DNA of 37,414 bases from positions 10,055-47,468 of the forward strand of contig JAPUEF010000242.1 in the NCBI GenBank assembly GCA_027492655.1, read 5' to 3'. Positions 1-37,414 of the stretch are shown here, one piece after another. Each line of letters starts with the position of its first letter. Position 1 is the first letter of the stretch. This DNA is from Alphaproteobacteria bacterium (lineage in GTDB: Bacteria > Pseudomonadota > Alphaproteobacteria > Micropepsales > Micropepsaceae). The notes under the pieces were generated by a model. That model searched no databases. It was not told where the DNA came from and worked only from the letters and a program-made list of their open reading frames with translations. The translations under genes were made by a program, and so were the position numbers.

Positions 1-317
1 TCCACACGCCCGGCCATAACGAAGCCCCCGCGCACGACCTGAAAGTAAGGCTGTCCGATGAGCGTCGTGGTCTCTCCATTCAGGACGACAGTTCGACCAC
101 CCGGTACAATTATCGCCTTACCGCCGAATGGACGCTGACTCTGGCGAACAGCGAAGCGGCCATCGCCACTGGCCGCGCCGAGACGACGGCCTCCTATAAC
201 GTGGTGGATTCGCAATACGCCACGCTGGTCGCCCGCAAGGATGCCGAAGAGCGCGCCGCCCGCGAGATCGCTGAGCAGATCAAGCTCCGCCTCGCCATCG
301 CGCTGATGAAAAAATAG
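1..317 (+). CDS. lptE: LPS-assembly lipoprotein LptE, C-terminal part (5' end outside window)
   Basis: The window opens inside a plus-strand reading frame that ends with TAG at 315-317. About 104 residues are visible. They show the LptE C-terminal pattern: a beta-strand segment with YRLTAEWTLTL, then a SYN..DSQYATLVARKDAEERA stretch leading into a final amphipathic helix (EIAEQIKLRLAIALMKK). In the family, LptE is an outer-membrane lipoprotein that plugs the LptD barrel and helps place lipopolysaccharide on the cell surface. The lipobox and signal peptide would lie left of the window. In many proteobacteria lptE is followed directly by holA, as here except for one opposite-strand gene in between. 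Identification rests on this tail plus the holA neighbourhood. Confidence 0.8.
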   Translation, partial: HTPGHNEAPAHDLKVRLSDERRGLSIQDDSSTTRYNYRLTAEWTLTLANSEAAIATGRAETTASYNVVDSQYATLVARKDAEERAAREIAEQIKLRLAIALMKK

Positions 318-357
318 GCCGGCTCCTCTACCCGCACGAAACAGAGAACCAACGCCG

Positions 358-393
358 AAGAAAAGACGGGGCGAGCGTGACGCCCGCCCCGTC
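358..393 (-). terminator. Rho-independent terminator of the DUF481 gene
   Basis: GACGGGGCG (365-373) pairs with CGCCCCGTC (385-393), extended inward by GCG (375-377) with CGC (381-383) around a TGA loop. Read on the minus strand, the stem is followed by TTTTCTT (364-358), a U-tract. It lies just past the stop of the DUF481 gene. On the plus strand there is no T-run, so it fits lptE termination less well. Confidence 0.75.
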
Positions 394-401
394 CTTGGCG
401 A

Positions 402-1106
402 TCAGAACCCGTAAACCACGCCAAGGCGCGTCGCCGTATCGGTGTCCTTCAACCCGGCCAGCGGTTTGCTGTCGTAGTTCACTTCGTACGAGGCGCGCAG
501 CGCCAGCGCGTCCGACACCTTCGCGGTCACGGCGCTGATCGAATCGACCGTCGAGGAATCGCCCAGCACGCCGATCACTTCCTGGCTGACCGACACGTTC
601 TCGTTGAAAGCGTGGCTGAAGTAACCGCGCAGCCGGGCTGCCGTCTCGTCATTGCCCGGTCCGACGACATAGTCGGTCTGGCGGAGCGCCACGCCGCCTT
701 CAAGATCCAGCACCGTCGTCGGCGTGGCGATGGCGTGGAAGCCGAGGCCCACCGCTTCGGTCCAGCGATTGGTGCGGCCGGCGAACTCGTTGCGCTCCCA
801 GTCGACGCTGCCGAAGCCGTAAAGCTCCGGCGTGAAGTCGTAGCTCAGCTGATAGCCCAGCGCATATTCTTCATTGGTGGTCGTGTTGAAGCTGTCGCGA
901 TAATCGGCCAGCGCCTTGAAGGTGTGGCTGATCTTGTCGGCCACGTAGTTCAGCTTCAACGCGGCGAGCACGGCCGTATCCTCGGTGTTGCCGGTGGTCA
1001 GCGACACGCCCAGCTGGCCTTCGCCGGACCAGCCGTTCTCGGCGGCCATCGCCGAGGGGGCGACGGCGGCGGCCGCGATGACGCTCGCGATCATGTATCC
1101 ACGCAT
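402..1106 (-). CDS. DUF481 family outer-membrane beta-barrel protein
   Basis: A 234-residue protein with a cleavable signal peptide (residues 1-21, ending AVAPSAMAA) and then alternating strands typical of a small outer-membrane barrel. WSGEGQLGVSLTTGNTED near the N-terminus is the signature of DUF481, the YdiY-like 'salt-induced outer membrane protein' family, and the C-terminus ends TRLGVVYGF with a terminal Phe, the usual barrel-assembly signal. I chose the ATG at 1106 because AAGGAA lies about 8 bases upstream and the signal peptide begins there; the frame extends further upstream only into an Arg/Pro-rich non-coding stretch. The gene sits opposite in strand between lptE and holA and has its own terminator. 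The family's biochemical role is not established; outer-membrane location is inferred. Confidence 0.85.
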   Translation of the reverse strand: MRGYMIASVIAAAAVAPSAMAAENGWSGEGQLGVSLTTGNTEDTAVLAALKLNYVADKISHTFKALADYRDSFNTTTNEEYALGYQLSYDFTPELYGFGSVDWERNEFAGRTNRWTEAVGLGFHAIATPTTVLDLEGGVALRQTDYVVGPGNDETAARLRGYFSHAFNENVSVSQEVIGVLGDSSTVDSISAVTAKVSDALALRASYEVNYDSKPLAGLKDTDTATRLGVVYGF

Positions 1107-1261
1107 ATGCGTATTCCTTGAGTGGTGGATGAGTTGAGGTGTTCTGTGCGTGTCGCGCGGCTGCCTTTGGGGGAAAGGCGGCCGTTCTGGCCGGGCGCGG
1201 GCGCACGGCGGTGGCATACGCCCCGGCGCAGGCTTCCGCCGCTACATGGCCGCGAATTAAT

Positions 1262-1282
1262 CGCTTTCGTGATCGCAAAGCG
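1262..1282. repeat. Inverted repeat between divergent DUF481 and holA genes
   Basis: CGCTTT (1262-1267) and AAAGCG (1277-1282) are exact inverted copies separated by nine bases. The site lies in the 244-base gap between the divergent starts of the DUF481 gene and holA, where an operator or promoter-proximal hairpin would be expected. No regulator can be assigned, and six-base arms can arise by chance. Confidence 0.25.
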
Positions 1283-1350
1283 GTGATCGTCACGGGGCGG
1301 CTTGTTTGCTAAGCCTTGGGCCATCACATCGTGTTGGCGGATCGAAATCC

Positions 1351-2400
1351 TTGGAGATCAAAGGGCGTCAGATCGAAGGCTTCGTGAAAAGCCCGCCGGC
1401 GAAGCTGCGCCTCGCGCTCCTCTACGGACCCGATCAAGGCCTGGCCCGCGAGCGCGCCGACGCGCTGGCGCGCAAAGTGTGCGAAGACCTGACCGATCCT
1501 TTCCGCATCGCCGATCTCACCGCGTCCGAAATCAAATCCGATCCCGCGCGCCTCGGCGACGAGACCGCCGCGATCTCGATGATGGGCGGACGCCGTGTGG
1601 TGCGCGTCCGCGACGCCGATAACGCGACGGCGAAAATCATCGAAGCGTTTCTGGCAGACCCGCCGGGCGACGCGCTCGTCGTGGTCGAAGCCGGCGACAT
1701 CGGCAAAGGCGCGCTCACTCGCGCCGTGGAATCGGCCGGCGAGGAAGCCGCCGTCATCGCTTGCTATCCCGACGAGGGCGAGGATCTGCGTACCCTCATC
1801 GTCGGCGCGCTGAAAGTGGAAGGTCTCGCCGTCGCGGCGGACGCGCTCGCCGATCTTCTGGCGCGGCTGGGCGATGATCGTCGCATGACGCGCGGCGAGC
1901 TTTCCAAGCTCGCGCTTTACAAAGGCCCGGACGGCGCACGCTCAGGCCAGGTGACGCGCGAGGATGTCGAGGCGGCGCTTGGCGTCGAGGCAGAAGCCGA
2001 CCTCAGCGAAATCGCCGACGCCTGCGGCGGCGGCGATCTGGACGCGCTCGACAACGTTTATGCGCGCGCCATTGCAGGCGGCGAAACCGCGCCGGGCATC
2101 CTGCGCACTGTGATGATGCATATGCAGAAGCTGCATCTCGCCGCCGCGCTGGTTGATGAGGGCATGGAGCCGGAGAAGGCCACCGACAAGGCGTTCCCGC
2201 GCCTGCTGTGGAAACGCAAAGGCGCGATCCAGCGTCAGGTTCGCGCCTGGCGGCCTGATACGGCGCTACGCGCCATCGAGCAGCTCGCCGAAGCCGAAAT
2301 CCTCACCAGGCGCAGCGAACTCCCCGCCGACGCCGTCACCGGCCGCGCCCTTCTGCTGATCGCCGCACAGGCCCGCCGCGCCGGCCGCCAACGCGCCTGA
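1351..2400 (+). CDS. holA: DNA polymerase III subunit delta (HolA)
   Basis: A 349-residue clamp-loader delta subunit. Delta opens the sliding-clamp ring during loading of the replicative polymerase. The N-terminus (KGRQIEGFVKSP, LALLYGPDQGLARERADALA) matches the family opening, followed by the degenerate AAA+ domain (GDALVVVEAGDIGKGALTRAVES) and the C-terminal helical collar (GETAPGILRTVMMHMQKLHLAAAL, FPRLLWKRKGAIQRQVRAW). No good ATG exists in frame. TTG at 1351 starts the protein where homologues start, with GGCGG about 10 bases upstream; another TTG at 1306 would add 15 residues. Its position beside lptE and parB is usual in this class. Confidence 0.88.
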   Translation: MEIKGRQIEGFVKSPPAKLRLALLYGPDQGLARERADALARKVCEDLTDPFRIADLTASEIKSDPARLGDETAAISMMGGRRVVRVRDADNATAKIIEAFLADPPGDALVVVEAGDIGKGALTRAVESAGEEAAVIACYPDEGEDLRTLIVGALKVEGLAVAADALADLLARLGDDRRMTRGELSKLALYKGPDGARSGQVTREDVEAALGVEAEADLSEIADACGGGDLDALDNVYARAIAGGETAPGILRTVMMHMQKLHLAAALVDEGMEPEKATDKAFPRLLWKRKGAIQRQVRAWRPDTALRAIEQLAEAEILTRRSELPADAVTGRALLLIAAQARRAGRQRA

Positions 2401-2419
2401 ACGCCCGCCGCCGCGCGTC

Positions 2420-3310
2420 TCAGATCCGCAGCAGCCGCTGCGTGATCCCGTCCAGCTTGTCCATATCCGCGAAGCGGATCACCACCTTGCCGGATTCCTT
2501 GCCGCGTTCGACATCGATGCTGATCGCGCAGCCGATGCTCGCCTTGATGTCGCGCTCCAGCCGCACCGTGTCGATATCCTTGGGCAGCTTCGATTTGCGG
2601 CCACCTTTGGCGGGTTCGGTGCGGGCGGCGTTCGCCAGCGCTTCCATCTCACGCACCGACAGGCCGCGCTCGACCGCCTCACGGGCCATCGCCACGGCAT
2701 CCTTCGCCGTCACCAGCGCGCGGGCATGGCCGGCCGACAATTTACCGTCCTCGACCATCTGGCGAACTTCCGCCGGCAGCTGCAACAGGCGCAGCATGTT
2801 GGCGATATGGCTGCGGCTCTTGCCGATATTCTGCGCCAGGTCTTCCTGGGTGTAGTGGAAGCGATCGACCAGCGATTGATAGCCGAGCGCCTCTTCGATG
2901 GCGTTGAGCCCGGCGCGCTGCACGTTCTCGACGATCGCGATCTCCAACGCATCGTCATCGCTCATTTCGCGGATCACGACCGGCACGTCGTGCAATCCGG
3001 CGCGCTGGGCGCAACGCCAGCGGCGCTCGCCCGCCACGATCTGGAAGCGGCCCGCCGCCTTCGGATCGGTGCGCACCACGATGGGCTGCAGGATGCCGTT
3101 GGCGCGGATCGATTCCGTCAGCTCGCGCAGATCCTGTTCGTCGAACACGCGGCGCGGCTGGAACGGATTGGGGCTCAGCAGATCGATCGGAATCGCCCGC
3201 GACCCGTTGCCTTTGCCGGTCGCCGCTTCCGCCGACGCGACAGGCGCATCGCCCAGCAGCGCCGAAAGACCACGGCCCAGACCGCGAGGAGAATTTGGCT
3301 TCGCGGTCAT
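2420..3310 (-). CDS. parB: Chromosome-partitioning protein ParB (CTPase clamp)
   Basis: A 296-residue ParB/Spo0J. The RGLGRGLSALLGD box (9-21) is the N-terminal ParA-stimulating segment. The CTP-binding domain includes GERRWR (94-99) and ENVQR (128-132). The helix-turn-helix that reads parS (TQEDLAQNIGKSRSHIANML, about 154-173) follows, and the end (DKLDGITQRLLRI) is the dimerisation domain. In the family, ParB loads at parS, binds CTP and slides as a DNA clamp, with ParA moving the complex. Three parS-type sites lie 2.3-3.5 kb upstream. It is the last gene of the mnmE-mnmG-rsmG-parA-parB run, 39 bases after parA. Confidence 0.97.
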   Translation of the reverse strand: MTAKPNSPRGLGRGLSALLGDAPVASAEAATGKGNGSRAIPIDLLSPNPFQPRRVFDEQDLRELTESIRANGILQPIVVRTDPKAAGRFQIVAGERRWRCAQRAGLHDVPVVIREMSDDDALEIAIVENVQRAGLNAIEEALGYQSLVDRFHYTQEDLAQNIGKSRSHIANMLRLLQLPAEVRQMVEDGKLSAGHARALVTAKDAVAMAREAVERGLSVREMEALANAARTEPAKGGRKSKLPKDIDTVRLERDIKASIGCAISIDVERGKESGKVVIRFADMDKLDGITQRLLRI

Positions 3311-3349
3311 TCCGCTAAACTCCGTTGCAAAAGCGAATCGACATGTGCG

Positions 3350-4165
3350 CTACGCCGCTTTCAGCGCGCGCTCGCGCTGGATCATTTCCGACGCCAGCTG
3401 GATATAGGCCTGGCTGCCCGGCGCCTTGATGTCATAGACGATGGCCGGCAGGCCATGGCTGGGCGCTTCTGATAGGCGAACATTCCTAGGGATTACTGTC
3501 CTATAGACGGTCTCCCCTAGATGCGCCCGCACATCCGCCTCGACCTGTTCGGTCAGGCGGTTGCGCTTGTCGGCCATGGTCAGCACCACGCCCTGGATCG
3601 ACAGGGTCGGGTTCAGCGACCCGCGCACCAGCTCCACCGTGCGCTGAAGCTGGCTGAGACCCTCCAGCGCGAAGAACTCGCACTGCAACGGCACCAGCAG
3701 GCCATCGGCCGCCGCCAGCGCATTCATGGTCAGAAGGTTCAGGCTGGGCGGACAGTCGATCAGCACATAGCCGAAATGCTGTCCGCGCGCCGAAAGCGTG
3801 GCAAGCGCGTCACGCAACCTAAAGTTGCGATTCTGTGCCGTGTAAAGCTCGTGCTCGGCGCCGGCCAGATCAGGTGTCGCCGGGGCGATCGACAGGCGCG
3901 GGATCTGGGTCGGCAGAATCGCCTCGCCCAGTGAGGCCTCGCCGATCAGCACCTCATAAGTGGTGCGGCTGCGGGCTTGACGGTCGATCCCCAACCCGGT
4001 CGAGGCGTTGCCCTGCGGATCGAGATCGATCAGCAGCACGCTTTCCCCGACAGCGGCCAGCGCGGTGCCGAGATTGATGGCGGTGGTGGTCTTGCCGACG
4101 CCGCCTTTTTGGTTGGCGACAGCCAGAATGCGGGGACGGACCGGGGAGACGGCGGCGCTGGTCAC
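3350..4165 (-). CDS. parA: Chromosome-partitioning ATPase ParA (Soj)
   Basis: A 271-residue Walker-type ATPase. The deviant Walker A KGGVGKTT is at 20-27 after LAVANQ, then LIDLDPQGNASTGLG (switch I region) and YVLIDCPPSLNLLTMNAL (Walker B). In the family, ATP-bound dimers coat the nucleoid and pull ParB-parS complexes toward a pole. The start is GTG at 4165, overlapping the rsmG stop by four bases (GTGA), so translation is probably coupled. The short N-terminal extension ([11 protein letters not shown]) before the core is ordinary for alphaproteobacterial ParA. Confidence 0.97.
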   Translation of the reverse strand: MTSAAVSPVRPRILAVANQKGGVGKTTTAINLGTALAAVGESVLLIDLDPQGNASTGLGIDRQARSRTTYEVLIGEASLGEAILPTQIPRLSIAPATPDLAGAEHELYTAQNRNFRLRDALATLSARGQHFGYVLIDCPPSLNLLTMNALAAADGLLVPLQCEFFALEGLSQLQRTVELVRGSLNPTLSIQGVVLTMADKRNRLTEQVEADVRAHLGETVYRTVIPRNVRLSEAPSHGLPAIVYDIKAPGSQAYIQLASEMIQRERALKAA

Positions 4166-4809
4166 GATCGGCGGCCTTTAGGGGCGAAGTGGCGGATGGC
4201 GATGATGGCGGCCTCGCCGTCGGTGCGGCTCGGGATCATCTCGGCCTCGATTGTCCAGTTTTGCCGCGCCGCGGTCAATTCATCCGCCGCCGTCCGTCCC
4301 TTGGGAAACAGCAGCATCGTCTCTTTATCCGCAAATCTTTTTGCATAGCCGAGCAGCGTCTCCAGCGGCGCCATCGCGCGCGCCGTCACCACGTCGGCTT
4401 TCAACCCCGTGACGTCCTCGGCCCGCCCCCGGATCACCTTGACCCCAGGCAGCTCCATCGCCGCCGCCGCCGCACGCAGGAAGGCGCATTTCTTCTCGAT
4501 GCTTTCCACCAGAACCGTTTCGAGTCCGACTCCATCCGGGCGCAACGCGGCCAGCACCAAACCCGGAAAACCCGCGCCGGACCCCATGTCCACGATCCGC
4601 CGTGTGCCATCCGGAATCAGCGCCATCAGCTGTGCGCTATCGAGAAAATGCCGTCGCCACAGATCGGCCAGTGAGGCCGGGCTGACGAGATTCATCTTGC
4701 CGTTCCACTCGGCCAGCGTCGCCGCATAGACATCCAGCCGCGCCATCTGCGCCGGCGTCGCGCCGGTCGCCGCGATGAAGTCGGCCCGGGCGAAGGGTTC
4801 AACCGACAC
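4162..4809 (-). CDS. rsmG: 16S rRNA (guanine-N7)-methyltransferase RsmG (GidB)
   Basis: A 215-residue SAM-dependent methyltransferase that modifies G527 of 16S rRNA in homologues; loss gives low-level streptomycin resistance in several bacteria. The SAM-binding motif I is clear ([17 protein letters not shown]), preceded by the family signature [24 protein letters not shown]. It starts with GTG at 4809, overlapping the end of mnmG by 11 bases, and overlaps parA by four. The mnmG-rsmG-parA-parB order is typical of origin-proximal operons. Confidence 0.95.
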
Positions 4810-6655
4810 GGCGATCTCGCTTCCGGACCTCGGCGAGGATCGCCGTCAGCGCCGCCGGCGTCACCCCCTCGATCCGCGCCGCCTGCCCCAGAGTCTCCGG
4901 CTGGATGCGGCCCAGCCTCTGCACGATCTCGGTCGAAAGCCCCGGCACCGCACCATAGTCGAAATCGCCGTCCAGCCGCACCGCTTCGTCGCGCCGGAAC
5001 GCCGCGATATCGGCATCCTGCCGCGCCAGATAGGCGGCGTAATGGCCATCGATCTCAAGCTGCGAGGCGATCTCCGGCGTGATGTCGCCCAGCTCCGGCC
5101 AGATCCGTGTCAGCACCCCCAGATCGACCTGGGGAAACCGCAACAGCGCCCGGGCCGTCCGCGTCACCCCGTCCTGCGCGATCTCGATGCCGTGCGCCTT
5201 CAGCTTCGACGGACTGATCGCCAGCGCCTCCAGACGGTCGCGTGCGCTTTCCAGCGCGGCACGCTTCATTTCAAACGCTTTGGCGCGCTCCGATCCGACA
5301 CATCCAAGGACCATTCCCAGCGGCGTCAGGCGCTGATCCGCGTTGTCCGCCCGCAGAGAAAGGCGGTATTCCGCCCGGCTGGTGAACATCCGATAGGGCT
5401 CCGTCACCCCCCGCGTCACCAGATCATCCGCCATCACCCCTGCGTAAGCCTCCGCCCGGTCCAGGATGAAGCCCTCCCCTCCGCCCGCGAAACGCGCGGC
5501 GTTGAGTCCCGCCAGAAGGCCCTGAGCCGCTGCTTCCTCGTAGCCGGTGGTGCCGTTGATCTGTCCCGCAAGGAAAAGGCCGGGGACTCGTTTCACGTGA
5601 AACGTCGCCGCCAACTCGCGCGGGTCGACATAGTCATACTCGATGGCGTAGCCGGGCCGGTACATCACCGCGCGCTCCAGCCCCGGAATGGTCTGCAGGA
5701 AGGCCCGCTGCAGATCCTCCGGCATCGCGGTGGAAATCCCGTTCGGATAGACCGTGTCGTCGTCCAGCCCTTCCGGCTCCAGAAAGACCTGGTGGCTTTC
5801 GCGCTCGGCGAAGCGGACGACCTTATCCTCGATCGACGGGCAGTATCGCGGCCCTCGTCCGGCAATCTGCCCGGAATAGATCGGCAGCCGATGCAAATTC
5901 TCGGTCAGGATACGGTGCGATGCGGCTGTCGTCCGGGTGATCCCGCATTCGATCTGCCGGGTCGTGATCGCCTTCGTCAGAAATGAGAACGGCGTCGGCG
6001 GATCGTCGCCCGCCTGCATTTCCAGCGCCGCCCAGTCGATAGTTTCACCGCTCAAACGGGGCGGGGTGCCGGTTTTAAGGCGGCCCATGGAAAGGCCAAG
6101 GCTGTAGAGCGTTTTTGACAGGCCAATGGCCGGCGCATCGCCCATCCTGCCCGCAGCGAACCGCGTGTCGCCGATATGAATGACGCCATTCAGGAATGTG
6201 CCGGTCGTCAGAACCACCGCGCCGGCCAGATGCCGCGCGCCGCCCGCGAGCACGACCCCGGCCACCCGGCCTTGCTCCAGCATGAGGTCTTCGACGTCGC
6301 CTTCCACGATTGTCAGACCTTCGACGGCAGCCAGCGCTGCCTGCATCGCCTGCCGGTAAAGCTTGCGGTCGGCCTGGGCACGCGGCCCCTGCACGGCCGG
6401 CCCCTTGCGCCGATTGAGCAGCCGAAACTGGATACCGGCGGCGTCGGCAACCCGCCCCATCAACCCGTCGAGCGCATCGATTTCGCGGACGAGATGGCCC
6501 TTCCCCAACCCGCCAATGGCCGGATTGCATGACATCTCGCCGATCGTGGCGCGCTTGTGGGTGATCAGTGCTGTCCGCGCCCCAAGGCGCGCCGAAGCGG
6601 CGGCAGCCTCCGCGCCGGCATGTCCGCCACCGATGACGATCACATCGAATCCCAT
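4799..6655 (-). CDS. mnmG: tRNA uridine-5-carboxymethylaminomethyl modification enzyme MnmG (GidA)
   Basis: A 618-residue FAD protein, usual length. With MnmE it installs the carboxymethylaminomethyl group on U34 of certain tRNAs, using methylene-tetrahydrofolate. FAD-binding [17 protein letters not shown] is near residue 10, and the MnmG signature [20 protein letters not shown] and the C-terminal GID-associated helical domain ([12 protein letters not shown]...[21 protein letters not shown]) are present. I chose ATG 6655 ([11 protein letters not shown]); an upstream ATG at 6691 would add 12 residues unlike the family. Its coding sequence contains a perfect 14-base parS core at 5590-5603, and two further sites lie just upstream. 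Confidence 0.96.
5590..5603. other. parS site inside mnmG
   Basis: GTTTCACGTGAAAC is a perfect palindrome and matches the core of the conserved parS consensus TGTTTCACGTGAAACA bound by chromosomal ParB. It lies in the mnmG coding sequence, 2.3 kb from the parB start. Confidence 0.88.
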
Positions 6656-6713
6656 GAGGCGGCAAAGGACTCGCCAAGGCTGTGAAGTCAAGAAAATCGC
6701 GCCAGACGCGAGC

Positions 6714-6727
6714 GTTTCACGTGAAAC
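6714..6727. other. parS site between mnmE and mnmG
   Basis: GTTTCACGTGAAAC, perfect palindrome, followed by A at 6728, so 15 of 16 positions of the extended parS consensus match. It is in the short mnmE-mnmG gap, 34 bases from the next site. Confidence 0.92.
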
Positions 6728-6747
6728 AAAGCGACAAACGCGCCCGA

Positions 6748-6763
6748 TGTTTCACGTGAATCA
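6748..6763. other. parS site overlapping the mnmE stop
   Basis: TGTTTCACGTGAATCA matches the 16-base parS consensus at 15 positions (A to T at position 14). Its last three bases are the complement of the mnmE stop codon, which may explain the deviation. With the site at 6714 it forms a close pair that could nucleate ParB loading. Confidence 0.85.
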
Positions 6764-8086
6764 TTTTCCGATGCAGAACTGCCCGAAAATACGGTCCAGC
6801 ACCTGCTCGACGTCGAAACGCCCGACGATCCGCGCCAACCCCTGCAGCGCCAGCCGAACATCCTCCGCCGCGAGGTCAACAGGGTAGGCAGAACCCGTCG
6901 CGCGCAGCAGGGCGCTATGGGCCGCCGCCAGCGCATCGCGGTGGCGGCGGCGCGTGATCAACACCCCGCCCTCGCCAGCGTGCATTTTCACCCGAGCGCT
7001 CAAGGCCCCGAGCAGCGCCTCCAGCCCGACGCCCGACAAGGCCGACCCGAAAAGCGTGTCGAACCGAGAGTCGGCATCCCCGGCCGCGCCAAGATCTGCC
7101 TTGTTGACGAAGACCATATCGCCGGCCCGCGCGAGATCATCCGTTTCGAGTCCGACTCGAGTCCTGGAGTCCTGCACGAAGATACGAAGGTCGCTCTCGG
7201 CGGCTTTAGCCCGCGCACGTCGCACGCCTTCGCGCTCGATCGGATCGTCCGTCGCCCGCTGCCCCGCCGTGTCGGCCAGCACCACGACATAGCCGTCGAG
7301 GTCGAGCCGCACTTCCACGATATCGCGGGTCGTCCCGGGAATGTCAGATACGATGGCGGCGTCGCGGCCAGCCAGCGCATTCAGAAGCGTCGATTTTCCC
7401 ACATTTGGTGGTCCAACGATCGCAACCCGCAACCCATCGCGCACAATTTCGCCCGAACGCTCGCCGGCCAGGTGCCGCGCCATCTCATCCGCGACACCCT
7501 TGAGACGTTCCGGAACCGAATCCGATATGCCGTCCGGGACGTCGTCTTCGTCGACGAAATCGATCGCCGCTTCCAGCAACGCCAGCGCATCCAGCAGCCG
7601 GGCCTGCCAGTCCGCGATCACCGCACCCCACGCCCCGCCCATCTGCGACAAGGCCTGCGCCCGCTGGGCTTCGCTGTCCGCCGCGATCAGATCGGCCAGG
7701 CCCTCGGCGGCGGTGAGATCCATCTTGCCGTTCATAAAGGCGCGCCGGGTGAACTCGCCCGGCCCCGCCGCCCGCAGACCCAGCCCCGCCAGCGCCTCGA
7801 ACAGCCTGTCGATCACCGTGGGCGCGCCGTGAACATGCAGTTCCAGAACGTCCTCACCCGTGAAGCTTCCGGGTGCGGGGAAGATCAGAGCCAACCCGTC
7901 GTCCAGAACGGCCCCGTCTTTCGGATCGCGAAGAACCGTGCGGTGCGCCTGACGCGGTCGCGGCGTCAGCCCCGGCGCAAGCGCCGCCAGCACGCCAAGC
8001 GCGCGCGGCCCACTGACCCGCACCACGGCCACGCCCGCGCGCCCGCCGGCGCTGGCCAGCGCATAGATCGAGTCCGAATCGATCAG
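6761..8086 (-). CDS. mnmE: tRNA modification GTPase MnmE (TrmE), probable CTG start
   Basis: A 441-residue GTPase that partners MnmG in tRNA U34 modification. The G domain has G1 GPPNVGKST, G2 GTTRD, G3 DTAG and G4 VNKAD, and the protein ends FCIGK, whose Cys is the family's essential C-terminal residue. The start is odd. The conserved N-terminus SIYALASAGGRAGVAVVRVSG begins upstream of the first standard start (GTG at 8032), and the frame is closed by TGA at 8098-8096. Within the gap no ATG, GTG or TTG exists. CTG at 8086 is the best candidate, with AGGGAA four bases upstream, giving (M)IDSDSIYALAS, the length expected from homologues. Using GTG 8032 would delete 18 residues of the folate-binding domain. 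It follows the DUF6489 gene by nine bases. Confidence 0.9.
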   Translation of the reverse strand: MIDSDSIYALASAGGRAGVAVVRVSGPRALGVLAALAPGLTPRPRQAHRTVLRDPKDGAVLDDGLALIFPAPGSFTGEDVLELHVHGAPTVIDRLFEALAGLGLRAAGPGEFTRRAFMNGKMDLTAAEGLADLIAADSEAQRAQALSQMGGAWGAVIADWQARLLDALALLEAAIDFVDEDDVPDGISDSVPERLKGVADEMARHLAGERSGEIVRDGLRVAIVGPPNVGKSTLLNALAGRDAAIVSDIPGTTRDIVEVRLDLDGYVVVLADTAGQRATDDPIEREGVRRARAKAAESDLRIFVQDSRTRVGLETDDLARAGDMVFVNKADLGAAGDADSRFDTLFGSALSGVGLEALLGALSARVKMHAGEGGVLITRRRHRDALAAAHSALLRATGSAYPVDLAAEDVRLALQGLARIVGRFDVEQVLDRIFGQFCIGK

Positions 8087-8095
8087 CGGATTCCC

Positions 8096-8362
8096 TCAGT
8101 CCTTGTCTTTGGACGACGTCTTACGCCGTCCGGTCGCCAGATTGGCGATATTGCCGAACAGCTTCTGCACCTGATCCAGGCCCTGCGGCGCGAGGCTGAA
8201 CCACTGGCGGATCAGGGCCTCCGGCTCCAGCCGCCCGATATTCTTCTGGATGCGGTCCTGCACGTCTTTCAGGATCGCCTGCTGCATCGGCTCAAGGTCC
8301 GGCAGGCCCAGGAACCGGCGCGCTTCTTCTGGGGTGACGTCGACATCGATGGTGATCTTCAT
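8096..8362 (-). CDS. DUF6489 family small protein
   Basis: An 88-residue protein beginning MKITIDVDVTPEEARRFLGLPD, which I recognise as the opening of the DUF6489 family of alphaproteobacteria. The middle (LEPMQQAILKDVQDRIQKNI) is amphipathic helix and the tail is Lys/Asp-rich (RRKTSSKDKD). The helical, hydrophobic-faced character resembles short granule- or membrane-associated proteins, but no function is known to me. The ATG at 8362 has an excellent GGGAGG ribosome site; the reading frame continues upstream without a better start. It probably leads the operon into mnmE. Confidence 0.75.
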   Translation of the reverse strand: MKITIDVDVTPEEARRFLGLPDLEPMQQAILKDVQDRIQKNIGRLEPEALIRQWFSLAPQGLDQVQKLFGNIANLATGRRKTSSKDKD

Positions 8363-8483
8363 GGAGCCTCCCTGGGTGCGCGAAGCACCTGCCCTATTCT
8401 GGACTCGCGGCGGCAAACATGCGAGTCACCCGGCCTTTCCGGCGGGACAACCGGCCCGCTGCGCCGCCGCGAGACGCGGCCCA

Positions 8484-10604
8484 ATGGACACGTTTCACAT
8501 GACCGACTTCCCCGCCCGCAACCTGCTCGGCGACGAAATCAGCCCCTATCTGCAGCTCCACAAGGACGATCTGATCCACTGGCGTCCCTGGGGCCAGGCC
8601 GCGCTCGACGAAGCCAAGGCCACCGGCAAACCCATCTTCGTCTCGTCGGGCTACAATGCCTGCCACTGGTGCCATGTGATGCACCGCGAGACCTTCGCCG
8701 ATCCGGCCATCGCCGAACTGTTGAACGCCGGCTTCGTCAATGTGAAGCTCGACCGCGAGGAACGGCCCGAGATCGACCAGATCTATCAGACCTCGCTTCA
8801 GGCGCTCGGTCAGGCCGGCGGCTGGCCCGCCAACATCTTCCTCGATGCGAACGGCAACGCCTTCACCGGCTCCACCTATCTGCCCCCCGAGGAACGGGAT
8901 GGCCGCGTCGGCTTCCGCCAGCTGCTCGACAGCGTCAAGGACGTACTCGCCAACCGGCAGGATGATGTGAACCGCGCGCTGGAAGGCGTGCGCGCCGCGC
9001 TGGAGCGGGTGTGGAACACCGACCAGCCGTTGAATTTCGATCCCAACATCGTCGAGCCCGTCTCGCGCCGTCTGACCCAGCGCATCGACCTGTTCTACGG
9101 CGGCTTCGAGGGCGCCCCGAAATTCCACCCGACCCCGGCCCTCCATCTCATCTGGCGCGCCTTCATGCGCACCGCCGCGCCGCAATTCGGCAATGCCGTA
9201 ACCCTGACCCTCGACATGATGTCCCAGGGCGGCGCCTACGATCATCTCGGTGGCGGCTATCACCGTTACGCGGTCGACGAGCGCTGGCTCATCCCGCATT
9301 TCGAAAAGATCCTCGGCGACAACGGCCTGATCGTCGAGGTGCTGACCCTCGTGTGGCAGATGACGCGCTCGCCGCTCTACGCCTCGCGCGTCGATGAAAC
9401 CATCGACTGGATGCTGCGCGAGATGGTGACGAAAGACGGCGCTTTCGGCTCGTCGCTCGACTCCGACAGCGACCACGAAGAGGGCAAGTATTACGTCTGG
9501 ACCGAAGCCGAGATCGACGACGTCCTCGGCCCCAATGACGCCCCGATGTTCAAGCAGGTTTACGGCGTCGGCACGGACGGCAATTGGCAGAACGGCCAGA
9601 CCGTCCTCAACCGCCTCGCGGCCCCTGGCTTCCTGCGTCCCGAGCAGGAGGCGATCCTCACCCGTTGCCGCCGCATGCTGCAGATGGCCCGCGCCAAGCG
9701 CGAGCGGCCGCGCCTGGACGACAAGGTGATGCCGGACGCCAACGGCATGGCGATCGCTGCGCTGGTGCAGGCCGCGGCCGTGTTCCGCAAACCCGAATGG
9801 CATTTCGCAGCCACGCGCGCCTTCTGGGCGGTGGATGAAAAGCTGGGCGATAACGGCAAGCTGCATCACACTTGGCGCGACGGCCGCAGCAAGGCCGAAA
9901 CGACCGCCGAAGGCTATGCGCAGATGATCCGCGCGGCGCTGATCCTGTTCGAGTTCTCCTCGGACCCGCGCTATCTGGAGCGCGCCAGGGCCTGGATGGC
10001 CCGCCTCGACGCCAAGTTCGCCGACACCACGCGCGGCGGCTACTACTTCACCAGCGCCGAGACGACCGACGCCATCATCCGCATCCGCACCGGCCTCGAT
10101 CAGGCGACGCCCAATTATAACGGCGTGATCGTCGAGTGCGCCGCCCGGCTCTACTTCCTCACCGGCGATGCCGCCTATCGCGACGCCGCCAACCGCACCG
10201 TGTCGGCCTTCGGACAGGAAGTGATCCGTCAGGCCGCGAATGTCGCGACGCTGCTGAACGCCACCGAGTTCGTGATCGCTGCGGCCCAAATCGTCATCAT
10301 CGGCGATGAACGTGCGCCCGAGACACAGACGCTCATGCGGGCCGTTCTCGAGCGTTCGGTGCCATGCCGTATGGTCACGCTGATCAAGCCCGGCCAGAAG
10401 CTGCCCGCCAGCCACCCCGCTCACGGCAAGGGTCAGGCCAACGGCAAGCCGACCGCCTATGCCTGTGTCGGCGCGACCTGCTCCGACCCGATCACCGATC
10501 CGGTCCAGCTGTCGAACATGCTCCTGCCGCGCCCCTTCCAGATCCAGGCGCAGATGGTGGCCCAGCAGCAGGCGGCGCAACGTCAGGCCGCGAACATTCG
10601 CTAA
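8484..10604 (+). CDS. Thioredoxin-fold DUF255 (YyaL / SPATA20-like) protein
   Basis: A 706-residue protein. The N-terminal thioredoxin-like DUF255 domain shows SPYLQLHKDDLIHWRPWG, then CHWCHVM with cysteines at 60 and 63, and LDREERPEIDQIYQ. The rest is an (alpha/alpha) barrel of the glycoside-hydrolase/AGE-epimerase type (EGAPKFHPTPALHL, YDHLGGGYHRYAVDERWLIPHFEK, SLDSDSDHEEGKYYVWT). This two-part architecture is the YyaL/SPATA20 family, whose substrate is unknown. ATG 8484 and ATG 8499 (MTDFPARNLL) are both plausible; neither has a strong ribosome site. It diverges from the DUF6489 gene and is followed 26 bases later by the hydrolase gene. Confidence 0.88.
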   Translation: MDTFHMTDFPARNLLGDEISPYLQLHKDDLIHWRPWGQAALDEAKATGKPIFVSSGYNACHWCHVMHRETFADPAIAELLNAGFVNVKLDREERPEIDQIYQTSLQALGQAGGWPANIFLDANGNAFTGSTYLPPEERDGRVGFRQLLDSVKDVLANRQDDVNRALEGVRAALERVWNTDQPLNFDPNIVEPVSRRLTQRIDLFYGGFEGAPKFHPTPALHLIWRAFMRTAAPQFGNAVTLTLDMMSQGGAYDHLGGGYHRYAVDERWLIPHFEKILGDNGLIVEVLTLVWQMTRSPLYASRVDETIDWMLREMVTKDGAFGSSLDSDSDHEEGKYYVWTEAEIDDVLGPNDAPMFKQVYGVGTDGNWQNGQTVLNRLAAPGFLRPEQEAILTRCRRMLQMARAKRERPRLDDKVMPDANGMAIAALVQAAAVFRKPEWHFAATRAFWAVDEKLGDNGKLHHTWRDGRSKAETTAEGYAQMIRAALILFEFSSDPRYLERARAWMARLDAKFADTTRGGYYFTSAETTDAIIRIRTGLDQATPNYNGVIVECAARLYFLTGDAAYRDAANRTVSAFGQEVIRQAANVATLLNATEFVIAAAQIVIIGDERAPETQTLMRAVLERSVPCRMVTLIKPGQKLPASHPAHGKGQANGKPTAYACVGATCSDPITDPVQLSNMLLPRPFQIQAQMVAQQQAAQRQAANIR

Positions 10605-10630
10605 GCCGATCCGGCACAAGGAAGACGACG

Positions 10631-11326
10631 ATGGGCGAAAAGATCGAAGTCCAGACCGAAGGCGGCGCATTCGCCGCCTATCTGGCGAAGCCGGCTTCGG
10701 GCAAAGGCCCCGGCGTCGTGGTGATCCAGGAAATCTTCGGCGTGAACCGCAACGTGCGCGAGATCTGCGACGATCTCGCGGCGGCCGGCTATGTCGCGCT
10801 TGCGCCCGATCTGTTCTGGCGCATCGAGCCGGGCGTCGACATCACCGACCAAAGCGAAGCGGAATGGGCGAAGGCCTTCGACCTCTTCGGCAAGTTCAAT
10901 GTCGATCTCGGCATCACCGACATCGCCGCCACCATCAAGGCGCTGAAGGCCGTGCCCGGCGTCACCGGCAAGATCGGCGCGGTCGGTCACTGCCTCGGCG
11001 GACTGCTCGCCTATCTCACGGCGGCGCGGACCGAGATCGACTGCACCGTTTCGTATTACGGCGTGAACATCGCCAGCGTCCTTGGCGAAGCGGCGAAGAT
11101 TTCGAAACCGATTCTTCTTCACGTCGCCGAAAAAGACCAGTTCGTGCCGGCCGAAGCGCAGAAGCAGATGGCGGATGCGCTGGGTCCGAACGCCCACGCC
11201 ACCATGATCACCTATGCCGGCCAGGACCACGCCTTCGCCCGTGTCGGCGGCGCGCACCATAACGCCGGCGCGGCGCTGGCGGCCAATGCCGCGACGGCGG
11301 CATTCTTCGCGGCGCATCTGAAATAA
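10631..11326 (+). CDS. Dienelactone hydrolase family protein
   Basis: A 231-residue alpha/beta hydrolase. The catalytic triad is visible as Cys121 in GHCLGG, Asp169 in AEKDQF and His200 in GQDHAF, and the family's supporting glutamate is in VIQEIFGVN (Glu34). Cys as nucleophile instead of Ser marks the dienelactone hydrolase family, which in catabolic pathways opens 4-carboxymethylenebut-2-en-4-olide. No aromatic-degradation genes are nearby, so the physiological substrate is open. The start at 10631 follows AAGGAAG by eight bases. It is likely cotranscribed with the flanking DUF255 and oxidoreductase genes. Confidence 0.9.
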   Translation: MGEKIEVQTEGGAFAAYLAKPASGKGPGVVVIQEIFGVNRNVREICDDLAAAGYVALAPDLFWRIEPGVDITDQSEAEWAKAFDLFGKFNVDLGITDIAATIKALKAVPGVTGKIGAVGHCLGGLLAYLTAARTEIDCTVSYYGVNIASVLGEAAKISKPILLHVAEKDQFVPAEAQKQMADALGPNAHATMITYAGQDHAFARVGGAHHNAGAALAANAATAAFFAAHLK

Positions 11327-11342
11327 TCAGTAGGCGGATCAA

Positions 11343-12314
11343 ATGACCAAGGCCATCCGGTTCTCTGAAACAGGCGGACCGGCGGTCTTGCGGTTGGCGC
11401 AAGCCGATCTCGGCCCGCCCGGCCCCGGCGAAATCCGCCTTCGCCAGACTGCCATCGCGGTCAACTTCATCGACACCTATCACCGCTCCGGCCTCTACCC
11501 GGTAAAGCTCCCGTCGGGCCTCGGTCTCGAAGCCGTCGGCGTCGTGGAGGCGGTGGGCGAAGGCGTCTCCGCCTTCGCGGTCGGCGATCGCGCCGGTTAC
11601 TGCACCGGCCCCATCGGCGCTTATGCCGAGGCGGCGAACCTGCCCGCAGACCGCGCCGTGAAAATTCCCGACACGATCTCAGACGACATCGCCGCATCGA
11701 TTCTGATGAAGGGCATGACGTCGGAATATCTGCTGCGCCGCACCTATCCGGTGAAGGCGGGGGAAACGATCCTGTTCCACGCAGCGGCCGGCGGCGTCGG
11801 CCAGATCGCCTGCCAGTGGGCCAAAGCGCTGGGCGCGACCGTCATCGGCACGGTCGGTTCCGACGCCAAGATCGCCCTCGCGAAATCCTTCGGCTGCGAC
11901 CACGTGATCGTCTCGTCCCGCGAGGACATTGCGGCCCGCGTCATGGAGATCACCGGCGGCAAGGGCGTGCCGGTCTCATACGATGGCGTCGGCAAGGACA
12001 GTTTCGAGGCTTCGATCGGCAGCCTCGCCGCGCGCGGCTTCCTCGTCAGCTTCGGCAATGCGTCTGGGCCGGTTCCGCCGGTTTCGCCCGCTGTGCTGTC
12101 GCCGAAATCGCTCTATCTCACCCGCCCCGGCCTTTTCGCTTATGTCGGCACGACGGAAGAGCTCCGGGCCAGCGCGGCGGCGCTCTTCGAGGTCGTTCTG
12201 TCAGGCAATGTCAAAGTGGGCGCGCCCGCCATCTACGCCCTCGCCGACGCCGCCAAAGCGCACGAAGATCTTCAGGCCCGCCGCACGACGGGCAGCATCA
12301 TCCTGAAGCCCTGA
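11343..12314 (+). CDS. NADPH:quinone oxidoreductase (zeta-crystallin/Qor type)
   Basis: A 323-residue zinc-independent medium-chain dehydrogenase. The N-terminal GroES-like fold has AVNFIDTYHRSGLYPVKLP, the Qor signature. The nucleotide-binding fold carries AAAGGVGQIACQWAKALGATVIGTVGS, where the AxxGGVG motif is typical of NADPH-dependent quinone reductases, and DGVGKDSFEASI follows. The zinc-ligand cysteines of true alcohol dehydrogenases are absent. The family makes one-electron reductions of quinones. ATG 11343 has AGGCGG eight bases upstream. The gene converges on the HD-domain gene with only six bases between their stops. Confidence 0.92.
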   Translation: MTKAIRFSETGGPAVLRLAQADLGPPGPGEIRLRQTAIAVNFIDTYHRSGLYPVKLPSGLGLEAVGVVEAVGEGVSAFAVGDRAGYCTGPIGAYAEAANLPADRAVKIPDTISDDIAASILMKGMTSEYLLRRTYPVKAGETILFHAAAGGVGQIACQWAKALGATVIGTVGSDAKIALAKSFGCDHVIVSSREDIAARVMEITGGKGVPVSYDGVGKDSFEASIGSLAARGFLVSFGNASGPVPPVSPAVLSPKSLYLTRPGLFAYVGTTEELRASAAALFEVVLSGNVKVGAPAIYALADAAKAHEDLQARRTTGSIILKP

Positions 12315-12320
12315 AGACCG

Positions 12321-12917
12321 CTACTCCGCCGCCAGCGCCGCATCCTTGCGCAGATAGATCGAGTTCTTCGGCCGCGCGAAGACGCGCTGGATCATCGGCT
12401 CGAATGCCTCCAGCGGCATAGACTCGAAGGCCGGATCGAACGAGTTCTGATCGAACAGATGACAGAACTGCGCGCAGGCCTCGAAATGCGGGTGTCCGCG
12501 ATGAGCCTCGCGCATGTCACGGTCGAGGCCAAGGTGATGGAAGAAATAGTAGCCCTGGAAGATCGCATGCTTCTCCGCGATCCAGTGGTTCTTCTCGCTG
12601 ACATAGGGCCGCATGATCGCGGCAGCGATATCGGCGTGGTTGGACGGGCCGAGCGTGTCGCCGATGTCGTGCAGCAGGGCCATCACGACATATTCCTCAT
12701 CCATCCCGGCCTGATGGGCGCGCGTCGCGGTCTGCAACGAATGAGTCAGGCGATCGACGGCGTAGCCGCCGAAATCGCCGTCGAGCAGTTTCAGATGACT
12801 GACGATCCGCTTCGGCAGACCCCGGCCGAACTCGGCCGCATGACCGGCGATGGCCATCCAGTCTTCCTGGGTGCCCTCGGTCATTGCGTGAAACGTGGCG
12901 TCGCCGTGCCCGGACAT
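12321..12917 (-). CDS. HD-domain protein related to PhnZ (possible diiron oxygenase)
   Basis: A 198-residue HD-superfamily protein. HSLQTATRAHQAGMDEEYV (from His59) leading to MALLHDIGD (His83-Asp84), NHAD (His94) and EKHAIFQGYYFFHHLG (His117) closely follow the ligand pattern of PhnZ, a mixed-valent diiron oxygenase that cleaves organophosphonates. From memory, PhnZ has HSLQ..YFAQ.. and LLHDLGH at equivalent places. PhnZ normally works with PhnY, but no PhnY or phosphonate gene is in the window, so the substrate is unknown, and an ordinary HD phosphohydrolase remains possible. ATG 12917 has a strong GGAGGGGG ribosome site. It starts about 50 bases from the asd stop, both on the minus strand. 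Confidence 0.75.
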   Translation of the reverse strand: MSGHGDATFHAMTEGTQEDWMAIAGHAAEFGRGLPKRIVSHLKLLDGDFGGYAVDRLTHSLQTATRAHQAGMDEEYVVMALLHDIGDTLGPSNHADIAAAIMRPYVSEKNHWIAEKHAIFQGYYFFHHLGLDRDMREAHRGHPHFEACAQFCHLFDQNSFDPAFESMPLEAFEPMIQRVFARPKNSIYLRKDAALAAE

Positions 12918-12966
12918 GGGCCCCCTCCCGATTATTATGGAAGAGACCCTACGCCAGAGACGGGTA

Positions 12967-13977
12967 TCAGACCAGAAGCTCTGCGATCTGCACGGCGTTC
13001 AGCGCCGCGCCCTTCAGCAACTGGTCGCCCGCGATGAACATGCACAGCGATTTGCCGGTCGGGTCCGACGAATCCGGCCGCAGACGCCCGACCAGAATGT
13101 CGCCCTGCTCGCTCGCCTCGTTCGGCATCGGGAAATGATTGGCGGCCACGTCGTCCACCACCTTCACGCCCGGCGCCTTGCTCAGGATCGCACGCGCCTC
13201 GTCGGGCGACATCGGCCGCTCGAACTCTACGGTCAGCGCCTCGCAATGCGCACGCAGCACCGGAATACGCACGCAGGTCGCTGAAATGCGGATCGTATCG
13301 TCGCCGAAAATCTTCCGCGTCTCCTTCAGCAGCTTGGTCTCTTCCTCGTTGTAGAGCGTGACCGGATCGACCTTCGAGTTATGGCTGAAGGCGTTGAAGG
13401 CGTAGGGGTGCGGAATGATTTTCTGCTGGAACGGCTGACCGTCCAGCGCCGCGCGGGTCGCGTCCTTGAGTTCCTCCATCGCCGCCCAGCCCGCGCCAGA
13501 CGCGGCCTGATAGGTCGAGGCGATCAGACGCTTCACCGGGTTCACCTTGTGCAACGGCCACAACGGCACGTTGGCGATGATGGTCGAGCAGTTCGGGTTG
13601 GCGATGACGCCCTTGTGCAGCTTCGCGGCTTGCGGGTTCACCTCGGGAACGACCAGCGGCACGTCGTCGTCCATGCGGAAGGCCGACGAATTGTCGATCA
13701 TCACCGCGCCGGCCGCCCGCGACGCCGCGAGGAACTGCTTGCTGATGGCGCTACCGGCGGAAAACAGGGCGATATCCACGCCCTTCAGGCTCGCTTCGGT
13801 CAGCTCCTCGACCGGCAGCTCTTCGCCCTTGAAAGTCATCGTGCGGCCCGCCGAACGCTTCGAGGCCAGCAGCTTCAGCTTCGAAAGCGGGAAGGCCCGC
13901 GTCTCAAGACACTTCAGCAGCTCGACACCGACTGCGCCGGTCGCACCCGCGACCGCGACGACAGGAGAACCCGTCAC
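12967..13977 (-). CDS. asd: Aspartate-semialdehyde dehydrogenase
   Basis: A 336-residue enzyme that reduces aspartyl phosphate to aspartate semialdehyde with NADPH, feeding lysine/diaminopimelate, threonine and methionine synthesis. The NADP-binding GATGAVGVELL is at the N-terminus. The catalytic Cys130 sits in NPNCSTI, the substrate-binding stretch is YQAASGAGWAAMEEL, and the active-site His is in RIPVLRAHCEALTVEF. The start is GTG at 13977 with GAGG about 10 bases upstream. Length and motifs are standard. Confidence 0.96.
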   Translation of the reverse strand: MTGSPVVAVAGATGAVGVELLKCLETRAFPLSKLKLLASKRSAGRTMTFKGEELPVEELTEASLKGVDIALFSAGSAISKQFLAASRAAGAVMIDNSSAFRMDDDVPLVVPEVNPQAAKLHKGVIANPNCSTIIANVPLWPLHKVNPVKRLIASTYQAASGAGWAAMEELKDATRAALDGQPFQQKIIPHPYAFNAFSHNSKVDPVTLYNEEETKLLKETRKIFGDDTIRISATCVRIPVLRAHCEALTVEFERPMSPDEARAILSKAPGVKVVDDVAANHFPMPNEASEQGDILVGRLRPDSSDPTGKSLCMFIAGDQLLKGAALNAVQIAELLV

Positions 13978-14103
13978 GACACATCACCTCAAAGGCTGGA
14001 ACAAAGGGTGCGGCCTTCTACGCGCGGCAGCGCCGCCTCACAAGGGCGACGCCGCAGGGTCAGTCGGCGGCGATCGACGACGCGGCGATGAAAACAGCGG
14101 CGA

Positions 14104-14892
14104 TCATGGGCAGCGATGCAGTTCCAGCGGACCATCTGCATAGGGATTGGCCTGCACAAGCCCGCCCTTGCCGTCAGGGGTAAAAGTGTAGTCGTTCACC
14201 TCGAAGGCGCCACCCTCGGTCACGACGAAGGCCTCGCCCTCTTTCACGATTTTCAGCGCATAGTCGGTCGAAACCACCTCGCCGCCGAACGGTCCGCGCA
14301 GCACATGCGGCACCGGCCGGGTCAGCTGGAAGGTGATGCTGTCGGCATCCCTGGCGCAGATGCCGCCTTTGCCGTCCCCGGTCGCCCATGCGCCGTCCAG
14401 CGCCTTCACGATCTCGGCCGGAAACAGCGCGGTGCGTTGCGGGCACGGCTTCATCGTCGGGGTCGGCGCGCCCGGCGACGCCGGCAGCCCGTCATCGCCG
14501 ATCACGATCATGCCGTCCTTCACCCGCTGCACGATCGGTTCGCCCTCCTGCCCCTCTTCGCCAAGCGCCGGATCGTAAACCTCCGACCACAAACGAAGGC
14601 TTCCATCGCTCTCCAGCCGGTAGATCAATGTCGTCCGCCCGATGCCCACCTCATCGGCGACGGTCAGCAGGCCATCCCTGGCGGTGAAGACCGTCAACGG
14701 CGTAAAGCCGCCATCGCTGCGCAGATAAGGCTGGTTGTCGGTATCCACGACGAAATCGACGAGATCCTGCGTGCAGCTCTCACCCGAGGTCCATGATTTG
14801 GCGAGGACCGACTGAAGCGCGGCAGCTTCGCCCGCCGGCACGGATTCGGCGGCGGCGGTCGAGATCAGGAGAGCGGCCAGAAGAAGACGCAT
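14104..14892 (-). CDS. Secreted protein of unknown function (pair member 1)
   Basis: A 262-residue protein starting with a hydrophobic signal peptide (MRLLLAALLISTAAAESVPA), so it is probably periplasmic. The mature part begins AAALQSVLAKSW and holds several cysteines (GESCTQDL, KPCPQR, GGICARD, LHRCP) that could form disulfides. The body is Gly/Asp-rich with beta-strand character. I do not recognise the family. It lies 12 bases after the next gene upstream (14905-15783), which has the same layout and a similar mature N-terminus (ASAVQSLLAGGW), so the two look like diverged duplicates in one transcript. Confidence 0.7.
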   Translation of the reverse strand: MRLLLAALLISTAAAESVPAGEAAALQSVLAKSWTSGESCTQDLVDFVVDTDNQPYLRSDGGFTPLTVFTARDGLLTVADEVGIGRTTLIYRLESDGSLRLWSEVYDPALGEEGQEGEPIVQRVKDGMIVIGDDGLPASPGAPTPTMKPCPQRTALFPAEIVKALDGAWATGDGKGGICARDADSITFQLTRPVPHVLRGPFGGEVVSTDYALKIVKEGEAFVVTEGGAFEVNDYTFTPDGKGGLVQANPYADGPLELHRCP

Positions 14893-14904
14893 GATGGATA
14901 GTCC

Positions 14905-15783
14905 TTACTGCGCGACGACCGTGGTTTCATCGCCCGTCGTACAGCGCAGGTAGTCGCGCTGCCATTCGGGAATCGTCACATGATCGCCCTTTACCTGCAG
15001 GCGGATGGTGGAGGTGTCGCCGCGCGAGCCGTTGGGCGGGATCAGCTCGGTCACGACCGCCTCCCAGCCAAGCCCGGTCGGCGTCAGGCTTTCGAGCGTG
15101 AAGTTCGAAACGTCGTCCAGCGGCGTTTTCACCGTCTCGTCCACCGCCAGCTTCTCGGCGATGGCAGCGCTGTTCCAGCGCGTCAGCTCAAAGCCGAGCG
15201 GCCCGACCATGTCGAGGCGCAGATACTGCGATTCCGGCTCCAGGCAGAGATCCTTGCCCTTCCTGGCGAAGCGCGTGTCGACGAAGCGCACGGGCGGGGC
15301 TTCGGCGCCGCCGCCGAAGAAGGCGAGCGCCTTGGCGCTGCCGTCGATATGGGCGCGATCGGCCGGCTCGTAGCATTTGCGGAACTGCTTGCCTGTCAGA
15401 TCCTGCGCGAACTCGGCCATCTCCAGACCTGAAAGCGTGCCGTCCGCATTCAATTGGAATTTTAGGCCGGGGCCGTCCGGCGAGATGAGTGCGACGGTCT
15501 GACCGTCGCGTGAGGCCTCGACGCCCAGATCGACGCCTTCGCCATCGGCATTGGTCCATTGCACGCGCCCGCCGGTAACGGCGAACTCGAACGTGATGAC
15601 CTCGCCGGACTCGCTCGGACCCTGATCGCAGGCCGGCGGCGCGCTGCCGTCCGGCTCATAGCGCCAGCCCCCGGCGAGCAGCGACTGCACGGCGCTCGCC
15701 TCGACGGGTTGCGGCGCGGCGGTCGTCGCGAGTGCGGAGCCGGACAGCGCGGCGGCGAGAATGAGGGACAGCGTTCTGGACAT
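14905..15783 (-). CDS. Secreted protein of unknown function (pair member 2)
   Basis: A 292-residue protein with a signal peptide (MSRTLSLILAAALSGSALA, cleavage likely at ALATTA). The mature region opens ASAVQSLLAGGW, similar to AAALQSVLAKSW of its downstream neighbour. Four cysteines are present (PACDQG, RKCYEP, DLCLEP, LRCTTG). The rest is predicted beta-rich. The ATG at 15783 has GGAGG eight bases upstream. No family is recognised; periplasmic location is inferred from the signal peptide. Confidence 0.7.
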   Translation of the reverse strand: MSRTLSLILAAALSGSALATTAAPQPVEASAVQSLLAGGWRYEPDGSAPPACDQGPSESGEVITFEFAVTGGRVQWTNADGEGVDLGVEASRDGQTVALISPDGPGLKFQLNADGTLSGLEMAEFAQDLTGKQFRKCYEPADRAHIDGSAKALAFFGGGAEAPPVRFVDTRFARKGKDLCLEPESQYLRLDMVGPLGFELTRWNSAAIAEKLAVDETVKTPLDDVSNFTLESLTPTGLGWEAVVTELIPPNGSRGDTSTIRLQVKGDHVTIPEWQRDYLRCTTGDETTVVAQ

Positions 15784-15863
15784 GACGAACCTCCGGCGAA
15801 GCGCCGCGAAAAATCTGCCTGATGGCGCTTCGGCTCAACGCCGCATTTGGCCGCAGCGATCCT

Positions 15864-16424
15864 TCAGTTCCCGTTCAGGGTCAGCGCCTTGCGATACTCG
15901 ACATCGTCCACCCAGCGGCCGCGCAGTTTTTCGCGCTTCTCATGCAGCGCGTGCCGGGTGAAGCCGAGCTTTTCGGCAAGACGGATCGATGCCGCGTTGC
16001 GCGTATCGATAAAGGCGATCGCTTCGCTGACGCCGATGCCGGCGAGGTGATCGAGCATCGCCTGCGCCGCCTCCCATGCGATGCCGCCGCGCTGAAAGGG
16101 CGTGAAGATGCGCCAGGCGGCAAGTGACGTAGAGTCAGATTTAACCGTCGCCTGCATGTAGCCAGCATAGCCCTTGGTGCGATCGAGCACGGCCCAGTTG
16201 AGCCATAGCTCGTCGCGCTCGGGCGAACGGCGGCTTTCCAATGCCTCATAGCGATGGCTGAGCGCGCGCACCGAAGAGGGCGGCTCATCCGATGTGTAGA
16301 TATAGAGCTGCGGGTCTTTAAGCCCCGCGAACATCGGCTCGCCGTGCCAGGCATTGATCGGCTCAAGCAAAAGCCGCGGCGTTTCCAGCCGCGGCTCCTG
16401 ATAGGCGTCGAAATCGACCGGCAC
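15864..16424 (-). CDS. GNAT family N-acetyltransferase
   Basis: A 186-residue acetyltransferase of the RimJ/RimL-like type: LETPRLLLEPI near the N-terminus, FQRGGIAWEAAQAMLDHL as the acetyl-CoA-binding region, and the family ending AFIDTRNAASIRLAEKLGFTR. The usual Q/RxxGxG/A loop is present as QRGGIA. The substrate is unknown; relatives acetylate ribosomal proteins, amino sugars or drugs. It starts with GTG at 16424, two bases after the rho stop codon, so it is probably translated from the rho transcript by reinitiation. Confidence 0.85.
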   Translation of the reverse strand: MPVDFDAYQEPRLETPRLLLEPINAWHGEPMFAGLKDPQLYIYTSDEPPSSVRALSHRYEALESRRSPERDELWLNWAVLDRTKGYAGYMQATVKSDSTSLAAWRIFTPFQRGGIAWEAAQAMLDHLAGIGVSEAIAFIDTRNAASIRLAEKLGFTRHALHEKREKLRGRWVDDVEYRKALTLNGN

Positions 16425-16426
16425 GT

Positions 16427-17713
16427 TTAAGTGTTCATGCTGTCGAAGAAGTCCGAGTTCTGTTTCGACGAGCGCAGCTTGTCGATGAGGAACTCGATCG
16501 CATCCACCGTGCCCATCGGGTTGAGGATACGGCGCAGCACATACATCTTGGAGAGGATGCCCTTCTCCACCAGCAGCTCTTCCTTGCGGGTGCCGGAGCG
16601 CAGGATGTCCATCGCCGGGAACACGCGCTTGTCCGCGACCTTGCGGTCGAGAATGATTTCGCTGTTACCCGTGCCCTTGAACTCTTCGAAGATGACTTCG
16701 TCCATGCGGCTGCCCGTATCGATCAGGGCCGTCGCGATGATGGTCAGCGAGCCCCCCTCTTCGATATTGCGCGCCGCGCCGAAGAAGCGCTTGGGGCGCT
16801 GCAGCGCGTTGGCATCGACGCCGCCGGTCAGCACCTTGCCAGACGAGGGGACGACGGTGTTGTAGGCGCGGCCGAGGCGGGTGATCGAATCCAGCAGGAT
16901 GACGACGTCGCGGCCATGCTCGACCAGGCGCTTGGCCTTCTCGATGACCATTTCGGCGACGGCGACGTGGCGGGTCGCAGGCTCGTCGAAGGTCGAGGAG
17001 ATGACCTCGCCTGTCACCGTGCGCTGCATGTCGGTGACTTCTTCCGGGCGCTCGTCGATCAGCAGAACGATCAGATAGCACTCGGGATGGTTCGCCGTGA
17101 TCGACTTGGCGATGTTCTGCAGCAGCACGGTCTTACCCGTACGCGGCGGCGCGACGATCAGCCCGCGCTGGCCTTTGCCGAGCGGCGCGACGATGTCGAT
17201 GATGCGGGCCGAACGATCCTTCAGCGTCGGATCGTTGACTTCCATCTTCAGCCGCTCTTCCGGGTAGAGCGGCGTCAGATTGTCGAAATGGACGGTATGG
17301 CCGGCCTTCTCGGGGTCCGAGAAATTGATCTCGTTCAGCTTGGTCAGGGCGAAATACCGCTCGCCGTCCTTCGGCGCGCGGATCAGGCCCTCGACCGTAT
17401 CGCCGGTGCGCAGCGAGAAGCGGCGGATCTGGGCCGGGCTGACATAAATGTCGTCGGGGCCGGGCAGATAATTGGATTCAGGCGAACGCAGGAAGCCGAA
17501 CCCGTCCGGCAGGGCTTCCAGCACGCCGACGCCGGAAATCTCGATGTCGCTCTCGGCCAGCGCCTTGAGGATAGCGAACATCAGCTCCTGCTTGCGCATG
17601 GAGCCGGCGCCTTCGATCTCCAGCTCTTCCGCGAAAGCCAGCATCTCGACCGGCGACTTGGCCTTCAGATCCTGCAGCTTGACGATCTGCAGGCGCACAT
17701 CGGCCAGCGTCAT
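16427..17713 (-). CDS. rho: Transcription termination factor Rho (start uncertain)
   Basis: A 428-residue RNA-dependent ATPase from the ATG at 17713. The N-terminal domain has [19 protein letters not shown], the RNA-binding OB fold has [20 protein letters not shown] (71-90), the P-loop is PPRTGKT (189-195), and [13 protein letters not shown] and the Q-loop/R-loop region follow. Rho forms a hexameric ring that releases untranslated RNA. The Ala/Pro/Glu/Lys-rich stretch upstream of 17713 reads in frame with coding-like codon use to about 17880 ([15 protein letters not shown]...), so the true protein may have a disordered N-terminal extension of about 45-57 residues, but no ATG, GTG or TTG is there; ATT at 17884 is one candidate. 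Downstream GNAT is coupled. Confidence 0.93.
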
Positions 17714-18144
17714 CGGCGCGGGCTTTTCCGGCTCGGGCTTCGCCTGCGCCGCCGGTTCCTTGGGCGCGGGCGCAGCCTCGGCGGCTTCGACCGTTGCTTT
17801 CGCGGCGGTTTCCGGCGCGGTTTCGGGGGCGGGCGCAGCAGCTTTCTTGCGGCCGGTCAGCGTGGGGCGTGAGGGAGAAGGAATGGCGATAACCTGGGCG
17901 TCGTGAAGGGAATTGTTTTCAGGAGAACGCCGGACCGAGAGGCCCGGATCATTCGGATTCAGCCGTCGATGACGAAAGGCCCGGCGGATGAAATGCGGTC
18001 TTGGAAAGGCCCGGCGGTTGGATCCCGCCGCTTCAGGCCGCCGTGGATCAGGCCTTTTGCGAAAGGCCTGCGCCCGGCGGGCGCTGTCTGGGAAACGTCT
18101 ATAGACCCGTTTCCGGCGGGGGTTCAACCCCCTGGCGCGCCCGC
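17714..18144 (-). other. hemJ-rho intergenic region: long structured rho leader
   Basis: This 431-base stretch separates hemJ from the rho ATG. It holds three consecutive inverted repeats: GGGGG/CCCCC around TTCAA (18118-18132), GCGCCC/GGGCGC (18070-18084), and CAGGCCTTT/AAAGGCCTG (18049-18070). GAAAGGCCCGGCGG occurs twice (17974-17987 and 18004-18017). None of the stems is followed by a U-run in the rho direction. The part nearest rho (17714-17880) reads as a possible N-terminal extension. Rho levels are set by leader attenuation in E. coli, so a regulatory leader is plausible but inferred. Confidence 0.55.
18049..18084. repeat. Tandem perfect hairpins in the rho leader
   Basis: CAGGCCTTT (18049-18057) pairs exactly with AAAGGCCTG (18062-18070) around a four-base loop. 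GCGCCC (18070-18075) pairs with GGGCGC (18079-18084) around a three-base loop. The two stems share base 18070. They are 61-96 bases beyond the hemJ stop on the minus strand. Confidence 0.7.
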
Positions 18145-18597
18145 TCAGAACGGTTTCACGACCACCAGAATGACGATGACGATAGCCGCAAAACTGGGAA
18201 TTTCGTTCAGCATCCGCCAGGTTCGGGTGTTGCGGATACCCTTGTCATTGCGGAACTTCCGCACCTGCCCTGCAAGGAAGCCGTGAAAGCCCGAAAGCCC
18301 CAGCACCAGGGCGATCTTGGCGTGCAGCCAGCCCGCCCCCTGCAGCAGCTCCGGCCGCCCGATCAGCATCAGGATCGCGAACGCCCAGGCCAGAACCATG
18401 GCCGGGGTCAGGATCACCCGCAGGATTCGGGCCTCCCGGGCCTTCCAGACCTCGCTCTCGGCCGAACCGATGGCGGTCTCGCTGTGATAGGCGAGATAGC
18501 GCGGCAGCATGAACAGCCCCGCCATCCAGAAGATCACGAAGATGACGTGTCCGGCCTTGATCCAGTCATAGCCGACGCCTTCCAGCCATTCGGTCAT
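18145..18597 (-). CDS. hemJ: Protoporphyrinogen IX oxidase HemJ
   Basis: A 150-residue integral membrane protein with four predicted helices. The HemJ signature is present: [27 protein letters not shown] with His near the first helix, and [16 protein letters not shown] with [19 protein letters not shown]. HemJ oxidises protoporphyrinogen IX to protoporphyrin IX in bacteria lacking HemG/HemY. The ATG at 18597 overlaps the hemH stop by four bases, which fixes the start and couples translation. The gene order hemE-hemH-hemJ supplies the last three steps of haem synthesis from one unit. Confidence 0.93.
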
Positions 18598-19634
18598 GCC
18601 GCCGCCTTCCTGCAAGGGCACCCGGCCGCGGCCCCGCAACCGCGCCAGCCGGGATCTGGCGCGATCGCTCCACGCGCCGGGGCCTGCCGGACGAGATCGG
18701 CCAGCGCCGCGATGAATTTAGGGTGGGTGCCGACCGCCGGCACCCGGATATAGGCCGGCGCACCCGCCGTCAGCGCCGCCGCACGATAGATCTGATCCAG
18801 CTCGTACAGCGTTTCGGAATGCTCCGACACGAAGGAATGCGGCACCACCACCGGCACCAGACCTTCGCGCCCTGCGGCCTCGATTTCCTTATCCGTATCG
18901 GGACCGATCCATGTCAGAGGTCCGACCCGGCTTTGATATGTGACACGCCAGTCCATCGTCTCGGCGCCGGCCGCCGCCGCGATGGCCTTGGCCGCCGCCT
19001 CGACCTGAAGCGGATAGGGATCGCCCGCCGTCACGATGCGCTCCGGCAGGCCATGCGCCGAATAGAGGATGCGCGCCCTCGCGCCCGCCGGCACCTCAGC
19101 CAATGCCGCCCGCACCAGATCGCCATAGGCGGCGATGAAACCCGGATGGGTCGGATAACAGCACACCGCCGCCGTCGGCACAGACAGCCCCGCCTTCGCC
19201 GCGGCACCGCGCCAGTCGTCCAGCGAGGACTGCGTCGTCGTGGTGGAAAACTGCGGATAAAGCGGCAGCAGCACGACACGGTCGGGCTTCCAGGCCTTCA
19301 ATTCCACCGCCGCCTCGGCCGCGAAGGGATGCCAGTAGCGCATGGCGATCACCGCCCTGGCGGTCACGCCCTCCGCAGCCAGCGCCGCCTCCAGCGCCCG
19401 GGCCTGACGCTCGGTTTCCGGCACGATGGGCGAGCCGCCTCCGATCGAGCGATAAATCGTCTGCGCATAAGGCGCACGGCGGCTGGAGATCAGCCGCGCC
19501 AACGGCCAGCGGACGATGCCCGGCGCGCGGATGATCGCCTTGTCGGAGAACAGATTTCTCAGGAACGGCCGCACGGCGTCCAGATTGTCCGGCCCGCCGA
19601 GATTGAAGAGAACGATCCCCAGCCGCGCGCTCAT
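18594..19634 (-). CDS. hemH: Ferrochelatase
   Basis: A 346-residue enzyme that inserts Fe2+ into protoporphyrin IX. LGIVLFNLGGPD opens the protein, GGGSPIVPETERQARALE follows, LYSAHGLPERIV holds the metal-binding His, and VVPHSFVSEHSETLYELD holds the catalytic region. The C-terminal tail is Cys-rich (RGCGAAAGCPCRK: Cys-x5-Cys-x-Cys) and an internal Cys-Cys pair lies in AAVCCYPTHPG. Some ferrochelatases, including that of Caulobacter, carry a [2Fe-2S] cluster using C-terminal cysteines; that this one does is an inference. It overlaps both hemE and hemJ by four bases. Confidence 0.95.
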   Translation of the reverse strand: MSARLGIVLFNLGGPDNLDAVRPFLRNLFSDKAIIRAPGIVRWPLARLISSRRAPYAQTIYRSIGGGSPIVPETERQARALEAALAAEGVTARAVIAMRYWHPFAAEAAVELKAWKPDRVVLLPLYPQFSTTTTQSSLDDWRGAAAKAGLSVPTAAVCCYPTHPGFIAAYGDLVRAALAEVPAGARARILYSAHGLPERIVTAGDPYPLQVEAAAKAIAAAAGAETMDWRVTYQSRVGPLTWIGPDTDKEIEAAGREGLVPVVVPHSFVSEHSETLYELDQIYRAAALTAGAPAYIRVPAVGTHPKFIAALADLVRQAPARGAIAPDPGWRGCGAAAGCPCRKAAA

Positions 19635-20653
19635 ACGCCCCTCACGGCGGCGACCAGTTCGGCGATGTGCTCGGGCCGGGTCTGCGGCGTCACGCCGTGC
19701 CCCAGATTGAAGATATAGGGCCGGCCCTCCATCGCCCGCACCAGCCGCCGCGCCTCGTCCGCCATCACCTCACCGCCCGTGATGGTCAGCATCGGATCGA
19801 GATTGCCCTGCAGCGCCGTGGAAGCCGGCACCGCCTCGGCGGCGAAGCCCAGCGGCGTCATATGATCGATCCCGACCCCATCGACCCCGGTGCGCGCCGC
19901 ATAGGCTTTCAGATGCGCCGCCGCGCCGCGCGGGAACCCGATCACCGGCACATGCGGCGCATGCGCCTTTACCGCTTTCACGATGGCGGCGGTCGGCTGG
20001 ATGACGGCCCGCTCGAACAGGGGCGCCGGAACGCTTCCCGCCCAGGTGTCGAAGATTTGCAGCGCCTCGGCTCCGGCATCGACCTGGGCGATCAGATAGG
20101 CAGTCGTCGCCTCGGTCAGCGCATCCAGGATCGCCCCGAACAATGATGGCTCAGACCATGCCATGGCGCGGATAAGGGCATGATCGCTGCCGCCCGCACC
20201 CTCGATCATATAGGTCGCAACCGTCCACGGCGCTCCGGCGAACCCGATCAGCGCCACCGTCTCCGGCAGCGCCGTCTTCAGGCCTTTCACCGTCTCCATC
20301 ACCGGCTGCAGCCGCTCGGCGACCCCTTCGACGTTCAGCGCCTTCAGCGCCTCGCGGGTGCGCACCGGCTCCAGCTTCGGGCCTTCGCCCTCGACGAAGG
20401 CAAGGCTCTGCCCCATCGCCTGGGGAACCAGAAGAATATCGGCGAACAGGATCGCCGCATCGAAGCCATAGCGCCGGATCGGCTGCAGCGTCGCTTCGAT
20501 GGCCAGTTCGGGTGTCAGGCAGAAATCGACGAAGTCCCGGGCCTTGGCCCGGATCTCCCGGTATTCCGGCAGATAACGGCCGGCCTGGCGCATGATCCAG
20601 ATCGGGGGAACCTTCTGCGGCTCACCACGTAGAACTCGAAGGAAGGGCTTCAT
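19631..20653 (-). CDS. hemE: Uroporphyrinogen decarboxylase
   Basis: A 340-residue enzyme that removes four carboxyls from uroporphyrinogen III to give coproporphyrinogen III. PPIWIMRQAGRYLPEYREIR is the N-terminal signature with the substrate-binding arginines, and AAILFADILLVPQAMGQ and GFAGAPWTVATYMIEGAGG are also diagnostic. The ATG at 20653 has no ribosome site of its own; a nine-codon frame with a good ribosome site ends in TAA directly before it, suggesting coupling by reinitiation. hemE forms the left border of the origin, as in Caulobacter. Confidence 0.96.
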   Translation of the reverse strand: MKPFLRVLRGEPQKVPPIWIMRQAGRYLPEYREIRAKARDFVDFCLTPELAIEATLQPIRRYGFDAAILFADILLVPQAMGQSLAFVEGEGPKLEPVRTREALKALNVEGVAERLQPVMETVKGLKTALPETVALIGFAGAPWTVATYMIEGAGGSDHALIRAMAWSEPSLFGAILDALTEATTAYLIAQVDAGAEALQIFDTWAGSVPAPLFERAVIQPTAAIVKAVKAHAPHVPVIGFPRGAAAHLKAYAARTGVDGVGIDHMTPLGFAAEAVPASTALQGNLDPMLTITGGEVMADEARRLVRAMEGRPYIFNLGHGVTPQTRPEHIAELVAAVRGV

Positions 20654-20683
20654 TTACAAGACCGGGATGCCGCTCTGCTGCAT
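20654..20683 (-). CDS. Possible nine-codon leader peptide upstream of hemE
   Basis: ATG at 20683 opens a frame encoding MQQSGIPVL that ends with TAA at 20656-20654, immediately touching the hemE ATG. Its ATG is preceded by AGAAGGGAAGAA, a strong ribosome site, while hemE has none. It is in the same frame as hemE, so only the stop separates them. This is seen directly; that it is translated and controls hemE is inferred. A plain 5'-untranslated spacer is the alternative. Confidence 0.45.
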   Translation of the reverse strand: MQQSGIPVL

Positions 20684-20780
20684 GCGTTCTTCCCTTCTAT
20701 CTATGACTCTTGGAGAGAAAGGTAGTGGTGGAAGGAGGTAGTAGCTCCTGTGAACAAGGGGGATCAAAGCCTCGCCTCGA

Positions 20781-20789
20781 TCATCCACA
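20781..20789 (+). promoter_or_regulatory. DnaA box
   Basis: TCATCCACA matches TTATCCACA at eight of nine positions and the Caulobacter-type TGATCCACA at eight of nine. Confidence 0.65.
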
Positions 20790-20811
20790 CCCCCCTGTTG
20801 GCGGCCGCGCG

Positions 20812-20937
20812 GATTCTGGTTTCCGGGGGTTAAAGGTTAATCAGCTCTTAATTCCGGCGGATTCCCGCCTGTGCAAAACCCTGTGGGAGTTGGGGAAAGC
20901 GGGAATCATCGCCGCGCGAGATAGCCATCCCCGATTC
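20812..20937. promoter_or_regulatory. Cluster of four GANTC (CcrM) methylation sites
   Basis: GATTC at 20812, 20860 and 20933 and GAATC at 20903 fall within 126 bases; about one per 256 bases or fewer is expected. CcrM methylates GANTC in a cell-cycle-dependent way in Caulobacter and relatives. Confidence 0.6.
20837..20851. promoter_or_regulatory. CtrA-binding site (TTAA-N7-TTAA) in oriC
   Basis: TTAATCAGCTCTTAA is a perfect full CtrA box. Another TTAA lies three bases upstream (20830-20833). In Caulobacter CtrA bound at oriC blocks initiation in swarmer cells; here the same control is inferred. Confidence 0.75.
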
Positions 20938-21069
20938 CAACGTCCCGCCTCCGGCGTCGTCCCCAGCCGGCCAACCCTATGCAAAAACGCCCTTGAGCCC
21001 TGTGCCCGACGAGCGCATGACGGGTGCCGATGAGGGTCGAGCGCGCCCTCAACAGAACCGTCAGCAAGC

Positions 21070-21078
21070 TTCTCCACA
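21070..21078 (+). promoter_or_regulatory. DnaA box close to the DUF299 gene start
   Basis: TTCTCCACA matches TTATCCACA at eight of nine positions and ends 10 bases before the start codon at 21089, so DnaA bound here could also affect expression of that gene. Confidence 0.6.
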
Positions 21079-21088
21079 GGGTTATCCG

Positions 21089-21997
21089 ATGAGCGACGAG
21101 ATCCCCGCGACGGCGCTGAGCCGCGGCTGGGGGCCGGCCAATGTCTATTTCCACCTCCATCTCGTATCGGATTCCACCGGCGAGACGCTGCAGGCCTATG
21201 CCCAGGCGGTATGCGCCCAGTTCGAGGAAGCGCGTCCGATCCTTCATATCCATCCGCTCATCCGCTCCGACCGCCAGCTCGAACGCGCGATCCAGATGGT
21301 CGAGGATGCGCCGGGCCTCGTTCTCTACACGCTGATGAAACCGGAAAAGCGCGAGATGCTGGAACAGACCTGCCTGCGCCTCGGCCTGCCGCATCTCTCG
21401 GTGCTCGATCCGGCGATCGCCATGACCGGGCGTTATCTCGGAATCGAATCGAGCCACAGGACGGGCGGCCAGCACGAGCTGGACCAGGCGTATTTCGATC
21501 GCATCGAAGCGCTGAACTACACCCTCGCCCATGACGACGGGCAGAACGTCGCGGGGTTCGCGATGGCCGATGTCGTACTGCTGGGGATCAGCCGCACGTC
21601 GAAGACGCCGACCTGTCTCTATCTCGCCAATCGCGGCTTCAAGGCGGCGAACCTGCCGCTGGTGCCGAATGTGCCGCTGCCGGCTGAAGTCGAGGCGCTG
21701 GCCGACATGACGGGCGGCCCGCTGGTTATCGGCCTCGTCGCCAGCCCCGACCGCATCGTCCAGATCCGCCGCAACCGGCTGATGGCGCTGAATGAACGCG
21801 ACGAGACCGACTATATCGACGAGACCTATGTGCGCGACGAGATGACCCAGGCGCGCAAGCTCTTCCTCCTCAAGGGCTGGCCGATGATCGATGTCAGCCG
21901 CCGCGCCATCGAGGAAACCGCCGCCGCCATCGTCGCGTTGCTGAACCGCCGCAAGACCGAAGGCCGCCTGACCATGGCGGGCAACAATGATTTCTGA
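21089..21997 (+). CDS. Pyruvate,phosphate dikinase / PEP synthase regulatory protein (DUF299, 'RP001')
   Basis: A 302-residue bifunctional kinase/phosphorylase of the DUF299 family, which phosphorylates and dephosphorylates a threonine of pyruvate phosphate dikinase or PEP synthase, using ADP as donor. FHLHLVSDSTGETL (21-34) is the N-terminal signature, the P-loop is GISRTSKTPT (166-175), and GLVASPDRIVQIRRNRL follows. ATG 21089 (MSDEIPATAL) is chosen; the frame continues upstream to a TTG at 20993, but that part overlaps oriC motifs and does not resemble the family. Whether PPDK or PEP synthase is the target cannot be told here. In Caulobacter this gene flanks the origin. Confidence 0.9.
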   Translation: MSDEIPATALSRGWGPANVYFHLHLVSDSTGETLQAYAQAVCAQFEEARPILHIHPLIRSDRQLERAIQMVEDAPGLVLYTLMKPEKREMLEQTCLRLGLPHLSVLDPAIAMTGRYLGIESSHRTGGQHELDQAYFDRIEALNYTLAHDDGQNVAGFAMADVVLLGISRTSKTPTCLYLANRGFKAANLPLVPNVPLPAEVEALADMTGGPLVIGLVASPDRIVQIRRNRLMALNERDETDYIDETYVRDEMTQARKLFLLKGWPMIDVSRRAIEETAAAIVALLNRRKTEGRLTMAGNNDF

Positions 21998-22601
21998 ACT
22001 GAAGCGTCCGCTGGTGCTCGCCTCGCAGAGCGCCTCGCGGGCCGCGATCCTGAAGGCGGCCGGGTTGTCGTTCACGGCGATCCCGGCGCGCATCGACGAA
22101 ACCGCGCTTATCGAAAGCCTTCAGGCCGAAGGCGCGAAACCCCGCGATATCGCCGATGCGCTGGCCGAGACGAAGACGCTGAAGATCGCGCCGTCGGTGC
22201 CGATGCCGGGCCTCGTCATCGGCGCCGATCAGCTTCTGGTTTGCGAAGGGCGCATTTTTGAAAAGCCGCAGGATCGCGCCGAAGCCGCGCGGCATCTGAT
22301 GTTCCTGCAAGGCAAGACGCACGAGCTGGTCGGCGGGGTCTGCGGCGCGGCGGGCGGCGCGGTAATCTGGCGGCATGTCAGCGTCGCCCGGCTGACCATG
22401 CGGCAGATGGACGAAGCGGCGATTGAGGATTATCTCACCGCCGCCGGCGAGGGCGTTCTCGCCAGCGTCGGATGCTACCATCTGGAAGGCCTAGGCGTTC
22501 ATCTGATGAGCCGCATCGACGGCGACTATTATTCGATCCTGGGGTTGCCGATTTTGCCCGTTCTCGATTTTCTGCGGACGCAAGGAGCGCTTGCGCCATG
22601 A
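21987..22601 (+). CDS. maf: Maf family nucleoside triphosphate pyrophosphatase
   Basis: A 204-residue Maf/YceF-like protein. LVLASQSASRAAILKAAGL is the N-terminal phosphate-binding signature, GADQLLVCEGRIFEKP contains the catalytic Asp and Lys, and the ending SRIDGDYYSILGLPILPVLDFL is typical. Family members hydrolyse non-canonical or modified nucleotides (such as 7-methyl-GTP or dTTP/UTP) to monophosphates. It overlaps the upstream gene by 11 bases and aroE by four (ATGA), so it belongs to a tightly packed operon. Confidence 0.94.
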   Translation: MISELKRPLVLASQSASRAAILKAAGLSFTAIPARIDETALIESLQAEGAKPRDIADALAETKTLKIAPSVPMPGLVIGADQLLVCEGRIFEKPQDRAEAARHLMFLQGKTHELVGGVCGAAGGAVIWRHVSVARLTMRQMDEAAIEDYLTAAGEGVLASVGCYHLEGLGVHLMSRIDGDYYSILGLPILPVLDFLRTQGALAP

Positions 22602-23464
22602 CGATTTCCGGCACCGCGAAGATCGCGGGCGTGATGGGATGGCCCGTCGCGCAGTCGCGCTCGCCGCTGATGCACAATCACTGGATTTCGACGCTGGGGC
22701 TGGAAGGCGCCTATATCCCGATGCCGGTGAAACCCGGCGATCTGGAAGCGGCGCTGCGGGCTTTGCCGAAAATGGGCTTTCGTGGCGTGAACCTGACCGT
22801 CCCGCACAAGGAGACAGCGCTCAGGATCGTGGATTCGCTGGATTCCGACGCCAAACGCATCGGCGCGGTGAACACGATCGTCGTCAAGGACGATGGCTCG
22901 ATCGAAGGCCGCAACACCGACGCGCTCGGCTTCTCCGAAAGCCTCGACTACGTTTCGGGCGCGGAAAGCAATGCCGGCGCGACGGCGGTTGTGCTGGGCG
23001 CGGGCGGCGCGGCGCGCGCCGTGGTCGCGGCGTTGATCGATGAAAAATGCAAGCTCATCCGCATCGCCAACCGCACGCCGGAGAAGGCGCAGGCCATCGC
23101 CGCGGCGATGAAGACCTCGAAGGTGACGATCGAGATCGTGCCGTGGGACGATCGCTCCGACGCGCTGGACGGCGCCAGCCTGGTGGTGAACACCACGCTT
23201 CTGGGCATGCGCGGGCAGCCGACACTGGAGCTCGACCTTGCGCCGCTCAGCCAGGGGGCGATCGTCGCCGACATCGTTTATGCCCCGCTGGAAACGCCGC
23301 TGCTGACCGCAGCGCGCGAACTCGGCCTCACTACGATGAACGGTCTGCGCATGCTCATCGAACAGGCCCGGCCGGGTTTCGAAGCGTGGTTCGGCGAGAA
23401 GCCGCCGGTGACGCCGGAACTGGTCGAGATGCTGGAATTCGATCTGAAAGCGAAGAAGCTCTAG
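22598..23464 (+). CDS. aroE: Shikimate dehydrogenase
   Basis: A 288-residue NADPH-dependent enzyme that reduces 3-dehydroshikimate to shikimate in aromatic amino acid synthesis. MGWPVAQSRSPLMHNHW (shikimate-binding SxS), VNLTVPHKE with the catalytic Lys, RNTDALGF with the catalytic Asp, and GAGGAARAVVAALID for NADP are all present. The start ATG at 22598 overlaps the maf stop, with AAGGAG 14 bases upstream; it also begins where homologues do. coaE follows after three bases. Confidence 0.95.
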   Translation: MTISGTAKIAGVMGWPVAQSRSPLMHNHWISTLGLEGAYIPMPVKPGDLEAALRALPKMGFRGVNLTVPHKETALRIVDSLDSDAKRIGAVNTIVVKDDGSIEGRNTDALGFSESLDYVSGAESNAGATAVVLGAGGAARAVVAALIDEKCKLIRIANRTPEKAQAIAAAMKTSKVTIEIVPWDDRSDALDGASLVVNTTLLGMRGQPTLELDLAPLSQGAIVADIVYAPLETPLLTAARELGLTTMNGLRMLIEQARPGFEAWFGEKPPVTPELVEMLEFDLKAKKL

Positions 23465-23467
23465 GCC

Positions 23468-24100
23468 ATGCTGCTCGTCGGCCTCACCGGCTCCATCGGC
23501 ATGGGCAAAAGCGAAACGGCGCGGATGTTCAAGGCGCTGGATGTGCCGGTCTATGACGCCGATGCGGCGGTGCATGCGCTTTACGATGTCGGCGGCGCGG
23601 CGGTCGAACCGATCGGCGCGGCCTTTCCGGGCGTCGTGGCGGATGGCCGTATCGACCGCGCGAAGCTCGGCGCGCTGACGCTGGGCGATACGGCGGCGAT
23701 CAGGAATCTCGAAGCGATCATCCATCCGCTGGTCGGCAAGGCGCAGATGGATTTCCTGCATGACGCAGAGTCAGCCGGGGCGCGCATCGTCGTGCTCGAC
23801 ATCCCGCTTCTGTTCGAGACCGGCGGCGAAACGCGGGTCGATGCGGTGATCGTCGTCTCCGCCCCCGCCGACATACAGCGCGCCCGCGTGCTGGCCCGGC
23901 CGGGCATGACGGAAGAAAAATTCGAAAATATCTTCAAGCGCCAGACCTCCGACGCGACGAAGCGGGCGAAGGCGCACTACGTGATCGACACCCATCTCGG
24001 GCTTGATCATGCACGCGAACGGGTCGCTTATGTGCTGGAGGATCTGAAGCGCCGCGAGCCGAAAATCTGGGCGGCGCGCAAGGAGGCGTCCCGGCCATGA
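23468..24100 (+). CDS. coaE: Dephospho-CoA kinase
   Basis: A 210-residue kinase that phosphorylates dephospho-CoA, the last step of coenzyme A synthesis. The P-loop [17 protein letters not shown] is at 5-21, [15 protein letters not shown] contains the conserved acidic base, [15 protein letters not shown] is the family's substrate lid signature, and [18 protein letters not shown] near the end completes the match. It lies three bases after aroE and overlaps dnaQ by four. The aroE-coaE-dnaQ order is common in alphaproteobacteria. Confidence 0.96.
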
Positions 24101-24777
24101 TGCGCGAGGTGGTGCTGGACACCGAAACCACGGGCCTCAAACCCGAGGAAGGCCACCGCATCGTCGAAATCGGCTGCGTCGAACTGGTCAATCACGTCCA
24201 GACCGGCCGCACCTTTCGCGCCTTCTTCAATCCCGGCCGGGCGATGGACGCCAGGGCCAGCGAAGTCTCCGGCATCACCGACGACATGCTGGTCGATCAG
24301 CCGCTGTTCGGCGAAATGGCGCAGGCCATTCTCGATTTCATCGCCGATGCCCCCATCGTCGCGCACAACGCGACGTTCGATATGGGCTTCCTCAACGCCG
24401 AGCTGACGCGGGTGGGACTGCCCGCCTTGCCGGCCAGCCAGGCGATCGACACTCTGCAGATCGCGAAGAAGAAATTTCCCGGCGCTCCGGCCTCGCTCGA
24501 TGCGCTGTGCAAGCGCTTCAACATCGACCTCAGCGAACGCACCAAGCATGGCGCGCTGCTGGACGCCCGGCTGCTGGCGGACGTGTATCTGGAGCTGTGC
24601 GGCGGGCGTCAGTTCGGGATGACCCTGCAGGCCGATTTCGATGCGGCCGCGCAGGCGCGCGCCCGTGCGCAGCGGCCCGTGCCGCTGCCGCCCCTGATCA
24701 CAGCCGAGGAAGAAGCGGCGCATACCGCCTTCCTGGATGGGTTCAAGACGACGCCGATCTGGAAGCAATACGCCTGA
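24097..24777 (+). CDS. dnaQ: DNA polymerase III epsilon subunit (3'-5' proofreading exonuclease)
   Basis: A 226-residue DEDDh exonuclease. Exo I is [10 protein letters not shown] (Asp and Glu), Exo II is [14 protein letters not shown], and Exo III-epsilon is [14 protein letters not shown] with catalytic His and Asp. The C-terminal tail ([23 protein letters not shown]) is the part that tethers epsilon to the polymerase alpha subunit. Length is normal for the class. It overlaps coaE by four bases and ends six bases from the convergent secB stop. Confidence 0.95.
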
Positions 24778-24783
24778 ACGGCG

Positions 24784-25257
24784 TCAGGCGGTGCCCTGCT
24801 GGCCGCCGGCCTGGGCCTGACGCTGGCGTTCGAGCTGGGCGCGGTACAGCGCCGAGAAGTCGATCGGGTCCAGCATCAGCGGCTGATAGCCGCCGTCGCG
24901 CGTCACATCGGCGATGATGCGGCGGGCGAAGGGGAACAGCATGCGCGGCGCTTCGATCAGCAGGAACGGGTTCTGCTGTTCGGCGGGCAGGTTCTTGAGG
25001 CCGAACACGCCGGCATAGACCAGCTCCACCACATAGATCGGCTGATCGCCGGCCTTGGCCTCGATCATCGCGCGCAGGCCCACTTCGAACTGCTCCGGGC
25101 CGACCGGGCGGACCTGCACGTCGATACCGACCTGGATGGCCGGCTTTTCCTGCGACGCCGCGCGGGCGACGCCGGGGTTTTCGAACGAGAGATCCTTCAC
25201 GAACTGCGCCAGCACGGCGATCTGCGGCAGTCCGGCGGTGTCGGGAGCGTCAGTCAT
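24784..25257 (-). CDS. secB: Protein-export chaperone SecB
   Basis: A 157-residue SecB, a tetrameric cytosolic chaperone that holds precursors unfolded and passes them to SecA. AVLAQFVKDLSFENPG is the diagnostic N-terminal motif; VELVYAGVFGLKNLPAEQQNPFLLIEAPRMLFPFARRIIADVTRDGGYQPLMLDPIDF covers the SecB core in continuous agreement. The start ATG at 25257 (MTDAPDTAG) is chosen over a frame extension to 25335 that has no family similarity; AGGAAAAA lies upstream. It diverges from the Tim44-domain gene with a 254-base gap. Confidence 0.96.
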   Translation of the reverse strand: MTDAPDTAGLPQIAVLAQFVKDLSFENPGVARAASQEKPAIQVGIDVQVRPVGPEQFEVGLRAMIEAKAGDQPIYVVELVYAGVFGLKNLPAEQQNPFLLIEAPRMLFPFARRIIADVTRDGGYQPLMLDPIDFSALYRAQLERQRQAQAGGQQGTA

Positions 25258-25511
25258 GGAACGGTTTTTCCTGATGGCCGCAGGCGGCGGAAAGGCGGCG
25301 CTGCTACCACGCGCAAAGCGGTCAAGTCCAGCCAAGCGGCTGGCGCGACGGCAATACAGGGCCTATATTCTTACCGAACGCCGGCATTCCGCCTTCCGGT
25401 AGGGCCTTCATTCAGCCAGAATGTCTGCTGACACTGCCGCAGGTGCGGCTTCGCCGCGCCTGGCAAGCCCAGGCGATCGTTATTTCAGGATGGATCGACG
25501 TAAGATCGGGC

Positions 25512-26171
25512 ATGGACAAGATGGAAATTATCGACCTCCTTCTGTTCGGAGCCGTGGCCGGGGTCATCCTGTTCCGCCTGTGGTCCGTTCTGGGCACCCG
25601 TACCGGCCATGAAGCTCCCCCCGCCGAGGCGGAACCCCGCCGCACGCCGAACGCACCGGCCTCAGCCGCCGGCCAGCCGCCGGTGATCGCCCCGCGCCCG
25701 CTGCCCAATTATCCCGCCGCTGCGGCGCGCGGTCTCGCCGATATCGCGGGCGTCGATCGCAGTTTCGATCCTGAAGCCTTCATGGCCGGCGCCGCTGCGG
25801 CGCATGAACGCGTGATCGAGGCTTTCGCGGCCGGCGATCGTCAGGAACTCCGTATGATCCTCGGCGACGAGGTCTATGCCGCTTTCGACGGCGCCATCGC
25901 CGCGCGCGAGGCCAAAGGCCTCACCGCGACCACGGTTTTCGTGAAAGAGGCGACGCCGCAGCTTATCTCGGCGGCGCTCAAGGGCCGTATCGCCGAAATC
26001 GATGTCCGCTACGAAAGCGAGCTGATCCAGTACAGCCGCAACGCCGCCGGCGAGACCGTCGAGGGCAGCGAATCCGCCGTCAACCGCGTCACCGACCGCT
26101 GGACCTGGGTGCGCGACACCCGCGCGGCCGACCCGAACTGGAAGCTGGCCGACACCGACTACGGCGACTGA
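25512..26171 (+). CDS. Tim44/TimA-like membrane protein
   Basis: A 219-residue protein with an N-terminal membrane segment (IIDLLLFGAVAGVILFRLWSVLG), an Ala/Pro-rich linker, and a C-terminal Tim44-like domain: FDPEAFMAGAAAAHERVIEAFAAGD, LISAALKGRIAEIDVRYESELI and the ending VNRVTDRWTWVRDTRAADPNWKLADT. In mitochondria Tim44 recruits Hsp70 to the import channel; bacterial relatives are membrane-linked with unclear function. Divergence from secB is a frequent alphaproteobacterial arrangement. ATG 25512 or 25521 could start it. TATATT at 25364-25369 upstream is a possible -10 element, with only a weak -35 match. Confidence 0.88.
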   Translation: MDKMEIIDLLLFGAVAGVILFRLWSVLGTRTGHEAPPAEAEPRRTPNAPASAAGQPPVIAPRPLPNYPAAAARGLADIAGVDRSFDPEAFMAGAAAAHERVIEAFAAGDRQELRMILGDEVYAAFDGAIAAREAKGLTATTVFVKEATPQLISAALKGRIAEIDVRYESELIQYSRNAAGETVEGSESAVNRVTDRWTWVRDTRAADPNWKLADTDYGD

Positions 26172-26177
26172 TCGCCG

Positions 26178-27353
26178 ATGGCCGATCCGCGCCCGCCCGG
26201 TCGGCGCTTCGGCCTCGTCGCGCTTTTCCTCGCTTTCGCCGCCGGCGCGGCCGGCTTCTGGGCCGCCTCCTCGATCTGGAAACCGGCTCCGCCGGGCCCA
26301 GCCGCCGCCCTGCCGGTCGTGGAACTCCACGACATCGCGTTTGCCGATATTCCCGGCTGGGCCGCCGACGACCACGCGGCGGCGCTCGCCGCCTTTCAGA
26401 AAAGCTGCGCCGCCCTGCCCGACGCCGCGCGCTTTCCACAATTCGGCGACGCCGAAGCCTGGAGCCGCGCCTGCGCCGCCGCCGGCACCGCCGATACGGC
26501 CTCGGCCCGCCATTTTTTTGAAACCCGTTTCCAGCCCGCCGCCGTCTCCGGCACCGGCAAAGTCACCGGCTATTACGAGCCGGAACTGACCGGAAGCCGC
26601 GCCAAAAGCGCCGCGTTCCCGGCTCCCGTCTATGCCCGCCCCGCCGATCTCGTCACCGCCGATCCCGAAGGATTCCGCGCGCTCCTTCATGGCGAACGCC
26701 TTGCCGGCAAGCTCGAAAACGGCACCCTGAAGCCCTACGACACCCGCGCCGAAATCGAATCCGGCAGTCTTGATGGTCGGGCCGATGCCATCGTCTATCT
26801 GCCCTCAACCGTCGATGCTTTTTTCCTGCAGATTCAGGGCTCTGGACGGGTGAAACTGCAGGAAGGCGGCTGGCTGCGGCTCAACTATGCGGCGCAGAAC
26901 GGCCATCCCTACAGCGCCATCGGCGCCGCCCTGATCGCCGAAGGCGCGATCCCGCGCGAAAAGATGTCGATGCAGGCGATCCGCGCCTGGCTGGCGGCGA
27001 ATCCGGATCGTGCGGCGGCCGTGATGAACCTCAATGCGTCCTATGTCTTTTTCCGCGCGCTGGCGCTGGACGATCCCGCCCTGGGGCCGCCGGGGGCGGA
27101 GGGCGTACCGCTGATGCCGGGCCGCAGCCTGGCGGTGGATTCGCGGCTCTATCCTTACGGTCTGCCGGTTTTCGTCACCGCGCGGGGGACCGGAGCCGGC
27201 GATATCGCCCGGCTGATGATTGCGCAGGATACCGGCGGCGCGATCCGGGGGGCCGTGCGGGGCGATATTTTCTTCGGCTGGGGCGTTGAGGCCGAGGCGG
27301 CGGCGGGCGTGACGAACGCCGAAGCCGCGTTTGTGATATTGCGCCCGAAATGA
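26178..27353 (+). CDS. mltA: Membrane-bound lytic murein transglycosylase A
   Basis: A 391-residue MltA-type transglycosylase that cleaves murein glycan strands to 1,6-anhydro ends. An N-terminal hydrophobic segment (FGLVALFLAFAAGAAGFWAA) acts as signal or anchor; no lipobox cysteine is evident, unlike E. coli MltA. The MltA domain shows VTGYYEPELTGSRAKS and VDAFFLQIQGSGRVKL, and the C-terminal 3D domain shows LAVDSRLYPYGLPVF and RLMIAQDTGGAIRGAVRGDIFFGWG, with the three Asp that name it. It overlaps the Smr gene by four bases. Confidence 0.94.
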   Translation: MADPRPPGRRFGLVALFLAFAAGAAGFWAASSIWKPAPPGPAAALPVVELHDIAFADIPGWAADDHAAALAAFQKSCAALPDAARFPQFGDAEAWSRACAAAGTADTASARHFFETRFQPAAVSGTGKVTGYYEPELTGSRAKSAAFPAPVYARPADLVTADPEGFRALLHGERLAGKLENGTLKPYDTRAEIESGSLDGRADAIVYLPSTVDAFFLQIQGSGRVKLQEGGWLRLNYAAQNGHPYSAIGAALIAEGAIPREKMSMQAIRAWLAANPDRAAAVMNLNASYVFFRALALDDPALGPPGAEGVPLMPGRSLAVDSRLYPYGLPVFVTARGTGAGDIARLMIAQDTGGAIRGAVRGDIFFGWGVEAEAAAGVTNAEAAFVILRPK

Positions 27354-27919
27354 CGCGCCGGCTGAGCGACCGCGAACGGGAATTGTGGGATCACGTCACT
27401 TCAGGCGTGAAGCCGCGCCGTCTTCCGGCGGCGAAACCTGCAATGGAGCCGCTGCCTGCACCGCAGCCGGATCTGTCCGCCGCCGCGCCCGTCCGCCGCC
27501 GCCGCGTGACGGTGAAACCTGCGCCCGCCGCGCCGCCGGAACCGGCGACGGCCTTTACGCCGGCGCGCGATCCGTTCGCCGCGCCGCAGCTCGACGGCAA
27601 AAGGGCCAGCCGCTTCATGAAGGGCGAGATCCGGATCGAGGGCCGCATCGACCTGCATGGCTTGACGCTGGACATGGCGCACAAGGCGCTGGCCGGGTTC
27701 CTGATGCAGGCGCGGGGGCGCGGGCATCGCATGGTGCTGGTGATCACCGGCAAGGGGGTCGGCAAGGGCGGGGCGTTGAAACGTCTGGTGCCGCTGTGGC
27801 TTTCGGCCCCGCCTTTCGCGGGCCTGATCGCCGGTCTTGCCGCCGCGCAGGCTCGCCATGGCGGCGAGGGTGCGCTCTATCTTTATCTTCGTCGCAAGCG
27901 TGACGAGACGCGGGTGTGA
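27350..27919 (+). CDS. Smr domain protein
   Basis: A 189-residue protein. The first 90 residues are basic and Pro/Ala-rich with little predicted structure. The second half is an Smr domain: RIDLHGLTLDMAHKALAGFL (the LDLHG motif), LVITGKGVGKGGALKRLVPLWL (the TGxG motif) and the ending GGEGALYLYLRRKRDE. Smr domains are nicking endonucleases or RNA-binding nucleases. MltA-Smr adjacency is common in alphaproteobacteria. The start overlaps the mltA stop (ATGA). Confidence 0.92.
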   Translation: MTRRLSDRERELWDHVTSGVKPRRLPAAKPAMEPLPAPQPDLSAAAPVRRRRVTVKPAPAAPPEPATAFTPARDPFAAPQLDGKRASRFMKGEIRIEGRIDLHGLTLDMAHKALAGFLMQARGRGHRMVLVITGKGVGKGGALKRLVPLWLSAPPFAGLIAGLAAAQARHGGEGALYLYLRRKRDETRV

Positions 27920-27995
27920 CCCTTCGCCCTTTCCAATCCCCCATCCGCTCGGCCATTCTGCGCCCCGACATGACCCCGGTTTTCAGAGCCCGCCC

Positions 27996-29327
27996 GTGAG
28001 CGCCGATCCCATCGACGAGATCGACATCTGCGCTTCGTATTCGCGCCGCGACACGGCGCGCGTGGTGCCGATCCTCGACGCGCTGAAAAGCCGGGGGGTG
28101 AAGGTCTGGTTCGACAAGAACATCCCCGGCGGCGCGCTGTGGGAGGAGACGATCACCCGCCACATGCGCAAGGCCAAGGCGGTGGTGTTTTTCGCCTCTC
28201 GGGAATCGCTCGCCTCCGACCGCTGTTTCGACGAGGTTTCGGCGGCGCGCACGCTGAAACGGCCGATCATTCCGGTTCTGGTCGATCAGCTGCGGATGCC
28301 CGACGACCTGCCCGACCGGTTGGTGCTGACGCTCCAGACCCGCAACACGGTCGATGCCTTTCCAGGCGCGGATGGCGATCCGGTGGACGCCATCATGCAT
28401 GCGCTGGCGAGCTTCGGGGTGCGCGGCGAACCGAAGATCGCCGGCGCACCGACGCCTCCCCCGCCCCGCCCGGCCGTCGCCGCCCCGCCCGCCCGCAAAC
28501 GCCGCCCGCTGCTGCTGGTCGGCATCGCGGCGGGCGTCGTGCTGGCCGCCGCCGTGGGCGTTCTGGCGATGACCGGCACGTTCGGCGGCGGGCTGTCTTC
28601 CGCCAAGCTCGATATTCCCGCCGACAAATGGTGCACCGCCTCGGCTCCCGCCCTGCTGGCCAACGCCGAGGCGCAGATCGGGATCGAACGGCTGAAGACG
28701 ATGGCCGAGCAAGGCGACCGCGACGCGCAGACGCTGCACTGCCTTTCCGCCAACAAGGCCTGTTCGGGCGGCGGTAATCCCCAGACTCTCTCCGCCGCCT
28801 ATGCCTCGTGCGAGGCGGCGGGCGCGAAGGGCAGCTGGCGCGCTGTCTTCAATCAGGGCTGGCTGAAGCAGCGCGGCTGCGGCGTGGCGCTGGACGGCAA
28901 GGGCGCGGCCCAGGCGGTCATGCGCGCGGCGGAGGGCGGCTGCGCCATCGCGCAGTTCTATCTCGGCACGCTCTACGAGGACGGCGAATTGATCGACTAC
29001 GATCAGGGGCTGTCCATCAAATGGCTGACCGAGGCCGCCAACCAGAATTACCCCCCGGCGATGAACCGGCTGGGCGCGGCCTATGCTCTGGGGCGCGGCG
29101 TCCCGGAAGACGATGCGCGCGGCACCGACTACTACCGCCGCGCCGCCGATCTGGGCGATGCCCGCGCCATGCTGAACTATGCCCGGGCGCTGGAGATGGG
29201 TTCGGGCACCGAAAAGAACACCGGCGCAGCGATCGCCTATTACCGCCGCGCCGCCGCCCAGAGCGACGACGCCGAAATCCGCCAGCTCGCGCTCGATTCG
29301 CTGAAACGCCTGGGCGTCAGCCCCTGA
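27996..29327 (+). CDS. TIR-transmembrane-Sel1 repeat protein
   Basis: A 443-residue protein with three parts. Residues 8-140 are a TIR domain: EIDICASYSRRD (box 1), GVKVWFDKNIPGGALWEETI, KAVVFFASRESLASDRCFDEV and RPIIPVLVD. Glu80 in CFDEV aligns with the catalytic glutamate of NAD-cleaving TIRs such as SARM1, so NADase activity is possible. A Pro/Ala linker with ARKRR precedes one membrane segment (171-192). The rest (about 212-440) contains at least three Sel1-like repeats (MNRLGAAYALGRGVPEDD, DLGDARAMLNYARALEMGSG). The positive residues before the membrane segment put TIR in the cytoplasm and the repeats in the periplasm. GTG 27996 is chosen; no ATG lies in frame between it and the upstream Smr gene. 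Seven bases separate it from the next gene. Confidence 0.88.
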   Translation: MSADPIDEIDICASYSRRDTARVVPILDALKSRGVKVWFDKNIPGGALWEETITRHMRKAKAVVFFASRESLASDRCFDEVSAARTLKRPIIPVLVDQLRMPDDLPDRLVLTLQTRNTVDAFPGADGDPVDAIMHALASFGVRGEPKIAGAPTPPPPRPAVAAPPARKRRPLLLVGIAAGVVLAAAVGVLAMTGTFGGGLSSAKLDIPADKWCTASAPALLANAEAQIGIERLKTMAEQGDRDAQTLHCLSANKACSGGGNPQTLSAAYASCEAAGAKGSWRAVFNQGWLKQRGCGVALDGKGAAQAVMRAAEGGCAIAQFYLGTLYEDGELIDYDQGLSIKWLTEAANQNYPPAMNRLGAAYALGRGVPEDDARGTDYYRRAADLGDARAMLNYARALEMGSGTEKNTGAAIAYYRRAAAQSDDAEIRQLALDSLKRLGVSP

Positions 29328-29334
29328 GACAGAC

Positions 29335-30933
29335 ATGACCACGACACTTGAAAAAGGCGCGGCCGTCGCCGCGCTCTTCGCTGCAAATGACGACCGCGCC
29401 GCGCGCCTGATCGACGCTCTGCGGGCCGAGGGCGTGAGACTGGCCGACGGCGGGGCGGCGGATGCGACGATCCTCTTCGCGTCGCACGCCGCGCTGGCTT
29501 CGGACGACATCGTGCGCGCCGTTCTCGCCGCCCCGGCGCAGCAGCGCCTTGTCGTCCTGACCGAAAGACTGGATCTGCCGGGCGATCTGCCCGAGGCCCT
29601 GAAGGGCGTCATCGATCCCGCCGCCGCGATCCCCGCCTGGCGCGAGGACGAGCCCGAAACGCGCCGCCGTATCCTCGCGGCGCTGATCGGTTTCGGCGCG
29701 GCCGGGGCCGGCGTCGAGGCGGCGCAGGGCGCGTCGCTGCAGACCGAAGCCGTCAGCCGCGAGACCGCGCAGGCAAGCCTCAGCTCGTCGGCGCGCAGCG
29801 TGCCGGTCGATCCGATGGCCAAGGTCACGGCCTCGGTGGTGAAGACCTCGTCGCGCCGCGTGCGGCTGCTCGCCTATGGCGGGGCCGCCGCAGCGAGCGT
29901 GCTGGTCGTCGGCGCGGTCGTCTTCATGCAGGCAGGCGGCGACAGGGCGCGGGGTTCCTCAAGCGCTGCGGGCGAAGGCGCGAAGACCGCCAGCGCCGCG
30001 CCGTCGCGGCCGCAAGAACCCGGCGCGCCGCCCGCCCCGACTCCGGCGGCGATCGAAACCGGCGGCGCGCGCGTCACGCTGGCTCAGCCGTCCTATCCGG
30101 TCGGACGGGTCATTCCCGTTCATGTCCGCGACATGCCGGGCCACCAGCAGGATTACGTCGCCATCGCCGCCAAGGGGTCGCCGGGATATGGCGAGATCCG
30201 CTACGAATATCTGAGGGGCGCGAAAAACGCCGATCTGGTGCTGCGCGGCGTGATGAAGCCGGGCGAATACGAAGTGCGGCTGTTTTTCGGCAACGACACC
30301 GACCGCAACAAGTCCGAGACGATCCGTTACGCCATCCCGCTGATCATCGCGCCCGCCGATCCGGTGACGCTGGAGGTGGAGGGCGGCGCGACGCTGACCG
30401 AGGGCCGCCCGATCAACGTGCATTATGCCGGGCTGCCCGAGAACCAGCGTGACTGGGTCGCGCTGTCCGAGGCGGGCAGCGAGGACGGCGCCTATATCTC
30501 GTATGTCTACAGCAACGGCGCGGCCGCCGGCATCGCCCGGCTGCCCGGTGCGACGAAGCCCGGCAAGTACGAGATCCGGGTCTATTTCGACGACATCGCC
30601 TCCGACCGCACGGTGCAGGCGCGCCTGCCGCTGGACGTGGCGCCCGCCCCGCCGGTGAACCTGCAGCTCGACGCCAACGCCTATGCGCCCGACGCCCCGA
30701 TCATCGTCAACTTCAACTCTATGCCGGGCAACCAGAAGGACTGGATCGCCCTGGCCCGGGCCGGCGACGAGGGCTATCTGAACTACGAATATACCGACGG
30801 CGCGAGCTCGGGGACGCTGACGATCCGCGGCCCGTCCGAGCCCGGCCGCTATGAAATCCGCGCCTATTTCGACGATGCGACCGGCGATCGGACCGTCCGG
30901 GCGACGGCCTCGTTCGAGGTGACATCTCAATAA
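29335..30933 (+). CDS. Degenerate TIR-transmembrane protein with three beta-sandwich repeats
   Basis: A 532-residue protein in tandem with the TIR-Sel1 gene. Residues 10-115 align with its neighbour's TIR domain (RLIDALRAEGVRL with PILDALKSRGVKV; TILFASHAALASDD with VVFFASRESLASDR; LDLPGDLPEAL with LRMPDDLPDRL), but the segment holding WFDKNIPGG is missing and the catalytic Glu is replaced by Ala62. One membrane segment follows at 178-200 after RRVR, so the N-terminus is inside. The outside part has three repeats (about 244-340, 343-436, 440-532), each with a DWxALxxAG..G.xxYxY core and a KPGxYEIRxYFDD end, like Ig-type beta-sandwich domains. I know no named family for the repeat. ATG at 29335. 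Confidence 0.85.
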   Translation: MTTTLEKGAAVAALFAANDDRAARLIDALRAEGVRLADGGAADATILFASHAALASDDIVRAVLAAPAQQRLVVLTERLDLPGDLPEALKGVIDPAAAIPAWREDEPETRRRILAALIGFGAAGAGVEAAQGASLQTEAVSRETAQASLSSSARSVPVDPMAKVTASVVKTSSRRVRLLAYGGAAAASVLVVGAVVFMQAGGDRARGSSSAAGEGAKTASAAPSRPQEPGAPPAPTPAAIETGGARVTLAQPSYPVGRVIPVHVRDMPGHQQDYVAIAAKGSPGYGEIRYEYLRGAKNADLVLRGVMKPGEYEVRLFFGNDTDRNKSETIRYAIPLIIAPADPVTLEVEGGATLTEGRPINVHYAGLPENQRDWVALSEAGSEDGAYISYVYSNGAAAGIARLPGATKPGKYEIRVYFDDIASDRTVQARLPLDVAPAPPVNLQLDANAYAPDAPIIVNFNSMPGNQKDWIALARAGDEGYLNYEYTDGASSGTLTIRGPSEPGRYEIRAYFDDATGDRTVRATASFEVTSQ

Positions 30934-31036
30934 CTGTGTCGCGACTCTGTGATCATCCGGCACGCAATGGGCTTTGATTCCCGTCGCGCCCGGGTCTAGA
31001 GCGTCGGGCAAGGTTTGACCCTTAGAGGATTTCTGA

Positions 31037-33079
31037 ATGTTCGCATTGCGTCGTCGCGCGGCCATGGCCGCTTCGGTACTCGCGATTTCCGTCGCCGCCG
31101 GTTTCTCCAGCTTCGCCGCGGACGGCAAGCCGACGATCGGCACCTGGGGCTTCGACACCGCCGGTATGGATACGTCGGTGAAGCCCGGTGACGACTTCTT
31201 CGACTATGTCGGCGGCACCTGGATCAAGAACACCGAGATCCCGGCCGACAAGACCAATTACGGCTCGTTCACCATCCTGCGCGACAAGGCCGAGGCCGAT
31301 GTCCAGGCGACCGTGGAAGAGAACGCCAAGGCCCAGCACGAGGCCGGCTCGGTCGGCCAGAAGGTCGCCGACTACTACAACGCCTTCCTGAACACCGATC
31401 TGATCGAACAGAAGGGCCTTGAGCCCGCGAAGGCCGATCTCGACGCCATCGCCGCCGCCGCCACCCACGAGGATCTGGCGAAGATCATGGCGACCCCGGG
31501 CATGCCCGGCGGTCCCGTCGCGATCACCCCCGGCGTCGATTCCAAGAACCCCGGCATCTACACGATCGACATCTATCAGTCGGGTCTGGGCCTGCCGGAG
31601 AAGGACTACTATTTCCGCGACGACCAGCAGTTCAAGGACATCCGCGCCGCCTATCAGGCGCATATCGGCAAGATGCTGGCGCTGGCCGGCTATGCCGACG
31701 CCGAGAAGCACGCCGCCGACATCATGGCGCTGGAGACTGCGCTGGCGAAGGATTCGTGGGAAATGGCCAAGCGCCGTGACCCGGTCGCCATGTACAACCC
31801 CAAGACCCGCGCCGAGCTGATCGCCTTCGCGCCGGACTTCCCCTGGGCCGAGACCTTCGACGTTCTGGGCGTTCCCAAATTCGATCGCTTCAACGCCAAC
31901 GAAGCCGACGCCATCCAGAAGCTGACCAAGATCTTCAAGGACACCCCGGTCGAAACCTGGAAGGCCTATCTCACCTATAACTATCTGGAAGGCTACGCGG
32001 CGGTTCTGCCCAAGGCCTATGACGACGAATCCTTCGCCTTCGCCTCGATGCTGTCGGGCCAGAAGGAACAGCGTCCGCGCTGGAAGCGCGCGATCTCGGC
32101 GCTGAACGGCGCGCTGGGCGAGGCGGTCGGCCAGCTCTACGTCGCCAAGTACTTCCCGCCGGAAGCCAAGGCGGAGATGGTGAAGCTGGTCGAGAACCTG
32201 CGCGCCGCCTACAAGAAGCGCATCGAGAACCTGCCCTGGATGAGCGAAGCGACCAAGGTCGAAGCGCTGAAGAAGCTGGCCGCCTTCCGTCCGAAGATCG
32301 GCTATCCCGACAAGTGGCGCGACTACTCGGCCCTGGACGTGAAGGCCGATGACGCCCTCGGCAATCTGAAGCGCCAGGCCGCGTTCGAATGGAACCGCAA
32401 CGCCTCGCGCCTCGACCAGCCGGTCGACAAGGACGAGTGGTTCATGTCGCCGCAGACGGTGAACGCCTACTACAATCCCTCGTTCAACGAGATCGTGTTC
32501 CCGGCGGCGATCCTGCAGGCGCCGTTCTTCGACCTGAACGCCGACATGGCCATCAATTATGGCGGCATCGGCGGCGTCATCGGCCACGAAATGGGCCATG
32601 GCTTCGACGATCAGGGCGCGAAGACCGACGCCGACGGCGTGCTGCGCAACTGGTGGACGCCGGAAGACGAAGCGAAGTTCAAGGAGCGCGTCGCGGCGCT
32701 GGGCGCGGAATATTCCGCGTTCGAGCCGCTGCCGGGCATCAAGGTGAACGGCGATCTGACGATGGGCGAAAACATCGGCGACCTCGGCGGCGTCGAGGTT
32801 TCGCTGGAAGCCTACAAGATCGCGCTGAACGGCGCGGAGCCCGAAGTGATCGACGGCTTCACCGGCACCCAGCGCTTCTTCCTCGGCTGGGGCCAGGTGT
32901 GGCGTTCCAAGTATCGCGATGAAACGCTGCGCAACCAGGTTCTGTCGGACCCGCACAGCCCGGCCCAGTATCGCGTCAACGGCGTCGTGCCGAACGTCGA
33001 TGACTGGTACGCCGCGTTCTCGATTCCCGCCGACGCCAAGATGTTCATCGCGCCCGAGAAGCGCGTGAAGATCTGGTGA
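31037..33079 (+). CDS. M13 family zinc metallopeptidase (PepO/neprilysin type)
   Basis: A 680-residue secreted peptidase with signal peptide (FALRRRAAMAASVLAISVAAGFSSFAA). PGDDFFDYVGGTWIKNTEIPADK is the family N-terminal signature. The zinc site is HEMGH (517-521) in GGVIGHEMGHGFDDQG, with the third ligand near residue 578 in GENIGDLGGVE, and NAYYNPSFNEIVFPAAILQ and the C-terminal VNGVVPNVDDWYAAF are typical. These enzymes cleave peptides, probably in the periplasm or outside. AGAGG precedes the ATG by eight bases. A 103-base gap separates it from the TIR pair, and a strong terminator follows. Confidence 0.95.
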   Translation: MFALRRRAAMAASVLAISVAAGFSSFAADGKPTIGTWGFDTAGMDTSVKPGDDFFDYVGGTWIKNTEIPADKTNYGSFTILRDKAEADVQATVEENAKAQHEAGSVGQKVADYYNAFLNTDLIEQKGLEPAKADLDAIAAAATHEDLAKIMATPGMPGGPVAITPGVDSKNPGIYTIDIYQSGLGLPEKDYYFRDDQQFKDIRAAYQAHIGKMLALAGYADAEKHAADIMALETALAKDSWEMAKRRDPVAMYNPKTRAELIAFAPDFPWAETFDVLGVPKFDRFNANEADAIQKLTKIFKDTPVETWKAYLTYNYLEGYAAVLPKAYDDESFAFASMLSGQKEQRPRWKRAISALNGALGEAVGQLYVAKYFPPEAKAEMVKLVENLRAAYKKRIENLPWMSEATKVEALKKLAAFRPKIGYPDKWRDYSALDVKADDALGNLKRQAAFEWNRNASRLDQPVDKDEWFMSPQTVNAYYNPSFNEIVFPAAILQAPFFDLNADMAINYGGIGGVIGHEMGHGFDDQGAKTDADGVLRNWWTPEDEAKFKERVAALGAEYSAFEPLPGIKVNGDLTMGENIGDLGGVEVSLEAYKIALNGAEPEVIDGFTGTQRFFLGWGQVWRSKYRDETLRNQVLSDPHSPAQYRVNGVVPNVDDWYAAFSIPADAKMFIAPEKRVKIW

Positions 33080-33104
33080 TCTAAGCGGTCCGCGTGAAAT
33101 GAAG

Positions 33105-33137
33105 AAGGCCCGTGCGAAAGCGCGGGCCTTTCTCTTT
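33105..33137 (+). terminator. Rho-independent terminator after the M13 peptidase gene
   Basis: AAGGCCCG (33105-33112) pairs with CGGGCCTT (33123-33130), extended inward and closed by a GAAA tetraloop, and is followed by TCTCTTT. It lies 25 bases after the stop. Confidence 0.88.
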
Positions 33138-33193
33138 GGGCTCTCTTTTGGGTGCGGCGAAGTTGCCGGTAGGCGCGCCGCAGCGGCCTCGCC

Positions 33194-33589
33194 TCAATCC
33201 TCGACGCGGTGCGAGGCGATGCCTTCGGGCGTTGTGACGGTGTCCGCGTCCACCACCGTCAGCTCGATCGTGTGGGCGTCCTCGCCCTTGGGGGTCAGCG
33301 TAACGCGGCAGGTGTCGGGCGATGCGCCGGGGCCGGCGTCCCACATGCCTTCGCGTTTCAGATCCTGCGGCGGCAGGCCTTCGACCTCGGCATGCATGGT
33401 CTGGAAGAAGCTGCCATCGACGGCGTAGCTGGAGCGCGCCTTGAGGGTCGTCTTCTTGCCGTCCATCTCGCGCGCCGCTTCCGTGGACCACGAGCCGGTC
33501 AGGAAGGTGCGGCAGCTGGCGTTGTCGAAGGCAGCGGCGGCGGGCGCGAATGACAGCGCGGCCAGCAGGACGGCGGTGGAAACTTTCAT
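33194..33589 (-). CDS. Small secreted protein of unknown function (pair member A)
   Basis: A 131-residue protein with a signal peptide (MKVSTAVLLAALSFAPAAAA) and mature start FDNASCRTFLTGSW. The neighbour at 33615-34040 shares this start (FDNTTCKAFLAGTW) and a second block (GMWDAGPGASPDTCRVTL with GTWDAAAGPSTDSCNASV), so they are paralogues. Two conserved cysteines may pair. Repeated GxW blocks and short strands suggest a small beta-barrel like lipocalin-type proteins; this is a guess. GGGGAG lies upstream of ATG 33589. No family is recognised. Confidence 0.75.
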   Translation of the reverse strand: MKVSTAVLLAALSFAPAAAAFDNASCRTFLTGSWSTEAAREMDGKKTTLKARSSYAVDGSFFQTMHAEVEGLPPQDLKREGMWDAGPGASPDTCRVTLTPKGEDAHTIELTVVDADTVTTPEGIASHRVED

Positions 33590-33614
33590 GCCGGCGCTCC
33601 CCGCGCTGATCGCG

Positions 33615-34040
33615 TCAGGGCGCGATGGAGGCGGAGCGGACGCCGATGGCCGGGACACGGCGGGCGGTGGCCCCGTCTTCGGTCCGCACCGTGTTGGTGT
33701 CGAGCACGATCAGCACGGTGTTCATCTGGTCGCGGCCGCCGGTGGCGACGCTGGCGTTGCAGCTGTCGGTGGACGGACCGGCGGCGGCGTCCCAGGTGCC
33801 GGCGATGGTCTGCACTTCCGGGTCGAGGCCCTGCGGCGCGATATTGATGGTGGCCGAGAAATCGCCATCGGCGGCATAGACGGCGCGGGTGGCGATGGTT
33901 CCGGGACGGCCGTTGAGGTCGGTCGCGACGCTCATGTCCCAGGTGCCGGCGAGGAACGCCTTGCAGGTCGTGTTGTCGAACGCGGACGCCGGGGTGGCGA
34001 ACAGGGCGGCGACGCCGAGAAGGGCGAGGCTGCGGATCAT
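33615..34040 (-). CDS. Small secreted protein of unknown function (pair member B)
   Basis: A 141-residue protein with a signal peptide (MIRSLALLGVAALFATPASA) followed by FDNTTCKAFLAGTWDM. It shares block structure with the downstream gene: FDN..C..FL.G.W, Y..DG.F, G.WDA..G.S.D.C, and a D..TV.T..G....RVP end. Cysteines at the same two places suggest one disulfide. The pair is transcribed together (25 bases between them), away from the ggt gene's direction of origin, and its own promoter is probably in the 109-base gap after ggt. Confidence 0.75.
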   Translation of the reverse strand: MIRSLALLGVAALFATPASAFDNTTCKAFLAGTWDMSVATDLNGRPGTIATRAVYAADGDFSATINIAPQGLDPEVQTIAGTWDAAAGPSTDSCNASVATGGRDQMNTVLIVLDTNTVRTEDGATARRVPAIGVRSASIAP

Positions 34041-34149
34041 GGCGGGGTGTCCTCTTGTCATGGTCCTTGAAGCAGGCGGGCTTATAGCCTCCGGCCCCAC
34101 CCCCTGTCAGCCCCGCGAGGCCTGACGTTACGGCAATTTAAGAGAGGCG

Positions 34150-35874
34150 TCAGGGACGCGCCGCAAGGCCCTCGCGGCGGGGGTCGGCTCCGCCCGCCAA
34201 CATGCCGCCCGGCATCAGCATGATGGCGTGAAGGCCGGAGCCTTCGCCGGCGCGGGCTTCGCTGATCTGCTGACCCAGCGCCGTCAGACCGGCGCGGAGC
34301 GCGGGATCGAAGTTCGCTTCGACCGACGGCGTGCCGCGGGCGACGACATTGGGCAGGGCGACGGCGCTTTGCGGATCCATGCCCCAGTCGAGCATGGCGA
34401 CGAGGCTCTTCAGCACATAGCCGATGATCGCCGACCCGCCGGGCGAGCCGGTGGCAAGCAGGAACTGCCCATCTTTGAAGACGATGGTGGGGGCCATCGA
34501 CGAGCGCGGGCGTTTTCCCGGCGCGATGGCGTTGGCGATGGGCGTGCCGTCCGGGCCGGCGGGGTTGAAGGCGAAGTCGGTCATCTGGTTGTTGAGGATG
34601 AACCCGGCCGCCATGCGCTGGCTGCCATAGATGCCCTCGACCGTGGTGGTCATCGAGACGACGTTGCCGTCTTTGTCCACCACCACGAAATGCGAGGTGC
34701 CGTGCGAATAGTCGATATCGTTGGCGGCCCATTTGGGAGCGCCTTCGGGCGTGCCGGCCACGGCCTCGGCCATCGCACGATCGGGCGAAATGAGTTTGGC
34801 GCGCCCGGCGAGATAGGCGGGATCGAGCAGGCCTTTCACCGGCACCGGCACGAAGGCGTCGTCGGCCGCGTATTTATCGCGATCGGCATAGGCGAGACGC
34901 TCGGCCTCGATCACCAGATTCCAGCCGGTGACGTCGTTCCTGTGGGCCGAAAGGTCGAAGGCCTGGAGCACGCCCAGCGTTTCCAGCACCGCAAGGCCGC
35001 CTGATGACGGCGGCCCCATGCTGCAGAGGAGATAGACACGATAGGGGCGGCAGAGCGCCTCCATTTTCCGCGCCTGATAGGTTTTGAGATCATCCAGGCT
35101 CAGCGTGCCGGGGGCGTTGCCGGCATGGACGGCGGCGACCATCGCGGCGGCGACCGGCCCTTCATAGAAACCCTTGGCGCCTTCGGCAGCGATCCGGGTG
35201 AGGGTGTCGGCATAGGCGGGATTTTTGAGCGTCGCGCCCTCGGTCAGGGGCGTGCCTCCGGGGGCGAGATAGGCCGCGGCCTCGCCCGTCATCGGGCCGT
35301 AGAAGCCCAGAGCCATGGTGACGGCGTCGGCCATGCGTTTCGGCACGGCGAAACCGTCGGTGGCGAGCGTCACGGCGGGCGCGACATCTTCGGCGACGCT
35401 GAGCTTGCCATGATCGGCATGGGCCAGCAGCAACATCGAAACGAGACCGGGCGTGCCGACGGAATTGCCCGAGGTGACGGCCTCGGGGAACGAAACGGAT
35501 TTGCCGTCCTTCAGGAACATCGTGGGCGTCGCCCCGGCGGGGGCGGTTTCGCGGCCGTCATAGGCGGTGACGGCGCCGGTTTTCGCATCGTAGTGGATGA
35601 GGAACGCGCCGCCGCCGAGGCCGGAGGATTGCGGCTCGACGAGCCCGAGCACCGCCTGCACGGCGAGCGCGGCATCGACCGCGCTGCCGCCCTGGCGCAG
35701 CACCTTCAGCCCCGCCTCGACCGCCAGGGGGTTGGCCGCGGCGACCATCGCGCCTGCCTTCCAGTCCTGCGCCGGTCCGGGCGGCGAAACGCTGACGGAC
35801 TGCGGCGGCGTGGCGGTATCGCCGCAGGCAGAAAGAAAGAGGGCCGCGAGAAGGGCCAAGGGGGTTATCCGCAT
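34150..35874 (-). CDS. ggt: Gamma-glutamyltransferase, predicted lipoprotein
   Basis: A 574-residue N-terminal nucleophile hydrolase that cleaves or transfers the gamma-glutamyl group of glutathione. The start is a lipoprotein signal (LLAALFLSACGD, lipobox Cys17), so it is likely membrane-tethered in the periplasm rather than soluble. AAANPLAVEAGLKVLRQGGSAVDAALAVQAVLGLVEPQSSGLGGG is the large-subunit signature. Autocleavage should occur before Thr393 in SHGTSHFVVVD, the small-subunit nucleophile. RSSMAPTIVF and TGSPGGSAIIG (oxyanion hole glycines) follow. Length is usual. Confidence 0.94.
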   Translation of the reverse strand: MRITPLALLAALFLSACGDTATPPQSVSVSPPGPAQDWKAGAMVAAANPLAVEAGLKVLRQGGSAVDAALAVQAVLGLVEPQSSGLGGGAFLIHYDAKTGAVTAYDGRETAPAGATPTMFLKDGKSVSFPEAVTSGNSVGTPGLVSMLLLAHADHGKLSVAEDVAPAVTLATDGFAVPKRMADAVTMALGFYGPMTGEAAAYLAPGGTPLTEGATLKNPAYADTLTRIAAEGAKGFYEGPVAAAMVAAVHAGNAPGTLSLDDLKTYQARKMEALCRPYRVYLLCSMGPPSSGGLAVLETLGVLQAFDLSAHRNDVTGWNLVIEAERLAYADRDKYAADDAFVPVPVKGLLDPAYLAGRAKLISPDRAMAEAVAGTPEGAPKWAANDIDYSHGTSHFVVVDKDGNVVSMTTTVEGIYGSQRMAAGFILNNQMTDFAFNPAGPDGTPIANAIAPGKRPRSSMAPTIVFKDGQFLLATGSPGGSAIIGYVLKSLVAMLDWGMDPQSAVALPNVVARGTPSVEANFDPALRAGLTALGQQISEARAGEGSGLHAIMLMPGGMLAGGADPRREGLAARP

Positions 35875-35921
35875 GCCTGGAACCCCATCATTGCCCTGCC
35901 CGGCTTACAAGCCCGCCGCCG

Positions 35922-37217
35922 TTACAGAATGAACTTGGACAGATCGGTATTCCTGGCGAGCGTGCCGATCTTCTCGCGCACATAGGCGCCGTCGATGGTC
36001 AGCGCCTCGCCCGCCTTGTCGGCGGCGGTGAAGGAGATGTCCTCCAGCACCCGCTCCAGCACGGTCTGCAGGCGGCGCGCGCCGATATTCTCGACGCTGG
36101 CGTTCACCTCGGCGGCGACGTCGGCGAGCGCGTCGATGCCGTCCTCGGTGAAGTCCAGCGTGACGTTCTCGGTCGCCAGCATCGCCTTGTACTGGGTGAC
36201 GAGGCTGGCTTCCGGCTCGGTGAGGATGCTGCGCAGATCGTCGCGCGTGAGGCCCGCCAGCTCCACACGGATCGGCAGGCGGCCCTGCAATTCGGGCAGC
36301 AAGTCGCTGGGCTTGGCGAAGTGAAACGCCCCGGAGGCGATGAACAGGATATGATCGGTCTTGATCGGACCGTGCTTGGTCGCAACCGTGGTGCCTTCGA
36401 TCAGCGGCAGCAGATCGCGCTGCACGCCTTCGCGGGAAACGTCCGCGCCGCGCGCTTCGGAGCGGGCGCAGATCTTGTCGATCTCGTCCAGGAAGACGAT
36501 GCCGTCATTCTCGGTGAGCTTCATCGCGTCCTGCGTCACCTCATCGGTGTCGAGCAGCTTGTCGCTTTCCTCCGCGATCAGGAGCGGATGGGACTCTTTC
36601 ACCGTGACGCGGCGCTTCTTGCGCCGCCCGCCCAGCGCTTTGCCCAGCGCCTCCTGCAGATTGATGAAGCCGCCGGGCTGGCCGGGGATTTCCAGCGGGA
36701 ACCCACCGCCCTGTTCCGCGACGTCGATCTCGATTTCCTTGTCGTCCAGTTCGCCCTCGCGCAGCTTGCGGCGGAAGGCTTCGCGGGTGGCCTCGCTCGC
36801 CCCCGCGCCCACCAGGGCATCCAGCACGCGCTCCTCGGCGGCCTTCTCGGCCTTGACGCGCACGTCCTTGCGCTTGGCGTCCTTCACCAGCCCGATCGCC
36901 ACCTCGACCAGATCGCGCACGATCTGTTCGACATCGCGGCCGACATAGCCGACCTCGGTGAACTTGGTGGCTTCCACCTTCAGGAACGGGGCCTCCGCGA
37001 GGCGGGCGAGGCGGCGGGAAATCTCGGTCTTGCCGCAGCCGGTAGGGCCGATCATCAGGATGTTCTTGGGCGTCACTTCCTGACGCAGGGCTTCGGGCAA
37101 TTGCTGACGCCGCCAGCGATTGCGCAGCGCGATGGCGACGGCGCGCTTGGCGGCGGCCTGCCCGACAATGAAGCGATCCAGCTCGGAGACGATCTCACGC
37201 GGCGAAAAATGGGTCAT
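35922..37217 (-). CDS. hslU: ATP-dependent protease ATPase subunit HslU (ClpY)
   Basis: A 431-residue AAA+ unfoldase that feeds substrates to the HslV peptidase. [34 protein letters not shown] opens it, Walker A GPTGCGKT is at 57-64, [24 protein letters not shown] holds the pore loop (GYVG), Walker B is VFLDEIDKI, and the conserved C-terminal tail ends DLSKFIL, which docks in HslV. An I domain separates the Walker motifs. In most relatives hslV lies directly upstream; here a doc-like gene ends 42 bases upstream instead and hslV is not in the window. Confidence 0.96.
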
Positions 37218-37259
37218 GGTCGGGAGAGATAGGGGCTTGGACGGGCCGGGGGAAGGTCG

Positions 37260-37414
37260 TCAGCGCGGCACGATGTGCGCTGACAGCCAATCGGCCAGCT
37301 CCACCTCTTCAAGCGAACCGGCGGCCAGTTTGAGAATCGTCTGGAAGGTATCGATCTGCGGCGCGCGCAGATTGAAGCCATTCAGCTTCAAAAAGAGACC
37401 CAGAGCGATCAGCG
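37260..37414 (-). CDS. doc: Doc/Fic-family toxin (death-on-curing), C-terminal fragment
   Basis: The last 50 codons of a minus-strand gene that continues past the right edge, ending with TGA (complement of 37260-37262). The visible end (LIALGLFLKLNGFNLRA then TFQTILKLAAGSLEEVELADWL) matches the C-terminus of Doc toxins: hydrophobic helix, LNG, and a final AxGxxxxxxLADWLxxH. Doc phosphorylates elongation factor Tu and is paired with antitoxin Phd; the HPFxxGN active site and any antitoxin would lie outside. Identification rests on this tail only. Confidence 0.72.
   Translation of the reverse strand, partial: LIALGLFLKLNGFNLRAPQIDTFQTILKLAAGSLEEVELADWLSAHIVPR

Follow-up and report, generated by a model that had tools for sequence, protein, structure and literature searches.

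A tandem pair of predicted membrane TIR proteins with different repeat ectodomains, and loss of one TIR within an alphaproteobacterial genus

To our knowledge, the bacterial TIR proteins whose mechanisms have been worked out are mostly intracellular defence proteins. Prokaryotic TIR groups as a whole are diverse in architecture (survey, PMC7075850). The solved TIR closest by sequence to the protein described below as T1 is Cat1 (E 1.3e-6; profile E 9.4e-10). The active site of Cat1 is made by two stacked TIRs; residues S7, D33, S68 and E74 line the NADase pocket formed between them, and D33, S68 and E74 have been probed by mutation (PMC12162218). The Trp of the WxxxE motif is required in AbTir both for activity and for production of 2'cADPR, but is dispensable in TcpC, where the W240 mutant stays active (PMC11374754). 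Members of the IL-1R family are single-pass heterodimers with Ig-like ectodomains (PMC7075850). Our search of the literature, with subscription journals mostly outside its reach, returned no description of TIR-Sel1 membrane proteins or of catalytically inactive bacterial TIR partners.

The window (the whole stretch of DNA that was analysed; 37,414 nucleotides of an uncultured alphaproteobacterium) carries two adjacent genes, T1 and T2, that were singled out in an earlier note. As stated there, the genes lie seven bases apart: T1 opens with a GTG codon (27996), and seven bases separate its stop from the ATG start of T2. The features of the locus are as follows.

26178–27919, + strand: mltA and smr, conserved upstream neighbours (Pfam, neighbourhood comparison)
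27996–29327, + strand: T1, a TIR – single membrane helix – Sel1-repeat protein of 443 aa (ORF, Pfam, AlphaFold, Foldseek)
28020–28409, + strand: T1 TIR domain, residues 9–138, predicted cytosolic by the positive-inside rule (Pfam, alignment, AlphaFold, charge)
28113–28115, + strand: T1 Asp40, at the position of Cat1 D33 in the NADase pocket (phmmer alignment; PMC12162218)
28233–28235, + strand: T1 Glu80, candidate catalytic Glu, at the position of Cat1 E74 (alignment; PMC12162218)
28509–28565, + strand: T1 membrane helix, residues 172–190, with ARKRRP just before it (hydropathy and charge count)
28611–29324, + strand: T1 Sel1 solenoid, residues 206–443, predicted periplasmic (Pfam, AlphaFold, Foldseek, Cys)
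29335–30933, + strand: T2, a degenerate TIR – membrane helix – three beta-sandwich repeat protein of 532 aa (ORF, AlphaFold)
29335–29703, + strand: T2 decayed TIR, residues 1–123 (alignment to intact T2 TIRs)
29776–29850, + strand: T2 cytosolic juxtamembrane stretch, residues 148–172, SLSSSARSVPVDPMAKVTASVVKTS (comparison with G004, the nearest relative of this genome)
29866–29922, + strand: T2 membrane helix, residues 178–196 (hydropathy and charge count)
30067–30921, + strand: T2 three beta-sandwich repeats, about residues 245–340, 341–437 and 438–529, predicted periplasmic (AlphaFold strands)

Pfam, AlphaFold and hydropathy agree on the plan that had been proposed for both proteins, namely a TIR, a membrane helix and outside repeats. 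T1 exceeds the Pfam cut-offs for TIR_2 (PF13676; 72.2 bits, cut-off 28) and Sel1 (PF08238; 76.1 bits, cut-off 30.7). Its AlphaFold model (mean pLDDT 79.5) comprises (i) TIR strands and helices at residues 9–138 (block pLDDT 65–89), (ii) a low-confidence linker, and (iii) a confident solenoid. The best Foldseek matches of T1 are Sel1 proteins, including HcpC, with the SPARTA and SARM1 TIRs also matched; HcpC is a cysteine-rich Sel1 protein. The Sel1 part of T1 itself contains six cysteines (213, 249, 256, 272, 295 and 316). All six orthologs have exactly six ectodomain cysteines, every one of them invariant, which fits a periplasmic, disulfide-stabilised solenoid.

No Pfam match above cut-off, TIR_2 (PF13676) included, is obtained for the T2 of the window. 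Its N-terminus can be aligned to intact TIRs, and the AlphaFold model (mean pLDDT 71.8) retains part of the TIR fold as a shortened remnant, together with three beta-sandwich repeats. Foldseek matches to the latter are generic sandwiches (alpha-2-macroglobulin, FnIII; TMq 0.25 or less) that say little about family, and a family assignment on this basis was dropped. Secreted-type VWA proteins and phosphodiesterase-like proteins also contain repeats akin to those of T2, as does a family of large proteins encoded near a multi-pass membrane protein gene in several genomes of the genus (L032:2819-5557 and L033:3543-5774 in this genome; L037, L038 and L039). In one relative, G003 (L030:7713-9632), T2 extends into an additional C-terminal tail that is acidic and proline-rich, contains four cysteines and has no counterpart in the T2 of the window.

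Each protein has a single hydrophobic stretch (about residues 169–200 in T1 and 176–202 in T2). The 15 residues on its TIR side hold five positive and no negative charges in both cases, in agreement with the earlier description; an excess of positive charge precedes the helix in the orthologs too, although it is weaker in some. We strongly infer that both proteins have the TIR inside the cell and the repeats in the periplasm.

Comparison of the TIR domains revealed two points of interest. Firstly, the alignment with Cat1 (phmmer) places T1 residues S14, D40, S74 and E80 opposite Cat1 S7, D33, S68 and E74, and all four are invariant across the nine intact TIRs. Retention of Glu80 in T1 and its loss from T2, both noted previously, are borne out by the alignments: in the T2 of the window, the residue aligned to the catalytic Glu is not Glu, the pocket Asp is lost, and a BB-loop/alpha-B segment near residues 36–43, including Trp-Phe-Asp-Lys, is deleted relative to intact T2 TIRs. 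Secondly, T1 departs from the reference proteins at two positions: Cat1 N10 is unmatched (Arg17 in T1), and the WxxxE Trp is replaced by Arg76, which is invariant in 9/9 intact TIRs. The effect of Arg76 is uncertain, because the TcpC W240 mutant remains active. Given that the Trp is needed in AbTir but not in TcpC, NAD+ cleavage by T1 is plausible and a cyclic product less so; the Arg makes production of cyclic ADPR doubtful. Judged by its residues, the T1 TIR is probably NADase-competent, a conclusion in which we place moderate confidence.

The locus differs from each of the described systems. Cat1 forms filaments and senses cyclic oligoadenylates through a CARF domain, whereas T1 is membrane-bound, carries Sel1 repeats and has the W-to-R change in WxxxE. 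As had been suspected, the likeness to Thoeris, TIR-STING and TIR-SAVED goes no further than the generic TIR fold. PADLOC matches to ThsB are weak (E 1.7e-4) and cover part of the TIR only, and there is no ThsA among the ten neighbouring genes. Neither STING nor SAVED is fused to these TIRs, which are followed by Sel1 or beta-sandwich repeats; the SAVED_TIR match spans the TIR alone. IL-1R and Toll-like receptors share with T1 and T2 a single membrane pass, a cytosolic TIR and a solenoid or Ig-like sandwich ectodomain. In T1 and T2, however, the order is reversed (the TIR is N-terminal), the repeat families are others, no LRR or Ig match is found in the ectodomains and there is no TLR-type homology, so that the resemblance is one of analogy only.

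Proteins with a TIR, a helix and repeats are common in Alphaproteobacteria (TIR-helix-PD40 propeller, TIR-helix-TPR and others). Like T1, they have an N-terminal TIR_2 domain, a helix near residue 150–200 and C-terminal repeats. The TIRs of the examples compared are only about 24–33% identical to that of T1, their ectodomains differ from those of T1 and T2, and no T2-like partner was seen. What is unusual in T1/T2 is that a duplicated TIR is joined, within one operon, to two different ectodomains, and that the loss of one TIR is on record. A separate tandem arrangement is found at L182:4060-10594 (G062:C329), where three TIR – membrane helix – PD40 propeller genes of ~720–730 aa lie head to tail with 1-bp overlaps; the first two TIRs are 91% identical, and PD40 was checked by Pfam in the first only.

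Every one of the five genomes of the genus (5/5) has T1 and T2 together, in the same order and place, the two genes being either about 7 bp apart or overlapping by 4 bp; this shared order indicates that the pairing is not due to chance. The conserved series is aroE-coaE-dnaQ-secB-tim44-mltA-smr-T1-T2, with ggt and hslU nearby. Within the genus, identity to the window protein is 62–79% for T1 and 35–57% for T2. In Alphaproteobacteria bacterium SO-S41 (AP024629, a complete genome record), both members of the pair have an intact TIR. In one genome of a second genus of the family (G006), T1 follows smr with no T2 adjoining, and no T2 was found in the 1.8 kb following T1 on the contig; T1 can therefore probably act without T2.

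The TIRs of T1 and intact T2 are 55–66% identical to one another, against 24–37% to the other alphaproteobacterial TIRs compared. In a tree of the TIRs (decayed rows left out; short alignment, long outgroup branches), the T1 proteins of the genus group with that of G006 to the exclusion of T2 (96/99). That grouping speaks against a duplication confined to this genus. The duplication of the TIR probably predates the split between the two genera, with G006 now lacking T2, a point that we hold with moderate confidence.

The earlier note had read the pair as an active TIR joined by design to a catalytically dead one. This reading does not hold. The T2 proteins of G001, G002 and G003 have a complete TIR with the Glu, scoring 67–74 bits to TIR_2 (above cut-off), and loss of the TIR is limited to this genome (G000) and its nearest relative, G004 (18.9 bits, below cut-off). 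With the T2 TIR intact in three of the four congeneric genomes, the partner lost its TIR late, and a dead TIR is no part of the family plan. The G000 and G004 proteins both lack WFDKDIPGGALWEEIIARKYR, each with a net deficit of 17 residues, which makes a shared loss most likely.

The constraint on T2 changed with the state of its TIR. Among G001–G003, the TIR is the most conserved segment of T2 (76–80% identity, dN 0.13–0.17; repeats 45–55%). Between G000 and G004 it is the least conserved (32.5% identity, dN 0.77), while the repeats are 68.4% identical (dN 0.27, dS 0.80), the helix is also conserved, and residues 148–172 are 84% identical, against about 36% in the preceding stretch and in the one that follows the helix. 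This juxtamembrane segment is absent from T2 proteins with an intact TIR and from elsewhere in these genomes; in the two sequences that have it, it is a candidate docking peptide. It could be supposed that T2 in this lineage is a relic in decay, without its TIR, drifting in its remaining parts and no longer a functional partner of T1, as the identity of its TIR (down to 33% between G000 and G004, with the shared deletion) and its low identity overall might suggest. The constraint on repeats and juxtamembrane stretch, together with a frame that is open over 532 codons with a strong GC3 bias (0.86), makes a relic very improbable. Conservation of the repeats and of residues 148–172 alongside a decayed TIR indicates instead that T2 has been kept for something besides its TIR.

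For T1, the TIR is the slowest segment (80–87% identity across pairs, 85% between G000 and G004); its unchanged pace in the latter two seems independent of a T2 TIR. In T1 and in intact T2, the ectodomains evolve faster than the TIR, as in a receptor with a fixed output and a diverging input. The architecture, the common origin of the TIRs, the synteny, the late loss and the changed constraint are, at the level of sequence, documented by these comparisons.

A lack of co-conservation beyond close relatives had been named in the earlier note as evidence against its reading, and such a lack is seen in part: the pair is constant within the genus, T1 alone reaches a second one, and nothing T1-like is found elsewhere. 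Among the 96 genomes of the family, intact TIRs score at least 250 bits with the TIR profile and the next best 56 bits; the other 90 family genomes have no T1-like TIR. None was found in samples of the class (385 genomes; at most 72 bits) or phylum (398 genomes; at most 63 bits). A scan of an 84,980-species collection with the TIR alignment as query returned five loci only, four of them from relatives within the genus (SO-S41 and three MAGs) and the fifth from UBA2784; T2 alone as query against genome contigs gave no related loci.

This distribution bears on a possible role in phage defence, in which perturbation of the envelope at phage entry or exit would trigger NAD+ depletion by the TIR (abortive infection). 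NADases of the TIR type often serve as defence effectors (Cat1, PMC12162218), Foldseek matches T1 to SPARTA TIRs among others, and tandem duplication with fast-diverging ectodomains is compatible with an arms race. The setting is not a defence island, a possibility raised earlier for checking, but one of housekeeping genes: defence searches of the ten neighbours gave only generic matches to a DnaQ-type exonuclease, SecB and HslU. Presence in the genus is fixed in synteny and lacks the patchiness expected of a mobile defence system; none of 72,556 plasmids carries a T1-like TIR, and phages yielded just one generic TIR (32%). The locus is narrow in distribution and vertically inherited, and phage defence, while possible, is without support from location, mobility or neighbours; we rate it as quite improbable.

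The main rival to receptor-like signalling is a regulator of envelope homeostasis, whose periplasmic Sel1 solenoid would bind a cell-wall enzyme or sensor, the TIR being a mere cytosolic interaction scaffold. Two periplasmic Sel1-like solenoids act by protein binding in this manner: IltA (PA3978) directly inhibits the lytic transglycosylase MltF (PMC10746161), and ExoR represses the sensor kinase ChvG (PMC3460628). Unlike T1, both are soluble and have neither TIR nor membrane helix. T1 lies one gene downstream of the gene for murein transglycosylase A, and a fixed housekeeping locus with vertical inheritance fits a house function; the missing WxxxE Trp also counts in favour of this rival. However, mltA-smr is found throughout the family in the absence of T1/T2 (11 genomes of other genera), so that the link to mltA may be one of position only; a functional tie on neighbourhood grounds was set aside as weak. 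The invariant pocket (S14, D40, S74, E80) also seems to exceed the needs of a scaffold. On balance, we consider an envelope regulator unlikely.

The reading that we prefer, and to which we give about even chances, is that T1 and T2 form a lineage-specific, periplasm-facing, receptor-like pair of single-pass inner-membrane proteins with a TIR NADase output, T2 in this genome probably serving as co-receptor or anchor. Tandem duplication of a TIR-helix unit would have produced copies bearing different periplasmic modules (a Sel1 solenoid in one, beta-sandwich repeats in the other), which most likely recognise a ligand or protein of the envelope or surface, or one another. Clustering would gather the cytosolic TIRs, upon which the T1 TIR would cleave NAD+ as in Cat1; both clustering as the trigger and T1–T2 contact are what we infer from the architecture. 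Ancestrally, both partners may have been able to cleave NAD+ on clustering. In the branch of this genome, the T2 TIR decayed after the 17-residue deletion; T2 kept its ectodomain, helix and juxtamembrane peptide, hence the probable role as co-receptor or anchor for T1. A closer parallel to IL-1R/TLR pairs, with solenoid and Ig-like sandwich receptors from one TIR duplication signalling across the inner membrane by assembly of a TIR NADase and one branch having a TIR-less co-receptor that docks via its juxtamembrane peptide, is distinctly unlikely.

A conserved pair with TIRs beneath periplasmic ectodomains would open transmembrane TIR signalling to experiment in bacteria. Close relatives within the genus provide a natural experiment, with the partner TIR intact in some and lost in others and T1 unchanged, so that one can ask directly what the second TIR contributes.

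Several further arrangements were observed. A three-gene TIR operon is conserved in another genus (L178:3900-6593, G217:C15; L179:3118-5768, G320:C504); its middle TIR looks complete, and in the two flanking ones the BB-loop region is shortened and membrane helices are present. This is an independent instance of a full TIR adjoining degenerate ones. The genome of the window also encodes a 958-aa TIR – Ser/Thr kinase – CAP-domain fusion (L034:2256-5132, G000:C294). Within the window, a tandem pair of small proteins that look alike and have signal-peptide-like starts is encoded at 33194–34100 (− strand; no Pfam match), and another tandem pair of small proteins with such starts lies at 14104–15783 (− strand).
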